From assembly GCF_013343215.1 (NCBI RefSeq), contig NZ_CP039143.1, forward strand, positions 620,001 through 684,000: a DNA stretch of 64,000 nucleotides, in the 5' to 3' direction. How positions within the stretch are numbered: the first letter of the stretch is position 1; the number at the start of each line of letters is the position of its first letter. This document shows positions 1-64,000 of the stretch, in pieces. The DNA comes from Acinetobacter sp. 10FS3-1. Its GTDB lineage: Bacteria > Pseudomonadota > Gammaproteobacteria > Pseudomonadales > Moraxellaceae. Under the pieces are notes generated by a model. The model made no database searches, had not been told where the DNA came from, and was given only the letters and a program-made list of their open reading frames with translations. The position numbers and the translations under genes are program-made.

Positions 1-525
1 TAAATCAGAACCTGCATGAGATTCGGTCAGACACATGGTTCCTGTCCACTCACCTGAAACCAGTTTAGGCAGATAGGTATTCTTTTGTTCGTCTGAACCA
101 TGGTGTTCCAGAGTACGGACCGCACCGTGAGACAGGCCAGGGTACATGCCCCATGCCCAGTTCGCTGTACCGACCATTTCAGAAATACTGATACCCAGGG
201 AGTTTGGCAAGCCTTGGCCGCCATATTGTTCTTCGGCAGAAAGAGAAGGGAAGCCTAACTCGATATATTTTTGATACGCTTCTTTAAAACCGGTCGGGGT
301 CGTTACTACACCGTCGTTCCAGCTACAGCCTTCGCGGTCACCCACTTGGTTTAAAGGTGATAATTCATTTTCACAGAAGTCAGCCGCAGCTTCTAAATAC
401 TGATCAACCAACTCACGGCTTACGTTGTCCTGGAATGCTGGAAGTTTTGCATAGTGTTCTTCAGCATTTAATAGTTCATGCAATACGAACTGCATATCAC
501 GTAAAGGCGCTTTGTATTGTGGCAT
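1..525 (-). CDS. Acyl-CoA dehydrogenase, N-terminal part (runs off the left edge)
   Basis: The minus strand stays open from an ATG at 525 to base 1, giving the first 175 residues. The protein begins MPQYKAPLRDM and carries the acyl-CoA dehydrogenase N-terminal helical domain, including a GGQGLPNSLG segment and the TMCLTESHAGSDL motif that normally lies next to the FAD and substrate pocket. These enzymes oxidise acyl-CoA to enoyl-CoA with FAD and act in fatty-acid beta-oxidation in the cytoplasm. The N-terminus resembles the roughly 600-residue bacterial acyl-CoA dehydrogenases with an extra C-terminal domain, but the rest of the gene is outside the window, so the subfamily and substrate chain length are inferred. 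Nothing looks broken in the part that is visible. Confidence 0.85.
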   Translation of the reverse strand, partial: MPQYKAPLRDMQFVLHELLNAEEHYAKLPAFQDNVSRELVDQYLEAAADFCENELSPLNQVGDREGCSWNDGVVTTPTGFKEAYQKYIELGFPSLSAEEQYGGQGLPNSLGISISEMVGTANWAWGMYPGLSHGAVRTLEHHGSDEQKNTYLPKLVSGEWTGTMCLTESHAGSDL

Positions 526-783
526 ATCGGTTTCCTCAATACTGGTTTAACCAGCGTTATAATCCTAAATTAAATACAACGTATCTTCATTGACACGTAT
601 CGGCATGAGTCTAATCCTGCAACATCTTCCCTCGCGGTACAAGCATTTCAAGGGAATTTCTTGGTGACTGTAAAGTCAAAGATTAGTATATATCAATGAT
701 CAAAAGTATTGAGGGTAAAGACTTTTTGTAAGTTTTTATGAGGCAGGAAAGGTCAACGCATAATAATGCCAGCCAATAAAAAA
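526..783. other. Intergenic region upstream of the acyl-CoA dehydrogenase
   Basis: About 260 bases without a convincing gene. The part next to 525 should hold the promoter and leader of the acyl-CoA dehydrogenase gene. I see no clear operator or small gene. Confidence 0.4.
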
Positions 784-798
784 GCACCCGGAGGTGCC
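777..798 (-). terminator. Intrinsic terminator of the His-rich lipoprotein gene
   Basis: GCACC (784-788) pairs with GGTGC (793-797) around a CGGA loop. On the minus strand the stem is followed by a run of T (A run at 777-783). It sits just after the stop codon at 818. Confidence 0.75.
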
Positions 799-817
799 TG
801 ATTAGTGAATCATGTTT

Positions 818-1450
818 TTATTGAGATGCAGCCGTTGCTACAGGTGCTTTGGGTTGAAAGCGCACCATACACTGACCATTAATGGTTTGGTCAGCGATTT
901 TAACCTGTACCGCCTTGCCTGGGGCTTGGCCCTGACAGGCCCGAGCAAAAGCAGTCTGTAAAGCCTGGCGTTCTGCCAGATATTGATCGTACTGTTTGAC
1001 CAGTTCGGCACGTTTTGTATCGGTTAATACGTCAGCGCCGTTCATACCGCCACGGAAATTCCCCTGCATCGGGCGGTGTTCACCGCGCATACCACGGAAT
1101 TCACCACGTTGTTTCATCTCTTTGCGGTCAGCCTTAAAAAAGATATTACACTGGCCTTCAATAGTTTTATCGCCGGCTTTCACTTGTACTGTGCTGCCAA
1201 TGGTCTTACCCTCACAAGCCTGCTGCATCTGTTTGCCCAGCTGCATCCGTTCGGTGCGCATGGCCTGGTAGTGTTCGCGCTGCTCAGGAGAAAGCTGATG
1301 GGCTTTTTTAGCTGCATGATGCTCATGATGTTTCATCATGTGTGGATGTTCTTTGCTGTCTGGCACCTGGCTGGTCGATTGACAGGCGCTGAGTAAGCTC
1401 ATAGACACAATGCTGGCACCGATTAAACCTACTTTTGTCATTGCTTTCAT
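818..1450 (-). CDS. Histidine-rich lipoprotein with two copies of a Cys-x21-Cys module
   Basis: I do not recognise a named family. Translation from the ATG at 1450 gives 210 residues with a lipoprotein signal, a hydrophobic stretch ending LLSAC with the lipidated Cys at 23. A longer reading from 1522 would put 24 unlikely residues before this signal. Residues 33-51 are rich in His and Met (eight His). A helical segment, LSPEQREHYQAMR, follows and is reminiscent of Spy/CpxP-like periplasmic proteins. Two similar modules are visible at 78-101 and 171-194: each starts AC.G, contains VQVK and ends GQC, with the Cys pair 22 residues apart. The gene is divergent from the BaeS/BaeR-type system at 1588, as stress-induced periplasmic proteins often are from their regulators. 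A metal-binding or envelope-stress role is inference. Confidence 0.75.
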   Translation of the reverse strand: MKAMTKVGLIGASIVSMSLLSACQSTSQVPDSKEHPHMMKHHEHHAAKKAHQLSPEQREHYQAMRTERMQLGKQMQQACEGKTIGSTVQVKAGDKTIEGQCNIFFKADRKEMKQRGEFRGMRGEHRPMQGNFRGGMNGADVLTDTKRAELVKQYDQYLAERQALQTAFARACQGQAPGKAVQVKIADQTINGQCMVRFQPKAPVATAASQ

Positions 1451-1587
1451 CTCGCTACCCCATTTATTAGAAGCTGATTTTTTAGAATGTTTAAAGATTA
1501 AATAATAAAGATGAAGAAACAATGGAGGGTTTTTTAATCCCGTGTTCGTTACAATGATGAATACAGAAGAAAAATCGAGTTCTTGCT
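1451..1587. promoter_or_regulatory. Divergent intergenic region between the lipoprotein gene and baeS
   Basis: 137 bases between two divergent starts must contain both promoters. I could not pick out a clear BaeR-type or Cpx-type box by eye, so any shared regulation is inferred only from the arrangement. Confidence 0.4.
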
Positions 1588-3246
1588 TTGAAAATTCGTC
1601 GTATTCCGATTGCCTTACGCCTGTTTTTAACTGTGCTGTTGACGACGCTGCTCATCACGACGGTGAGTCTGGGCGTATTGCATCTGAATATGCAACGGAA
1701 CTTCACCCGCTATGTGGCGGATGTGGAAATGCAGAAACTGGATCATGTGATTGAAAACCTTGCAGACGTTTATATGGTTTATCAGGACTGGGGCAATGCC
1801 ATTCAGGCACAGATTCTGCAAATTGAAGGGGAAGCAGCGCCAGATGATTATGACCGCTTATCACGCTGGTGGTTACGTCGCCAATATGATATTGCCTTGC
1901 AGCAGCGTTATTTTCAGGAACAGACTCTGGCCAGTGTTACGCCGTCCAGTATGGTTGAGCCCAGCTTGGCACCGCGACCCGTCAATCAGGAAGAATTGCG
2001 CATACTGGCCTCAAATATGCCTTCTCAATTTCAGCCCTTTGAAGGTTTGAGATTTCCACTTAGCTCGAATCAAGGCGCGTTCCGAACCGATCATAAAAAT
2101 AAGGGGGAGCAATCGGCAGGGCGGCCAGCAGGCAAGAAACAGTTCATTCAAATGCCGGACCGTCTGGGACTCAGTTCGCGTCTGTCTCTTTATGATGCAA
2201 AGCGCCGTTTTGTGGTGGGAGAAGCTTCAGATGAGCAGATTTCCTATCGTCCGATTATGGTAAATAAGCAGATTGTAGGTTATTTGGGCTTAAAGCCGGT
2301 TTTAGATCAGGATGATGCTTTAAGTATTAATTTCTTTAGTAATCAGAAGCGTTACCTATTTTTGGTTTATGGTTTAAGTATTCTTGCCAGTCTGATTGCA
2401 GCGTTGTTGTTGGCGACTTATTTTAAAAAACCGATCCAGCGTTTACTTAATGGTACCCGTGAACTGACCCGAGGTAATTATCAGCATCAGGTCAAAGTAA
2501 AACGTAATGATGAACTCGGTGATTTATCCAGTGAATTGAACCAGTTAGCAGTGATTCTGGATCAGCATGAAACATCGCGCCGTCAATGGGTGGCAGATAC
2601 CTCGCATGAGCTGAAAACACCGCTTGCGGTCTTGCAGGCTCAGATTGAAGCCATGCAGGATGGAATCCGTAAACCAACACCGGAACATTTTGCCTCGATG
2701 CTAGGTCAGGTGACGAGCCTGAAAAAGCTGACTCAAGATCTGGCTGCTCTGGCACAGGCTGATTCACAGCAGTTGCAATTTTATTGTGCCACGGTCAATC
2801 CTTGGGAAGTGGTACAGCAGGAACTGATGAGCTTCCAGCCAAAATTTGAACAGGCGAAGCTGAGTGTGACTGTCGAAGGCGAGGGGGCAGAACTGGAACT
2901 GGATTTGGATCGCTTTAAACAGATTGTGGGCAATCTGCTCAGTAACAGTATTCGCTATACTGAAGCCGGTGGGCAGGTGCATATCCATACGGAGCATGAT
3001 GACAGCTCGTGGACTTTATATATTGATGACAGTCCATTTGGTTTGACAGATGAGCAACTGGCCCGGATTGGAGAGCGTTTCTATCGGGTTGATGATTCGC
3101 GTACCCGGGCCACTGGCGGAACAGGGCTCGGTCTGGCGCTATCATGTAAAATTACTCAAGCAATGGGCGGCAGCCTTAGCTTTGCACATTCACCGCTGGG
3201 TGGTTTGCGCTGCAAGCTCAGCTTTCCTAAACAAATGAAATCTTAA
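1588..3246 (+). CDS. baeS: Sensor histidine kinase, BaeS type
   Basis: Inner-membrane sensor kinase of 552 residues. Order of parts: membrane segment about 9-31, a long periplasmic sensor region to about 250, a second membrane segment about 254-275, a HAMP linker about 276-330, the dimerisation/phosphoacceptor domain with His340 in SHELKTP, and the ATP-binding domain with N-box NLLSNS and G2 box GGTGLGL. The G1 box reads DSPFG rather than DxGxG; as I recall, E. coli BaeS has a similar DSAPG, which supports the subfamily. Translation appears to start at TTG 1588, because an in-frame stop lies at 1558-1560 and no ATG precedes the first membrane segment. The regulator gene follows after 13 bases. 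In A. baumannii BaeSR controls efflux pumps such as AdeABC; the symbol is by resemblance. Confidence 0.75.
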   Translation: MKIRRIPIALRLFLTVLLTTLLITTVSLGVLHLNMQRNFTRYVADVEMQKLDHVIENLADVYMVYQDWGNAIQAQILQIEGEAAPDDYDRLSRWWLRRQYDIALQQRYFQEQTLASVTPSSMVEPSLAPRPVNQEELRILASNMPSQFQPFEGLRFPLSSNQGAFRTDHKNKGEQSAGRPAGKKQFIQMPDRLGLSSRLSLYDAKRRFVVGEASDEQISYRPIMVNKQIVGYLGLKPVLDQDDALSINFFSNQKRYLFLVYGLSILASLIAALLLATYFKKPIQRLLNGTRELTRGNYQHQVKVKRNDELGDLSSELNQLAVILDQHETSRRQWVADTSHELKTPLAVLQAQIEAMQDGIRKPTPEHFASMLGQVTSLKKLTQDLAALAQADSQQLQFYCATVNPWEVVQQELMSFQPKFEQAKLSVTVEGEGAELELDLDRFKQIVGNLLSNSIRYTEAGGQVHIHTEHDDSSWTLYIDDSPFGLTDEQLARIGERFYRVDDSRTRATGGTGLGLALSCKITQAMGGSLSFAHSPLGGLRCKLSFPKQMKS

Positions 3247-3259
3247 AGGAAATAAATTC

Positions 3260-3946
3260 ATGAAACATATCATGCTGGTTGAAGATGAAATCGAACTTGC
3301 ACAGCTGGTGCGAGACTATCTGGAAGCTGCTGGTTTTGAGGTCAGTATGTTTCATGATGGGCAGGAAGCATATAACAGTTTTATCCAGCGTAAACCCCAT
3401 CTGATGATTCTGGATCTGATGGTGCCGCGTATGGATGGCCTGACGATTTGTCGTAAGGTGCGTGAGCAATCGGATCTGCCTATTATTATGGTGACCGCGC
3501 GGACTGAAGAAATTGACCGGGTACTGGGCCTGAATATGGGCGCAGATGACTATATCTGTAAACCGTTTAGCCCGAAAGAACTCGTGGCGCGTGTACAGGC
3601 TGTACTTCGCCGTCTGGACCGTAAGGCGGAGCCGGAAAGTAATGACCTGTTCCGTATGGATAAGTCACAGCAGCGTATCTGGTATCAGCAAAAAGCCTTG
3701 AATCTGACCCCAACCGAGTTTCGTTTACTGGAACTGTTCCTGGAACATGTCGGTCAGGTCTATTCACGCGCACAGTTGCTGGATCATATTAATCCGGACA
3801 GTTTTGATGTCGCAGACCGGGTGATTGACAGTCATATCAAAAACCTGCGCCGTAAAATTTCGGATGCTGCGGAAACCGGTAACCGTCATGAGTGGATTCA
3901 GGCGGTGTACGGGGTGGGTTACCGTTTTGAATATCCTGAGGACTAA
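3260..3946 (+). CDS. baeR: OmpR-family response regulator, BaeR type
   Basis: Cytoplasmic DNA-binding response regulator of 228 residues. The receiver domain (about 1-118) has the acidic pair in VEDE near residue 9, the phosphorylated Asp52 in LDLMVPRMDG, Thr in VTART and Lys in CKPFSP. The C-terminal winged helix (about 130-226) has the typical LTPTEFRLLELF and VYGVGYRFE segments. The ribosome site AAGGAAATAAATTC precedes the ATG at 3260. It forms a two-gene operon with the kinase, separated by only 13 bases, and is closed by a terminator at 3967. It should be phosphorylated by the kinase and activate envelope-stress or efflux genes, possibly the divergent lipoprotein at 818-1450; the last point is inference. 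Confidence 0.85.
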   Translation: MKHIMLVEDEIELAQLVRDYLEAAGFEVSMFHDGQEAYNSFIQRKPHLMILDLMVPRMDGLTICRKVREQSDLPIIMVTARTEEIDRVLGLNMGADDYICKPFSPKELVARVQAVLRRLDRKAEPESNDLFRMDKSQQRIWYQQKALNLTPTEFRLLELFLEHVGQVYSRAQLLDHINPDSFDVADRVIDSHIKNLRRKISDAAETGNRHEWIQAVYGVGYRFEYPED

Positions 3947-3966
3947 TTTTCAAGCCTGTTAAAGAA

Positions 3967-3997
3967 AAGCGAATAGACTGGGGGTATTCGCTTTTTT
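3967..3997 (+). terminator. Terminator of the baeSR operon
   Basis: AAGCGAATA pairs with TATTCGCTT around a GACTGGGGG loop and runs into TTTT. Confidence 0.85.
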
Positions 3998-4028
3998 ATG
4001 ATGAGCAGAAAAAAGTTGAGATGCATTG

Positions 4029-4535
4029 ATGACCCTCATAATCCGACTAGAACAGGCTGAAGATATTCAAAAGATTGCAGAGCTGACTCAGGCGGCCTTT
4101 GAACATGTAGAGTATTCAAGCCACACTGAACATTTTATTGTGAATACACTGCGTAAAAGAAATAAGCTCACTGTTTCATTGGTCGCCACAGATGATTGTC
4201 AAATTGTGGGACATGTGGCGATTTCGCCTGTACGATTATCCTCAGGAGATCAGGGCTGGTATGGCTTAGGCCCAATTTCAGTTGTACCATCTCGTCAAGG
4301 CTTCGGTATTGGCTCAGCATTGATAAATGCGGCTTTGAAGCAATTAAAAACCCGCAATGCTCAAGGATGTGTGCTATTGGGTGATCCAGCGTATTATGCA
4401 CATTTTGGATTTAAAGCGATTAAAGATTTGAGGTTGGCAGATGTGCCAGCCGAATATTTTCAGGCGATCAGTTTTATTGGGTATTTTCCACAAGGGGAGG
4501 TATTCTATGACGAAGCATTTAATGCTACACAATAA
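4029..4535 (+). CDS. GNAT-family N-acetyltransferase (YhbS-like)
   Basis: A 168-residue acetyltransferase of the GNAT fold, transferring an acetyl group from acetyl-CoA to an amine. The acetyl-CoA-binding motif A is clear around residues 85-105: GPISVVPSRQGFGIGSALI, with the QGFGIG loop that grips the pyrophosphate. The later GDPAYYAHFGF segment is typical of the YhbS group. The substrate cannot be read from the sequence. The ATG at 4029 is preferred over the overlapping TTG at 4026. The gene stands alone, after the baeSR terminator and before a converging SelO gene. Confidence 0.8.
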   Translation: MTLIIRLEQAEDIQKIAELTQAAFEHVEYSSHTEHFIVNTLRKRNKLTVSLVATDDCQIVGHVAISPVRLSSGDQGWYGLGPISVVPSRQGFGIGSALINAALKQLKTRNAQGCVLLGDPAYYAHFGFKAIKDLRLADVPAEYFQAISFIGYFPQGEVFYDEAFNATQ

Positions 4536-4842
4536 GTATCAATTGAGTTTGACTATGTCCTTTCGGTCTTTTTTTGCTCCATAGCGCTGGCATACGACGC
4601 TTTGCTCATCTGTAAGTTCCTTTAAAATGGTTTTTCCATGCTTTATGGCACTATTACATGAGCAGTTGCTCAATACCATTCACGAGTTAATAGAATGGTT
4701 TTATTGTTCCAATCTCATTTTCTACTTAAAGACACGGTGGTTTTTAGGCAAGTGTACGTCAGTCATTCGCTAGAAATAAATCAAAAAAAGCTGTGGGGGA
4801 TTGCTTAAATTATCCACAGCTTTGAGTTGGGTTGTGAAGAAA
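4536..4842. other. Intergenic region between convergent genes
   Basis: About 300 bases without a supportable gene. It ends in the selO terminator. A perfect DnaA-box sequence TTATCCACA (4810-4818) lies in that terminator's stem and is probably incidental. Confidence 0.4.
4783..4823 (-). terminator. Terminator of selO
   Basis: AAAGCTGTGG (4787-4796) pairs with CCACAGCTTT (4814-4823). On the minus strand the stem is followed by T7. Confidence 0.8.
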
Positions 4843-6288
4843 TTATGATGAACAGCTGACCATGACTTCTGGTACATCGCTTGGTAAGGGAGCTAAATCT
4901 TCAGCTTGTTCTAGGTCTCGCTGTTTTAAATAAGGCTGGCTTAAAAGTTTAAATAGCCGATCGACTTCGGAAAAGTCATCCCGCCCCGCCAGTTCAATGG
5001 CTTTCTGTGCCATATGGTTACGCAGAATATAATGCGGATTGGCCAGCGCCATTGCACCATCCAATTCTGCAAGGTTTTGATGTTCACGGATCGTGTTATA
5101 TAGACTTAAAAAGCTTTCAAATTGACGGCGATCCAGACAATCATCCTTGATCGCGTCATATTCCCTATTTTGCAGGCGAAGGAAGCTTTGGGTGTAATCC
5201 AGTTGCTCACTTTGCAAAATTCGTAAAAATGCCATGGCACAGTCAAAGCTGTCTTTATGAAAACGAGGCAGGCCCATTTTCTGGTTTAAGCCATTCCGAT
5301 AATGTTCAAGGAAGGTCGGTTCATAATGTTCCAGACATTCGGCCAGATCCTGTTTCCATTGTTCTTTGTCATAATTTTCAGGACACAGCGCAACCAGATT
5401 ATTCAGCCACATCCACAGATTCCAGTGGCCAATGCTTGGCTGTTGCTGATAGGTATAACGGCCCTGATAATCTGAATGGTTGTTAATCCAGTTAGGGCGG
5501 AAACGCTCCATAAACCCATATGGACCAAAGTCCAGGGTGGAACCGGTAATATTCAGGTTATCGGTGTTCATTACTCCATGTGCGAATCCAAGCAGTTGCC
5601 ATTGGGCAATCATTAGAGCCGTACGCTGGATAACCTGGCTGACAAAAGCCAGAATCGGTTGTTCAGCTTGCAGACATTCAGGATAATGCCATTCGATACA
5701 TTTCTGGGTAAATTCAGGCAGTAACTCAGGCTGATATTGATTGATCCATTCGAAATGCCCGAAACGGATATGGCAATCTGAAGTCCGCAGTAACATGGCA
5801 CCAGGCTCCAGTTTTTCCCGCTGTACGCCTTGAGCCGAAGAGGTAAAACCGACGGCATTACTCGATGCAACCCCTAAACAATTTAAAGCATGTCCTGCCA
5901 GATATTCCCGAATCACTGAACGCAGTACAGCGCGGCCATCTCCCATACGTGAATAAGGAGTGGCTCCTGCTCCCTTTAAATGCAGGTCAATGGTCTGGCC
6001 CTGCTGATCTAAAATCTGTGCGATCAGCAAACCTCGTCCATCGCCTAACTGTCCGGCCCACTGGCCGAACTGGTGTCCTGCATAGACCATGGCCAAGGGT
6101 TCAAATTCGGCAAAAGTTTTTTGACCACTACAAATCTCGACCCATTGTGCTTTATCCTCTTCAGACCATTGCAACTGTTCTGCGAGTGCAGCATTAAAAT
6201 GTCCTGCTTTGGCACCTTTAAGTGGTAAAGGCATTTGCTGGTGATAGAGACGGGCAGGGAGCTGAGGATAACGGGAATTAAAATGCAT
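4843..6288 (-). CDS. selO: Protein adenylyltransferase SelO (YdiU family)
   Basis: SelO is a pseudokinase-fold enzyme that transfers AMP from ATP to Ser, Thr or Tyr of target proteins and is linked to redox stress. The family signatures are clear: MVYAGHQFGQWAGQLGDGRG near the N-terminus, GAGATPYSRMGDGRAVLRS for nucleotide binding, HGVMNTDN as the catalytic-loop region, and DFGPYGF as the DFG-like metal site. The protein ends SCSS, with a Cys third from the end, as I recall for bacterial members; vertebrate SelO has selenocysteine in this region. I start at ATG 6288 (MHFNSRYPQLP, 481 residues, near the usual length). The reading open from 6360 adds a hydrophobic tail without support. It is transcribed alone. 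Confidence 0.92.
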   Translation of the reverse strand: MHFNSRYPQLPARLYHQQMPLPLKGAKAGHFNAALAEQLQWSEEDKAQWVEICSGQKTFAEFEPLAMVYAGHQFGQWAGQLGDGRGLLIAQILDQQGQTIDLHLKGAGATPYSRMGDGRAVLRSVIREYLAGHALNCLGVASSNAVGFTSSAQGVQREKLEPGAMLLRTSDCHIRFGHFEWINQYQPELLPEFTQKCIEWHYPECLQAEQPILAFVSQVIQRTALMIAQWQLLGFAHGVMNTDNLNITGSTLDFGPYGFMERFRPNWINNHSDYQGRYTYQQQPSIGHWNLWMWLNNLVALCPENYDKEQWKQDLAECLEHYEPTFLEHYRNGLNQKMGLPRFHKDSFDCAMAFLRILQSEQLDYTQSFLRLQNREYDAIKDDCLDRRQFESFLSLYNTIREHQNLAELDGAMALANPHYILRNHMAQKAIELAGRDDFSEVDRLFKLLSQPYLKQRDLEQAEDLAPLPSDVPEVMVSCSS

Positions 6289-6631
6289 AAGGCACAGGAT
6301 AATGAAATAATTAAGATCAATATAACAAAGAACCCTGTTTAAAACTGTTGTAAAAAGCAAGTATGCGTAAGAGAAAGTTGAATCAAAAAAAGCTTCTTTG
6401 AAAGCTTGGAAGTGGGAAATGCTGCTCAGTGTAGAGTTGGTAAAACTTTTGTTTGAAAAGTTATGATATTAGGATCGGTTTTAAAAAGCTTGTCGAGAAT
6501 TACTGTAGACCCTCGCAATATTTAAAACTTACAGTTTTCCAGCTCTAAGCGCAAACCTGTAATGCGCATGCCATATTTGCCATACCCAGCTTAATTTAAA
6601 ATTCCAGGTTTAAAATCGGAGAATGATCCTT
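6289..6631. other. Intergenic region upstream of selO
   Basis: About 340 AT-rich bases. It should hold the selO promoter. I find no small gene, RNA or repeat I can defend. Confidence 0.4.
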
Positions 6632-6667
6632 AAAAAAAAACGAAGGAGCTTATTTCTAAACTCCTTC
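6632..6667 (-). terminator. Terminator of the desaturase gene
   Basis: GAAGGAG (6642-6648) pairs with CTCCTTC (6661-6667). On the minus strand the stem runs into T9 (A9 at 6632-6640). Confidence 0.85.
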
Positions 6668-6705
6668 ATTGAATTGTATCGCCCTAAACAGGACAGTTAA
6701 TAAAA

Positions 6706-7872
6706 TTACTGTGACACCGGCGCTTTCTTTAAATTACGCACCAACAGATTCAGGGTCTCACGATGGTGGGAAAGACGCTGTTCCACCAGCTGGAATTCAA
6801 CTTTCAGCTTGTCATCCATCTGGTGAATTTTCTCTGCCATAGCAGCCCTTTTGATCTGGATTTCCTGTTCTTTCAACTTGGCCCAGTCATTTAAGGTATG
6901 AGTAAATGCTTCATATTCCAGAGCAATTTTGCTTTTGACATTGGCCATGTCTTCAGTCACGTTATGACCATATACTGCCAGATCCTGCTCGGCATATTTG
7001 AACCGCATCGCCAGTTCTGCTTTTTTGATATTAAAACTCGGAATACGGCGCAGATTTTTTGCCAGTCCCAGTTTTGAACAGCTCCAGATCAGCCATTTGG
7101 TTGGATCATACTGCCACCATTTCACGCCATTACGGTAATCGTACTGGAAAATGTGATGATAGTTATGATAACCCTCACCCCAGGTCGCAATTGCCAGCCA
7201 GAAGTTGTCACGTGCCGTATTTTCATCAGTATATGGGCGTGAACCCCACATGTGGCACAGCGAGTTGATAAAGAACGTTACGTGATGGCTTAGAATCAAA
7301 CGCACCAGACCACCCAGTAGCAATACGCCCCAGACATCCCCCACAGCCCAGCCAATTGGCAGCAGGATGGCAGCATGGACTGCAATTACCAGAGGGACAT
7401 AATATTTGTGCTGGAACATCACCACTTTATCATTCAGCAAATCAGGTGCGTTTTTATAGTTCGGTTCCGCGGCAGGATAATCACGAAGCATCCAGCCTAG
7501 GTGTGCATACCAGAAACCGTTGTTAATAGAATAGGGATCTTTTTCCACATCATCTACATGGCGGTGATGGGTACGATGACCAGAACCCCAGTACAAAATA
7601 CTGTTCTGTACGGCAAAGGTTCCCATAATCATCAGAATGATTTTTAAAGGCAAGGTGGCCTCATAAGCACGATGTGCCCAAAGACGATGGTATCCCGCTG
7701 TAATACCCAGGCTACTCACGCCCAGTAGAACAAACATGCTGATCCAAGCGGCAAGGCTGAAATCATGGTGATACGCATATAAGGGAATTGCGATCACAGC
7801 GACAATGGGCAAAACCACCAAAGCAAAGACTGCGACCCAATTAATTGGGGCTTGAGGTAGGGGAGCATTCAT
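6706..7872 (-). CDS. Membrane fatty acyl-CoA delta-9-type desaturase with a coiled-coil tail
   Basis: Integral-membrane di-iron desaturase that puts a cis double bond into acyl chains to adjust membrane fluidity. The three histidine clusters are present: HRLWAH, HRTHHRH and HNYHH, between four predicted membrane segments in the first 250 residues. Residues from about 290 to 388 form a charged, heptad-like helical extension (KKAELAMRFKYAEQD onward) that plain desaturases do not need. I use the ATG at 7872. In-frame TTG (7878) and GTG (7884) codons lie just upstream, and an AGGAG at about 7885-7889 is better spaced for the TTG, so the true start may be a few codons earlier. An inverted repeat at 7991 may be its operator. 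Confidence 0.88.
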   Translation of the reverse strand: MNAPLPQAPINWVAVFALVVLPIVAVIAIPLYAYHHDFSLAAWISMFVLLGVSSLGITAGYHRLWAHRAYEATLPLKIILMIMGTFAVQNSILYWGSGHRTHHRHVDDVEKDPYSINNGFWYAHLGWMLRDYPAAEPNYKNAPDLLNDKVVMFQHKYYVPLVIAVHAAILLPIGWAVGDVWGVLLLGGLVRLILSHHVTFFINSLCHMWGSRPYTDENTARDNFWLAIATWGEGYHNYHHIFQYDYRNGVKWWQYDPTKWLIWSCSKLGLAKNLRRIPSFNIKKAELAMRFKYAEQDLAVYGHNVTEDMANVKSKIALEYEAFTHTLNDWAKLKEQEIQIKRAAMAEKIHQMDDKLKVEFQLVEQRLSHHRETLNLLVRNLKKAPVSQ

Positions 7873-7990
7873 CTCCAACAGCACTCCTGGAACCTGGGAA
7901 GGTATAACAAAAAGCAGAGACTACTGCCTGATTTAACAGCAGCAAACTGGGTCATCTTAGCATGCCCCCTGAACCATCACTAGCATTATT

Positions 7991-8007
7991 GTACAATTGT
8001 ATTGTAC
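7991..8007. promoter_or_regulatory. Inverted repeat, candidate operator upstream of the desaturase
   Basis: GTACAAT and ATTGTAC form perfect 7-base arms around TGT, 119 bases upstream of the desaturase start. The size fits a TetR-type operator such as those used by fatty-acid regulators. No regulator gene is adjacent, so the role is inference. Confidence 0.45.
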
Positions 8008-8269
8008 TGGCCGGTAACAGGATAATGAGGGTCTTGCAGGTGGTTTTTCTCGTCAGAAGTGCATCTTGTTTTAGATTAAGTATATAATATTTATCAATAT
8101 TATTAATCTGTCTATGGGGTTAAAACACTTTAAGTGAATGTTGGCTTTTGATCCTGAATTCACAGATATAAAACAGGGGGAAAAGAAAATATAACCCGAT
8201 TTTTGGAAATTTTTATTCTAAAAAATAAGATGGATAAGCCTGAATCAAAAAGCAGCGTAATATTACACT
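8008..8269. other. Intergenic region between the desaturase and the phosphodiesterase gene
   Basis: About 260 AT-rich bases with no supportable gene. Confidence 0.4.
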
Positions 8270-8983
8270 TTAAAGTTGCTGCATCATTAATTTGGGATAA
8301 TCAGTAATCAGGCCTTGAATGCCCCAGTCGCGTAACTCTTTGGCACGGGTCACATCATTGACTGTCCAAACGCTAATGCTAAGTGCTGCAGCCTGAGTGG
8401 TCTGAATGATGTCTTTGCTGGCTAATTCATCCATCCAGCCAATCTGGCAGCAGCCCAGTTGCAGTGCCTGATCAATCGCCAGATATTTCACATCCGTTTC
8501 GACTAAAAGGCCGCGTTTTAAACGGGATTTTTGTTGTTGTAGGGCTTGATGAATTTTGAGGTCAAAACTGGTGATGACGACAGCCTGTTCAAAGCCTTGC
8601 AATTGCTGTTCGAGTTCAGTGGTGATTTTTTCAGCGTCCGCTTCAGAGGCCACACTTTTGACTTCGACTTCAATATGATCAAAATTCTGAATGATCGTTA
8701 AGGTCTGATCCAGCAGAGGCGTGGCTTCAACCTTATGCCATTCCGACCAGCTAACGGCATGGTTATATAAGGACAGATCCTGACGGCTACATTCATAGAG
8801 CGGTTTTTGTAAACCGGTGGTGCGCACAAAGTCATCATCATGCATGATGATCAGTGCATTGTCCTTCAGCTGGCGTACATCAAACTCGACCGCGCTAATT
8901 CCAATATCCTGAATGTACTGAAAACCGCCAAGCGTGTTTTCTGGTGCTTCGCCACGCGCACCACGATGACCAATTATGCGCAT
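8270..8983 (-). CDS. Glycerophosphodiester phosphodiesterase (UgpQ-like)
   Basis: Hydrolyses glycerophosphodiesters from phospholipid breakdown to glycerol-3-phosphate and an alcohol. The 237-residue protein has the TIM-barrel GDPD signatures: IIGHRGARGEAPENTLGGF at the N-terminus (catalytic His and metal-binding Glu), VEFDVRQLKDN, and IMHDDDFVRTTG with the second His. The middle strand has IEVEVKS and the end has VWTVNDVTRAKEL. There is no signal peptide, so it should be cytoplasmic, like UgpQ and unlike GlpQ. It stands alone. The symbol ugpQ is not given because the usual ugp transport neighbours are absent. Confidence 0.88.
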   Translation of the reverse strand: MRIIGHRGARGEAPENTLGGFQYIQDIGISAVEFDVRQLKDNALIIMHDDDFVRTTGLQKPLYECSRQDLSLYNHAVSWSEWHKVEATPLLDQTLTIIQNFDHIEVEVKSVASEADAEKITTELEQQLQGFEQAVVITSFDLKIHQALQQQKSRLKRGLLVETDVKYLAIDQALQLGCCQIGWMDELASKDIIQTTQAAALSISVWTVNDVTRAKELRDWGIQGLITDYPKLMMQQL

Positions 8984-9057
8984 AGACTGCTCATAAATTG
9001 AGAAGGTGAATTCATTATAGGTGTGCGATATGACAAAAAAATGATAAGCCCTATTGT

Positions 9058-9093
9058 CGTCAGATGCTGTGTAAATTCAAGCTACATCTGACG
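9058..9093. repeat. 9-bp inverted repeat (hairpin) of unknown role
   Basis: CGTCAGATG (9058-9066) and CATCTGACG (9085-9093) are perfect inverted arms between the adenosyltransferase and phosphodiesterase genes. There is a short T-rich run on the plus side (ATTTTTAG) but no plus-strand gene. It may stop transcription after the B12 unit. Confidence 0.4.
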
Positions 9094-9125
9094 CGTATTT
9101 TTAGATGCTAAACTGAAATATAATT

Positions 9126-9710
9126 TTACTTTTCGATGCTGTCATTGATGTTTTTCTGCCACAGAACCTCTGAGCCGCCTTCAGCACGCTGCCAGGTACG
9201 TGAGGCCACAAACAGCCAGTCCGAGAGACGATTCAGTAATTGTAGCGAAGCCGCTTGAATATTCTGGTCACGGGAGTGAACTGACATTACGCTGCGTTCT
9301 GCACGGCGACATACCGCACGAGCCTGATGGGCAAAACTGCAGACCAAACTACCCGCAGGCAAAATAAAGTCTTTCAGCATCGGTAAGGCTTCATTCATAC
9401 GGTCAATGTCATTTTCTAGAAATTCAATGGCAACGGGCTGTACCAGATTAAAGTTGGGAATGCAGACTTCACCCCCCAGATCAAACAGCCAGTGCTGGAT
9501 CAGACTCAAGGATTTATCCCAAGTGGCTTTATCTTCGATTGAACTTACGGAAATTTGTGCACGTAATACCCCAATAATTGCATTCAGCTCATCCACATCC
9601 CCCAGTGCAGTGATGCGTAAATCATCTTTAGCCACACGTGAGCCATCGCCCAGTCCTGTGGTGCCTGAATCGCCGGTGCGGGTATAGATTTTACTTAAAC
9701 GGTGGCCCAT
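9126..9710 (-). CDS. Cob(I)alamin adenosyltransferase, PduO/MMAB type
   Basis: Transfers the adenosyl group of ATP to cob(I)alamin to make the coenzyme B12 used by mutases and lyases. The 194-residue protein shows the PduO-type signatures: KIYTRTGDSGTTGLGDGSRV at the N-terminus for ATP binding, GDVDELNAIIG, and CRRAERSV followed by LNRLSDWLFVASR near the end. I start at ATG 9710 with AGGATC upstream. A reading open from 9779 adds 23 unrelated residues. It lies 95 bases downstream of the B12 receptor gene on the same strand, behind the cobalamin riboswitch, so uptake and activation of B12 appear coupled. Confidence 0.92.
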   Translation of the reverse strand: MGHRLSKIYTRTGDSGTTGLGDGSRVAKDDLRITALGDVDELNAIIGVLRAQISVSSIEDKATWDKSLSLIQHWLFDLGGEVCIPNFNLVQPVAIEFLENDIDRMNEALPMLKDFILPAGSLVCSFAHQARAVCRRAERSVMSVHSRDQNIQAASLQLLNRLSDWLFVASRTWQRAEGGSEVLWQKNINDSIEK

Positions 9711-9805
9711 GATAGATCCTAAAATAATTAAATGCGGTAAATAAAAAGAATCATGCCATAGGCATGACATGATTCTCAAAAGTATTTATTTAAACTGTTG
9801 TGAAC

Positions 9806-11668
9806 TTAATATTTGAAAGTAACACCAGCAGAGGCGAGTCGGCCACCATTGATGTAATAAGTACCATTCTCGCCGAAATACTCTGTCTCATACTGAACAT
9901 CACCAACATTTTCAATATTGGTGAAGACTTTGACAGATGGAGTGATATTCCAGTAAGCATTTAAATCAATAGTGGCATAACCTGGATTTTTATATCGGTT
10001 GTCCCAACTTTTGGATTTTGAACTTCCCACAACTGAAGCACTCAAACCATAGATTTCATTTTGAATACCTGTTGAAAGTGTAACTTTTTGGCGTGGTCTT
10101 TTTTGCAGGTCTTCTTTGAGGTCAGCATCTTTTGCCTGTACATAAGCATAAGATGTATTCAGGAATAGATCATTTGCCTTCCATTTATAGGAAAGTTCGC
10201 CACCCGTAAATTCTGATTTATTTACATTGACCAATTTCCCAGCTTTGGAAGTGATTAAGTTATCTACTTCATTGCGGTATATCGATAAACTCAGGGCAGA
10301 GTGATCTGTAAGTTTTTGATCCAAGCCTATTTCGTAGGCAAAACCTTCTTCTGGTTTTAAATCTGGATTTCCACCCCAGCTCACTGCATATAAGTCATTC
10401 ATGCTTGGTGCTCTAAATGAGCTGCCAATATTGCTATATACACTTGTAGAAGGGTTAAAGTGATAGCGAATTGCAGCTTGACCTACAGTATGTGAACCAA
10501 ATCGTTCGTTATCTTCTACACGAATTCCTGCTTGAGTTTGAATTTTGTCAGTCTGATATTGGTGTTGAGCAAAGTACCCTGTAGATTTGGTTTCCTTATC
10601 ATAAAAAACATCTTCTCCAGGATAGAAAATGCCATCCCACTCATATCCTTCACCTTGATAAAAGATATCTGCCTTCATCTTTTTGTGGGTGATACCCGCA
10701 AGAATATTCTGTATAGGTGAGAATTGCCATTTGCCATATAATTCAGCTTCTTGTGCAGTATTATGGACAAAATCTGGTTTATCCAGTTGATCTAAATCAT
10801 CTTTAAATTGAGAAAGACGCGCATTTAATTCAATATTTGATGCAAGCTGGACTTTACCTTTAAGGTTAAGAATTTCATTTTCAAAATCTTGAGAAACAAG
10901 ATTTCCATTTAAGTTATACGTACCATTTCCTTCATTTTGACTGAAATCTAAAGAAGTTGAAAAACGTGCTTTCTCTAGGCCAACTTTGGCGCTGTAGCCT
11001 TTTTGATCATAGCTATATTTACGCTCATCATTATCTAAAATGACATCGCCATCTGATTCAAGACGTTGACCACGGATTTGTGCATAAAAACCATCTTCAG
11101 CAAGATCAGCTCCGATAATGGACTTGTAGGTGCTGTTTTCACCCACTTCTCCAGTAAGAAATACCCCTGTTTTTTCAGGCGTTTTTGAAACCAGCTGGAT
11201 AACACCGCCAATCGCATCGGTACCATACAGAACAGAAGCAGGGCCCTTTAAAATTTCAATCTGTTTTAGATCGGTCGTATCTATAAACTGAATAGACGCT
11301 GATCCTTGGGAAGGAGTATTTAAACGAACTCCATCGCGCATGATCAGGGTATGATCAGATTCAGTACCGCGTAAAAAAATTGAGGCTTGCTGTCCATAAC
11401 CACCCGTTTGCACCATATTAATTGAAGCATCATCTAATAATAAATGAGGTAATGATGCGATGGGAGATTGTTGCAACTTTACTGGTTCAATGACATTAAT
11501 CCGCGCCGGTACATTTTCAATTTTTTCTTCCGAACGGGTCGCTGTCACCACAATGGTATCTAAAGATGCTTGTGCAACTTTTTGCTCGGCAGCAGACACA
11601 GATGAAGTAAAACCCAACGCAAGCGCGATTGCACCTACCAAGGCAGTAGGTTGAAATTGAATAGACAT
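9806..11668 (-). CDS. btuB: TonB-dependent vitamin B12 receptor (BtuB-like)
   Basis: Outer-membrane receptor of 620 residues that imports cobalamin using TonB energy. It starts at ATG 11668 with a signal peptide ending near SSVSA. A TonB box, LDTIVVTATR, follows. The plug domain has FLRGTESDHTLIMRDGVRLN and EILKGPASVLYGTDAIGG. The rest is beta-barrel, ending in the aromatic-terminated strand GVTFKY. Sequence alone does not separate B12 from other ligands in this family, but a cobalamin riboswitch lies directly upstream and a cobalamin adenosyltransferase directly downstream, which settles the likely ligand. No periplasmic BtuF or inner-membrane BtuCD genes are in the window. Confidence 0.88.
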   Translation of the reverse strand: MSIQFQPTALVGAIALALGFTSSVSAAEQKVAQASLDTIVVTATRSEEKIENVPARINVIEPVKLQQSPIASLPHLLLDDASINMVQTGGYGQQASIFLRGTESDHTLIMRDGVRLNTPSQGSASIQFIDTTDLKQIEILKGPASVLYGTDAIGGVIQLVSKTPEKTGVFLTGEVGENSTYKSIIGADLAEDGFYAQIRGQRLESDGDVILDNDERKYSYDQKGYSAKVGLEKARFSTSLDFSQNEGNGTYNLNGNLVSQDFENEILNLKGKVQLASNIELNARLSQFKDDLDQLDKPDFVHNTAQEAELYGKWQFSPIQNILAGITHKKMKADIFYQGEGYEWDGIFYPGEDVFYDKETKSTGYFAQHQYQTDKIQTQAGIRVEDNERFGSHTVGQAAIRYHFNPSTSVYSNIGSSFRAPSMNDLYAVSWGGNPDLKPEEGFAYEIGLDQKLTDHSALSLSIYRNEVDNLITSKAGKLVNVNKSEFTGGELSYKWKANDLFLNTSYAYVQAKDADLKEDLQKRPRQKVTLSTGIQNEIYGLSASVVGSSKSKSWDNRYKNPGYATIDLNAYWNITPSVKVFTNIENVGDVQYETEYFGENGTYYINGGRLASAGVTFKY

Positions 11669-11714
11669 GAAATGTGCTCCATACATTCACTCCCCGTGAA
11701 TGATTGAGTTAAAG

Positions 11715-11905
11715 AACACAACAAGCAGGTATCCGGACTTAAATGCAGTATTTTGCTACTTACTTATCCACCTTCCCACATCGAATATGCAGTGGCGTAA
11801 ATCAACAGGATTTATAAAGATAAGCTTTTCATTTTTTACCGTTGCGGGGGCAGTGCTGGATTTACACCAGCTTCCCTAAAGCGAGAGGCTTTGACTTGTT
11901 GCAAG
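11715..11905 (-). ncRNA. Cobalamin riboswitch upstream of btuB
   Basis: On the minus strand this leader has the conserved parts of the B12 element in order: GGGAAGCTGGTGTAAATCC, the core GCCCCCGCAACGGT, GCCACTG, GGGAAGGTGG, and the B12 box AGTCCGGATACCTGC about 50 bases before the btuB start. When cobalamin is abundant this element normally shuts off expression of the transport gene behind it. It should control both btuB and the adenosyltransferase. Confidence 0.95.
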
Positions 11906-12058
11906 TTGTGCGCAGTATAAAGTTGGACACAGATTTAAACAATCTGAATTGAGAATAATCCGTATGAACTTTACGCAAGTTTAAAAATTTGCATTACAAT
12001 GATTCGCCCCAATCTCATAGATCGGCTATGACATGGGCAGATGTAGAGCCAAAAAACG

Positions 12059-12700
12059 ATGCGAACCCGTGCCAAAATTTGTGGAATTACCCGTGTTGAA
12101 GATGTACACGCCGTTGTTCGGGCCGGTGCTGATGCAGTCGGATTTGTGTTCTATCCGCCGAGTCCGCGCAGTGTGACAGTGGCACAGGCAGAAGCTCTCA
12201 TCCAGGCCGTACCCGCCTATGTACAGGTGGTTGGGCTATTTGTGAACAGTACGCTTGAAGAAATTCAGCTTCTTTTAAAAACCGTGCCGCTGGATATCCT
12301 GCAATTTCATGGTGACGAAACACCTGAACAGTGCCAAAGTATGGCACAGGCTGTAAGTCGGCGTTGGTACAAGGCCATTCAGGTCAAACCGGAGCTGGAT
12401 ATCGTTGCAGAAATTCAACGCTACCAGAAGGCAGGGGCCAGTGCCGTGCTGTTAGACGCATGGCATCCTGAACTAAAAGGTGGCACCGGGCACAGCTTTG
12501 ACTGGAACACATTTCCCCAACTCAATATTCCTTTGATCTTGGCAGGGGGGTTAAATCCTGACAATATCGAACAGGCAATTCTCACCACACATGCGTATGC
12601 GGTGGACGTGAGCGGCGGTGTCGAGTCCGCAAAAGGTATTAAAGACCAACAACTCATCGAACGCTTTATGCAAGGAGTCCTACGTGGATCAGCAAAATAA
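12059..12700 (+). CDS. trpF: Phosphoribosylanthranilate isomerase
   Basis: Third step of tryptophan synthesis: converts N-(5-phosphoribosyl)anthranilate to the carboxyphenylamino-deoxyribulose phosphate. The 213-residue protein is a single TIM barrel with the family signatures [11 protein letters not shown] at the start (catalytic Cys), [19 protein letters not shown], the catalytic-Asp strand [16 protein letters not shown], and [15 protein letters not shown] at the phosphate site. It starts at ATG 12059 and overlaps the start of trpB by 17 bases, so the two are translationally coupled. No trpA follows; the alpha subunit must be encoded elsewhere. Confidence 0.97.
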
Positions 12701-13913
12701 TGTGATTGACTATACCCAATTCCCGGATGAACGAGGGCATTTCGGTATTCATGGCGGGCGTTTTGTGTCAGAAACTCTTATGGCAGCTCTGGAAGACCTA
12801 GAGAAGCTGTATTTCCGTATGAAAAATGACGAACAGTTTTTGGCAGAATTCGACCGTGACCTCGCTTACTACGTAGGTCGTCCAAGTCCGCTTTATCATG
12901 CTGAACGATGGTCGAAAGAGTTGGGTGGTGCGCAAATTTACTTGAAACGTGAAGACTTAAACCATACAGGTTCGCATAAAGTTAATAACACAATTGGTCA
13001 GGCGCTGCTGGCAAAACTGTCTGGTAAAAAACGAATTATTGCCGAAACAGGTGCGGGCCAGCATGGGGTGGCAACCGCAACAATTGCTGCACGTTTGGGC
13101 CTTGAATGTGTGGTTTTTATGGGTGCAGAAGACGTGAAACGTCAGGCGATGAACGTCTATCGGATGCGTCTGCTCGGTGCGACTGTAGTACCGGTGGAAA
13201 GCGGCTCTAAAACCCTGAAAGATGCCATGAATGAAGCCATGCGCGACTGGGTGACCAATGTGGATTCAACTTATTATGTGATTGGTACGGTGGCAGGCCC
13301 CCATCCGTATCCGCAACTGGTTCGTGATTTTCAGTCGATTATCGGTCGTGAAGCACGCCGTCAGATTCAGGAACAGGCTGGCCGTTTACCGGATGCACTG
13401 GTGGCCTGTGTGGGTGGTGGTTCAAATGCGATGGGCCTGTTCTATCCGTTCTTAAATGATCAAGACGTGAAAATGTATGGTGTTGAAGCAGCAGGCTATG
13501 GCATTGAATCCGGCAAGCATTCTGCACCTTTAAATGCAGGTCATGTCGGAGTATTGCATGGTAACCGGACTTATTTAATGTCTGATGATCAAGGTCAGAT
13601 TATTGAAACCCATTCAATTTCTGCGGGGCTGGATTATCCGGGCGTGGGGCCTGAGCATAGCTTCCTGAAAGATATGCACCGTGTCAATTATATGCCGATT
13701 AATGATCAGGAAGCTTTACAGGGTTTCCGTGATTTGACCAAAATTGAAGGTATTATTCCTGCGCTGGAAAGCTCGCATGCAATGGCTTATGTGACCAAAC
13801 TTGCTCCAACGATGGATAAGGATCAGATCATTATTGCGACGGTCTCGGGCCGTGGAGATAAGGACTTGATGACGGTCGCGCGTATTGATGGTGTAGAAAT
13901 GGTAGAAATGTAA
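12684..13913 (+). CDS. trpB: Tryptophan synthase beta subunit
   Basis: PLP enzyme that condenses indole with serine to give tryptophan. The protein has 409 residues from a GTG start at 12684, chosen because AAGGAG lies seven bases upstream; the longer reading from 12618 lies wholly inside trpF and has no ribosome site. The signatures are [13 protein letters not shown], the PLP lysine in [14 protein letters not shown], the indole-channel region [13 protein letters not shown], and the PLP-phosphate loop [10 protein letters not shown]. It forms an operon with trpF (17-base overlap) and is followed by a strong terminator rather than trpA. Confidence 0.97.
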
Positions 13914-13974
13914 TCGGATTTTGAACTGTCCTGAGTCCTTCTCTGTGAAGGGCAGCATAGACTCTGGTCAACTT

Positions 13975-14010
13975 GAAACAGCACCTGAAAATTGCAGGTG
14001 CTGTTTCATT
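13975..14010 (+). terminator. Terminator of trpFB
   Basis: GAAACAGCACCTG (13975-13987) pairs with CAGGTGCTGTTTC (13995-14007), followed by ATTT. Confidence 0.85.
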
Positions 14011-14030
14011 TAAAGACAGCATAAAGTAAA

Positions 14031-14062
14031 GCAAGAAGCGGCTATTGATAGCCGCTTCTTGC
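14031..14062 (-). terminator. Long hairpin, probable terminator of polA
   Basis: GCAAGAAGCGGCTA and TAGCCGCTTCTTGC form a perfect 14-base stem around TTGA, 42 bases beyond the polA stop. On the minus strand it is followed by a T-rich tract. Confidence 0.75.
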
Positions 14063-14103
14063 TTGTAATGCTTCTCCGCTTTCACCAGGAGAAAAATGAC
14101 GGA

Positions 14104-16869
14104 TTAATGTGCTTCATCCCAATTTTTGCCCTTACCGACTTCAACTACCAGTGGCACAGAGATTTCAATCACCGATTGCATGACCTCAGCCAGTTTTGGG
14201 GCCAGCTCATCAGCAATGGCTTCATCGACCTCAAATACCAGTTCGTCATGCACTTGTAGCAGCATTTTAGCCTGATCTTTAGGCAGTATCTTGTCGACTT
14301 CGACCATGGCTATTTTAATAATATCGGCTGCCGAACCTTGTAAAGGCGCATTAATAGCAGCACGTTCTGCGGCCTTGCGTACCATCATGTTACGCGCATC
14401 AATGTCCGGAGTATATAAACGGCGTCCAAGAATGGTTTCAACAAAGCCTTGTTCCAGAGCAACCTGACGGGTGCGCTGCATATATTCATAAATTCCCGGG
14501 TAACGGCGGAAATACTGTTTGATATATTCCTGTGATTCCTGACGGGTAAAGCCGAGCTGGCGCGTCAGGCCAAATTCAGACATGCCATATAACAGGCCGA
14601 AGTTAACAGCCTTGGCCTGACGACGCTGGTCACTGCTGACCTCTTCGAGTGGAATACCTAGGACTTCTGCAGCAGTACGGCGGTGTACGTCCTGTCCATG
14701 AATAAAGGCATCGACCAGCGCATCATCCTGAGACAGATGTGCCATCAGGCGTAACTCGATTTGTGAATAGTCGGCTGCCAGCAGGACACGACCTTCGGGT
14801 GCAATAAAGGCTTTACGGATTTGACGGCCGATTTCGGTACGAATCGGAATATTTTGCAGGTTCGGATCGGTTGAAGATAAACGGCCAGTCGCAGTGAGTG
14901 CCTGATGATAACTGGTATGTACGCGATGTGAGCTATTATTGACCTGCTTTAACAGGCCGTCGGTATAAGTGCTTTTTAGTTTGGACAGACCGCGATACTC
15001 CAGAATCAGTTCGGCAATCGGATGTTCCAGTTTTTCTAAAACGCTTTCACTGGTGCTGTATTGTCCGGTCGCGGTCTTTTTACCGCCTTTTAAACCCAGT
15101 TTTTCAAATAAAACTTCACCGACCTGTTTCGGAGAGCTGACATTAAACGCTTCACCGACCATTTCTGTGATCTGGTTTTCTAAGGCTTGCATGGTTTTAG
15201 AAAAATCGCAGCTCAACTGATCCAGAAAGCCGAGGTCAAGCTGAATCCCGTTTTCTTCCATGCTGGTCAGGACACGTGCTACCGGCATTTCAATATTGTG
15301 CAGAAGATTGACCAGTTCCGGATATGCTTGCAGTTTCGCACTCAGAACTTCATAAAGTCGATACGTTACATGTGCATCTTCTGCGGCATAGTGCGTTGCA
15401 GTCTCAATCTCAATCTGGTTAAAGGTTTTCTGTTTGGCACCTTTACCGGCCACCTGTTCATAGGTGGTGGTTAAATGGCTTAAATAAAGACGTGCGACAT
15501 CATCCATGCCATGCCGGGTTGCAACCGAGTTAAGGACATAAGAGGCGAGCATGGTATCAAAATACCAGCCTGCTAAATGAATACCGTGATTTTCCAGCAC
15601 ATGCGCATCGTATTTCAGATGATGGCCAATTTTCTGAATCGCCTCATCTTCCAGAATCGGTTTGAGCTGCGTCAGAATATCTTCACGATTGAGCTGTTCA
15701 GGTACACCTTCATAATCATGTGCCAGCGGGATGTAATAGGCATTTTCTGCATCAAAAGCCACTGAGAAGCCGACAATTCGCGCCACGCGATAATCCAGAC
15801 TGGTGGTTTCGGTATCAAAAGCAAAGCGTTTTTCTGTGCTGAGACGCTCCAATAGCTGGTCCCAGTCGTCCTGATTTAAAACTGTATGATAGGTCGCCTT
15901 ACCGAGCTGGTCATTCTCACTACTGAGCGTTGCTTGCTGATCATCCACCTCTTCAGGCTCAGAGGCGGCTTTGGCAGTTATAGATTGGGCCGCCTGTTTA
16001 TAATTGCGGTTATTCGGGTTATGAGGATGATCCAGCGACTGTAACTGATTACGGAACTCCAGCTCGGTATACAGATTGCGTAAAGCTTCAACATTCGGTT
16101 CTTGCAGTTTCAGGTCCTCATAGCCAAAACTCAAATCCAGATCGCAAATAATACTGGCCAGTTGATGATCCAGAGTGATGCCCTCAACATTGTCTTTAAT
16201 ATTCTGGCCGACTTTCCCTTTGATCTTGTCGACATTTTCCAGAATGCTACCGATGCAGCCATATTCAGTCAGCAGTTTGGCAGCAGTTTTGGCACCCACT
16301 CCCGGTACACCTTTAATACCATCCGAGGCATCACCCATCAGGGTCAGATAGTCAATGATCTGGTTGGGCCACACGCCAAACTTTTCAAAAACCCCATCGA
16401 CATCCATTGGTTTTTCTTTAAAGCTGTCTTCCAGGGTCACTTTGTCGGTCACCAGCTGGGCCATATCTTTATCACCAGTAGAAATCAGTACCTGATGGCC
16501 CAGCGCTTCGGCACGTTTAGCCAGGGTGCCAATGATGTCATCTGCCTCAGCACCCGGCAGCATATGCAAGGGAATGCCCAAGGCACGGATCAGGGCATGT
16601 AAATACGGGATCTGCTGAGATAATTCTTCCGGCATGCTGGGACGGTCACCCTTATAAATCGGTGACAGTTCATGGCGGAAGGTCGGTTCTGGTGTATCGA
16701 AGATCACAGCCATATAAGTCGGCTGGGTACGGCGCATCAGTTTTTGAATGGCAGAAATCGCACCACGAATTGCATTGGTGTGCAGACCGGTTGACGTGGT
16801 TAATGGTGGTACTGCGTGAAAGGCACGAAATAAAAAGTAAGAGCCATCGACCAAGACAAATGGTGGCAT
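14104..16869 (-). CDS. polA: DNA polymerase I
   Basis: Repair and Okazaki-fragment-processing polymerase, 921 residues, the normal length. Three domains are intact. The 5'-3' nuclease covers about 1-290, with the metal-binding STGDKDMAQL and the helix-hairpin-helix GVPGVGAKTAAKLL. The 3'-5' exonuclease covers about 330-530, with DTETT, KYDAHVLE and YAAEDAHVTYRL, so proofreading looks functional. The polymerase has AADYSQIELRLMAHLS (motif A), RRQAKAVNFGLLYGM (O helix) and LLQVHDELVFEV (motif C). A linker at about 290-320 is variable. The gene converges on trpFB with two hairpins between them. Confidence 0.98.
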   Translation of the reverse strand: MPPFVLVDGSYFLFRAFHAVPPLTTSTGLHTNAIRGAISAIQKLMRRTQPTYMAVIFDTPEPTFRHELSPIYKGDRPSMPEELSQQIPYLHALIRALGIPLHMLPGAEADDIIGTLAKRAEALGHQVLISTGDKDMAQLVTDKVTLEDSFKEKPMDVDGVFEKFGVWPNQIIDYLTLMGDASDGIKGVPGVGAKTAAKLLTEYGCIGSILENVDKIKGKVGQNIKDNVEGITLDHQLASIICDLDLSFGYEDLKLQEPNVEALRNLYTELEFRNQLQSLDHPHNPNNRNYKQAAQSITAKAASEPEEVDDQQATLSSENDQLGKATYHTVLNQDDWDQLLERLSTEKRFAFDTETTSLDYRVARIVGFSVAFDAENAYYIPLAHDYEGVPEQLNREDILTQLKPILEDEAIQKIGHHLKYDAHVLENHGIHLAGWYFDTMLASYVLNSVATRHGMDDVARLYLSHLTTTYEQVAGKGAKQKTFNQIEIETATHYAAEDAHVTYRLYEVLSAKLQAYPELVNLLHNIEMPVARVLTSMEENGIQLDLGFLDQLSCDFSKTMQALENQITEMVGEAFNVSSPKQVGEVLFEKLGLKGGKKTATGQYSTSESVLEKLEHPIAELILEYRGLSKLKSTYTDGLLKQVNNSSHRVHTSYHQALTATGRLSSTDPNLQNIPIRTEIGRQIRKAFIAPEGRVLLAADYSQIELRLMAHLSQDDALVDAFIHGQDVHRRTAAEVLGIPLEEVSSDQRRQAKAVNFGLLYGMSEFGLTRQLGFTRQESQEYIKQYFRRYPGIYEYMQRTRQVALEQGFVETILGRRLYTPDIDARNMMVRKAAERAAINAPLQGSAADIIKIAMVEVDKILPKDQAKMLLQVHDELVFEVDEAIADELAPKLAEVMQSVIEISVPLVVEVGKGKNWDEAH

Positions 16870-17023
16870 GTAATCAATTCCTTATTCAAAAAACTGCTTT
16901 ATTGTACGTGATTTTTACTGCACTCGCTGAGGCAAGTCCCGTTCCACAGCTTAGCGAATATCGGGTGAAGATGAAATAAGCAGTGCCAGCTGTTGTATGA
17001 TGGAAAAGTTCAGGAGAGAGAGA

Positions 17024-19735
17024 ATGATAAGAATGACAGCAGGGCAAAATGAGTTGCGTATGATCTGGCTGATTAGCCTTTTTATCATTGGGGTCAGTGC
17101 CTGGTATCTGGATTTGCAGATCGTTACTTATTTATCTGGCTTGGGCTTTTTGATCAGCGTGATGCAATATATCAGTGCGGTGGAAACACCAGTACGTGAT
17201 ATGGCCAGTCCAGCACAGCGTATTGTTCCGGCCAACTCTAAAGTTCCACTGTATATCTCTTCTATTATTGCGATTGTGGGTGGGGTAAGCGAACTCAACT
17301 GGTTAATGGGCATCGGGGTAACTGCCTGGATTTTCTTTCTCTTGCGCTGGCTGCAGCGTCTGGAACGGAGTGTCCTTCAGCTACAAGCGCGCTATCCATC
17401 TGCAAAGCAGGCTCATCCAAACAGCATGCCAGAAGATGTGGCAGAACCGGTAAGGGAGTCATCTGTTTCGGAACAGCCACAGCTTATTGAACAAATCCAG
17501 CACTGGATTTTTCGTGGTAATCCGGTGTTAAAAGCTGCAATTACTATTCTGGTGATTGGCATTATTTTATTATTGCGTTTTGCGACAGAGCACTGGCAAC
17601 TCAGCCTGGCGGTGAAATTAGCACTGGTGGCGCTGGCTGCCCTCATGGTGACCGGACTGGGCTATGCTTTAATGGTGAAAAACCGGAGTTTTGCTCTGGC
17701 ACTGGAAGGCTTGGGGCTGGGTGCTTTGTTCCTGACCTTATTTTTTGCCTATTACAGTCTGGTGATTCCCAGCTTGGCGCTGGCCGCTCTGGTTTTTATG
17801 ATTATTCTGGCGCTGACCCTCTACTTAAGCCTGAAACAGGACAGTATTGAACTGGCAGTGATGGCCTTATTTATAGCTTATCTGGCACCGTTTACCCTGC
17901 CAACTCGAGATGCCTCTGCGGTGGAGTTCATCAGCTATTATCTGCTGATCAATATCGGGGTATTGTTGCTGAGCAGTTTCAGGCCCTGGAAAATTCTGAA
18001 CCAGATTGCTTTTTTGGTCACCGTCATGGTCGGTGGACTCTATAGCCTGATACATGGCACCACCCATGAACGCTATCGTATGACCGCTCTGATTCTGGCC
18101 CATAGCACAGTCTTTATCTGGCTGGGTTTTCGCTTTAGCCAGTTGCTGGCCAAGCAGGATCTGTCCCGTTTCCGCTTAAAGCCGGTACTTGATCTGGCCC
18201 TCATTTTCGCTGCCCCGATTACTGCCTATCTCTTTTTATACCTGATCCATTTTAATCAGCCTGAGCAGAAACTCTGGCAAGCCGGCTTAAGTCTGCTATT
18301 TGCTTTGGTCTTTGCCGTCTGTTGGCACTTGGTTCGTCATAGAGAAACGGTTCAGATCATTTCACAAAGCTATCTGAGCCTGATGCTGATTTTCCTGGCG
18401 CTGATTCCACCGATTTTATTGACAGAGCAGTGGAGCGTGGTGGGCTGGGCTGTTGAAGGACTACTCATCTATCTCTGGGCTCTGGAAAAAAATATCCGTG
18501 TCGCACATTACCTGAGCATGGGACTGTTGCTGATGGCAGGATTCAGTAGCCTATATTATCTGGTTGAGCTTAATCCGATACCTCGAGAGATCTACTGGAT
18601 TCTGAGCGTCTGCTATGTGGCCGTGGTCTTTCTTAGCCAGCTCAAAGCCGAATACCGCCAGCAGCTGAATAGTTTCAGTATCAGCTTTCTAAGCCTACTC
18701 AGTTTTGCCGCAACCCTGATTCTCTTTGCCTTGCTAGAAGATGAGTTTGCTCAGGACTATGCCTATAGTTTGAGCTTGTTCAGTCTTACGCTTGGTTATG
18801 TCATTTTAAGTGAAATCGTCCAGCATAAACATCAGGCATGGGGCTGGTTATTGCCCAAATGGAGCGGGCTTACACCTTTAATGGTGATTGCGGTCATCTT
18901 GGCTGTGGATCATAGTCAGAATGCCGTACTGGTCTGGCAAAGTAATCTGGAACGTGGCGTATTTGGCCTCTCAGCGCTATTGCTGACTACGTTATGGCTA
19001 AGACCGATCAAGGGCATGGAGCTGTCTAAAGAGTGGATGAGTTTTGGTGGATTCAGCAGTTTGGCCTTGGCCAGCCTCTGTCTGATGCCGAGCATGCCTT
19101 ATCTGAGTATGGTGATTTTACCGCTGGTTTTCTGGCTCTGGTGTTATAGGCAACCAGCAAATTCAGACTGGTGTTTGTTCTGGCAGAGTAAAAGCTGTCT
19201 GTTTCTGATGGGAGGGTGGTTACTGTGCTCACAACTTTTCAATCGGCAAGCTTTTGAATACTACTGGCTGCCGCTACTCAACCCATTTGATCTGATTAGC
19301 TTGGCGATGCTGGCCAGTTTTATCTGGATGCTGTTACAACAAATTCGGGCCGGACAGGACCGCGGCATGATGTCGGTGTTGATGGTACTGAGTCTGCTGT
19401 GGCTGTCGAGTTATATCGTTTTGCGCGCCTTGCATATGTATCTGCAAACACCCTTTAATAGTCTGGCGCTATGGAGCAATGCCACAGTCCAGCTGAGCCT
19501 GACCATTCTGTGGGTATTACTGGCATGGGTAACCATGTGGACTGCAACCTTAAAAAAACTTAAACCGATGTGGGTTCTAGGGGGCAGTATTTTGGTGATA
19601 GTCAGTTTGAAACTGGTGTTATTCGACCTGTCGCATACTGGTACGCTGACCCGGGTGATTTCTTTCCTGCTGGCTGGTGGAGTAATGTTATTCATTGCCT
19701 ATATTGCACCGATGCCAGAGGGAGAAAAGATCTAA
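17024..19735 (+). CDS. Large polytopic membrane protein (DUF2339 family)
   Basis: A 903-residue inner-membrane protein of unknown function. I start at ATG 17024, which has AGGAGAGAGAG just upstream; an ATG at 16997 lacks a good site. Two membrane segments come first, then a soluble stretch (about 120-165), then roughly 22 or more hydrophobic helices to the end. The GNPVLKAAITILVIGIILLL segment starting the main membrane block, and the GLGLGALFLTLFFAYYS motif after it, fit the DUF2339 family as I remember it. It has no recognisable catalytic residues. It stands alone between polA and a converging mscS gene. Confidence 0.75.
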   Translation: MIRMTAGQNELRMIWLISLFIIGVSAWYLDLQIVTYLSGLGFLISVMQYISAVETPVRDMASPAQRIVPANSKVPLYISSIIAIVGGVSELNWLMGIGVTAWIFFLLRWLQRLERSVLQLQARYPSAKQAHPNSMPEDVAEPVRESSVSEQPQLIEQIQHWIFRGNPVLKAAITILVIGIILLLRFATEHWQLSLAVKLALVALAALMVTGLGYALMVKNRSFALALEGLGLGALFLTLFFAYYSLVIPSLALAALVFMIILALTLYLSLKQDSIELAVMALFIAYLAPFTLPTRDASAVEFISYYLLINIGVLLLSSFRPWKILNQIAFLVTVMVGGLYSLIHGTTHERYRMTALILAHSTVFIWLGFRFSQLLAKQDLSRFRLKPVLDLALIFAAPITAYLFLYLIHFNQPEQKLWQAGLSLLFALVFAVCWHLVRHRETVQIISQSYLSLMLIFLALIPPILLTEQWSVVGWAVEGLLIYLWALEKNIRVAHYLSMGLLLMAGFSSLYYLVELNPIPREIYWILSVCYVAVVFLSQLKAEYRQQLNSFSISFLSLLSFAATLILFALLEDEFAQDYAYSLSLFSLTLGYVILSEIVQHKHQAWGWLLPKWSGLTPLMVIAVILAVDHSQNAVLVWQSNLERGVFGLSALLLTTLWLRPIKGMELSKEWMSFGGFSSLALASLCLMPSMPYLSMVILPLVFWLWCYRQPANSDWCLFWQSKSCLFLMGGWLLCSQLFNRQAFEYYWLPLLNPFDLISLAMLASFIWMLLQQIRAGQDRGMMSVLMVLSLLWLSSYIVLRALHMYLQTPFNSLALWSNATVQLSLTILWVLLAWVTMWTATLKKLKPMWVLGGSILVIVSLKLVLFDLSHTGTLTRVISFLLAGGVMLFIAYIAPMPEGEKI

Positions 19736-19760
19736 GAAGAGCTTCAAGATGGTTTAAGTA

Positions 19761-19798
19761 GTTCACCTCCTCCCTTGGTAAAAGGGAGGGGGGGGAAC
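19761..19798. terminator. Hairpin between convergent genes
   Basis: An imperfect palindrome runs from GTTC (19761) to GAAC (19798). Its core CTCCCTT and AAAGGGAG flank GGTA. It lies between two convergent stop codons and probably acts in both directions, though it lacks a strong T run. Confidence 0.5.
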
Positions 19799-19802
19799 GA
19801 CA

Positions 19803-20726
19803 TTATTTTAAATACGGCTCTCTTTTTAACTCTTTTTCATTGGCATATTGGTCAATTTCTGCATTTTCCAGTGGGCGGGACAGCGGATGATCGACAAAGC
19901 CCATTTTCGGAACTGGAATCTCAATCTGGTTGTCGACAAAGCCGTTACGAATCCGTTCCTGCATTTCATCTCGTACTTGCAAATAATTTTCCTGCTGGCA
20001 CCAAATGGCAAACAGCAATTCAATTGAAGATTCACGGAAGGCAGTCACTGTTACCGCCGGTTTCGGATCAGCCAGAACCAGCGGATATTTATTGGCAACA
20101 TCAAGCAGTACTTCACGCACTTTAATAATGTCTTCATGAAAGTTAATTGCCAGAGTAATCGGAATGCGCCGGATCGGGAATTTGGACAGGTTCTGTACTG
20201 GAGCACGAATCAGCTGTTCATTCGGCAAACGCACATAAATATTGTCCTGGGTCAAAAGCTTGACCGAGAGCAAGTCAATAGAGATGACTTCACCTTCAAT
20301 TGCATGTCCGCGAATTAAGGTAATCTGAATAGTGTCACCCACTTCAAAAGAGCCTTCACCAATCAGGAACAGTCCGCTGATCAGGTTGGAAGCAGACGTT
20401 TGTGAAGCAAAACCCAGAGCGACTGTTAAAATCCCCGCAGCACCCAGGAAGACACTCAGTTTAAAGCCGGCTTCTTTCAAACTGGCCATGATGAACAGCA
20501 AGAAGATGAAATAAAAAATCCCGCGCCGCCAGACCAGTTTCTGATGCGCATTGAAACGCATACCGATAGTGCGAATAAACGTATTGGAAACAAAACGTGC
20601 AATCAGAAAACCAATAAAACTTAATACCACTGCCACCAGAACCTCAGTCAGGCGCTCCGTATTAATATTGGTAAATACGGCCTTGAGACTGCTGGTGATT
20701 TCGGCTGGAAGACTCGAATTAGGCAT
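19803..20726 (-). CDS. MscS-family mechanosensitive channel
   Basis: Small-conductance mechanosensitive channel that opens under membrane tension to release solutes. The 307-residue protein has three membrane segments (about 27-50, 68-88, 92-115). The pore helix carries the Gly/Ala-rich pattern LGAAGILTVALGFASQTSASNLISG. The beta domain follows, with GDTIQI and VRLPNEQLI, and then the alpha/beta C-terminal domain. I use ATG 20726; a GTG codon lies just before it at 20729. It follows the gene at 20736 with 9 bases between them, so the two form an operon. Confidence 0.92.
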   Translation of the reverse strand: MPNSSLPAEITSSLKAVFTNINTERLTEVLVAVVLSFIGFLIARFVSNTFIRTIGMRFNAHQKLVWRRGIFYFIFLLFIMASLKEAGFKLSVFLGAAGILTVALGFASQTSASNLISGLFLIGEGSFEVGDTIQITLIRGHAIEGEVISIDLLSVKLLTQDNIYVRLPNEQLIRAPVQNLSKFPIRRIPITLAINFHEDIIKVREVLLDVANKYPLVLADPKPAVTVTAFRESSIELLFAIWCQQENYLQVRDEMQERIRNGFVDNQIEIPVPKMGFVDHPLSRPLENAEIDQYANEKELKREPYLK

Positions 20727-20735
20727 CACACGCTC

Positions 20736-21557
20736 TTAGAAAAATGAATCAAACATATTAAATAAATTTCCCGCCGGATCACGCGGTGGATGTAAATAAT
20801 TAACTTCGCCTGCATGGGGAGGAGTGCGGTTTTCCACCCGAATCCGCGGCGGACGGTCCAGTCCTTCATGCAATACTTTAATTTGAGATGTCCATAAGCG
20901 CCCCGTACTTTCACTATAAAAGAGTGGCAAGGCCAGAACGGGAACACTCATCCGGTCAAAACGCAGCTGCTGGTGACTGGTATTATGAAACTCAATTGGG
21001 GTGACAGCCCGAAACGCACGGGGACGTAATTGCTTCAGTTCAGTCCGGCCATCGACCGCGGTAGCATAACAAATTTCACCCGAGCGATGATTCGGTCCGA
21101 ACCAGGTGTCTTTGGGTAGAATTACTGGAAGATCAAAAATGGGTTCACGTTGACCTTCAACAAAACCGGCAATCCAAAGCGGGGTACTGATATATAAAGT
21201 CCCGCGCTGACCGGCTGGAATATAAATCGGATCAACCGGTTTAATCACTACCGAGCGGTCAGCCAGGCGAGGCATCAGCTGCAGTTTGCTTTGAGTCAGC
21301 TTGAACATATAGCGTTCGATTTTGACCGGCGAAGGGAAGGCAAAATGTGGATCATCAATCTGATGCCACTGCTGCTCATAATCATACTGTACCGCAGGCC
21401 GGTAATATTCCAGACGCCACTCCTGCAAGCCGCGGGTCAGGCGGAACAGCAGGGAGCCGAATTGCCAAGCCTTAGATTCATTAATTTCAAAATTCTGCTC
21501 TCCCCACCACTGTATTTTGGGAGATGTTAAGCTATATTCCTCTTGATCTTGTGACAA
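20736..21557 (-). CDS. Conserved protein paired with MscS (possibly DUF432)
   Basis: A 273-residue protein without signal peptide or membrane segment. It is rich in beta-strand-like and aromatic stretches (WRLEYYRPAVQYDYE, YIPAGQRGTLYISTPLWIAGF, YFSESTGRLW-like segments). I think it belongs to the DUF432 family but cannot confirm that. The start must be TTG at 21557, preceded by GGGAG; the next in-frame ATG would remove a third of the protein. It overlaps nothing and ends 9 bases before the mscS start codon region, so it may be a partner or modulator of that channel. That role is inference from position only. Confidence 0.65.
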   Translation of the reverse strand: MSQDQEEYSLTSPKIQWWGEQNFEINESKAWQFGSLLFRLTRGLQEWRLEYYRPAVQYDYEQQWHQIDDPHFAFPSPVKIERYMFKLTQSKLQLMPRLADRSVVIKPVDPIYIPAGQRGTLYISTPLWIAGFVEGQREPIFDLPVILPKDTWFGPNHRSGEICYATAVDGRTELKQLRPRAFRAVTPIEFHNTSHQQLRFDRMSVPVLALPLFYSESTGRLWTSQIKVLHEGLDRPPRIRVENRTPPHAGEVNYLHPPRDPAGNLFNMFDSFF

Positions 21558-21659
21558 TCCTGGCTCCCTTTCTTGCTAAATCTTTGAAAACATACTTCAC
21601 GCTGTCATATGCTTAGAGTACACTCAATTTAAATTTTTTCATCATTATTATAATCTGCA

Positions 21660-23150
21660 ATGCAAGTACTGAAACAATTACAAATTCCATATAGTTTCGC
21701 CAAGCGTCATGGTGTGCTGTTGCGTTATGAGGGTGATCAGGCCTTCATTGTCCGCCGGGACAATACCTCCATGCTTGCATTGCAGGAAGCACGCCGTTTA
21801 CTGGGACATCCTGCACATTATCTGCTGTATAGCGAGCAGGAGTTTAACCAGTTGTTGAGTGCCAGTTTTGCTGGCGACAGTGGCGAGTCGCAGCAGGTCG
21901 CAGCTGGCCTGGAAGACCATCCCGACTTACTCAGCTTGGCCGAATCGGTTCCGGAAGCTGAAGACCTGATGGATCAGGAAGATGATGCACCGATTGTCCG
22001 GCTGATTAATGCCTTATTGTCCGAAGCCATTCGGGTAGGTGCCTCGGATATCCATGTCGAATCATTTGAGAAAAGACTGTCTGTACGCCTGCGTGTCGAT
22101 GGGCAGCTGCGCGAGATTGTCCAGCCACGCCGTGAACTAGCTCCTTTGCTGGTTTCCCGGATTAAAGTGATGGCCAAGCTGGATATTGCCGAAAAGCGCA
22201 TTCCCCAAGATGGCCGTATTTCCTTACGTCTGGCAGGACGTGAAGTCGATGTTCGTGTCTCGACCTTGCCTTCGTCTTATGGTGAACGGGTGGTAATGCG
22301 TCTGCTGGATAAGCAGGCTGGCCGCCTCAATATGACCCATCTGGGCCTAATGAGTAAAGACTATGAGCGTTTAAAGACGCTGGTACATCGTCCGCATGGA
22401 ATTATTCTGGTCACCGGGCCTACGGGTTCGGGTAAAACCACTACCTTATATGCCGCGCTGTCTGATCTGAATGATGGCTCTAAAAATATTCTGACCGCAG
22501 AAGATCCAGTAGAGTATCAGCTGGAAGGGATTGGTCAGACTCAGGTCAATACCAAAGTTGATATGACTTTTGCCCGGGCTTTAAAAGCCATGCTGCGTCA
22601 GGATCCTGATGTGGTGATGGTCGGCGAAATTCGTGATCTGGAAACTGCAGAAATTGCGGTACAGGCCTCGCTTACCGGTCATCTGGTACTTTCCACATTA
22701 CATACCAATACTGCAATTGGTGCCGTGACCCGTCTCAAAGATATGGGCATCGAACCATTTTTATTATCCAGCTCTTTAATTGGGGTGGTAGCTCAGCGGT
22801 TGGTTCGGACTTTATGTCCGCACTGCGCGACCTGGCAAGCAGCAGATAGTTTTGAAAAAGGTCTGTTTGAAAATATTGAGCATCCACAGGAATTAAAATT
22901 ACCGCAACCGCAAGGCTGTGAACGCTGTGGCAATACCGGTTTTAGCGGGCGTACCGCGATTTATGAAATTGTACCGGTAGATGACCATATGCGCCGTTTG
23001 ATTCATGGCAATGCCGCAGAATATGAACTGGAAAATTATGCACGCCAGCAGTCTGGCTCCATTCGGGATGATGGCTTGCGTAAAGTCTTGGCAGGGAAAA
23101 CCACGATTGAAGAAGTGCTGCGTGTTACCAATGAAGCGGCGGAGTCATGA
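21660..23150 (+). CDS. gspE: Type II secretion system ATPase GspE
   Basis: Cytoplasmic hexameric ATPase that powers the type II secretion pseudopilus. The 496-residue protein has an N-terminal domain (about 1-100) that binds GspL, then the secretion ATPase core: ASDIHVE, the Walker A motif GPTGSGKTT with Lys259, the Asp box TAEDPVEY, Walker B MVGEIRD and the His box GHLVLSTLHTN. A four-cysteine zinc motif follows (LCPHC and CERCG, about 383-427), which GspE has and many twitching ATPases lack. It starts at ATG 21660. The other gsp genes are not in the window, which fits the scattered T2SS genes of Acinetobacter. Confidence 0.93.
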   Translation: MQVLKQLQIPYSFAKRHGVLLRYEGDQAFIVRRDNTSMLALQEARRLLGHPAHYLLYSEQEFNQLLSASFAGDSGESQQVAAGLEDHPDLLSLAESVPEAEDLMDQEDDAPIVRLINALLSEAIRVGASDIHVESFEKRLSVRLRVDGQLREIVQPRRELAPLLVSRIKVMAKLDIAEKRIPQDGRISLRLAGREVDVRVSTLPSSYGERVVMRLLDKQAGRLNMTHLGLMSKDYERLKTLVHRPHGIILVTGPTGSGKTTTLYAALSDLNDGSKNILTAEDPVEYQLEGIGQTQVNTKVDMTFARALKAMLRQDPDVVMVGEIRDLETAEIAVQASLTGHLVLSTLHTNTAIGAVTRLKDMGIEPFLLSSSLIGVVAQRLVRTLCPHCATWQAADSFEKGLFENIEHPQELKLPQPQGCERCGNTGFSGRTAIYEIVPVDDHMRRLIHGNAAEYELENYARQQSGSIRDDGLRKVLAGKTTIEEVLRVTNEAAES

Positions 23151-23707
23151 AAATACGCTTCTTTGTTTTTTAGCATGCTTGAGGCTGTTAGAGCTCTGAT
23201 ATTCTCAAAATGCAATTTGCAGAGTCTGTACCAAGAAAATGGGCACTCGTCCTTTCGCCATTAAGCCATAAATATGATGAGTGATAGTGATAAAACCCCA
23301 ATAAAACCTTAACTTAAAAGGGTATTATCTATTATTTTGAATAGGGTTAATGGGCTATTGACCTAAATTAATCTATATTTCGATCAATTGCTTGTATTTA
23401 ACCTTATGAGTATGAAAGGAAACTCTTTTTAAAAAACTTGTTTTCATGGGGGGCATTTTTATTGACCATCCTTGAAAATAATGAAAAACCGACTTGAGAA
23501 CAAGCCGGTTTTTTTGAATGGTTGTACTATATTTCGCTAAAGAAACTTATGGATAGTCAATTTTATGGTTTATTTTCAAGCTTTCTTTCATCAATGTGCT
23601 GAATAAGTGGGCTAGAAAGAAAAGAGCGTCTAATAAATATTATTCCATATGACGCCCGTTAATTTAATCCACATCAACATCTATCCAGATGAATGGTGGC
23701 TTGAAAA
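23151..23707. other. Long intergenic region with an isolated terminator
   Basis: 557 bases between convergent genes without a protein I can support. The main structure is the terminator at 23486, about 335 bases after gspE. That is far for a simple gspE terminator, so an unannotated small RNA on the plus strand is possible but not shown. Confidence 0.4.
23486..23517 (+). terminator. Intrinsic terminator far downstream of gspE
   Basis: AAACCGACTTG pairs (one mismatch) with CAAGCCGGTTT around AGAA, followed by T5. Confidence 0.8.
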
Positions 23708-24133
23708 TCAAACAATCACATTTAATACCACATCAATATTACCACGGGTGGCATTTGAATAAGGGCAGACAATATGTGCTGCATCTACCAGTTTTTGAGC
23801 TTCAGCTCGGTCCATGCCTTCTAAATGAATGTTTAAGGTCACTTCAATACCAAAGCCTGTTGGAATCGGACCAATGCCTACATCGCCTTCAATATAGGCA
23901 TCTTTACTGATATTAAGCTTGTCACGGTTCGCAACAAATTTCATTGCACCTAAAAAGCAGGCGGAATAACCTGCGGCAAACAGTTGTTCAGGGTTGGTGC
24001 CGCCACCTGGGCCGCCCATTTCTTTAGGCACCGCCAATTGTACATTCAGAATCTGATCATCGGTGGTGGCATGGCCATCACGACCACCGGTGGCTTTGGC
24101 ATGTGCGGTATATACAGCTTTTTCTAATGACAT
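23708..24133 (-). CDS. ohr: Organic hydroperoxide resistance protein Ohr
   Basis: Thiol peroxidase of the OsmC/Ohr family that reduces organic and fatty-acid hydroperoxides using lipoyl cofactors. The 141-residue protein has the two catalytic cysteines, Cys59 in GYSACFLGA and Cys123 in HIVCPYSNAT. It also has the Ohr-type N-terminus (VYTAHAKATGGRDGHA) and GGTNPEQLFAAGY. No OhrR-type regulator gene is adjacent. The start at 24133 is the natural one. Confidence 0.95.
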   Translation of the reverse strand: MSLEKAVYTAHAKATGGRDGHATTDDQILNVQLAVPKEMGGPGGGTNPEQLFAAGYSACFLGAMKFVANRDKLNISKDAYIEGDVGIGPIPTGFGIEVTLNIHLEGMDRAEAQKLVDAAHIVCPYSNATRGNIDVVLNVIV

Positions 24134-24248
24134 GAGATGAATCCCTATTTATTTTAATAGAGCTTCTATACTCCCTAATTTCTGGCCAAGTATAAGAGGG
24201 ATTTTGTTAATTTATGCAAGCAGTATGCAGTCAGGAGTTAAAACTCGC

Positions 24249-25076
24249 TTAGGAAAACTGCAATAATTTACGATGTTCGATAAGTGGCATGGCTTCCCGC
24301 ACTTTGGCCTGTTCAGCCAGATCAAATTCGACCGTAATAATCTGTGCCCCTTCCGCATGTACCATATCCAGAAGTTGACCACGGCTATTTGCAGCTGCGC
24401 TATGCCCCCAGGTTTGACGTTTTTCGCCGTGCCATCCTTGCTGTGCTGCACCTAGAACCGTACATTGGGTGTCCATGCCGCGTGCCTGTAATAATAACTG
24501 CCAGTGCATTTGTCCGGTGGTATAGGTAAAAGCAGAAGGTGCAGTCAAAATATTTGCGCCTTGGGCACGCAGCTTCAGGGCAAGTTCAGGAAAGCGCAGG
24601 TCATAACAGACCATCAGGCCGATATTTCCAAAAGGTGTTTGAGCCACGACTAATTCATCACCGGGTTCAAAGAACCTGGATTCCTGGTAGCCACCGACTG
24701 CATCACCCACCTGTACATCAAACAGGTGAATCTTGTCATAACGGGCTTCAGTCCGCTCCGGGCTGATACAGAGACTTACAGTACGTACCCGGCCATCTTT
24801 AATCACAGAACCATCAGGACGATAAGGGCAGGGTAAAGTTCCTGCGACAATCCAGATCTGATATTGCTGAGCAAGCTGCTCCAGACGCTGCTGGATTGCT
24901 TCAAACTGGGCTGCAGTTTCGCGCTGCTTTCCTGCGGCAAAACAGACGAAATTTTCAGGAAAGACAATCAGCTCTGCCCCTTGGGCTTTACTCTGTTGAA
25001 TTAATGACTCGATTACTGTGAAATTTTGTTCAATTTCATTTTGGGAATTCATTTGTGCAACAGAAACTAAAGTCAT
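24249..25076 (-). CDS. Carbon-nitrogen hydrolase, Nit1/YbeM-like (deaminated-glutathione amidase type)
   Basis: A 275-residue nitrilase-superfamily amidase. The catalytic Glu-Lys-Cys triad is visible: Glu41 in FPENF, Lys in RYDKIHLFDV near 115, and Cys in MVCYDLRFPEL near 158. The KIHLFDV and YDLRFPEL motifs are those of the Nit1/NitA branch, which repairs deaminated glutathione. The broader superfamily also includes omega-amidases, so the substrate is an inference. The start is ATG 25076 with a GGAG site upstream. It lies 20 bases after gigB on the same strand and may be cotranscribed with it. Confidence 0.85.
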   Translation of the reverse strand: MTLVSVAQMNSQNEIEQNFTVIESLIQQSKAQGAELIVFPENFVCFAAGKQRETAAQFEAIQQRLEQLAQQYQIWIVAGTLPCPYRPDGSVIKDGRVRTVSLCISPERTEARYDKIHLFDVQVGDAVGGYQESRFFEPGDELVVAQTPFGNIGLMVCYDLRFPELALKLRAQGANILTAPSAFTYTTGQMHWQLLLQARGMDTQCTVLGAAQQGWHGEKRQTWGHSAAANSRGQLLDMVHAEGAQIITVEFDLAEQAKVREAMPLIEHRKLLQFS

Positions 25077-25096
25077 GGAGGCTCCTTATGGTCGGT

Positions 25097-25615
25097 TCAT
25101 ACCTTTTGTTCGGAAGTTTTATCTAAACTGTCTTGTTCTTTCTGTAACTGTTTGACCAGAGGTTCAAACATATTCTGGTTACTCTGATTTAGCTTCATTA
25201 AAGTCTTGTGGGCATCCAGAACAGTACTCAGCATCGCCTGATGGGTGATATGTTCTTCCATCAGGGCGCGCGTACATACATTTGAATCACCACAGTAATT
25301 CAGAATCACGAAAACCTGTCCCAAGCCCATACTATTGGCCAGAGTGGTAATATCCGAGTTGGTAGACAACATAACCGGCTGAATTTCATGGATTTGCTTG
25401 AGTTTCAGTCCTAACTTTGCCAAGACACCCAGTACAGTACTATCAATGAAGCTGGTTTCAGTCAGATCAACTATTGCACCAACCACGTTGTCTTGCTGTT
25501 CAAGTTTGTTCAGTAATTTATCTAGACTAATACAAGATTGAGCACGCACTTCGCCAATAAGCTTAAAAATATGCGTTCCATTCAAACTTGCATATTCAAC
25601 ATGACCTGTTGACAT
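25097..25615 (-). CDS. gigB: STAS-domain anti-anti-sigma factor, GigB-like
   Basis: A 172-residue cytoplasmic protein whose first 110 residues are a STAS domain. The phosphorylatable-serine segment is VDLTETSFIDSTVLGVL, with Ser at the usual position of SpoIIAA/RsbV proteins. The C-terminal 60 residues are a charged, helical extension (HKTLMKLNQSNQNMFEPLV onward) absent from minimal STAS proteins. With the SpoIIE-type phosphatase at 26035 it matches the GigA/GigB pair described in A. baumannii, where GigA dephosphorylates GigB and this links to the nitrogen phosphotransfer protein NPr and to stress and antibiotic survival. Here the two genes are 419 bases apart. Confidence 0.82.
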   Translation of the reverse strand: MSTGHVEYASLNGTHIFKLIGEVRAQSCISLDKLLNKLEQQDNVVGAIVDLTETSFIDSTVLGVLAKLGLKLKQIHEIQPVMLSTNSDITTLANSMGLGQVFVILNYCGDSNVCTRALMEEHITHQAMLSTVLDAHKTLMKLNQSNQNMFEPLVKQLQKEQDSLDKTSEQKV

Positions 25616-26034
25616 ATAAATGCCATTTGCAGAGAAGGATATTAAATTATCCCATAGGGTACTTAGATACTCAAGTAGCCGAAAGTCCTGATTAAATTAA
25701 GTGCTTATAAAGCCTGTAAATATATTAGTCTGTGTTGATATTTCATAAATGGCTTGTGCTGTAAGCTAAAACTCAGCGGATGAGACATGAAACCAAGGGA
25801 ATGAGGCTATTGCCAAGCTTCATAACGAAATTTGAGACAGTTTTTGCTGCATGACAAGCACAAAGCGTTGCTGTGTTTAAAGCGCAAGGATGAGTATATT
25901 TTCTGCTGCTATCTGGTGATGAGTGATTCATCTAGAATGACTAACTTTCCGGCCTGATGTTTTATATCAGCTAAAAAATCTTGCGAGAGCTATCTCTTGC
26001 GTCGCAAACATAGGCGAAGTATCGACAGACCCTA
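25616..26034. other. Gap between gigA and gigB
   Basis: 419 bases between two genes expected to work together. The left part should hold a gigB promoter and the right end has a probable gigA terminator (25973-26000), so the two are probably not one simple transcript. I see no ORF or RNA I can defend. Confidence 0.45.
25973..26000 (-). terminator. Probable terminator of gigA
   Basis: On the minus strand GCAAGAG pairs with CTCTCGC (one G-T) around ATAG, followed by AAGATTTTTT. Confidence 0.6.
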
Positions 26035-27003
26035 TTACTTGACTCTTATAAAACTCAGGAAAGCAATATCATCAGCGACATGTTCTGGTATTTCAAGTGA
26101 TTGATTTTTAAGGTGGTGTAGAAGGTGGGTAAACTGTTCGTTCAGGCCGCCTTCAAAAGGTTCCAGAGCTCCATCCGAGCAGATGAAAAAGCGAGCATTA
26201 CGGCTTAAAATATATTCATATTCTTCGACTTCCAGCTCTTCGGTCAGTCCCAGAGGAAAACTGCTGGTTGTAAAAATTTTAGGTTCCTGGTTGGGCTCAA
26301 GGATAATCGGCGGTGGATAATGTCCTGCACTGGACCATTTTAAGACATGAGTTTCAAGGTTTAGCACTCCAGCAATCATGGTGATATGTTTTTCAATATT
26401 TTCCTGAACCAGCATGCCATTGAGCTTTTTGATCAGCTCGCGAGGTGTTTTGGAGCGGCCATGAAATGCAGCCATCCATGAGGTTAATAAACTGCTGGTG
26501 ACACCATGTCCCGACACATCTGCCAGATAAAATAAGACCTCTTTATCGCTAATTTTCCAGTAATCATACCAGTCACCCGATAAATAGGCCGAAGGCTGAA
26601 AACAGGTCTCGACCTCATAATTAAGCAGTTCTATCGGATTGGGCAATAGGCGTTTTTGCAGTTCTGCGGCAGAAGGCAGATCACGGCTATCCTGATTGCG
26701 TTTATATTGAGCATCAATTTTTTGTAGAGCGGGAAGTGGTTGTTCCGGCAGTTGGTTCCAGATCCATCCAGCCAAAGCACCCTGTTGCCAAGCCTGTGCC
26801 AGCGCAGTCCCTTCATGTTCCAGAGCCAGGACAATCGTTGGAAGATTCCACTGATAATGCAAATAATCATGTACATCAGCAATTGCAATAATCGTAGCAT
26901 CATACAGCTCATGGTCATCCGGCAGGATGACTTGAACATGCGGAAGTGTCTCAAGAACCTGGTCCAGATAGGGAATATCACGAGTGGGTTGAATGAAATA
27001 CAT
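26035..27003 (-). CDS. gigA: SpoIIE/PP2C-type serine phosphatase, GigA-like
   Basis: Metal-dependent serine phosphatase of 322 residues. The N-terminal 110 residues look like a degenerate receiver domain (VILPDDHELYDATIIAIADVHD) without a clear phospho-acceptor pocket. A linker with LPSAAELQKRLLPNP, the typical RsbU-type junction, follows. The phosphatase domain (about 130-320) has the metal-binding LSGDWYDYW, YLADVSGHGV, SSAGHYPP and FICSDGALEPF motifs. It is likely the enzyme that reactivates the STAS protein at 25097. In A. baumannii GigA/GigB are needed for survival of antibiotics, oxidative and other stresses. The identity rests on domain make-up and neighbourhood. Confidence 0.85.
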   Translation of the reverse strand: MYFIQPTRDIPYLDQVLETLPHVQVILPDDHELYDATIIAIADVHDYLHYQWNLPTIVLALEHEGTALAQAWQQGALAGWIWNQLPEQPLPALQKIDAQYKRNQDSRDLPSAAELQKRLLPNPIELLNYEVETCFQPSAYLSGDWYDYWKISDKEVLFYLADVSGHGVTSSLLTSWMAAFHGRSKTPRELIKKLNGMLVQENIEKHITMIAGVLNLETHVLKWSSAGHYPPPIILEPNQEPKIFTTSSFPLGLTEELEVEEYEYILSRNARFFICSDGALEPFEGGLNEQFTHLLHHLKNQSLEIPEHVADDIAFLSFIRVK

Positions 27004-27107
27004 AGAGAGATGATTCGATCTTAGGGCTGTCTACTTAAGGTGTACTATAACAAGCAAATTATGGCTAGCGCACAGATTTCGCTAACCATTTAATTAAAAT
27101 ATCAGAC

Positions 27108-28013
27108 TTAGAAGAGTTCGTTGGTGGTGTTGAATTCAGACTCATTAAGAGACTCGTCTGCCGAACCTTCATCATCAAAGTCATCCTCGAGAAAGAGAGA
27201 TTCTTGCTCGGTACCCTTCTTTTCTGCAATGGCATAGTTGGTTCGTTGCAAATAGATGTCACGAATCTGCGCATAACGATCACCTGTCAGCACACTTTCG
27301 ACATCCAGATATTCGCTACGTGTATCAATACCGCGCCAGAACTGGTCGGCCCAGTACAAGCCATCGTGATCTTCCAGCATATATTTTTGTGGACGCGCTT
27401 GACTGTCGGCTAATATTCCAATCACGCCACGTACTGAACTTGGACCCAAAATAGGCAACATCAGATAAGGCCCAGAAGGAACACCGTAATATCCTAAGGT
27501 CGTTGCAAATTTTTCATCTTCATGAGTGAGACCTAAACGACGTGCAGGATCCGCCAGACCCAAAGTGGTCAAGGTGTTAATGGTAAAACGGCCTAAAGAT
27601 TTTGCTGCGTGTGCTGGGCGGCCTTGGATCAATTGGTTAACCGCATTCCAAGGTTCGCCTAAATTACTGCGAAAATGGGTATAACTGCCACGAACCTCTT
27701 GAGGAAGCTTTTCTTTATACTGTACAGCTACCGGACGTACAATCGTACGGTCAATCGCATCATTAAATTGATATACCTTTCTGTTCCAGAATTGAAAAGG
27801 ATCTTTTACTTCTTCTGCTTGAGCAGCAGTAGCATCTACTTTAAGCTGGCTTTGCAGATGATTGACCTTAGAAGAAATTTTGGCTCTTAAAGGGACTGTT
27901 GTAGAGGTGGTAGATTCACTTTCCACCTCAAGCTCAGTATTTTCCTCAGCTGCAAAAGATGAACTAGAGGCCAAAGCGAGTAAACATAGAGATAAGTAAA
28001 TTGAGCGATGCAT
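27108..28013 (-). CDS. mlaA: MlaA (VacJ)-family outer-membrane lipid-asymmetry protein
   Basis: MlaA sits in the outer membrane and removes phospholipids from the outer leaflet for the Mla retrograde system. The 301-residue protein starts at ATG 28013. The family core runs from about 75 to 265: DPFQFWNRKVYQFND, the helical hairpin region, GLADPARRLGL, TLGYYGVPSGPYLMLPILGPSS and YLDVESVLTGDRYAQIRD. It is unusual in lacking a lipobox: the signal peptide reads LLALASSSSFAAEE with no Cys, so it should be cut by signal peptidase I. A low-complexity region (about 23-60) precedes the core and a highly acidic tail (FLEDDFDDEGSADES) follows it. The other mla genes are not in the window. Confidence 0.88.
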   Translation of the reverse strand: MHRSIYLSLCLLALASSSSFAAEENTELEVESESTTSTTVPLRAKISSKVNHLQSQLKVDATAAQAEEVKDPFQFWNRKVYQFNDAIDRTIVRPVAVQYKEKLPQEVRGSYTHFRSNLGEPWNAVNQLIQGRPAHAAKSLGRFTINTLTTLGLADPARRLGLTHEDEKFATTLGYYGVPSGPYLMLPILGPSSVRGVIGILADSQARPQKYMLEDHDGLYWADQFWRGIDTRSEYLDVESVLTGDRYAQIRDIYLQRTNYAIAEKKGTEQESLFLEDDFDDEGSADESLNESEFNTTNELF

Positions 28014-28549
28014 AAGGAAAATCCCGAGGCCTTTTTCTGAGTATGGTGGCATTGTTCAGCTAAAATAATAAACTGTATTGTCACGAATAGGAGGAATTTA
28101 AGCGAAATTGTATAGAAAATGAATTAAAACATCATAAATGGCTAAAAAAAAGACATGTAATTTAATTTTTTAAAAATAGGTGTTGCAAGCTCCCTGAAAT
28201 ACTGTAGAATGCACATCCATCGGCAGTGATGAAAAATAAAACTTGTTAGGAAACAAGGGTTTAGCACAGGGTGTTAAATTTAGGTGTCTTGAATGAGTTT
28301 AAAAATAATCTGATTTACTGGTTGACTTTCTACAAAGAAAGCGTAACATAGCCGACCTAGCTTGCTGCTGACGAAGTAGCAAGAAGATCATTAAGAGATT
28401 ATGAAGAACAACTTGTGTGGATTTTTACTGGTTGATTGATCGAAATATTATCATTGATTGATTGGTTTAAATTACTCGAAGTTTATTTGAGAGAATTTGT
28501 CAGAAAATTGATGAGCCAAGATTGGTGTCCTTTAGGCACTACTGATTTT
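28014..28549 (+). promoter_or_regulatory. rRNA operon promoter and leader region
   Basis: TTGCAA (28183-28188) and TAGAAT (28205-28210) are separated by 16 bases, with an AT-rich tract just upstream that fits an UP element. About 335 bases of leader precede 16S. It includes the 5' half of the 16S processing stem at 28403. Confidence 0.7.
28403..28427 (+). other. 5' arm of the pre-16S processing stem
   Basis: GAAGAACAACTTGT-GTGG in the leader is nearly perfectly complementary to 30111-30135 after 16S (one or two extra bases in the trailer). Such stems enclose the rRNA and are cut by RNase III. Confidence 0.7.
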
Positions 28550-30090
<1,541 letters not shown>

Positions 30091-30110
30091 ACGAAAGATT
30101 GACGATTGGT

Positions 30111-30135
30111 AAGAATCCACAACAAGTTGTTCTTC
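30111..30135 (+). other. 3' arm of the pre-16S processing stem
   Basis: AAGAATCCACAACAAGTTG onward is the reverse complement of the leader arm at 28403-28427. Confidence 0.7.
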
Positions 30136-30149
30136 ATTGATGTATCTGA

Positions 30150-30226
<77 letters not shown>

Positions 30227-30274
30227 TCTGCCATGAAACAGAAAATCAGAAACATTAAATCTAAATGATAAGCT

Positions 30275-30350
30275 GGGGACTTAGCTTAGTTGGTAGAGCG
30301 CCTGCTTTGCACGCAGGAGGTCAGGAGTTCGACTCTCCTAGTCTCCACCA
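30275..30350 (+). tRNA. tRNA-Ala (anticodon TGC)
   Basis: 76 bases with a GGGGACT/AGTCTCC acceptor stem, anticodon arm CCTGCTTTGCACGCAGG, T arm GTTCGACTC and encoded CCA. Confidence 0.97.
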
Positions 30351-30737
30351 CGAATTATTTTTTAAGCACTGCTTTAAAAAATAATGAGGCTGGATTACAG
30401 AATTTAGTAAATAAATGATTATTTATTAACTTCTGTGATTTATCACAGTTTCTAGACCTGACGAAGGCTAGAAAAATCATTAACAGCATATATTTGAGTT
30501 GAAATAATTTGTTCATACTCATAGATAGAACGGAAGTTAACAGTAATTTATTACCTGTTAATGACTGTACTTGAAATGAGAACTAGCGAAATTAACTGAA
30601 TCAAGCGTTTTGGTATATGAATCTAATTGAAGCTGTACAGTGCTTAAGTGCACAAACGCCAACTGTGTGATTGACTGAGAGATTGGTTAATCATGTTGCT
30701 CATCCTGCTTGTAGGGATGAACGACTGTTTGGGGTTG
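30351..30737 (+). other. Spacer between tRNA-Ala and 23S rRNA
   Basis: About 390 transcribed bases. It carries the 5' arm of the pre-23S stem at its right end (from 30724) and no further tRNA. Confidence 0.7.
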
Positions 30738-33634
<2,897 letters not shown>

Positions 33635-33821
33635 CAACACCCAAACAGTTGTTGTATAAAGCACAATTGATTCGATATCCAGCAAAACAGCTTGATTCAG
33701 AAGCTCGTTAGTAAGACAATATTCAACTCAGATATCCCTGTTAATGTATTCTATTTGGTACCAAGTAAGGCAAACACTGCAAAAGCAGTCAGATAAGACC
33801 CGAACAAGTCCATAAACAGTT

Positions 33822-33937
33822 GTGCTGGCGACCATAGCAAGAGTGAACCACCTGATCCCTTCCCGAACTCAGAAGTGAAACCTCTTTGCGCTGATGGTAG
33901 TGTGGGGTTACCCATGTGAGAGTAAGTCATCGCCAGC
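33822..33937 (+). rRNA. 5S ribosomal RNA
   Basis: About 115 bases, with GCTGGCGAC at the 5' end pairing with GTCATCGCCAGC at the 3' end and the conserved CCGAACTCAGAAGTGAAAC. Confidence 0.95.
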
Positions 33938-33947
33938 TCATTATTCA

Positions 33948-33984
33948 AAATCCCCCTGCTAAAAAGCAGGGGGATTTCTTTTTT
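33948..33984 (+). terminator. rRNA operon terminator
   Basis: AAATCCCCCTGCT pairs with AGCAGGGGGATTT around AAAA, followed by CTTTTTT. Confidence 0.95.
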
Positions 33985-34177
33985 ATAAAAAGAAAAATAA
34001 GAACAATGGTTTGGATGTCCTGCGAGAAAAATAGAGTGCAAAGAAAGGAGTTGAGAGTATTCATCTTTAAACTATAAATAAGTGAAGGTGAGTGTGGAAT
34101 TTATAAAAACTATGCTATAACAAATAAAACGGCATAAAAATTGCTTATAAAATGAGATTTCTATAATAGGAGGGTAC

Positions 34178-35623
34178 ATGAAATTATCAGTGGGCTTGAA
34201 AATTGCAAACTCGCTCTCCTTAACTCCGCAGCTTCAACAAGCGATTCGCTTATTGCAATTATCCAGCCTGGAGTTGGAACAAGAAATACAATTACAACTA
34301 GACAGTAACCCTTTACTAGAAGAAGTTGAAGAGCAAATTATCACTGAAAATCTCTCAACGATTGATGTGGATCAGCAAGATTTAACCCATGCGTTAAATG
34401 CAGATCATCTTCCTGATGATTTACCAGTTGATACAGATTGGGATGATGTTTATACCCATCAACCTACCAGTCTCAGCGCAGCGGATTTTGAAGAGCGTGA
34501 GGATAATCGCCAGAGGCAGCAAAGCTTGCAAGAACATATGCTTGAGCAGATTAATCTTTTACACTTTTCCAAGGTTGATCAGCTCATTGCCTACTGTATT
34601 GTTGACTCGCTAGATAATAAAGGTTTTTTAGATACAGACATTGCAGAGATTACCGCCTCGGTACAACAATTGCTTGCCTCTATGGATTATGAGGAAGTGG
34701 TTGAAGAAGATGAAGTGTCGGTGGTGTTGAAACATATTCAACGCCTTGATCCAGTAGGGGTTGGAGCAAGGAATCTGGCAGAATGCCTGCTGATTCAGCT
34801 TGAAGGTGTAGCTGTCACTACGCCTTGTAGACAGGATGCAATAAAATTATTGCAGCATTATGAGCTGCTCATTAGTAATGAATTACCGAAGTTAATTAAA
34901 CAGACCGGTTTAAATCAGGATCAACTGCGTTGTGCGCTTGATCTGCTTAAGACACTTAAACCTTATCCGGGACAGGAGTTCGAGGATAAAACCTGCAATT
35001 ATCAGATTCCGGATGTGGTCGTGAGGAAAAAAAATGGTCGTTGGCATGTGGCTTTAAATCCGGATGTAATGCCAAAGCTTAGACTCAATTCTTTTTATAG
35101 CAATATGATCCGTCGGGCCGATCAGAGTGAGGATAATCAATATCTGCGTAACCAGATGCTGGAGGCAAAGAATTTTATTAAAAGTATTGATGAACGACAT
35201 AAAACACTCTTGAAAGTGGCCTGCTGTATTGTTGAACATCAAAAGGCATTTTTGGAAATTGGTGTAGAGGGCATGAAGCCGCTGGTATTGCGTGATATTG
35301 CGGAAGAAGTTGAGTTGCATGAATCGACTGTTTCTCGTGTAACCACCAATAAATTTATGCTGACACCGCGTGGTCTGTTTGAGCTGAAATATTTCTTTTC
35401 AAGTCATGTCAGTACGACTTCTGGCGGTGAAGCTTCCTCAACAGCCATTCGCGCTAAAATTAAAAAATTGATTGCAGAAGAAAATGTACGTAAACCTTTA
35501 TCCGATAATGCCATTGCAAGTTTATTAAAAGAAGATGGTATTGATGTAGCACGTCGTACAGTTGCAAAGTATCGTGAATCGTTACATATCCCGTCATCTT
35601 CTGAACGAAAAGTCTTGATCTAA
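34178..35623 (+). CDS. rpoN: RNA polymerase sigma-54 factor
   Basis: Sigma-54 directs RNA polymerase to -24/-12 promoters and needs AAA+ activators. The 481-residue protein has the Gln/Leu-rich region I at the start (LTPQLQQAIRLLQLSSLELEQEIQ), an acidic region II (about 60-115), the core-binding region, the helix-turn-helix LHESTVSRVTTNKFM that reads the -12 element, and the RpoN box ARRTVAKYRE near the C-terminus that reads -24. It starts at ATG 34178 behind AGGAGGG. The hpf gene follows, as is common in gammaproteobacteria. Confidence 0.97.
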   Translation: MKLSVGLKIANSLSLTPQLQQAIRLLQLSSLELEQEIQLQLDSNPLLEEVEEQIITENLSTIDVDQQDLTHALNADHLPDDLPVDTDWDDVYTHQPTSLSAADFEEREDNRQRQQSLQEHMLEQINLLHFSKVDQLIAYCIVDSLDNKGFLDTDIAEITASVQQLLASMDYEEVVEEDEVSVVLKHIQRLDPVGVGARNLAECLLIQLEGVAVTTPCRQDAIKLLQHYELLISNELPKLIKQTGLNQDQLRCALDLLKTLKPYPGQEFEDKTCNYQIPDVVVRKKNGRWHVALNPDVMPKLRLNSFYSNMIRRADQSEDNQYLRNQMLEAKNFIKSIDERHKTLLKVACCIVEHQKAFLEIGVEGMKPLVLRDIAEEVELHESTVSRVTTNKFMLTPRGLFELKYFFSSHVSTTSGGEASSTAIRAKIKKLIAEENVRKPLSDNAIASLLKEDGIDVARRTVAKYRESLHIPSSSERKVLI

Positions 35624-35788
35624 GCTTAAAAATTTGACTATTCTAAAGATTCATTATGACCGTGTAATGAATCTATTTTATTTTGAGGCGCAGTAAAATA
35701 ATTTAATTCCCAATTTTATATGTTGAATAAGCGTATTAGGTTATTTTCTGGGACTCGTCTAATCCTAACGAAGGTGAGGGATAGAATT

Positions 35789-36121
35789 ATGCAAATAACA
35801 ATTCGTGGACATCATTTATCAATTACACCAGCAATTGAAGAGCGTATAAAAAATCAGTTTTCGCAAATGACCAAACACCTCGATCAGGTGAATAGTATGC
35901 AGGTAAAACTCTCCAAAGATCATCAAATAGACAAGCGCTCAAAAAAAGGCAGCAGCAATCATATTGCCGAAGCGATTATACGCTTACCCGGTATTGAGTT
36001 TTTTGCTCATGCCAATGCGGATGATATGTATACCTCAATTAAACTGCTGACAGAAAAATTAAAACGACAAATTGATCGTTATCGGGAAATGCACCTGCAT
36101 CAGCAAGTTTTAATGGGCTAA
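35789..36121 (+). CDS. hpf: Ribosome hibernation-promoting factor (short HPF)
   Basis: Binds the 30S subunit in stationary phase and promotes 100S ribosome dimers. The 110-residue protein has the S30AE fold: MQITIRGHHLSITPAIEERI at the start and SIKLLTEKLKRQIDRYRE near the end. It lacks the long C-terminal domain, so it is the short form. I use ATG 35789, behind AAGGTGAGGG. The frame is open from 35720 but those 23 residues do not fit the fold. It follows rpoN, the usual gammaproteobacterial order, and is closed by a terminator at 36140. Confidence 0.93.
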   Translation: MQITIRGHHLSITPAIEERIKNQFSQMTKHLDQVNSMQVKLSKDHQIDKRSKKGSSNHIAEAIIRLPGIEFFAHANADDMYTSIKLLTEKLKRQIDRYREMHLHQQVLMG

Positions 36122-36139
36122 ATAGCCCAATATAAGAAG

Positions 36140-36165
36140 GAGGCTTTTTAAAAGCCTCTTTTTTT
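36140..36165 (+). terminator. Terminator of hpf
   Basis: GAGGCTT pairs with AAGCCTC and is followed by T7. Confidence 0.85.
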
Positions 36166-36255
36166 ATGCGTATAATGGATAGACTAATGAACTATTTTTT
36201 CTATTTATAGTAAAATGGCTGGTTTTATACCCTTAGCCTTATAAGAGGTCTTGTG

Positions 36256-38472
<2,217 letters not shown>

Positions 38473-38487
38473 TTCCATGCCATGAAG

Positions 38488-38514
38488 AACCGCCCCTTGA
38501 GGGCGGTTTTTTTA
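38488..38514 (+). terminator. Terminator of the ibaG-murA-hisG operon
   Basis: AACCGCCC pairs with GGGCGGTT around CTTGA, followed by T5. Confidence 0.9.
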
Positions 38515-38623
38515 TATTTGGATCAGAACCCCTAAGTCAAGATAAGTCCGCGACAAATTGATACCGGCCAACTTGATAGAGGCAAGATGCTTTAAAAATA
38601 TTTTATAGGTAAGGGAGAATCTA

Positions 38624-38973
38624 GTGAAAATGCTGCAACAAAGCAAACAGGAGTCTTTTTCCAGATTACAGTTAGAATCGGTCGCTTATATTGATTGGCT
38701 ACCATTGATTGAGAAGCTGATTTAATCTATTGCTATAACTGGGCATGTGTCGATGCAAGACTGAAACAATAACAGGCACCTGCAGGATTAAATTCATCGA
38801 TTGTACTTGAACAACATGGCGCTTTAAATTGGCTGCTCCAGCATGATAATGATTGGGACCACCCGGATGTCAGCACTGAGTACCCGATTTTGGCAAGAGT
38901 AAAAGTAATTTCCAATCAGTTCAAGTTAAAATGCCGATGTTATCTTGTCCACAATCACATGGAAACAAGGTAA
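38624..38973 (+). pseudogene. Degraded DUF4272-family gene
   Basis: Between hisG and hisD lies a decayed coding stretch. From a GTG at 38624 the frame reads KMLQQSKQESFSRLQLES, then IDWLPLIEKLI, and stops at TAA 38723. The homology then continues in another frame from 38728: YCYNWACVDARLKQ, an internal TAA (38758-38760), then QAPAGLNSSIVLEQHGALNW and DWDHPDVSTEYP. The pattern (VDA, PAG, E-x-H-x-ALNWL, WDD/WDH) is what I remember for the C-terminal half of DUF4272 proteins, whose function is unknown. At least one frameshift and one internal stop make it a pseudogene. The family assignment is from memory. Confidence 0.6.
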
Positions 38974-39009
38974 ACTAATCTTTTCCATATCAACCTTGTG
39001 GGTAAATTG

Positions 39010-40299
39010 ATGCGACGTTTATCGACTCAAGATCAGAACTTCAAGCAGGCTTTTGCTGACTTGTTGGCTTTTGAAACAGTGAGTGATCCTGAACTTTTAA
39101 AAACCGTAGACCAAATCATTGCAGACGTACGTCAGCATGGTGATGCTCATGTTCTTAAACTTACTCAGCAGTTCGATCGACATTCAGCGCATCAATTTTC
39201 AGATCTGGAACTGACTCAGGAACAACTTAAAGCGGCATTTGAGGGTTTAACTGTAGAAGTCCGTGAGGCGCTGGAGCTGGCTGCGAGCCGTATCCGCGAA
39301 TTTCATCAGGCCCAGAAACAGGACGGCTGGACCTATATTGATGCCTTGGGTAACACACTCGGTCAAAAAGTTACACCACTGGATCGTGTGGGTATTTATG
39401 TGCCTGGTGGTCTGGCGTCTTATCCATCTTCTGTGCTGATGAATGCTATACCTGCACACGTTGCGGGTGTGTCTGAAATTGTGATGGTGGTGCCTGCACC
39501 GAATGGTGAACTGAATCCTTTAGTCCTTGCAGCAGCCTATTTGGCGGGTGTACATCGCGTCTTTACCATTGGTGGCGCACAAGCCGTGGCAGCCTTGGCT
39601 TATGGTACAGAGACCATTCCTTCTGTTGATAAAATCACAGGACCGGGAAACCGTTTTGTCGCTGCGGCAAAACGAGCAGTGTTTGGTCAAGTTGGCATTG
39701 ACATGATTGCAGGACCTTCTGAAATTTTAGTCTATGCAGAAGGCGAAAATAATGCTGAATGGTTGGCAATGGATTTATTGTCACAAGCTGAGCATGACAC
39801 TGTGGCACAAGCCGTTTTCATTACGCCAGATGAAGCATTGTTAAATGCAGTCGGAGAATGGATTGAAAAACATTTAGAAGCACTGCCAAAAGCAGATATT
39901 GCACGAACTTCAATTGATAACCGTGGTGCATTGGTTTTAGTCAAAGACCGTGCTGAAGGTGCTGAGCTGATTAACCAAGTTGCGCCTGAACATTTAATGC
40001 TGTGCTTAGATGAAGCTGAGGCAATGGCAGAAGATATTCGCCATGCGGGTGCCATCTTTATGGGGCGCTATACTCCAGAAGCGATTGGGGACTACTGTGC
40101 AGGACCGAACCATGTCTTGCCAACCTCAGGTACAGCACGCTTTTCATCACCACTGGGTGTCTACGATTTCCAAAAGCGTTCCAGCCTGATTATGTGCTCT
40201 GAAGATGGTGTGAAAATCCTAGCCAAAACCGCTGATATCTTGGCACAGCAAGAAAATCTGGATGCTCACGCACGTTCAGCACGCTATCGTTATCAATAA
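39010..40299 (+). CDS. hisD: Histidinol dehydrogenase
   Basis: Zinc enzyme for the last two steps of histidine synthesis, oxidising histidinol to histidine with two NAD. The 429-430-residue protein has VGIYVPGGLASYPSSVLMNAIPA, the family signature IDMIAGPSEILV, LDLLSQAEHD-like (MDLLSQAEHDT) with metal-binding Gln/His, and the catalytic VAPEHLML with Glu-His. I use ATG 39010 (MRRLSTQDQNF). A GTG at 38998 would add four residues. It is preceded by the dead DUF4272 gene and followed by a repeat and hisC. Confidence 0.96.
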   Translation: MRRLSTQDQNFKQAFADLLAFETVSDPELLKTVDQIIADVRQHGDAHVLKLTQQFDRHSAHQFSDLELTQEQLKAAFEGLTVEVREALELAASRIREFHQAQKQDGWTYIDALGNTLGQKVTPLDRVGIYVPGGLASYPSSVLMNAIPAHVAGVSEIVMVVPAPNGELNPLVLAAAYLAGVHRVFTIGGAQAVAALAYGTETIPSVDKITGPGNRFVAAAKRAVFGQVGIDMIAGPSEILVYAEGENNAEWLAMDLLSQAEHDTVAQAVFITPDEALLNAVGEWIEKHLEALPKADIARTSIDNRGALVLVKDRAEGAELINQVAPEHLMLCLDEAEAMAEDIRHAGAIFMGRYTPEAIGDYCAGPNHVLPTSGTARFSSPLGVYDFQKRSSLIMCSEDGVKILAKTADILAQQENLDAHARSARYRYQ

Positions 40300-40329
40300 T
40301 CGAGTTTTCCCCACATTCTAAAACAATAC

Positions 40330-40445
40330 CAAACCCCTTCTCCCTCAGGGAGAAGGTTAGGATGAGGGAGAATACAAATAATTTCTCAGTTGGGCGTTTA
40401 TCTCTCCCAAACCCTCTTCTGAAGAGAAAGGGCTTACCCTGATGT
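40330..40445. repeat. REP/MITE-like palindromic repeat between hisD and hisC
   Basis: CCTTCTCCC (40336-40344) and GGGAGAAGG (40348-40356) form a perfect hairpin, followed by TTAGGATGAGGG. A partly inverted version (TCTCTCCCAAACCCTCTTC and AGAGAAAGGG) lies at about 40409-40432. The CCTTCTCCC...GGATGAGGG wording is typical of dispersed bacterial intergenic repeats. No second full copy is in this window. Confidence 0.5.
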
Positions 40446-40469
40446 AAGTTGAGTATAAAGAGAAAGAAA

Positions 40470-41561
40470 ATGTCAAATATCACTACAGAACAAATGCGTT
40501 TTTGGAGCCCTGAAGTATGTGAGCTAGAGCCTTATGTACCAGGGGAGCAGCCCAAAATCCAAAATTTATTAAAATTAAATACCAATGAAAACCCATATCC
40601 GCCTTCTCCAAAAGTGGTGGAAGCGGTGCAAAAAGTGTTAGCCAATTCAGCAGATGTATTACGTTTATATCCAGATCCAGATGCTGCCGAACTCAAACAG
40701 GCCATTGCAAAACAGCAAAATGTCGCTGTTGAAAATGTCTTTGTTGGTAATGGTTCTGATGAAGTGCTTGCGCATATTTTTAAAGCATTTTTTGTGCAAG
40801 AGTTGCCCTTGCTTTACCCGGATATTACCTACAGTTTCTATCCGGTCTACAGTCAATTCTTTAGGGTGAAAACCAAGGCTCTGCCATTAAATGATGACTT
40901 TGAGATTGTGGTAGATGATTATAAACAGCCAAATGGTGGGATTATCATCACCAATCCAAATGCGCCAACTAGTATTGCCTTAGGCTTGGCAGCGATTGAA
41001 GAAGTACTTCAGGCCAATCCAAACTCCGTGGTTGTCATTGATGAAGCCTATGTGGATTTTGGTGCTGAATCTGCCGTCAGTCTGGTGGAGAAATATGAAA
41101 ACTTGGTGGTCTGTCAAACAACGTCGAAATCTCGGTCGCTTGCAGGCTTACGTGTGGGTTTTGCCATTGCACAGCCACACTTAATTGCAGCACTGGAAGC
41201 AGTAAAAAACAGTTTTAACTCTTATCCGATGGATCGTTTTGCCATAGCTGCGGCAGTAGCCTCTTTTGAAGATCAGGCTTATTTTGAAGCACAAAATCAG
41301 AAGGTGATAGCCAGTCGTGAACAGCTGATTGCCCAATTAACTGAAATCGGATTTAAAATTTTACCATCGAGTGCCAACTTCATTTTTGTAACCTTGCCTA
41401 CAAAAGATGCGAGTGAATTAGCAGCAGAATTACGTGAACGAGGTATTATTGTACGTTACTTTAATAAACCGCGGATTAACCAGTATCTACGGATTACTAT
41501 TGGAACGGATGAGCAAAATCAGCGTTTAGTCAATACATTGAAAAATGATATTTTGGCCTGA
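40470..41561 (+). CDS. hisC: Histidinol-phosphate aminotransferase
   Basis: PLP enzyme that transaminates imidazole-acetol phosphate in histidine synthesis. The 363-residue protein is a fold-type I aminotransferase: LNTNENPYPPSPKV (substrate region), GNGSDEVL, TNPNAPTS, VVIDEAYVDF, and the PLP-lysine segment TTSKSRSLAGLRVGF. I use ATG 40470, behind AAAGAGAAAG; an upstream start at 40449 falls in the repeat. It lies downstream of hisD across the repeat and probably shares its transcript. The last conserved Arg is in YLRITIG. Confidence 0.95.
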   Translation: MSNITTEQMRFWSPEVCELEPYVPGEQPKIQNLLKLNTNENPYPPSPKVVEAVQKVLANSADVLRLYPDPDAAELKQAIAKQQNVAVENVFVGNGSDEVLAHIFKAFFVQELPLLYPDITYSFYPVYSQFFRVKTKALPLNDDFEIVVDDYKQPNGGIIITNPNAPTSIALGLAAIEEVLQANPNSVVVIDEAYVDFGAESAVSLVEKYENLVVCQTTSKSRSLAGLRVGFAIAQPHLIAALEAVKNSFNSYPMDRFAIAAAVASFEDQAYFEAQNQKVIASREQLIAQLTEIGFKILPSSANFIFVTLPTKDASELAAELRERGIIVRYFNKPRINQYLRITIGTDEQNQRLVNTLKNDILA

Positions 41562-41643
41562 TTCTATCTCTTTTAATCTTCCTTTTATCAACACAAACTC
41601 TTGTCTTTTCTAACAGGAGAGTGAGACAAAATTTGAATCTAAT

Positions 41644-41671
41644 AAAAGCGAATCTCAGGATTCGCTTTTTT
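41644..41671. terminator. Bidirectional terminator between hisC and pabB
   Basis: AAAAGCGAATC and GATTCGCTTTT flank TCAG. The stem has A and T runs at its ends, so it can act on both strands. It overlaps the last codons of pabB. Confidence 0.85.
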
Positions 41672-43013
41672 GTAGATTGGGCATATACCAGGTATTTAAT
41701 AAATCTATCATGGCTGAAACTTTATCAAAGCATTCCTGATATTCAGCATCACAATCAGAGGCAATGGTAATACCGCCGCCTGCCCATAAGGAAATATCTT
41801 GCTGGTACTTCTGAATGGAGCGAATCAGAATATTCCAGGAGCCTGTACCATCCTGATTAAAATACCCCATCGAGCCACAATAGGCACCGCGCGGAGCACC
41901 TTCTAGTTCTTTAATGATCTGCATGGCACGAATTTTGGGAGCACCGGTAATTGAGCCGCCGGGAAGGGCAGACATTAGTACCTCAAAAGGGTTTACTTCA
42001 GGTTTCAATTTTGCTTCCACCTCGCTCACCATATGATGTACTTGATTAAAGCTTTCAATATTAAAAAGTTTTGGTGTTTTAACTGAACCTGTTTCCGCAT
42101 AAACACTCAGATCATTACGTAACAGGTCAACAATCATGACATTTTCTGCCATATCCTTTTTTGAAGATTGTAATCTTTGTTTCGATTGTTCATCCTGAAC
42201 TGGATCACTATAGCGTGGCATAGTGCCTTTGATCGGTTTGGTGATGATTTTGCGATTCGCTTCAAAATCAATAAACAGCTCGGGCGAACAGCTTAATAAT
42301 TCAAAATCATTAATTTTTAAATACCCTGAATACGGTGCATCAGTCAGTTGCCAAAATTTTGAGGCAATTGCTAATAATGAGCCTTCGGCCTGAGCCACAA
42401 ACTCTTGGGTTAAGTTAATCTGATAACAGTCACCAGCAACAATATAATCCTGAATTTTTTGAAATGCCTGATCATAGGTAGATTTATTCCAGCGTGGTTG
42501 ACAGAGGTTTTTAAGTTGAAGTTCTGGCAGATGGGAGGGCTGAATTAAAAGGCGCTGAATATAATTAAACATCTCGTCTGCTTGAGGATCATCACTATAA
42601 AATATCCAGTCCCCGGCAATCGGTTTAATATAAGAGTTAAATTGACCTAAAAATAAAGCAGGCTGGGATTTATTTGGATAATCAACCTGCTGTTGAGCAG
42701 CATAATCATAGCCAATAAAACCGACATAGCCTCCTGAAAAACTATTCGTTTCATTTGTCATTGTATGCTGATCATGAAGGAAATTTATATCAAATTTCAT
42801 ATTATGAGGGTGATATTGATCAATACCGATTCTTTTAAATCCCCTCACTTGTTCAGCCTGAACAATAAAATATTCCCGTGCACAGCAGGCAATAAAAGGT
42901 TGGCCATCATTATTTAAATAGACCAGATGATCTAGGCTGTTTAATGTAGACAGCATATCTTCAAGCAAAGGAGATAGAACTTTTAAAGGACGTTGATACA
43001 AGGTCTTGGTCAT
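41655..43013 (-). CDS. pabB: Aminodeoxychorismate synthase component I
   Basis: Converts chorismate and ammonia to aminodeoxychorismate for folate synthesis, with PabA supplying ammonia. The 452-residue protein belongs to the chorismate-binding family. It carries TKPIKGTMPR, where the Lys in PIKGT is diagnostic of PabB (anthranilate synthases have Ala). Also present are DLLRNDLS, MVSEVEAKL, LPGGSITGAPKIRAM, GAYCGSMGY and the terminal AGGGITIASD with EYQEC. It is a plain component I without fused PabA or lyase domain. It converges on hisC and shares a terminator with it. Confidence 0.93.
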   Translation of the reverse strand: MTKTLYQRPLKVLSPLLEDMLSTLNSLDHLVYLNNDGQPFIACCAREYFIVQAEQVRGFKRIGIDQYHPHNMKFDINFLHDQHTMTNETNSFSGGYVGFIGYDYAAQQQVDYPNKSQPALFLGQFNSYIKPIAGDWIFYSDDPQADEMFNYIQRLLIQPSHLPELQLKNLCQPRWNKSTYDQAFQKIQDYIVAGDCYQINLTQEFVAQAEGSLLAIASKFWQLTDAPYSGYLKINDFELLSCSPELFIDFEANRKIITKPIKGTMPRYSDPVQDEQSKQRLQSSKKDMAENVMIVDLLRNDLSVYAETGSVKTPKLFNIESFNQVHHMVSEVEAKLKPEVNPFEVLMSALPGGSITGAPKIRAMQIIKELEGAPRGAYCGSMGYFNQDGTGSWNILIRSIQKYQQDISLWAGGGITIASDCDAEYQECFDKVSAMIDLLNTWYMPNLQKSES

Positions 43014-43275
43014 GCAAATTAATAGATTTCGAGATGACCTGTTATTTTATATCAAGCAGCACAAAAAATACTTTTAAATCGCCAAATACCGTTTGTCGGT
43101 AAGCCGTAGATTGCGACCAACGACAGTTGATCAAAATCCGCCTCAACGCTAAGTTAAGTGGGCGAGCAAAATTACTCAAGGAAAGATGTTTTGGGTTGTT
43201 AGAAAATAAAAAAATACAACCTGAACACTGAGTGATTCACAACCAAAAAAAATAGTACTCTTGGGAGAGTAAACA

Positions 43276-44301
43276 ATGAAAAAATTCACTAAATTAGCTT
43301 TAGCGACTTCAATTGCTTTCAGTGCAAATGCGATGGCGATGCAAGCCATGGATGATGCATCTCTTAGCGCCACAACGGGTCAAGATGGTATCAATATCGG
43401 GATCGGTATTTCAAAAATTGAAATTGATAAACTTTTTATTCATGACAATGATGGTTTAGATACTAGCCCTGCGGGTGGAACAGCTACAGCGGGTGCCATT
43501 GTAATTAAAGGTGATGGCAAGGCCGGCAGCGTAAATGAAAATCATGGTCTCGTCATTGGTGCAAACTATGACTCCCTGTTGGCGTCTAAGAACTTGGCTG
43601 ATTTGCAGATTGACTCGGATGCGGGTAATACTGCCAATGGTGGGGCATTCTTAAATATTGCTGCGCAAGTTTCAGGTTTAAAGATTAATATTGGTGAAAT
43701 TGGTGTAGCTGCATCGAATGCTATGCCAGATGCAAGTGCGACTTCTATCCGTCGTGGTGCTTCTACAAGCAATTATAATGCGATTTTAAGTGGCCTGGAA
43801 ATCGTAACCGGTACAATGGATGCGAATATTCAGGTCGGTGCTGCTCCTCAAGGTGCAATGATCAAGTTAAATACAACAATGGTGGGCGGTCTGGAAATCA
43901 AAAACCTAGGTATCCTTGATAACTCGACAAAAGGTAAATCTATTGGCGAGGTTACAGTTGGCGGTAATACTGTTTCTGTAGCTCCTCAAGAAGCGGGTGA
44001 AATCTTTATCGAGAGTATCAAAGTGGCTGATGCAAACTCTAAAGATTTAACCATTAGTCAAAATATCTCCGTATTTAATGATGCTTATGTTGGCCCTTCT
44101 ACCACGGTCGGTAAGGCTGCACATCTCCGTATCGTAAGTAATGATACGGGGGCAAAAGACCAATATATTAAAGGCATCCATTTAGGTAGCCGCACCGCAG
44201 GTTCAATTGGTGATATGGAAGTCCAAGGTCTTCAAACTTATTATTCGCCAACTGCTGGCACATATACAAAAGGCGCAGTTATTACGATTTCTGGTCGTTA
44301 A
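43276..44301 (+). CDS. filA: Exported FilA-like protein (first gene of the fil operon)
   Basis: A 341-residue secreted protein of a family annotated in A. baumannii as putative pilus assembly protein FilA; the function is not established. The signal peptide ends at about residue 21 (FSANAMA). The mature protein opens with DDASLSATTGQDGI (26-39), a motif I associate with the DUF6160 family. The rest is Gly-, Ala-, Asn- and Ile-rich with alternating hydrophobic residues and no Cys, so it is probably all-beta. GGGAG lies eight bases before the ATG. A strong terminator follows at 44311, before filB, so filA is probably made in excess over the rest of the operon, as expected for a structural or exported component. 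Confidence 0.78.
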   Translation: MKKFTKLALATSIAFSANAMAMQAMDDASLSATTGQDGINIGIGISKIEIDKLFIHDNDGLDTSPAGGTATAGAIVIKGDGKAGSVNENHGLVIGANYDSLLASKNLADLQIDSDAGNTANGGAFLNIAAQVSGLKINIGEIGVAASNAMPDASATSIRRGASTSNYNAILSGLEIVTGTMDANIQVGAAPQGAMIKLNTTMVGGLEIKNLGILDNSTKGKSIGEVTVGGNTVSVAPQEAGEIFIESIKVADANSKDLTISQNISVFNDAYVGPSTTVGKAAHLRIVSNDTGAKDQYIKGIHLGSRTAGSIGDMEVQGLQTYYSPTAGTYTKGAVITISGR

Positions 44302-44310
44302 TATTGCATA

Positions 44311-44340
44311 AAAAAGCGCGTGTTTACACGCGCTTTTTTT
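44311..44340 (+). terminator. Terminator between filA and filB
   Basis: AAAAAGCGCGTGT and ACACGCGCTTTTT form a near-perfect stem followed by more T. It should let only part of the transcription continue into filB. Confidence 0.9.
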
Positions 44341-44485
44341 ACGCATAAATATTTATCTGAAAAATAAAAAAATGCTGTTTTTTTTTGAAAAAAAAGGTAT
44401 CTTGCTAGTTACAAGGAAGTAGAGTGAATACTCTATAAAAATAAAAGTAAGCATATTCTGCTGATGATAAGAAAAGTTAATAAAT

Positions 44486-45319
44486 ATGTTAGAGATTGCG
44501 TTGGGCTCGGCATTGATATATTACGCTGCCAAAGAAGCTCTGGATATTAAAAAACAGCCGCAGGGAGCTGTTCACTATACTGAAGTTCTTGATTCACGAA
44601 ATGATTCTTTTGTGCGTATGCACCGTGAACCGGTAGAAGTCAAACCTGCTATTTTCGAGCAGTTCCAGGGAATTGTACGCCAAGCTTATGATTATAGCTG
44701 CGGTTCCGCTGCACTCACCACCTTGCTGAATGGTTATGTAGGCACACAATTAGATGAAGAGCAGGTGATGAATGGTCTGATCAAATTTGGTGAAACAGAC
44801 AGAATCATTGAGCGCCGTAGCTTTTCTCTTCTTGATATGAAGCGTTTTGTGGCTGCTTTAGGTTTGGAAAGCGGGGGGTATCGTGGTGAGTTCGACGATT
44901 TGGTCAAACAGGGGCAGCCTGCAATTGTGCCTATTTCTTATGCAGGATTTAAGCACTTCGTTGTTTATAAAGCTTATAAAGATGGACGGGTTTATGTAGC
45001 TGATCCGGCATTGGGGAATATCAGTTTTGATGTACAGCGTTTTAAAGATATTTGGGAAAATAACACTCTCTATTTAATTAATGTGCCAGAACAATATCGA
45101 AAAAATTTCTTGACCTTAAAAGACACCGATATGCGGCATGTAGAGGATGCAACGATTAACCGTTATGCCTTGGTTGACCTGCAGTATCCACAATTTTATA
45201 TGGATAAAATTGCTGATAAAGCTTCAACAATCCGTATGGACCGTAATCGCAATACAGAATCAGAGCAATTTGGGGAATATCAATATAATTTCCTAAGGCT
45301 GTATTACAAAAACAAATAA
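44486..45319 (+). CDS. filB: C39-family peptidase, FapD/FilB-like
   Basis: A 277-residue exported cysteine-protease-like protein. A hydrophobic N-terminus (residues 3-15) suggests a membrane anchor or signal. The C39 peptidase domain (about 55-195) has the catalytic Cys72 in YDYSCGSAAL, His157 in FKHFVVYK and Asp173 in VADPALGN, so the triad is complete. This stand-alone C39 arrangement, with RQAYDYSCG, FSLLDMKRFV and VADPALGN, closely recalls FapD of the Pseudomonas Fap amyloid system as I remember it, rather than the N-terminal domain of peptide-exporting ABC transporters. No ABC transporter is nearby. The gene follows filA and precedes a FapF-like barrel gene by about 35 bases. Its likely job is processing or chaperoning of FilA, which is inference. 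Confidence 0.8.
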   Translation: MLEIALGSALIYYAAKEALDIKKQPQGAVHYTEVLDSRNDSFVRMHREPVEVKPAIFEQFQGIVRQAYDYSCGSAALTTLLNGYVGTQLDEEQVMNGLIKFGETDRIIERRSFSLLDMKRFVAALGLESGGYRGEFDDLVKQGQPAIVPISYAGFKHFVVYKAYKDGRVYVADPALGNISFDVQRFKDIWENNTLYLINVPEQYRKNFLTLKDTDMRHVEDATINRYALVDLQYPQFYMDKIADKASTIRMDRNRNTESEQFGEYQYNFLRLYYKNK

Positions 45320-45354
45320 AACCAGAACCTGGCTATAAAAATTAAAATGGTGAA

Positions 45355-46572
45355 ATGGATATGAATGGTAAATGGATGAACAAGACGTTTTTGGTACTCA
45401 GTATTCAAATGGTAATGGGAGTTGCATTTGCTGCTGAAGAACCTGCATTGGGTGAATATGAAAGTGTGGATGAAGAGGTCATTGAAACTGCTACAGCAGC
45501 TCAAACCAGTCAAGTTGAATCATCTTCTGTTGAAGATGTAAAGCTGGGTGCAGATGAAATAGTCCAGGAAGAAATAGCTACTGACACTACAGCCTCTGTA
45601 GAAACTCAAACGCCAGCCCAACCTCAGGCAACACAAAGCACCAATGCCTCTCAAGCCTTACAGCAACAAGAGGGCGATACTACTCAGGCTGGAAATTTAG
45701 AAGAAGTATTTACTTCAAATGAGCGTCAATATTCACTGATTAAAAAAGGTGAGATTTCCTCTTATTATGATATTGATTATACCTATTATCGAGATACTCA
45801 GCTTGATATGGAAATGGCGCAAGGCCAACTTTACCAGCTACGTGTCCAGGAAAATGCAACGCATAGTCTGACCAATACATTCACTTTTCAATATGGTTTA
45901 AAAGATAATTTAACTTTAACAGCATCCTTACCTTTGGTGGCGAAAAGTGATCTGTTAAAAGACACCTCTACGGCGGGACTTGGAGATATTAATTTAGGCG
46001 CACGATGGGAACCCTTCCCGCTAAAAGCTGGCCGTTTACCACTCATTTTATTTGGCAATATCTCGACCAAAACTGGTGAAAGTCCTTATGAAATTAATGC
46101 CGCAACGGATCTGGCAGCAGGTAAGGGTTATTATTCTGTTGGTATAGGTGCAAGTACGCGCAAGTATATTGATCCGGTGGTTCTCTTTGCTTCCGTCTCG
46201 GCAAACTATGGATTCAAAGAATCCGGTTTAAACCAAATTCGCGGCCGACGCATCATTGAAGAGTTTGATCCAGGCATTAGCGGTGGTTTTGCTTTCGGTT
46301 TTGCCTATTCATTTAATTATGATGTTTCGATGACCATGTCTTATCAGCAAAGCTTTAACACGGGCGCAGAATTTAGCTATAACACGGGCGAGAGCTATTC
46401 GGCTGCAGATCAGACCAGTTCAACTTTTGCAATTTCTCTAGGAGTGCGGGTGTCTCCAGAAACGATTGTGAATGGAACCTTGGGCTTGGGTTTGACAGAA
46501 GATGCACCAGATGTTTCGTTGGGGCTTTCCTTCCCATTGGATATTTTAGGTTTCGGCAAGAAAATCAGTTAA
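45355..46572 (+). CDS. filC: Outer-membrane beta-barrel protein with disordered N-terminus, FilC-like
   Basis: A 405-residue outer-membrane protein. The signal peptide ends near VAFA (about 26). Residues 27-120 are low-complexity, rich in Glu, Thr, Gln and Ala. The rest (about 130-405) is a beta-barrel of the phenol-meta-degradation transporter type: FQYGLKDNLTLTASLP, GLGDINLGARW, ALGVRVSPET-like (ISLGVRVSPET) and an ending of LGLSFPLDILGFG. A long polar N-terminus in front of such a barrel is also the layout of FapF, the export pore of the Fap amyloid system. ATG codons at 45355, 45361 and 45376 are all possible starts; the last gives the cleanest signal peptide. Confidence 0.75.
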   Translation: MDMNGKWMNKTFLVLSIQMVMGVAFAAEEPALGEYESVDEEVIETATAAQTSQVESSSVEDVKLGADEIVQEEIATDTTASVETQTPAQPQATQSTNASQALQQQEGDTTQAGNLEEVFTSNERQYSLIKKGEISSYYDIDYTYYRDTQLDMEMAQGQLYQLRVQENATHSLTNTFTFQYGLKDNLTLTASLPLVAKSDLLKDTSTAGLGDINLGARWEPFPLKAGRLPLILFGNISTKTGESPYEINAATDLAAGKGYYSVGIGASTRKYIDPVVLFASVSANYGFKESGLNQIRGRRIIEEFDPGISGGFAFGFAYSFNYDVSMTMSYQQSFNTGAEFSYNTGESYSAADQTSSTFAISLGVRVSPETIVNGTLGLGLTEDAPDVSLGLSFPLDILGFGKKIS

Positions 46573-46584
46573 GAGGGCTGTCGT

Positions 46585-48249
46585 ATGAAGAATATTCGAC
46601 TCAGCCCGTTATTAACAGGAATTATTCTTGCGGGCTGTTCAAGTTATACCTTTGCACAGTTGGGAACCAACCTTTCGGTTGATTTGCGTGCATTGTCCAT
46701 GGGGAATGCGGTGACTGCAGACCCTCCAGGGGTGAATGCCATTCACTTTAACCCGGCAGGACTTACCAAGATTGATGGTCTGCAAACCGAGCAACAAATT
46801 ATTATTGCAGATTTCAATATTCAGCGTGAGTTTAGTGTTCCAGCAGGCTATAACGTCTTCGGTTATTCTGATGATCCTCTAGTCTGTCACGACGGACCAG
46901 AAGTTTCATCTGACCTGTGTACCGACTTCAAGGGACCAGTTAACGGCGATGTAGAATATGTCAGCCTGTATGTGCCTATTCTGAAAAAAATGGTGGATTT
47001 GGGAGAAGGTTTGCCGATTGCGGCACCGACGATGGGAGTCGCTTATAATCCACCTGGATCGAAAGCAACCTATGCTACAGCTGTATATGCACCTTTAATT
47101 GCAGGTTTTGGCCATGAAGATGGTAATCCCGCCAACTTTATGGGACAGCAGGTCGCTTTGGAAAGGATCACTTATCTGTCCCCATCCATTGGTTATGAGA
47201 TTAATGACCAGCTTTCGATTGGGGCATCTGTGGGAATGTCTTATCAGGCCGTTGCCATGAAAACAGATTTACGTTTTCCGAATGAGCTGATCGGCATGTT
47301 ACGTATGATTGATGAAGTCGTATGTACACCATTTAAAGAAAACTCCGACATCATTACCGATATTTTATTACTCGGAATCTGTAATGCTGAAGAGGGGGTG
47401 AATCCATTTGGTAAATTTGGCCAAATGGAGCTGGCACTGGAGCAGAACCTCAGTCCAAGTTATAACTTGGGTATCTTATGGGAGCCAACGGAAGACTTTA
47501 GTTTTGGTATGGTTTATCAAAGCGCGGCAAAAATGCGCTTAAAGGGCAAATATCATATTGATAATGCTAAAGCACCTCAGGAATTGATTCGGGGATTAAT
47601 GACTTCACCAACCGGTCAGATCCTGGCTGCGATTCTGGGTTTTCCCAATTATATTCCTAGCAGTGAATCAGGGCTGGTGGCCATGGATTTTGAATATCCA
47701 GCCCACTTTCAGGCCGGTATTAAATATAAACTCATGCCGGATTTACAAGTTAATCTTGATATTGGCTGGACTGACTATAAAGCATGGGAGCAGTTTAAAT
47801 TTGAATTTGATCGTAGTATTTCTGCTTTAAAAATTGCCAAACTTTTATCCCCGCATGTCACGGATTCTTCGCTTGCCTTGCCTTTAGGATTTGAATCGCC
47901 GTGGAACTTCGGCATAGGAGTAGAATATTCAGCAACCGACCGTTTAAAACTACGTGCGGGCTATGAGCCAAGAACCAGTGCAATTCCTAAGGATAAACGA
48001 AATACGATGGTTCCTATTAATGGGGCACAGTTATTTGGCCTAGGTCTGGGTTACCGTTTCGATGCTGATACCGATCTGGACTTATCTATTGGCTTTCTGC
48101 GCAGTAAAGATAACATTCCTGCCAACACCAGTAGCCTGGCGAATCAGACAGGTGTCAATAACCTGTTGCTCAACCCTTATGCAGGCTTGAATGTCAAAAC
48201 AGATACCAAGATTACTATTTTAGGTTTGAACTATCGTACACGCTGGTAA
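46585..48249 (+). CDS. filD: OmpP1/FadL-family outer-membrane protein, FilD-like
   Basis: A 554-residue FadL-like barrel, a family that takes up hydrophobic compounds such as long-chain fatty acids. The mature N-terminus has the FadL-type plug signature SVDLRALSMGNAVTADPPG followed by AIHFNPAGLTKIDG. The end is a typical FadL strand, KITILGLNYRTRW, with a terminal aromatic. The signal peptide contains LAGC (15-18), which looks like a lipobox, before the more usual cleavage after YTFA. Whether it is lipidated is open. The gene begins 12 bases after filC, so it belongs to the same operon. The four Cys residues at about 92-100, 247 and 265 are unusual for this family. Confidence 0.78.
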   Translation: MKNIRLSPLLTGIILAGCSSYTFAQLGTNLSVDLRALSMGNAVTADPPGVNAIHFNPAGLTKIDGLQTEQQIIIADFNIQREFSVPAGYNVFGYSDDPLVCHDGPEVSSDLCTDFKGPVNGDVEYVSLYVPILKKMVDLGEGLPIAAPTMGVAYNPPGSKATYATAVYAPLIAGFGHEDGNPANFMGQQVALERITYLSPSIGYEINDQLSIGASVGMSYQAVAMKTDLRFPNELIGMLRMIDEVVCTPFKENSDIITDILLLGICNAEEGVNPFGKFGQMELALEQNLSPSYNLGILWEPTEDFSFGMVYQSAAKMRLKGKYHIDNAKAPQELIRGLMTSPTGQILAAILGFPNYIPSSESGLVAMDFEYPAHFQAGIKYKLMPDLQVNLDIGWTDYKAWEQFKFEFDRSISALKIAKLLSPHVTDSSLALPLGFESPWNFGIGVEYSATDRLKLRAGYEPRTSAIPKDKRNTMVPINGAQLFGLGLGYRFDADTDLDLSIGFLRSKDNIPANTSSLANQTGVNNLLLNPYAGLNVKTDTKITILGLNYRTRW

Positions 48250-48256
48250 GAAAAAT

Positions 48257-49384
48257 ATGATGAAAGCAGGGAAGACAGGGTTAAGGCTATTACTCGCCAT
48301 GAGTTTGGGATCATGGTCATGGTATAGCTATGCTAAAGAGTTTATTAGCATCATTGGTCCGGATGGCCGACCTTTGGTAGTGCCGCGTACTGCGAATGAG
48401 CAGAAAACTAAGACAAAAAAAGTTCAAACTGCTCCAGTATCTCACTCTTCTCCCAAAGTCCTTTCCCAACAGGCACGGCAGAAGTCACAGAGTGCATCAG
48501 AAAATAATGTGACCAAGGCTGAGCCAGAAATGAGGTTGGTACAACCAGTACAACTACGAGCTAAAGTCGGGTATCCAGAGGTAGAGGCAGCTACACAGGT
48601 AACAAGTTTTTCAGCTTCCAATGTATCTCAATCCAAACCTCAGCAAGCTGTCACACTTCCTCATCCCACACCAGCTCCAAAGAGTGGATTTAGTCACATA
48701 GATGGCGTGGATTATGTAGAGAGTGAATATCTGGAAAGCAAAGAATTTAATTTAGAAGGCAAAAAGCGTTTTTACAGTATGCCGGAAGGAGTGGTGGATA
48801 AGAATATAGGATCAACCCGAATACAAACGGTTGAGCGTGAGAAAGGCGTTGGGCAGTCTATTCTAAAATCTTTATTTGCTGGTCCGAGTGTAGATACGGC
48901 TCCTATTACACTTGCGCAAAGCTATTATCGTATTTCACAGTCAGAAACTGTTGAGAGTCTGGGACAGCAATGTTTTAAGCATAAAAAAGTTCAGCAGGCC
49001 AAACACATGATTGTAGGTAAACGTATCAATTTATGGCCACGCGCACCTTTAAAGGCGGATGAGTTTGATTTTGAAATAGTGAGGCTTGATCCGGGTATTA
49101 AAAATGTACAGATTCAGTCTTATGCAGCGCGCCAGCATAATCCTGCTTATTACTGGCCATTTGCAGTATTTTTAGATCAGAAAGCTTGTGTACTCGAAGG
49201 AGCAGGGGGCTTTAAAAGTCAGCAACAAGCAGCGAATATTATACGACATGAGTATATTGAAGGGATTATCCAGGTCCCAGAACAGGCTCGTTATCTGTTA
49301 TTAACGCCATTAGCTTCAGCGATTGATATTGAAGACAAGCAGCTCACTAATTACGGACAATTAAAACTGGTCGCAATTCGTTAA
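48257..49384 (+). CDS. filE: Exported protein FilE-like
   Basis: A 375-residue exported protein with no fold I recognise. The signal peptide ends near WYSYA (about 25). Residues 40-150 are disordered (Gln, Ser, Lys, Pro-rich). The C-terminal half (about 180-375) looks folded and starts KKRFYSMPEGVVDKNIGSTR. It contains two Cys (CFKHKK and ACVLEG) that could form a disulfide, and ends with TNYGQLKLVAIR. It starts 7 bases after filD. FilE is conserved in the fil cluster of Acinetobacter, and its place between two surface proteins suggests a periplasmic or outer-membrane accessory. Confidence 0.7.
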   Translation: MMKAGKTGLRLLLAMSLGSWSWYSYAKEFISIIGPDGRPLVVPRTANEQKTKTKKVQTAPVSHSSPKVLSQQARQKSQSASENNVTKAEPEMRLVQPVQLRAKVGYPEVEAATQVTSFSASNVSQSKPQQAVTLPHPTPAPKSGFSHIDGVDYVESEYLESKEFNLEGKKRFYSMPEGVVDKNIGSTRIQTVEREKGVGQSILKSLFAGPSVDTAPITLAQSYYRISQSETVESLGQQCFKHKKVQQAKHMIVGKRINLWPRAPLKADEFDFEIVRLDPGIKNVQIQSYAARQHNPAYYWPFAVFLDQKACVLEGAGGFKSQQQAANIIRHEYIEGIIQVPEQARYLLLTPLASAIDIEDKQLTNYGQLKLVAIR

Positions 49385-49404
49385 GGATAATTTGAGTAAA
49401 AAAA

Positions 49405-51348
49405 ATGAAAAAGAATTTATTATATCCATTTGCTTTAACTACCCTGGTGATGGCTTTAACCGCCTGCGGAGGAGAAAGCGCCAACGTCATACCAGAACCC
49501 GAGGAAGCGACAACCAACGGCTCTTGTAATCCTACAGCAAGTAACTGTCTGGAATGGGGGCTTGAATATCCATTAGATGGTCTGAATTTTAATTGTAGCG
49601 GAGACAAAGAAAATAAGTTTATTACTTTGTTTAATGTACGCGATGGAGTGGCTTCAGGAAGCTGCCGGAAAACAGATCATGTGGAATTTTATATTGAGAG
49701 TCATGGTGGACGTAAGATTGAGCTTGGATCAATTAAACTGGGTGAGTTTCTGAGCTTGAGCACGACCAGCCAGCTTCCACGCTTGGGTGTTCTGGATATT
49801 GCCAAAGGTATTACTGGCCGATCTGTATATGAGTTGAAACCTTCGGATGCCACGGTTCAGGTAGCGATGAAACTGGTGAAAATCTGGCAGACCATGGCAC
49901 TAGATCAAGGGAATATTTATAATCCGACAGATGTACAGCCGCTCTATATCGAAGATAGTCGTAAAGCCCTGGATCAGCTCAGCAAAAATATTAAATTGAC
50001 GGATACTGACTTTGTAGAAATCCTGAAACCGGCACTGGATATTAGCAAGATTAGTGATGAGCAGGCATTTAAGGTGGTGGAAAAGTTAGCCAATATTGCC
50101 AATGCTGCGGTCTATCAGCCAGAATTTTCTTTATTCTCCACATCCGGGATTATCGGCAATCAGTTCTCGGGTTCAGATGGCCTGACGGGATGTAATAAAC
50201 CAAGTTGTGATATTAAAGATAAAACAAATAAATACTTGTTTGGTCATTTCATGTTGATTACCGATCGTCAAGGCTATACTTTCGGCAGTGGACTGCAATG
50301 GCGCGATAGCCAGTTAAAGCTTGCTGATAGTAATCTGAGTTCACTCGGAGGAATCAATGCCGAGTTAATCCGTAAAGTCAAACCCCAGCAGATGACCGCA
50401 AATCCTCAGACCTCATGGATTCACCCTGCAACTAAGACTATTTCAAATTATAAAATGAATATTGGGCATAAAGAGGCAAATAATGAGAGCCAACTTGAGG
50501 TTTATCAGGGGCGTTTGCTCAGTGATTATGTGATGGCTGGAAAAGAAAATTTCTATAAACTGATCACTGGTAAAACCAGTTTAGATGACAATGACCGTGC
50601 AAGCTTAGGCTTATGGCGTATGAATGCGGACAGTGAAGATTATAGGGGAAGCGTAGATCTTTATAAGATTTATCCAATCAGTTATCTGGACCGGCAGGTT
50701 TTTAAAACAGTTGAAAATGTTCGCCCAGGAGAGAGCTATATCTTTCCAATGTACGGTAATCTGGAGTTTAAATTTACAGAGAGCAGTGTTGATCCGGTGA
50801 CAGTCGGAATTATGATTGACAGTAATGGCAATGTGCGTACCAACCGTCAGTCAGCCACCCAACTTTCGACTGATCCAGTGAATGGTTGTATAGGGGACAT
50901 CTTGGCAAATAATCTTTTGGATGAAAGAGGCGTGCAACAATACCGACTCGGGACTTTGGGGCGTGCTTTTACCCAGGATAAAACGGTATCCATGCGTTTG
51001 ATCTTCGCAGATCCGGTGTTTGCTTCATTGAATGGAGCCTTGATTGGACTGAACTCGAGTATTCAAGGTTCAAGTAATTCAGCTGATCTGATTGTGGTCG
51101 GGGGAGCGCTACTGAATTTAAACCATGTGCTGAGTACACCAGTTGGACAAACAGGACGGGTCAGTTTCGCTAACTCTGCTGGAGAAAATGTTGGTTGGGC
51201 CAATACCTATGCCAGCTTCCAGAAAATTTATAATAACAATAATACGGATGAGAGCCCTGCTGATATCGAGGTGGCGAAATATAGTGGTGGAGAAGTCTCT
51301 TTTAGACTGGCTGAGTGTTATCAGGTTAAGGCGAAGACCAATGGATAA
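49405..51348 (+). CDS. filF: Large lipoprotein FilF-like
   Basis: A 647-residue lipoprotein and the last gene of the fil operon. The signal peptide ends in a good lipobox, LTAC, with Cys21 followed by GGES, so it should be anchored in the outer membrane. Several further Cys pairs (SCNPTASNC, CNKPSC and others) suggest disulfides. I see no enzymatic motif. The middle and C-terminal parts alternate short hydrophobic stretches with polar turns, as in beta-rich surface proteins. It begins 20 bases after filE and is followed by a clear terminator. A role as a surface-displayed or assembly lipoprotein is inference. Confidence 0.72.
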   Translation: MKKNLLYPFALTTLVMALTACGGESANVIPEPEEATTNGSCNPTASNCLEWGLEYPLDGLNFNCSGDKENKFITLFNVRDGVASGSCRKTDHVEFYIESHGGRKIELGSIKLGEFLSLSTTSQLPRLGVLDIAKGITGRSVYELKPSDATVQVAMKLVKIWQTMALDQGNIYNPTDVQPLYIEDSRKALDQLSKNIKLTDTDFVEILKPALDISKISDEQAFKVVEKLANIANAAVYQPEFSLFSTSGIIGNQFSGSDGLTGCNKPSCDIKDKTNKYLFGHFMLITDRQGYTFGSGLQWRDSQLKLADSNLSSLGGINAELIRKVKPQQMTANPQTSWIHPATKTISNYKMNIGHKEANNESQLEVYQGRLLSDYVMAGKENFYKLITGKTSLDDNDRASLGLWRMNADSEDYRGSVDLYKIYPISYLDRQVFKTVENVRPGESYIFPMYGNLEFKFTESSVDPVTVGIMIDSNGNVRTNRQSATQLSTDPVNGCIGDILANNLLDERGVQQYRLGTLGRAFTQDKTVSMRLIFADPVFASLNGALIGLNSSIQGSSNSADLIVVGGALLNLNHVLSTPVGQTGRVSFANSAGENVGWANTYASFQKIYNNNNTDESPADIEVAKYSGGEVSFRLAECYQVKAKTNG

Positions 51349-51384
51349 TAAAAGTTATAGATAAGTAACCTGTCTTAAAGCAGG

Positions 51385-51422
51385 ATGCCAGTCAGTGAAA
51401 AAAAATTGACTGGCATTTTTTG
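51385..51422 (+). terminator. Terminator of the fil operon
   Basis: ATGCCAGTCA pairs with TGACTGGCAT around a 12-base A-rich loop, followed by TTTTTG. Confidence 0.9.
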
Positions 51423-51792
51423 TTTGAGGTTCCTGAAAGTAGCTGTTCAAAAACCTCATTTATAATTCGATCCAGAAAGTACCACTGTATTTTGAAATAT
51501 AAAGTGGACTTATATTAAAAATGACGGTTTCTAGAATAAGTGTAAGAGTTGAGGGTCATAGTGCGGTTTTGACATCCATAAAAGCTAAGAACAGATGTTG
51601 GCTTTTGCAGAGATTTTTGGTGTAGATGAGAGGTTTTTATTTTGCTGAAAAAATAATTTATTTAATTCAAGTTTTTGAATATATTAGAAAAATAAGCGTT
51701 TGTTAGGGAAAATAAAAAAATATTTCTAAGGTTTCTTACTGATCACGCTTCATTTTAAGCCAAATTTTTTACTGATTTTCCGACTTTATCAT
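51423..51792. other. AT-rich intergenic region after the fil operon
   Basis: About 370 bases, markedly AT-rich, with no gene or structured element I can support. Confidence 0.4.
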
Positions 51793-52350
51793 TTAACCGG
51801 TGTGATCCAGACGTGTACCGAGAGTTTCCAGATGCAGCGGGAAATGATGAGTTTTACGGTCTTCAAAATAATGCCGAAGTGTCTGCTCTACACTTGGAAA
51901 GGCCAGTTCCGACCAGGGAATATTTTCTTCCTCAAACAGTTGGCTTTCGATGGTTTCTTCACCCGCGCCAAATTTTCCATTAAGCAGGGTGGACTTAAAC
52001 AGGACATAAATCTGGCCAATCCGCGGAATATTATACATACAGTACAACTGTTCAATCTCGATTTCAGCCTCGGCTTCTTCACGAGTTTCTCGCGCTGCCC
52101 CTTGTTCCATGGTCTCAAACAGTTCCATATAGCCGGCGGGTAAAGTCCATAAACCATAACGTGGTTCGATTGCACGGCGGCAGAGCAAGACTTTGTTTTC
52201 CCAGACCACCAAGGCACCACAAATAATTTTGGGGTTGATGTAATGAATATATCCACAGGTGGTACATACCTTGCGAAGCTGCTGGTCGCCTAAAGGAATT
52301 TTATCTGTTGTCGTATGTCCACAATTCACACAGAAGTTCATATTCATCAT
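51793..52350 (-). CDS. Nudix hydrolase with N-terminal zinc ribbon
   Basis: A 185-residue Nudix hydrolase, cleaving nucleoside diphosphate-linked compounds. A zinc ribbon with CVNCG and CTTCG (about residues 5-33) comes first, as in NADH pyrophosphatase-like proteins. The Nudix box is GYMELFETMEQGAARETREEAEAEI, with REEAEAE in place of the usual REUXEE ending (read as RETREEAEAE). The zinc ribbon and the short length fit the ADP-ribose/NADH-type branch but not full-length NudC. Three Met codons lie at the start (52350, 52347, 52341). It is divergent from the CoA-type Nudix gene at 52464, 113 bases away. Confidence 0.85.
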   Translation of the reverse strand: MMNMNFCVNCGHTTTDKIPLGDQQLRKVCTTCGYIHYINPKIICGALVVWENKVLLCRRAIEPRYGLWTLPAGYMELFETMEQGAARETREEAEAEIEIEQLYCMYNIPRIGQIYVLFKSTLLNGKFGAGEETIESQLFEEENIPWSELAFPSVEQTLRHYFEDRKTHHFPLHLETLGTRLDHTG

Positions 52351-52463
52351 CAATGATACTGGGTAAGGTCAGGATAACTGAAAAATCAAATTTTGGCATC
52401 ATTTCTATCCAGTTGAATCAAAAATCAGCTATGATGAAATCATCCTTATCAGGAGAAAAATCA

Positions 52464-53078
52464 ATGCATGAGCTGGAATTGACACAAAAGTTACAGCAAC
52501 GTTTACGTTTTTCCAAACGTATTCAGATTGCACATGCTGCTGTGTTGATTGCTATTACAGATGAAGCTAATCCCAAAGTATTACTGACACGCCGTTCGGC
52601 TTATCTGAATAGTCATGCCGGAGAAGTTTCCTTTCCAGGCGGGAAACGTGATCCACAGGATACCAGTAATATTGTCGTGGCTCTGCGAGAAGCCTATGAG
52701 GAAACGGCACTCAGCCCTTTTGATGTACATTTAATGGGTGACCTGCCCATGCAAAAAGCCCGAAATGGCATGCTGGTCAAACCGATTGTCGGACTGATTC
52801 CACCACAGGTTGAGCTGATTGCTCAACCTTCAGAAATTGACCGGATATTTTTTGTTTCTTTACAGCATTTGCTGGATGCCCAGCCGATACCTTATGAAGT
52901 GCGCTTTGCTCAGCAGTCCTTATATTTTCCGAGTATGCGGGTGGAGAATGAAATTGTCTGGGGCCTGACGGCGCGTATGTTGATTTCATTATTTCAGTAT
53001 GGTTTGGATTATAAAAAAGACTGGCCATTTTTACTGAATTCACCTGTGTTTACACGCTCCAAATTTTTTAACTATTGA
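52464..53078 (+). CDS. CoA pyrophosphatase-type Nudix hydrolase (NudL/YeaB-like)
   Basis: A 204-residue Nudix protein that probably splits coenzyme A or its derivatives. The UPF0035/CoA-type signature lies before and within the Nudix box: LTRRSAYLNSHAGEVSFPGG and KRDPQDTSNIVVALREAYEETAL. I start at ATG 52464, preceded by AGGAGAAAAATC; the frame is open from 52308 but that extension has no ribosome site. It overlaps nothing and the next gene begins 14 bases after its end. Confidence 0.88.
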   Translation: MHELELTQKLQQRLRFSKRIQIAHAAVLIAITDEANPKVLLTRRSAYLNSHAGEVSFPGGKRDPQDTSNIVVALREAYEETALSPFDVHLMGDLPMQKARNGMLVKPIVGLIPPQVELIAQPSEIDRIFFVSLQHLLDAQPIPYEVRFAQQSLYFPSMRVENEIVWGLTARMLISLFQYGLDYKKDWPFLLNSPVFTRSKFFNY

Positions 53079-53092
53079 ACAGGATTTCAGCC

Positions 53093-53623
53093 ATGTTATA
53101 CAAGTTTCAGGGACATATGCCTCAAGCACTGCATCAACCGTGGGACGGTTGGGTTGCCCCGACTGCGACAGTGATCGGGCAGGTCGAACTCGGCAAGCAG
53201 GTTAGCATCTGGTTTGGTGCAGTGGTCCGTGCAGATAACAGTAAAATTCATTTGGGGGATTTTACCAATGTACAGGAAAATGCTGTGCTACATACTGATG
53301 CGGGCATTGAGATGCATATCGGCAATTATGTCACCATTGGTCATCAGGCGATGTTGCACGGCTGTACCATTGGCGAGAATAGCCTGATCGGGATTCAGGC
53401 CGTGATCCTGAACCATGCAGTGATTGGTAAGAATTGTATTATTGGCGCCAATGCCTTGATTCCGGAAGGCAAAGTAATTCCTGACAATTCGGTCGTGATG
53501 GGATCTCCTGGCAAGGTTGTCAAGACTCTGGATGAAGCCAGTATTCAAAAGCTGAAAATGAGCGCGATGCATTATGCCGGGCATTTTCCGAAATTCCAGG
53601 CTCTGGAAGAAGTTCAGCTCTAA
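53093..53623 (+). CDS. Gamma-carbonic-anhydrase-family protein (YrdA/PaaY-like)
   Basis: A 176-residue left-handed beta-helix protein made of hexapeptide repeats (IGQVELGKQVSIWFGAVVRAD, VQENAVLHTDAG and so on). The three zinc-ligand histidines of the family are visible in VLHTD, TIGHQAMLHGC. Members include gamma-type carbonic anhydrases and YrdA, whose activity is uncertain, so I do not assign an enzyme. I start at ATG 53093; the 53075 TTG reading overlaps the previous gene. It follows the Nudix gene by 14 bases and ends before a terminator. Confidence 0.88.
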   Translation: MLYKFQGHMPQALHQPWDGWVAPTATVIGQVELGKQVSIWFGAVVRADNSKIHLGDFTNVQENAVLHTDAGIEMHIGNYVTIGHQAMLHGCTIGENSLIGIQAVILNHAVIGKNCIIGANALIPEGKVIPDNSVVMGSPGKVVKTLDEASIQKLKMSAMHYAGHFPKFQALEEVQL

Positions 53624-53732
53624 TTCAAAATTTTATCAAACTTAGAGCTGTTAACACGTCATAAATAGATTGGGCTGTGGATCAGGCATCGCTTTGTTCG
53701 CAGCACAAAAGGATAAGCATACTCTCCAATAA

Positions 53733-53757
53733 GCCTAGATTTTTCTAGGCATTTTTG
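53733..53757 (+). terminator. Terminator after the gamma-carbonic-anhydrase-like gene
   Basis: GCCTAGA pairs with TCTAGGC around TTTT, followed by ATTTTTG. Confidence 0.8.
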
Positions 53758-53840
53758 TATCCTGCTCGTGAAAATCTCGCCTAGAAGATAGCAGTGGAGT
53801 ATTATATCTGCGTTTTTATATTCTCTGAATAAGGGTGTGC

Positions 53841-54506
53841 ATGAAAGTGCTGGCACTGGAAACTGCCAATGAGCAGTGTTCCATTTCTGTGATTGATGAT
53901 ACTCAAACGTTATTTTTTCAGCTGGATGCGCGCGCCAAGGCACAAACGCAAACCATTCTTCCCATGATTGAACAAGGCTTGAACGAGTTGGGACTAGCTG
54001 TAGCTGATCTCACCGCGATTGCTTTTAGCCGTGGACCGGGTTCATTTAGTGGCGTCCGGATTAATGCAGCAGTGACTCAAGCCCTGGCCTGGTCAAATGA
54101 CTTGCCAGTGATTCCTGTCTCGACTTTACAGGCTTTAGCACAGGCAGCTTATCGTTTGCAGGGGCTAACCGAAGTCTCTGCTGTGCTGGATGCGCGCATG
54201 AACGAAGTTTACATTGCTAGCTATCGGCTTGATGATGCAGGCATTATGCAGCCAGTCCATGAAGAACAATTATTAAGTTATGCCGATGGGGCTAAGGCTG
54301 CCATATTTATGCCAGTAGGTTCAGGTGTCGAGCTGGTTCAAAATGAACAGTCTGATTATAAAACAGTGAGTGCAACTGCACAGGATATTGCAGTCATTGC
54401 ACGTGCGGCAGCAAAAAATGAAAACTGGGTCAGTGCAGAATTAGCATTACCTGTTTATTTACGTGAGAACGCGTGGAAAAAAATTCCAGAACAAGGCAAA
54501 GCATAA
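53841..54506 (+). CDS. tsaB: tRNA threonylcarbamoyladenosine synthesis protein TsaB
   Basis: Partner of TsaD in making the t6A37 modification of ANN-decoding tRNAs. The 221-residue ASKHA-fold protein has VLALETANEQCSISV at the start (phosphate-binding loop region), FSRGPGSFSGVRINAAVTQALAW as the family hallmark, and VLDARMNEVYIASYRL. The ATG at 53841 is preferred over the GTG at 53835. AAGGG lies upstream. uppP and rsmJ follow closely, and the trio reads as one operon. Confidence 0.95.
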   Translation: MKVLALETANEQCSISVIDDTQTLFFQLDARAKAQTQTILPMIEQGLNELGLAVADLTAIAFSRGPGSFSGVRINAAVTQALAWSNDLPVIPVSTLQALAQAAYRLQGLTEVSAVLDARMNEVYIASYRLDDAGIMQPVHEEQLLSYADGAKAAIFMPVGSGVELVQNEQSDYKTVSATAQDIAVIARAAAKNENWVSAELALPVYLRENAWKKIPEQGKA

Positions 54507-54522
54507 TTAATTAGGATTAAGC

Positions 54523-55347
54523 ATGGATCTTTTACTGCTGCTCAAAGCGGCAATCATGGGTATAGTCGAAGGTATTACCGAGTTTTTGCCTATTTCCAGT
54601 ACTGGGCATCTGATTTTGGCTTCAGAGTTAATGAACTTCTGGAGCAAAGAAAAAAGTGATGTATTTGTGATTGCCATTCAGATGGGAGCAATTGCTGCGG
54701 TTATTTATGAATACTGGACCCGACTCTGGGGTGCGGCGACCGGGATTGTAAGTGGCGAACCTCAGGGACGCCGTTTGGGTATTGGATTGATACTGGCTTC
54801 TATTCCGATTGTGCTGGTCGGTCTGACTTTGGGACAAACTGTCAAAGAGCTGTTATTTAACAATATTGCGATTGCCATTGGGCTGATTGTGGGTGGCCTG
54901 ATCATTATCTGGATCGAAAAGAATCCTCCGCAGGTGCGCGCCAAAGAGGTGGAAGATCTGACTATTAAAGATGCGGTCTGGATCGGACTGATTCAGGTTT
55001 TGTCCTTGATACCGGGCACTTCACGCTCGGGTGCGACCATTATTGGGGCGATGTTCCTCGGTGTATCGCGTAAGGCGGCAACTGAGTTTTCTTTCTTTCT
55101 GGGAATTCCGGTGATTGTGGGGGCGGGTCTGCTCGACCTGTATCAAAGCTATGGGGTTTTCCATACCACCGAAGACTGGGTCGTGCTGGCAGTCGGGATT
55201 TTGGTGTCCTTTGTTTCGGCCTTGCTATTAATCCGTGCTTTGGTGGCATATGTAGCCAAACGCGATTTCATGATCTTTGCCTGGTACCGGATTGTATCCG
55301 GGCTGCTGATCTTGTTATTTGCCTATACAGGTTGGACATTATGGTAA
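54523..55347 (+). CDS. uppP: Undecaprenyl-diphosphatase
   Basis: Integral-membrane phosphatase that recycles undecaprenyl pyrophosphate, the lipid carrier of cell-wall synthesis; overproduction gives bacitracin resistance. The 274-residue protein has about eight membrane segments. Its catalytic motifs are present: [19 protein letters not shown] (the conserved Glu/Ser/His) and [15 protein letters not shown] (the PGTSRSGAT motif). It starts at ATG 54523, 16 bases after tsaB, and its last codons overlap the start of rsmJ. Confidence 0.96.
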
Positions 55348-56159
55348 ACCAGATTCGTCTCTATACCGAATCTGACCATGTAGAGAAAGCACAGCACTTT
55401 GAGGCTGTGCTTTCTTCTCGTGGAGTAGAGACTGAAATTGTAACAGTAGAACAACTAAATGCTCGCTTTCTCCGTTTACATCCCGAGCTTGGTCTGTGTG
55501 TCGATGTGGACGGCTTGTGGCTATGTGCCAATGGCATGAAAATGCAGCCTGACTGGCAGGCCGAAACGGCCCGTTTAAAGCGTGCATCTTTAAAGTCGGA
55601 AATGATCGCCCGTGCCTGTAATCTGGCAGAAAAACCGTTTCTGATTGATGCGACGGCGGGTTTGGGTCATGACAGCCTGTTAATGGCACATTTAGGTGCC
55701 CAAGTCACTCTGGTAGAGCGGCACCCGATTTTATTTACCCTGCTGGAAGACAGCCATATCCGTGCCCGTCAGGATACCTTTTTGAGTCAGGTGGTTGCGC
55801 GTATTCATCTGGTTTTTTCTGACTCGGCAGATTATTTAAAATCCCGGGTGGAACAGAAAAACCTGGTCGATGTGGTGTATCTGGACCCGATGTTTCCACA
55901 GCGTGACCAGAACCAGCAAGCGCCCAAAAAGCAGGCACAGGTCAAAAAGCAGATGCAGCTCTTGCACCTGCTACTGCCAGAAGATGGAGAAATGGATCTG
56001 GGCGATCATCTGCTGGAACTGGCACAGGATATTGCAAAACGGGTGGTGGTAAAACGTCCGCGTCTGGCGGTTTTTTTGGCGGGCAAACAGCCAGATCATC
56101 AGTGGCAAGGTGATGCTTGCCGTTTTGATGCATATTTTCAGCATGAACTTGTAGCTTAA
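55341..56159 (+). CDS. rsmJ: 16S rRNA (guanine1516-N2)-methyltransferase RsmJ
   Basis: Methylates G1516 of 16S rRNA with S-adenosylmethionine. The 272-residue protein has the family motifs [29 protein letters not shown] (SAM-binding strand and loop, with the acidic E of VERHP) and [11 protein letters not shown] (the catalytic DPMFP motif). The start at 55341 (ATGGTAA) overlaps the uppP stop codon by seven bases; a reading from 55332 adds three residues. It is the last gene of the tsaB-uppP-rsmJ operon. Confidence 0.95.
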
Positions 56160-56283
56160 TATGATAACTGCTTCTAAATTAATCAAGGATTTGTTATATA
56201 TGTAACAACTGGCATTGATAAAACTATTATCAGACATACACTTATTCAACACTTGAGCGAGCTATTTATCTCCCTGACCTCCT

Positions 56284-57666
56284 ATGATCGACTTTAAACC
56301 CTCCATTAATTTTTGGCATGATTTTAAAAGCAACCAAATGGCTGGAGTATGGTTATTTTTAGGATCGCGACGCTCGTTGCAGCTGGTGCGTCCTTCCATT
56401 GTCCAGCTGGTGTTTTGGGGAGTTTTGGGTGGCTGTGCCAACAGCCTGTTTAGCTGGCTGAGTTCTGGCCGTATTGGTGATTTTAACTCGCAAGGTCTGA
56501 TCAGCTATGCGCTCTGGCCTTTTATTGCCCTGATTGTCGGGATTTTTCTGTCCCAGCGGATTAATAATCCACGTTTGATGCTGGTGCCGGCCTTGTTATG
56601 GCTGGTACTCGATACGCATATCATGCTGTTTCAATCTCTGATTCAGTATCTCGGGGATATCGATTATCTGCCTTATGTGTTGTATCCGTATATTCCGACC
56701 CTATTTGTGGTGCTGTTTGTCTGGCAAAGTCTGGCAGTGGTCTGGGTGATCTCGCGTGAGCTGCAATGGCCATGGTGGGAACGGGCGCTGATTATACTGG
56801 CCACTTTATTTACTCTGGTGGTCTGGCAGATTTCGATTAAGGACCAGCCGATCTGGAAAGTGGAGGAAACTCCGCCAAGTTTTGCAGAAGATGCCTTTTA
56901 TGCACAGCCGACGCTGCTGAATAAAGCGCTGGACAATATTCAGTATGGTGAGTTTGCCCAGTCGCACTGGTATTTTATGGGGATTGCTGGCGCCAGTTAC
57001 CAGGATGTGTTTTATTCGGAAATCGAGCGGATTAAAGAACAGTTTGATACCCGTTTTGGTACCTATGGCCGTTCCATTGCCCTGGTGAATCATCCAGCGA
57101 CCCGCACCCAGATACCGATTGCCTCCAGAACCAGTATGGAGTTGGCGCTACGCCGCATTGGCCAGCAGATGAACCGTGAAAGTGATGTGCTGTTTTTGTA
57201 TATGACCTCTCATGGTTTGCCAAATACTTTTGAAATGGAAAATGCACCTTTGGATCTGGCACAGGTCGATCCGAAATGGTTACGCGAGACGCTGGATGCT
57301 TCCGGCATTCGCTGGCGGGTGATTGTCATTTCCGCCTGTTTCTCAGGAAGCTTTGTCTCAGCCTTGCAAAATGATAATACTCTGGTTATTACTGCTTCTG
57401 CGGCGGACCGCCAGTCTTTTGGCTGTTCGAATGAAGCCGACTATACTTATTTTGGTCGCGCGTTTTTTGATGAAGCCATGCGTGAGAACAGCAGTTTAAA
57501 AGCGTCTTTTGAACAGGCCGCAAATACAGTAGCCAAATGGGAGTCTGCTCAAGGTTTTGAGCCATCAGAACCGCAGTGGATGATTGGCAAGAATATGGAA
57601 CTGATGTTGCCGCAACTGGAGCAGCAGTTATTTCCAGAGATGACAACCGTGAAACAGTCTCCTTAA
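56284..57666 (+). CDS. Membrane-anchored C13 (legumain/caspase-fold) peptidase
   Basis: A 460-residue protein whose N-terminal 185 residues carry about five or six membrane segments and whose C-terminal half is a C13-family peptidase domain. The catalytic pair is visible: His310 in LYMTSHGLP and Cys352 in VISACFSGSF, the HG...ACxSG arrangement of the caspase/legumain clan. The region FDTRFGTYGRSIALVNHPATR also belongs to the domain. It should sit in the inner membrane with the protease on one face; the first segments do not look like a cleaved signal. Substrate and role are unknown. It starts at ATG 56284 and ends just upstream of fghA. Confidence 0.85.
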   Translation: MIDFKPSINFWHDFKSNQMAGVWLFLGSRRSLQLVRPSIVQLVFWGVLGGCANSLFSWLSSGRIGDFNSQGLISYALWPFIALIVGIFLSQRINNPRLMLVPALLWLVLDTHIMLFQSLIQYLGDIDYLPYVLYPYIPTLFVVLFVWQSLAVVWVISRELQWPWWERALIILATLFTLVVWQISIKDQPIWKVEETPPSFAEDAFYAQPTLLNKALDNIQYGEFAQSHWYFMGIAGASYQDVFYSEIERIKEQFDTRFGTYGRSIALVNHPATRTQIPIASRTSMELALRRIGQQMNRESDVLFLYMTSHGLPNTFEMENAPLDLAQVDPKWLRETLDASGIRWRVIVISACFSGSFVSALQNDNTLVITASAADRQSFGCSNEADYTYFGRAFFDEAMRENSSLKASFEQAANTVAKWESAQGFEPSEPQWMIGKNMELMLPQLEQQLFPEMTTVKQSP

Positions 57667-57710
57667 ATATTTTTTTCGCAGCAGGTCTGCAAGCAGAATA
57701 GGGATATAGC

Positions 57711-58547
57711 ATGGAACTTGTACAGAACAATAGAAGCTTCGACGGTGAACAGCGGATTTATCGTTTTGATTGCAAAACCTTAAAAACCCCGACCAGATTT
57801 GGAATTTTTCTGCCGCCTCAAGCGCTGGCCGGGGAGAGCTGTCCAGCACTGTTTTACCTTGCTGGCCTGACCTGTACTGAGGAAACTTTTGCAATTAAGG
57901 CTCATGCACAGCGTTTGGCGGCACAATTGGGCCTGATTCTGATTACTCCGGATACCTCACCACGTGGAGAAGGGGTGGCAGAAGGCGACAACTGGGATAT
58001 TGGTCAAGGTGCCGGATTTTATATCAATGCAACCCAGACACCTTGGGCTGAGCATTATCAGATGGAAAGCTTTATCGTAGATGAGCTTTACCAGCTGGTG
58101 AGTGATGAGTTTGTGATTCAGCCAGGCAAAATCGGGATTTTCGGTCATAGTATGGGTGGACATGGCGCGCTTACCCTGGCTTTTAAATATCCTGAAAAAT
58201 TTAGCTCTGTCTCGGCATTTGCCCCGATCTGTGCGCCAAGTCAGTGTCCATGGGGAGAAAAAGCCTTTAGCCATTACTTGGGTGAGAACCGGGCTGAATG
58301 GCAGCAACATGATGCAACTGAGCTGATCAAAGCCAAAGGGGTTTTATTTAATGATATTCTGATTGATCAGGGTTCTTCTGATCAGTTCTATAATCAGCTG
58401 AATCCGGCGCTGTTTCAGCAGGCCTGTGACAGTGTGCAGCAGAAACTCACACTACGTGAACATCCGGGATATGATCATGGCTATTACTTTATTCAAAGTT
58501 TTATCGATGATCATTTGCAGTTTCATGCGGTACAATTACAACCTTAA
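57711..58547 (+). CDS. fghA: S-formylglutathione hydrolase
   Basis: Hydrolyses S-formylglutathione to formate and glutathione in the glutathione-dependent detoxification of formaldehyde. The 278-residue alpha/beta hydrolase has the nucleophile Ser147 in GHSMGGHGAL, the His of PGYDHGYYFI near the end, and the LYYLAGLTCTEETF-like loop (FYLAGLTCTEETF). The usual formaldehyde dehydrogenase gene (adhC/frmA) is not adjacent, which is odd but not unknown in this genus. It starts at ATG 57711, 44 bases after the C13 peptidase gene. Confidence 0.93.
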   Translation: MELVQNNRSFDGEQRIYRFDCKTLKTPTRFGIFLPPQALAGESCPALFYLAGLTCTEETFAIKAHAQRLAAQLGLILITPDTSPRGEGVAEGDNWDIGQGAGFYINATQTPWAEHYQMESFIVDELYQLVSDEFVIQPGKIGIFGHSMGGHGALTLAFKYPEKFSSVSAFAPICAPSQCPWGEKAFSHYLGENRAEWQQHDATELIKAKGVLFNDILIDQGSSDQFYNQLNPALFQQACDSVQQKLTLREHPGYDHGYYFIQSFIDDHLQFHAVQLQP

Positions 58548-58581
58548 GTGACTTTAAGGCTTATATAACTAAAAGAAAAAA

Positions 58582-58615
58582 TAGCATGGGCCCAATTAGA
58601 GCGTGGCCCATGTTC
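58582..58615 (+). terminator. Hairpin after fghA
   Basis: CATGGGCC (58585-58592) pairs with GGCCCATG (58605-58612). The T tract after it is weak. Confidence 0.5.
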
Positions 58616-58729
58616 TTAGGAATCAATTCTTATAATAAAAACCAGGATAATTCATGCAAAACTCAAGCAATATTCAGTCTTCTTTTGAAGATTCCGGGAC
58701 CTTATCTTTTCCAGTTGAGCCTCGCGTCA

Positions 58730-58969
58730 GCAGCCTAGGCTTAGGCACTGTCCAGCGGTTATGCTTTAAATGCCTTGTATAAGCAGCATATTTCCCCCCG
58801 ACACTTTGCTCATTTGCTTGATCGGCTGGCCGAGACGAATCAGCAACAAGATGGAAAAAATCAGGCTGAAAATTCTCTCGGGGGTTTTCTGAGCAGCTAT
58901 CCGGCAACTGCTGAGCGCATTCAGGCAGTCAAAGCTTTTGAGCAGGAACACGCCCAACTTACTCCTTAA
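58730..58969 (+). pseudogene. C-terminal remnant of an M48-family metallopeptidase
   Basis: The frame ending at TAA 58967-58969 reads SSGYALNALYKQHISPRHFA, then HLLDRLAET, then GGFLSSYPATAERIQAV and KAFEQEHAQLTP. The FLSSYPATAERI segment is the typical C-terminal motif of periplasmic M48 peptidases (FLSSHPxTxERI), and YALNAL-ISP-HFA-LL resembles the helix before it. No zinc HExxH helix is upstream: the sequence before 58750 reads something else (SFEDSGTLSFPVEPR) and has stops. So only a fragment is left. The tail overlaps the end of the convergent DUF2218 gene by 11 bases. Confidence 0.6.
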
Positions 58970-59264
58970 ATTTTTTATCGGAGTCATGGTACTGCCACTC
59001 GGCAGTCAGTGGCTCCTGTCCCATACGGATCAGATGATCCAGAACCACATTTTCAAGTTTATTCAGGTCAGTAGATTTATCTGTGCTTTGAATCGTTACG
59101 GTAAGATGATCTGCCTCGGGTGTCAGACTCACTTCTGCACCTGGAAAATGAATCAGGAAATTTTGTTCGGTTTCATCAATATTAAATTTATGTTTCCAGT
59201 GATTAGCCAGGCGTTTGGCAATTCGTGAAGCTTGTTGCGTCTGGATATGGGCAATACTTTTCAT
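58959..59264 (-). CDS. DUF2218-family protein
   Basis: A 101-residue cytoplasmic protein of a widespread uncharacterised family. The pattern MKSIAHIQTQQASRIAKRLANHWKHKF at the start and LENVVLDHLIRMGQEPLTAEW near the end fits DUF2218 as I recall it; in other bacteria members often sit near iron or siderophore genes. No such gene is here. There is a short palindromic-looking stretch in the gap before rpe but no clear Fur box. It is transcribed away from rpe and converges on the M48 remnant. Confidence 0.75.
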   Translation of the reverse strand: MKSIAHIQTQQASRIAKRLANHWKHKFNIDETEQNFLIHFPGAEVSLTPEADHLTVTIQSTDKSTDLNKLENVVLDHLIRMGQEPLTAEWQYHDSDKKFKE

Positions 59265-59433
59265 CAGTTTTCTACACTATTCATCATTATCCTGCACTTT
59301 AAACCAAGTCCTGATCAAGTTATAAGCTTATCAGCGTGACACAGTGTTTTATTCTTGCAACATCAAGAGCACAGTCGCCGGACCGGATTTGCTATAATGA
59401 GACATATCCAATTTCAGCTCATTAGGTTCTTCC

Positions 59434-60120
59434 ATGTCCAAACCTTATTTAATTGCCCCCTCAATTCTGTCTGCCGATTTTGCCCGTTTAGGGGAAGAAG
59501 TGGAAAATGTCTTAGCCGCTGGGGCAGATGTGGTTCATTTTGATGTGATGGACAATCATTATGTACCGAACCTGACCTTTGGTGCAGGCGTATGTAAAGC
59601 TCTAAAAAACTATGGCATTCAGGCGCCTATTGATGTGCATTTGATGGTCAAGCCGGTTGATCGTATGATCGGGGATTTTCTTGAAGCAGGTGCGGATATT
59701 ATTACCTTTCATCCAGAAGCTTCTGACCATATCGATCGTTCCTTGCAGCTGATCAAATCGGGCGGTGCAAAAGCAGGTCTGGTCTTTAACCCGGCCACGC
59801 CGTTGCATTATCTGGATTATGTTATGGACAAGGTTGATCAGATCCTGCTCATGAGTGTGAACCCGGGATTCGGTGGACAGAAGTTTATTCCAATGACCTT
59901 GGACAAGCTGCGTCAGGCTCGTCAGCTGATTGAGGCCTCAGGTCGTGATATTCGTCTGGAAGTGGACGGAGGAGTGGGGCCTGCGAATATTCGTGAAATT
60001 GCGGAAGCAGGTGCCGATATGTTTGTTGCAGGCTCAGCTATCTTTGGTAAACCGGATTATAAAGCTGTGATTGATGAAATGCGTGCAGAACTTGTTAAAG
60101 TCGGACAGGTTCAACTTTAA
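59434..60120 (+). CDS. rpe: Ribulose-phosphate 3-epimerase
   Basis: Interconverts ribulose-5-phosphate and xylulose-5-phosphate in the pentose phosphate pathway. The 228-residue TIM-barrel protein has [32 protein letters not shown] (metal-binding His and Asp), [37 protein letters not shown], and [14 protein letters not shown]. It starts at ATG 59434. It is followed 16 bases later by the tandem repeat array described separately. Confidence 0.97.
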
Positions 60121-60136
60121 TCGTTAGAATGTTTAA

Positions 60137-60208
60137 AGTGCATAAATCTGTGGATAACTTTATGGATAAGTGTGTAGATATCTATGTTGATAACCATATG
60201 GATAAGTT
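60137..60208. repeat. Tandem 12-bp repeats carrying DnaA-box-like 9-mers
   Basis: Six 12-base units follow one another from 60137. The second (60149) starts with TGTGGATAA, a perfect DnaA box in reverse orientation. The others begin TATGGATAA (60161), TGTAGATAT (60173), TGTTGATAA (60185), TATGGATAA (60197) and, degenerate, AGTGCATAA (60137). So four units have 0-1 mismatch to the box and all are in the same orientation and register. One more box-like 9-mer, TGCGGATAA, is at 60448. A DnaA-binding or titration site is the simplest reading but is inference; other proteins could bind an iteron of this kind. Confidence 0.7.
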
Positions 60209-60657
60209 GCATAAAATGTAAACATTTGTGACTCGTTTGATTGCTTATTAGACAAAAAAAGTATAAAAAGAATTCGATTAGAGTTCTTTTTATACAGTGT
60301 ATGCCTTTAATTCAGCGAGTGTTTATTCACCAGCTATGAGTATTTAGGCGAGTCAAAAAGTAATCAATAAGTAGAGGGTCTGGCTTGAATCATATGAGAT
60401 CTCCACGCTATTCTTTAAATTTAATTGATATGTATTACTTAATAATTTGCGGATAACTGTGAGTTTTATTGTTAATAAAATTGATTAAATGAAAATGGAA
60501 AGAGTAACTAGGTATTTCTCCAGATTCAGCATAAGTTGAATGTAAGGCTCTGTCTTGAGTATTTGGGTAAGGCAGGGTTAAATTAGATCTCTTTTAGTCA
60601 GGTTTTGTAAAAATTACAGTTCTAGAAACTGGATTGTATAGCCTCTATTTTCCTTAT
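60209..60657. other. Intergenic region between rpe and the guanidine riboswitch
   Basis: About 450 AT-rich bases without a protein-coding frame I can support. A 12-base inverted repeat lies at 60261-60295. The right part should hold the promoter of the riboswitch-controlled gene. Confidence 0.4.
60254..60295 (-). terminator. Long AT-rich hairpin with a minus-strand T run
   Basis: GTATAAAAAGAA (60261-60272) and TTCTTTTTATAC (60284-60295) are perfect inverted arms. On the minus strand the stem is followed by T7, yet no minus-strand gene lies to its right before the sugE region. It may simply end rpe transcription or close an unknown minus-strand RNA. Confidence 0.45.
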
Positions 60658-60735
60658 TCAGGAGGAACGACCTCCCTTGTTAGTTGCTTATTTAAATGGA
60701 AATTAACAGGAAAAATCGTCAGGACGGCCTGACTC
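60658..60735 (+). ncRNA. Guanidine-II (mini-ykkC) riboswitch
   Basis: Two small hairpins stand just upstream of the sugE ribosome site. The first is GGAGG-AACGA-CCTCC (60661-60675). The second is GTCAGG-ACGG-CCTGAC (60718-60733) with a perfect six-base stem. Paired hairpins with ACGR loops before a ribosome site are the hallmark of mini-ykkC, which senses guanidine. The first loop has one extra base compared with the canonical ACGR. The gene behind it is of the SMR type that this riboswitch normally controls. Confidence 0.85.
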
Positions 60736-60757
60736 TGTCATATAGGAGGAAGGCGAA

Positions 60758-61075
60758 ATGGCCTGGATCATCTTAATTCTTGCGGGTTTATTTGAAATCG
60801 TGTGGGCATATTCAATGAAATTGTCTGACGGATTTACCCGGCTCACCCCAAGTCTTGTCACGCTGTTTTTTATGGTGCTGAGTTTTGTGCTACTGGCGTA
60901 TGCCATGCGCACATTGCCCTTGGGGACGGCTTATACCATCTGGACTGGAATTGGAGCCGTTGGCTCATTTCTGGTTGGGGTGTTTATTCTGGGTGAGCCG
61001 GCTACGGCCATGCGCATGCTGGCAGCGGTGCTGATTATTTCCGGTCTTGTGTTGATGAAATTATCTTCATCTTAA
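60758..61075 (+). CDS. sugE: SMR-family guanidinium exporter (SugE/Gdx)
   Basis: A 105-residue inner-membrane protein with four membrane helices. The conserved Glu in helix 1 is in LAGLFEIVWAYSMK; the SugE/Gdx subgroup has WAYSMKLSDGF here, unlike the multidrug EmrE branch. The later WTGIGAVGSFLVGVFILGEP is also typical. Gdx proteins exchange guanidinium for protons. The guanidine-II riboswitch immediately upstream supports this substrate. The ATG at 60758 follows GGAGGAAGG. Neighbours (rpe, ogt) are unrelated. Confidence 0.93.
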   Translation: MAWIILILAGLFEIVWAYSMKLSDGFTRLTPSLVTLFFMVLSFVLLAYAMRTLPLGTAYTIWTGIGAVGSFLVGVFILGEPATAMRMLAAVLIISGLVLMKLSSS

Positions 61076-61144
61076 AGCCTGTCGCACGTTTCAAAATTCC
61101 ATTAAAATGAATAAGAGAACACTTCATTTTAGAGGAGTATGGTC

Positions 61145-61627
61145 ATGCAGCTGAGTTATCTGAATATGGATTCACCTGTAGGGCAGTTGCGACTGGTGGC
61201 ACATGAAACGGCACTGGTGGCTGTACTCTGGGATGGCGAAATGCCCCATTGGTTTAAATTGGCGTCACTGGTGGAGGGCCTGCAACATCCGGTATTAATT
61301 GAAACCAGACGCCAATTGCAGGAGTATTTCTCCGGTCAGCGCAGTGCCTTTGACGTACCTTTAGAATTTATCGGGACTGATTTTCAGAAAAAAGTCTGGC
61401 AGGCCTTGCTGAATATTCCCTATGGTCAGACCCGAAGCTATCGTGACATTGCCGAGCAGATTGGCAACAGTAAAGCTGTGCGTGCTGTCGGGGCAGCCAA
61501 TGGTAAAAATCCGATTTCGATTATTGCGCCTTGTCATCGCGTGATTGGCAGTAGCGGCAAGCTGGTTGGATTCGCGGGCGGCCTAGACAAAAAAGAAATT
61601 CTGTTAAATATTGAACAAAAACATTAA
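61145..61627 (+). CDS. ogt: Methylated-DNA--protein-cysteine methyltransferase
   Basis: Removes methyl groups from O6-methylguanine in DNA onto its own Cys in a suicide reaction. The 160-residue protein has the active site IIAPCHRVIG with Cys130, the helix-turn-helix RSYRDIAEQIGNSKAVRAVGAANGKNP with the arginine finger, and LVGFAGGLDKKEILL. There is no Ada regulatory domain, so it is the Ogt-type short form. ATG 61145 is best spaced from GAGGAG; ATG 61139 is also in frame. It stands between sugE and the broken NERD gene. Confidence 0.95.
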   Translation: MQLSYLNMDSPVGQLRLVAHETALVAVLWDGEMPHWFKLASLVEGLQHPVLIETRRQLQEYFSGQRSAFDVPLEFIGTDFQKKVWQALLNIPYGQTRSYRDIAEQIGNSKAVRAVGAANGKNPISIIAPCHRVIGSSGKLVGFAGGLDKKEILLNIEQKH

Positions 61628-61662
61628 GCTTTAAGTATCTAAAATAATTGAATAATTAAAAT

Positions 61663-62325
61663 ATGGAAAATTCTACAATATCGATATTTGGCTCACTCTG
61701 GTCAAATATAGGGTGGATTCTTCTGCTTTTCTTTGGTGTGATGATTTTTAAATTATTCAAGCCCTTTCTGAAAGGAAAGCTGGGAGAATTTACCGTTGCT
61801 ATGCATGCCAAACTTTATCTGAAAGATCCGCAATATCTGCTGCTGAATGACCTGACCTTGCCAGATGGGGAGGGCGGAACCACACAAATTGATCACCTGT
61901 TATTAAGCCCTTAGGGAATATTTGTGATTGAAACCAAAAACTATAAAGGCTGGATATTTGGAAACGAGCGACAAAAAATCTGGACCCAGAAAATCTATAA
62001 AAACAGTTATAAATTTCAGAATCCGATTCATCAGAACTATAAACATATTAAGGTCCTAGAGCAGCTGCTGGCAGATAGTGTAGAACCAGATCTTTTGCAT
62101 TCGGTGATTGTATTTATGCCGGATGCCGTGTTTAAAACGCCGATGCCACCTCAGCTATTTCGGGGGGCAGGCTGGACGGACTATGTGAAAAGTTTTGATC
62201 AGCCGATGATTTCCGGAATGAAATTAAAACGGATACAACTGCGACTAGAAAAAGAAGTTTTAGAAAAATCCTGGAAAACCAATCGGGAACACGTAGAAAA
62301 TTTAAAGCAGCGTAAGCAGTTATAG
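61663..62325 (+). pseudogene. NERD-domain membrane protein interrupted by a single TAG
   Basis: One frame runs from ATG 61663 to the TAA at 62323-62325, broken only by TAG at 61912-61914. The first part (83 residues) has a membrane segment (about 13-30) and the start of a nuclease-related (NERD) domain: GKLGEFTVAMHAKLYL, TTQIDHLLLSP. After the stop the frame continues GIFVIETKNYKGWIFGNERQK, the usual next NERD segment, to LKQRKQL. An intact relative would read LSPxGIFVIETKNY with an aromatic (Phe or Tyr) at x, so one base change from TAT/TAC explains it. It may be a recent pseudogene, a sequencing error or, less likely, a readthrough site. The intact protein would have 220 residues. Confidence 0.85.
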
Positions 62326-62343
62326 GTTTTTATGGGCTCATCA

Positions 62344-62374
62344 AAAAGCCTTTGAATCATTCAAAGGCTTTTGG
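62344..62374. terminator. Bidirectional terminator between the NERD gene and dusC
   Basis: AAAAGCCTTTGAA pairs with TTCAAAGGCTTTT around TCA, with A and T runs at the ends. Confidence 0.85.
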
Positions 62375-62377
62375 GTT

Positions 62378-63313
62378 TTAAATATTTGAAGCTTTCAGTT
62401 TTTCGGTAATCTCGGCCAGAACCTTAATCCGTTTTACTTCATCCCATAAGGCTTTGGCTTCCGGATAATGTTTCGACATCATGCCCAGCCATTGCTTGTA
62501 GCGGCCAACCATGCCAATTTCAGTTTTTGCCGGCCCATTGATAAAACGAATTTGCAGTTGCAGCAGGTCATTCCAGTTCAGTAACGGCATATCCGAATTT
62601 TGACGGATACATTGAGTCAAGTCGGGTGTGGTGACTGCACCGCGACCAATCATCAGGTCTTCACAGCCCGACTCCAAACGGCATTGCTTGGCATCGGCAT
62701 TGTTCCAGATTTCACCATTGGCAATAACATTGATCTTGAGTGCCTCACGAATCGGCTGTAACTGATCCCAGAATGCAGGCGGAGTATAGCCATCGGCTTT
62801 GGTACGCGCATGAACAGTGACCCAAGACGCTCCCGCATCTTCAATGGCATGCGCATTGTCCAGCATGAAATTGCGATCCATGTAGCCTAAGCGCATTTTG
62901 GCCGATACTGGAATGTGTGCAGGAACGGCATCACGCACAGCTTTGACTAACTCATGCACAACTTCAGGTTCATCCAGTAAAATCGACCCACCACGATGAC
63001 GGTTCACGGTTTTTGCCGGACAACCAAAATTCAGGTCAATTGCCGGTGCGCCCATTGCGGCCACTTTGACGGCATTCGCTGCCAACATCTCCGGGTTATT
63101 GCCCAGAAACTGCACATGGACCGGCGTGCCGGCAGCAGTTTTGCCCTCATTTAACAGTTCCGGGCAATAGGTATGATAAACATGATCGGGCAGGATGGAG
63201 TCGGTGACGCGGATAAACTCGGTGACACACCAGTCAAAGCTACCTACGGATGTTAGTACATCGCGCATAATCGGATCGGTTAAGCCTTCCATGGGTGCAA
63301 GAACAAGTTTCAA
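62378..63313 (-). CDS. dusC: tRNA-dihydrouridine16 synthase DusC
   Basis: FMN enzyme that reduces U16 of tRNA to dihydrouridine. The 311-residue TIM-barrel protein has VLAPMEGLTDPIMRDVL, GTPVHVQFLGNNPEML, the family signature IDLNFGCPAKTVNRHRGGSILL with the catalytic Cys in GCPAK, PVSAKMRLGY, VTVHARTKADGY and VIANGEIWN. The DusC-type wording (VTEFIRVTDSILP and KADGYTPPAFW) separates it from DusA and DusB. It starts at ATG 63313 and is transcribed alone towards a shared terminator. Confidence 0.94.
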   Translation of the reverse strand: MKLVLAPMEGLTDPIMRDVLTSVGSFDWCVTEFIRVTDSILPDHVYHTYCPELLNEGKTAAGTPVHVQFLGNNPEMLAANAVKVAAMGAPAIDLNFGCPAKTVNRHRGGSILLDEPEVVHELVKAVRDAVPAHIPVSAKMRLGYMDRNFMLDNAHAIEDAGASWVTVHARTKADGYTPPAFWDQLQPIREALKINVIANGEIWNNADAKQCRLESGCEDLMIGRGAVTTPDLTQCIRQNSDMPLLNWNDLLQLQIRFINGPAKTEIGMVGRYKQWLGMMSKHYPEAKALWDEVKRIKVLAEITEKLKASNI

Positions 63314-63573
63314 CGTGGCTACCTGTAAATTCGAAAAATGGAGTTATACGTTTTTTTACTAGGGTTGTCTAGCCAATCCAAATGTTTACCAGTTAACTGA
63401 CAGCCAGCGTGATTGTAGCGAAGACCAAAACTAAGAAAAGGATGTCTGATAATTACATCCCCCTTAATTTACAAAATAGTTGTTACTTGATTAATCATAA
63501 ATGGGGATTAAGATTAAAGGCATTTAAAACTTGGCTTAAGCTGATTCAAGCACAAGCCAAGTCTTGATCAGAA

Positions 63574-64000
63574 TTATAAACGGCGACATTGACCTTCTTT
63601 GTCACCATTGACTCGGTTATTACCACCGATCGGTTGAATCCGGTTAGATTCGCATTGCAAATTACCGTCTACCACATTGTCATTTACAGTAATTTTTTGG
63701 GTATTCTTTTTCAGCTGGATATCGCCTTCTACCTGATTGGCAGTAAGCTGAATTGTCTGACCATCTTCTAGCTGGATATTGCCGTCGATCTGGTTATGTT
63801 GTGCCAGAACCGAGCTAAAACGTCCTTTCGATTCCAGATTGCCATCAATCGCCGTATTTAAAATCACTACTTGTGCACCCTGATACAGCATGACATTGCC
63901 TTTAATCGTGGCATTATCAATCTGACAGTGTTGACTGATACTGACATTGTCATCAATCGTACGATCTTTAATGCTACCGTGACAGTGATAATCTGCGAAA
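63574..64000 (-). CDS. Repeat-rich beta-helix-like protein (C-terminal part, runs off the right edge)
   Basis: The minus-strand frame is open from the right edge of the window to a stop at 63574, giving 142 residues of C-terminus, more than an internal ATG at 63891 would suggest. The sequence repeats a motif of about 20 residues with GN or DGN at a fixed position: DDNVSISQHC, IDNATIKGNVMLYQGA, IDGNLESKGRFSSV, IDGNIQLEDGQTIQL, VEGDIQLKKNTQ, VDGNLQCESNRIQ. Such spacing suggests a right-handed beta-helix. The end, DKEGQCRRL, has Cys residues that may form disulfides. A secreted or envelope protein is likely but the N-terminus is outside the window. Confidence 0.7.
   Translation of the reverse strand, partial: FADYHCHGSIKDRTIDDNVSISQHCQIDNATIKGNVMLYQGAQVVILNTAIDGNLESKGRFSSVLAQHNQIDGNIQLEDGQTIQLTANQVEGDIQLKKNTQKITVNDNVVDGNLQCESNRIQPIGGNNRVNGDKEGQCRRL

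Follow-up and report, generated by a model that had tools for sequence, protein, structure and literature searches.

A probable Fap-related secretion module in Acinetobacter with a predicted second, C39-type leader on its putative cargo FilA

The window, a stretch of 64,000 nucleotides from Acinetobacter sp. 10FS3-1, contains the six fil genes between positions 43276 and 51348. The six-gene fil operon proposed in the first-pass annotation is confirmed: an ORF check finds filA to filF intact and all on the + strand, and the NCBIfam FilA to FilF models each match their protein above the cut-off. The terminator that it placed between filA and filB is also present. FilA had been called small; with 341 residues it is not very small. 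The features are as follows.

43276..44301, + strand: filA, 341 aa, exported DUF6160-type protein, predicted cargo (NF050077, 2.1e-90; PF19657, 1.1e-10)
44310..44340, + strand: intrinsic terminator in the filA-filB gap
44486..45319, + strand: filB, 277 aa, C39 peptidase (C39_FapD, 1.2e-31; FilB model, 9.2e-158)
45355..46572, + strand: filC, 405 aa, FapF-type outer-membrane barrel with a long polar N-terminus (FapF family, 3.4e-16)
46585..48249, + strand: filD, 554 aa, FadL/TodX-type barrel (PF03349, 2.7e-61)
48257..49384, + strand: filE, 375 aa, exported protein with a FilE_C domain (PF22881, 1.6e-65)
49405..51348, + strand: filF, 647 aa, lipoprotein with the lipobox LTACGG, read from the sequence (NF050081, 1.5e-232)
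51382..51419, + strand: terminator-like stem after filF, 15 pairs with a T-rich tail

Pfam recognizes the C39 peptidase in FilB, DUF6160 in FilA, FadL/TodX in FilD and FilE_C in FilE, and finds no domain in FilC or FilF. A survey of named genomes (Acinetobacter, Alkanindiges and other Moraxellaceae) kept 80 loci of 498 relatives. FilB is present in all 80, FilC and FilD in 79 each, FilA and FilE in 78 each and FilF in 77. Five loci are incomplete; L105, L142, L159 and L175 end at the locus boundary, and in L173 no FilA is detectable. A terminator similar to that of the window, scored by a stem and T-run search as a perfect stem followed by a T-run, lies in the filA-filB gap of 70 of 78 loci. 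The eight loci without this stem are those with the eight lowest FilB identities (58-61%) among the loci with a FilA match.

FilB belongs to the C39 family (PF03412, 2.4e-15), and the full Cys72/His157/Asp173 triad that had been noted for it is seen in the sequence; C72, H157 and D173, together with the oxyanion residue Q66, are invariant in six FilB-type proteins. Its earlier likening to FapD is supported, as FilB scores 109.8 bits (E 1.2e-31) against the FapD family whereas the ABC-transporter C39 families reach at most 34.7 bits. Since the equivalog cut-off of the FapD family is 330 bits, FilB is homologous to FapD and not a FapD equivalog. Its PDB matches are all C39 domains of transporters, as no FapD chain was matched there. 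The FilB clade comprises 13 of the 80 rows of the tree with support of 100/100, and on this tree FilB branches as a sister to FapD and not as FapD itself. Residue L116 of FilB aligns with I59 of PCAT1, a position in the leader-binding knot. The N-terminus presents a hydrophobic segment with no clear cleavage site, as read from the sequence, and FilB is probably membrane-anchored and periplasmic.

FapF is a trimeric barrel of 12 strands with a plug and a coiled coil. It is the only PDB match of FilC (1.7e-10; 1.1e-13 with a profile), and direct alignment of the two by hhalign gives an E value of 1.2e-40 over 290 columns. Against the FapF family model FilC scores 59 bits (E 3.4e-16) with a cut-off of 700. 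The homology of FilC and FapF is clear from these sequence and profile comparisons, in line with the first-pass claim. FilC of the distant locus L224 weakly matches Phenol_MetA_deg.

FilA, the predicted cargo, has no sequence match in the PDB up to E 1. Directly after its Sec signal peptide there appears to be a second leader, of the C39 type, which is new. The two features are as follows.

43276..43338, + strand: FilA Sec signal peptide, residues 1-21, ending in ANAMA immediately before position 43339; read from the sequence without a dedicated predictor
43339..43383, + strand: predicted C39-type leader MQAMDDASLSATTGQ, FilA residues 22-36, with M25 at -12, L30 at -7, T33 at -4, G35 at -2 and Q36 at -1

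This layout of signal peptide and leader is alike in the FilA proteins of the surveyed loci. Among 27 FilA sequences L30, T34, G35 and Q36 are invariant, and M25 and T33 are conserved in at least 90%. Alignment of the window FilA with the f2-family FilA of L224 is possible over residues 15-41 alone. The positions that define double-glycine leaders, hydrophobic at -12 and -7, hydrophobic or Thr at -4 and Gly at -2, are occupied in FilA by M25, L30, T33 and G35. Classical C39 sites have Gly, Ala or Ser at -1. None of these three is found at -1 in the FilA leader, where Q36 is invariant in the 27 sequences. PMC6363468 and PMC6959990 describe C39 domains as reading the register of hydrophobic residues at -12, -7 and -4 with Gly at -2, and report that processing of a V-4T substrate is still complete; FilA has T at -4, like that substrate.

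We then have the distribution of such leaders over two samples of 40 loci each with stand-alone FapD-like peptidases, with signal peptides called by a custom script. The core leader motif occurs on 37 of 165 exported ORFs near the peptidase and on 6 of 106 far from it in sample 1 (6.8 in shuffles), and on 38 of 173 near and 5 of 150 far in sample 2 (7.5 in shuffles; p 2.5e-7). Some of the core matches near fapD correspond to FapB repeats, which may not be true leaders. A strict motif gives 38/165 near and 1/106 far in sample 1 but, as it was written after viewing those same loci, it counts only in sample 2 (16/173 near, 1/150 far; 15 of 40 loci). Allowing either Gly or Ala at -2 gave a laxer motif that was set aside as less specific (53/165 near, 14/106 far, 15.9 in shuffles). 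The leader-bearing neighbors include FapE, encoded directly after fapD. Leader class follows peptidase clade, with 6 changes on the tree compared with 23.7 after shuffling, and the 13 FilB-clade genomes are exactly the 13 sampled genomes with both a DUF6160 (FilA-type) and a FapD-family match. One genome has 17 DUF6160 matches and a single peptidase.

At the level of sequence, these comparisons establish the homology of FilB with FapD and of FilC with FapF, the presence and conservation of the leader, and its link to FilB-clade peptidases. We regard it as likely that the fil genes encode an outer-membrane secretion module related to Fap, in which FilB cuts the FilA leader and FilC exports the protein. 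FilA would enter the periplasm by Sec, and signal peptidase would leave the 15-residue C39-type leader at its N-terminus. FilB, presumably tethered to the inner membrane with the catalytic domain facing the periplasm, would grip the hydrophobic face of the leader (M25, L30 and T33) and cut there after TGQ, with the bond following Q36 as the candidate site. FilC, as a FapF-type barrel, would carry FilA to the surface, where it could be displayed or assembled, possibly into fibres. Four unlinked leader-bearing proteins of the same genome may also be served by FilB, and FilD, FilE and FilF would have accessory roles. The proposal that FilB and FilC process and export FilA is thereby made more specific in one part: the leader motif argues, indirectly, for processing of FilA by FilB.

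The motif could instead be a docking signal: FilC or some other factor of the periplasm would recognize TGQ, and FilB would cut elsewhere, for example in the FilC linker. The authors of PMC5557850 weighed cleavage of the FapF linker. Several observations speak against cleavage at the leader by FilB. The -1 residue is Gln, or Lys or Arg in FapE, and not that of a classical C39 site. Of 22 genomes from this genus without filB, 3 keep DUF6160 proteins whose leaders are intact, and in wider samples 2 of 15 DUF6160 genomes are without FilB. No core motif turned up close to the peptidase in 13 of 40 loci of sample 1 and 11 of 40 of sample 2, and the FapE-position proteins of L068, L199 and L205 have Q at -4. 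Against docking stand the register of the leader, which is the register of C39 recognition, the tracking of peptidase clade by leader class, and the RGGF class, whose site is a classical double glycine. We consider docking unlikely. The uptake of hydrophobic compounds as the main function, through FadL-type FilD and a COG4313-like FilC with FilA as a surface accessory, is suggested by the FadL/TodX type of FilD and the Phenol_MetA_deg match in L224. In PMC3498257 Fil fibres are deduced on triacylglycerol-grown Tol 5, and a review (PMC6173800) links FapF to COG4313 uptake channels. FapF as the sole PDB match of FilC runs counter to this reading, as does the occurrence of a FapF-type barrel in 33 of 40 first-sample loci (after iteration) with a FadL-like neighbor, by eye, only in Fil-type loci; we consider it very unlikely. 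In L224 the filE position is taken by a MalM-like gene; this matched the window FilE only at 0.028 in BLAST, and FilE was not retained as a certain MalM homologue.

Could Fil be a true functional amyloid, with FilA as the subunit as FapC is in Fap? The FapD-type peptidase and the FapF-type barrel are there, the AlphaFold2 model of FilA is beta-rich with low confidence (mean pLDDT 54.9), and FilC and FilF are reported as raised in biofilm or pellicle proteomics (PMC8792954, PMC3203104). But the internal repeat score of FilA is reached by 116 of 200 shuffles, whereas three FapC controls exceed all 200, and as a FapC-like repeat amyloid FilA was rejected. A search for the Fap repeat pattern is a weak test, as it detected the repeats of one FapC but not those of a second. 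The N+Q content of FilA is 10%, compared with 15 and 24% in two FapC. Profile models of FapB and FapC find no match among the six Fil proteins at E 1, and the FapE model finds none among them either; the first two recover real FapB and FapC, and the third recovers 8 of 8 FapE genes. One protein encoded in the FapA position matched no model. According to a legend in PMC3498257, FilA of strain Tol 5 runs as a monomer in SDS-PAGE. Our estimate is that an amyloid is quite improbable, and the idea of a FilA amyloid fibre finds no backing in these results. The description of Fil as a distant, enlarged cousin of Fap is supported for the machinery (FilB/FapD, FilC/FapF) and unsupported for the amyloid part. 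A chaperone-usher or type IV pilus is suggested by the name and by papers that write of a type III or Fil pilus. It is rejected as scarcely credible because none of the six Fil proteins has a domain of an usher, a pilus chaperone, a pilin or a type IV pilus in the Pfam and NCBIfam scans, in agreement with the first reading of these sequences.

The preferred reading, leader cleavage by FilB followed by export through FilC, has a wider form, towards which we lean slightly. An undescribed general route of Proteobacteria, composed of Sec, periplasmic cutting of a C39 leader and a FapF-type barrel, would comprise about five leader classes (RG[RK][YF], RGGF, TGQ, TAG and TEG), with Fap and Fil as two of them. 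One peptidase would serve many unlinked substrates, and FapE would be the substrate of FapD, cut at RG[RK]. Rouse et al. reportedly suspected FapE as a FapD substrate already. PMC5557850 and PMC6173800 state that the substrate of FapD is not determined, and in the former FapE is suspected and the Fap proteins are said to be without canonical C39 sites. The motif may show where FapD cuts too, and it names candidate sites, RG[RK] in FapE and TGQ in FilA. It also points to a role for DUF6160 and offers a replacement for the putative pilus label of an operon that has been studied both as a factor in biofilms and as a vaccine antigen. Double-glycine-type leaders would no longer be confined to the cytoplasm but occur in the periplasm as well.

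Comparison with known systems places Fil, as judged from its proteins, as a Fap-related sister system and not Fap. Both have a stand-alone C39 peptidase, a FapF-type barrel and a leader-bearing exported protein encoded beside the peptidase (FapE in Pseudomonas Fap, FilA in Fil). They differ in the leader, RG[RK][YF] in Fap and TGQ-type in Fil, in the separate clade and probable membrane anchor of FilB, and in FilD, FilE and FilF, which have no known counterpart in Fap. With the PCAT/AMS ABC transporters FilB shares the C39 family and the catalytic triad, but its 277 residues hold the C39 domain alone, without ABC or transmembrane transporter domains. Their double-glycine leaders have the same -12/-7/-4/-2 register as FilA, whereas processing in Fil is placed in the periplasm after Sec, with Q at -1. 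FilD resembles FadL/TodX transporters but sits in a secretion-type operon. FilA is a member of DUF6160 (PF19657), whose profile aligns with FilA 1-80, a segment that includes both the signal peptide and the leader; Pfam gives this family no function, whereas we read it as a putative signature of FilB substrates.

Immediately after its Sec signal peptide, FilA presents a second, C39-type leader (residues 22-36, MQAMDDASLSATTGQ). In the available portions of PMC6363468 and PMC6959990, leader positions -4, -7 and -12 sit in a hydrophobic groove of the C39 peptidase and the cut site is Gly-Gly, Gly-Ala or Gly-Ser. FilA agrees with this register at M25 (-12), L30 (-7), T33 (-4) and G35 (-2), but has Q36 at -1 instead of Gly, Ala or Ser. 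All 27 FilA sequences compared (that of the window and 26 chosen among the best 120 of 1594 matches) share L30, T34, G35 and Q36. Between FilA of the window and that of L224, a fil-type locus beyond Acinetobacter, alignment is significant only over residues 15-41, with 59% identity.

The leader pattern is enriched near stand-alone peptidases. In 274 genomes of the class, 40 had a FapD-family match at 1e-10, and 36 of these had at least one match in a stand-alone-sized frame. We sought the core motif, in the literature register, after signal peptides of ORFs of at least 85 codons called by our own script, in regions round 40 of the 48 stand-alone matches (35 genomes, the window's genome excluded). 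It was found in 37/165 same-strand ORFs lying within 3 kb, some of them FapB repeats that may not be leaders, versus 6/106 more than 4 kb off; shuffles of the same stretches gave a mean of 6.8 and a maximum of 13 in 300, and 27/40 loci held a match. A second sample of 398 phylum genomes (39 with a FapD-family match at 1e-14) provided 42 new stand-alone matches, 40 taken as centres and two lying inside the same regions. The same motif occurred in 38/173 near ORFs versus 5/150 elsewhere (p 2.5e-7, uncorrected for kinship: the genomes differ from the first sample, yet include near-copies and some shared families), the controls being more than 3 kb off or on the opposite strand, a definition slightly unlike the first. 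Shuffles here had a mean of 7.5 and a maximum of 14, and 29/40 loci held a match. The sole far match of a stricter motif, written after the first loci were seen, is an exported ORF at L084 1185-2087, minus strand; it carries leader MTSAEMDSVQGK and runs on the opposite strand to the peptidase.

Within Fap, the leader lies on FapE-like proteins. In ten operons (L064-L073) the gene directly 3' of fapD is exported and leader-bearing, e.g. LTDGELSGMRGR or LSESRLSNIRGK, with Q at -4 in L068; the exported gene after fapD also bears a leader in L074 and L075, and in all eight loci with FapD over its curated cut-off (L191-L198), as in LKDQELATLRGRY. Q is at -4 again in the L199 and L205 leaders. At L100, of the Fap clade, a leader gene was not found after the short peptidase frame. 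All eight tested genes directly after fapD match the FapE model; two clear its cut-off, at 346 and 345.5 bits, and the other six score 67-120 bits, under it. In the available text of Rouse et al. (PMC5557850), FapE is suspected as the FapD target, which is left open, the canonical C39 sequence being absent, and FapE peptides are unseen across about the first 70 residues; the accessible part of a 2018 review (PMC6173800) still calls the target undetermined. Among the papers listed on FapE/FapD cleavage since 2017, or joining Fap with Fil or Acinetobacter names, no title or abstract opening names the cut site or makes a Fil-Fap link (PMC5557850, PMC6173800 and PMC6173795 were covered in part). 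The initial repeat of FapB in L064, L066, L068, L069 and L074, as in LNGNALSGVTGA, fits the leader core, either by chance from the amyloid repeat or as a second FapD site. Fap-type loci also encode small exported proteins (about 104-113 aa) with leader-like motifs 5' of the peptidase gene:

L065 5421-5735, peptidase strand (reverse complement), small exported leader-like protein
L100 6983-7324, peptidase strand (reverse complement), small exported leader-like protein
L070 7030-7368, small exported leader-like protein

Leader class (RG[RK][YF] in Fap, RGGF, TGQ in Fil, TAG, TEG) follows peptidase descent. On a tree of FilB and 39/40 first-sample peptidases (L084 was omitted, its frame not being readable through), the classes, assigned by hand from neighbours (L085, L089 and L090 from genome-wide DUF6160 matches), change 6 times, compared with a minimum possible of 5 and 23.7 when shuffled; TEG occupies more than one clade. 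FilB falls outside the Fap + RGGF grouping (95/92). In an 80-peptidase tree the FilB clade (100/100) comprises 13 rows: the 13 sampled genomes in which DUF6160 and a FapD-family match occur together. The remaining five peptidases in those genomes are second copies, Fap- or RGGF-type. Of seven RGGF- and TAG-class proteins tested, none had a Pfam match or a meaningful one in NCBIfam. In L076-L083 the gene after the peptidase encodes an exported protein in which a classical double-glycine leader, LRGGF or MRGGF, comes after the Sec signal peptide; three of these proteins, when tested, belonged to no Pfam or NCBIfam family. Beside a stand-alone C39 peptidase, L096 5199-6986 and L101 6231-7478 encode in tandem 2-4 small exported proteins whose leaders are LSDxxMDxVTAG-like.

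Judged by their sequences, FilC is related to FapF and FilB to FapD, as the first-pass annotation had proposed. A single-sequence PDB search with FilC returned, up to E 1, four distinct sequences, all FapF (best 1.7e-10); a 28-sequence profile returned the same four (best 1.1e-13), and comparison of alignments of 34 FilC and 14 FapF gave a probability of 100% and E 1.2e-40 (single comparison) over 290 columns, the alignable part being FilC residues 103-396. Against the FapD family FilB scores 109.8 bits (1.2e-31), versus at most 34.7 bits for ABC-transporter families; its PDB matches were transporter C39 domains, with FapD absent among them. Both proteins score below the equivalog cut-offs of the FapD and FapF families. 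The FilC profile detected a FapF-type barrel in 27/40 first-sample loci at pass one and in 33/40 after iteration, which inflates scores of sequences already included.

The genes filA-filF proved intact at 43276-51348 (+), where they had been annotated, each over the cut-off of its NCBIfam FilA-FilF model. The terminator reported after filA is present in the window, and a perfect-stem terminator occupies the filA-filB gap in 70/78 loci scanned (longest gap 1.4 kb); the other eight are the eight lowest in FilB identity to the window. That identity spans 58-92% in 80 kept relatives from named genomes, and the genome of the window is Acinetobacter-like. Such a terminator would fit FilA being made more strongly than the machinery. 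Four FilA-like genes precede filB in each of L174, L175, L178 and L179; the last two genes of the four score only 26-45 bits against FilA, with the leader retained. Beyond Acinetobacter, seven loci of the same order (L222-L228; five of family f2, two of f172) have peptidases in the FilB clade; in all five operons inspected (L222-L225 and L228), FilB, FilC, FilD and another exported gene come in order. At L224 the matches to the Fil models, all under cut-off, are 6.8e-84 (FilB), 5.2e-97 (FilC) and 6.8e-163 (FilD). A leader protein, e.g. MDDSSLSSVTGQ, lies 5' of filB in all five f2 loci; no leader protein was seen beside filB in L222 and L223, whose DUF6160 genes are located elsewhere. Two further L224 genes are:

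L224 1244-3964, MalT/LuxR-type regulator of 907 aa, upstream of the fil-type operon
L224 8155-9303, MalM-like protein in the FilE position

Leader proteins also occur away from the peptidase. At E 0.01, DUF6160 (PF19657) has four matches in the window's genome (G000), FilA and three clustered at 2.29 Mb:

G000:C1:2290947-2296686 (L006 4947-10686), outside the window, minus strand, four-gene leader cluster of consecutive exported proteins

The cluster proteins (456, 723, 239 and 475 aa) each have a FilA-type leader (LNDEQLSEVEGQ, LIKDQDLGSVTGQ, LNNEEMVAISGK, LSDDTMSDTTGE). Under E 0.4, a leader profile recovered only FilA and these four, all five having been included in its construction. Clusters in two other families (L246, L247) resemble this one in leaders and clustering. 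DUF6160 is present in 6/274 class and 11/398 phylum genomes (15 different genomes), and two of the 15 are without FilB: G565, with a match scoring under the cut-off of the family, and G493, a draft of 90% completeness in which the match carries the leader. Among 119 genomes of the genus, 97 have the peptidase, each of them with two or more DUF6160 matches, and 19 of the 22 lacking it have none, counted per genome wherever the matches lie and with shared ancestry uncorrected. As FilA is itself among the matches, the informative part is the loss of the unlinked proteins. Three peptidase-less genomes retain leader proteins with intact leaders, which may reflect recent loss of filB or be a sign that the leader needs no FilB. 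G138 and G251 have 15 and 17 DUF6160 matches over many contigs and a single FilB-clade peptidase each.

In the available portions of the literature, Edman degradation identified an SDS-PAGE band as FilA and triacylglycerol-grown Tol 5 was deduced to bear Fil fimbriae (both PMC3498257), Tol 5 proteomics detected FilA (PMC11784438), FilC and FilF were raised in strain SDF biofilm (PMC8792954), and FilF was raised in pellicle (PMC3203104). We propose a route in which Sec export, a step to which we commit, would deliver FilA to the periplasm. There FilB would probably cut it after TGQ; passage through FilC seems rather likely, and display as or on fibres has about an even chance.

In PCAT1, a C39 transporter, A55 and I59 are the two residues of a hydrophobic knot (PMC6959990, available portion), and they align with FilB S112 and L116, PCAT1 numbering being counted by hand from C21. 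An amyloid nature of Fil appears quite improbable; three FapC controls show internal repeats that are absent from FilA.
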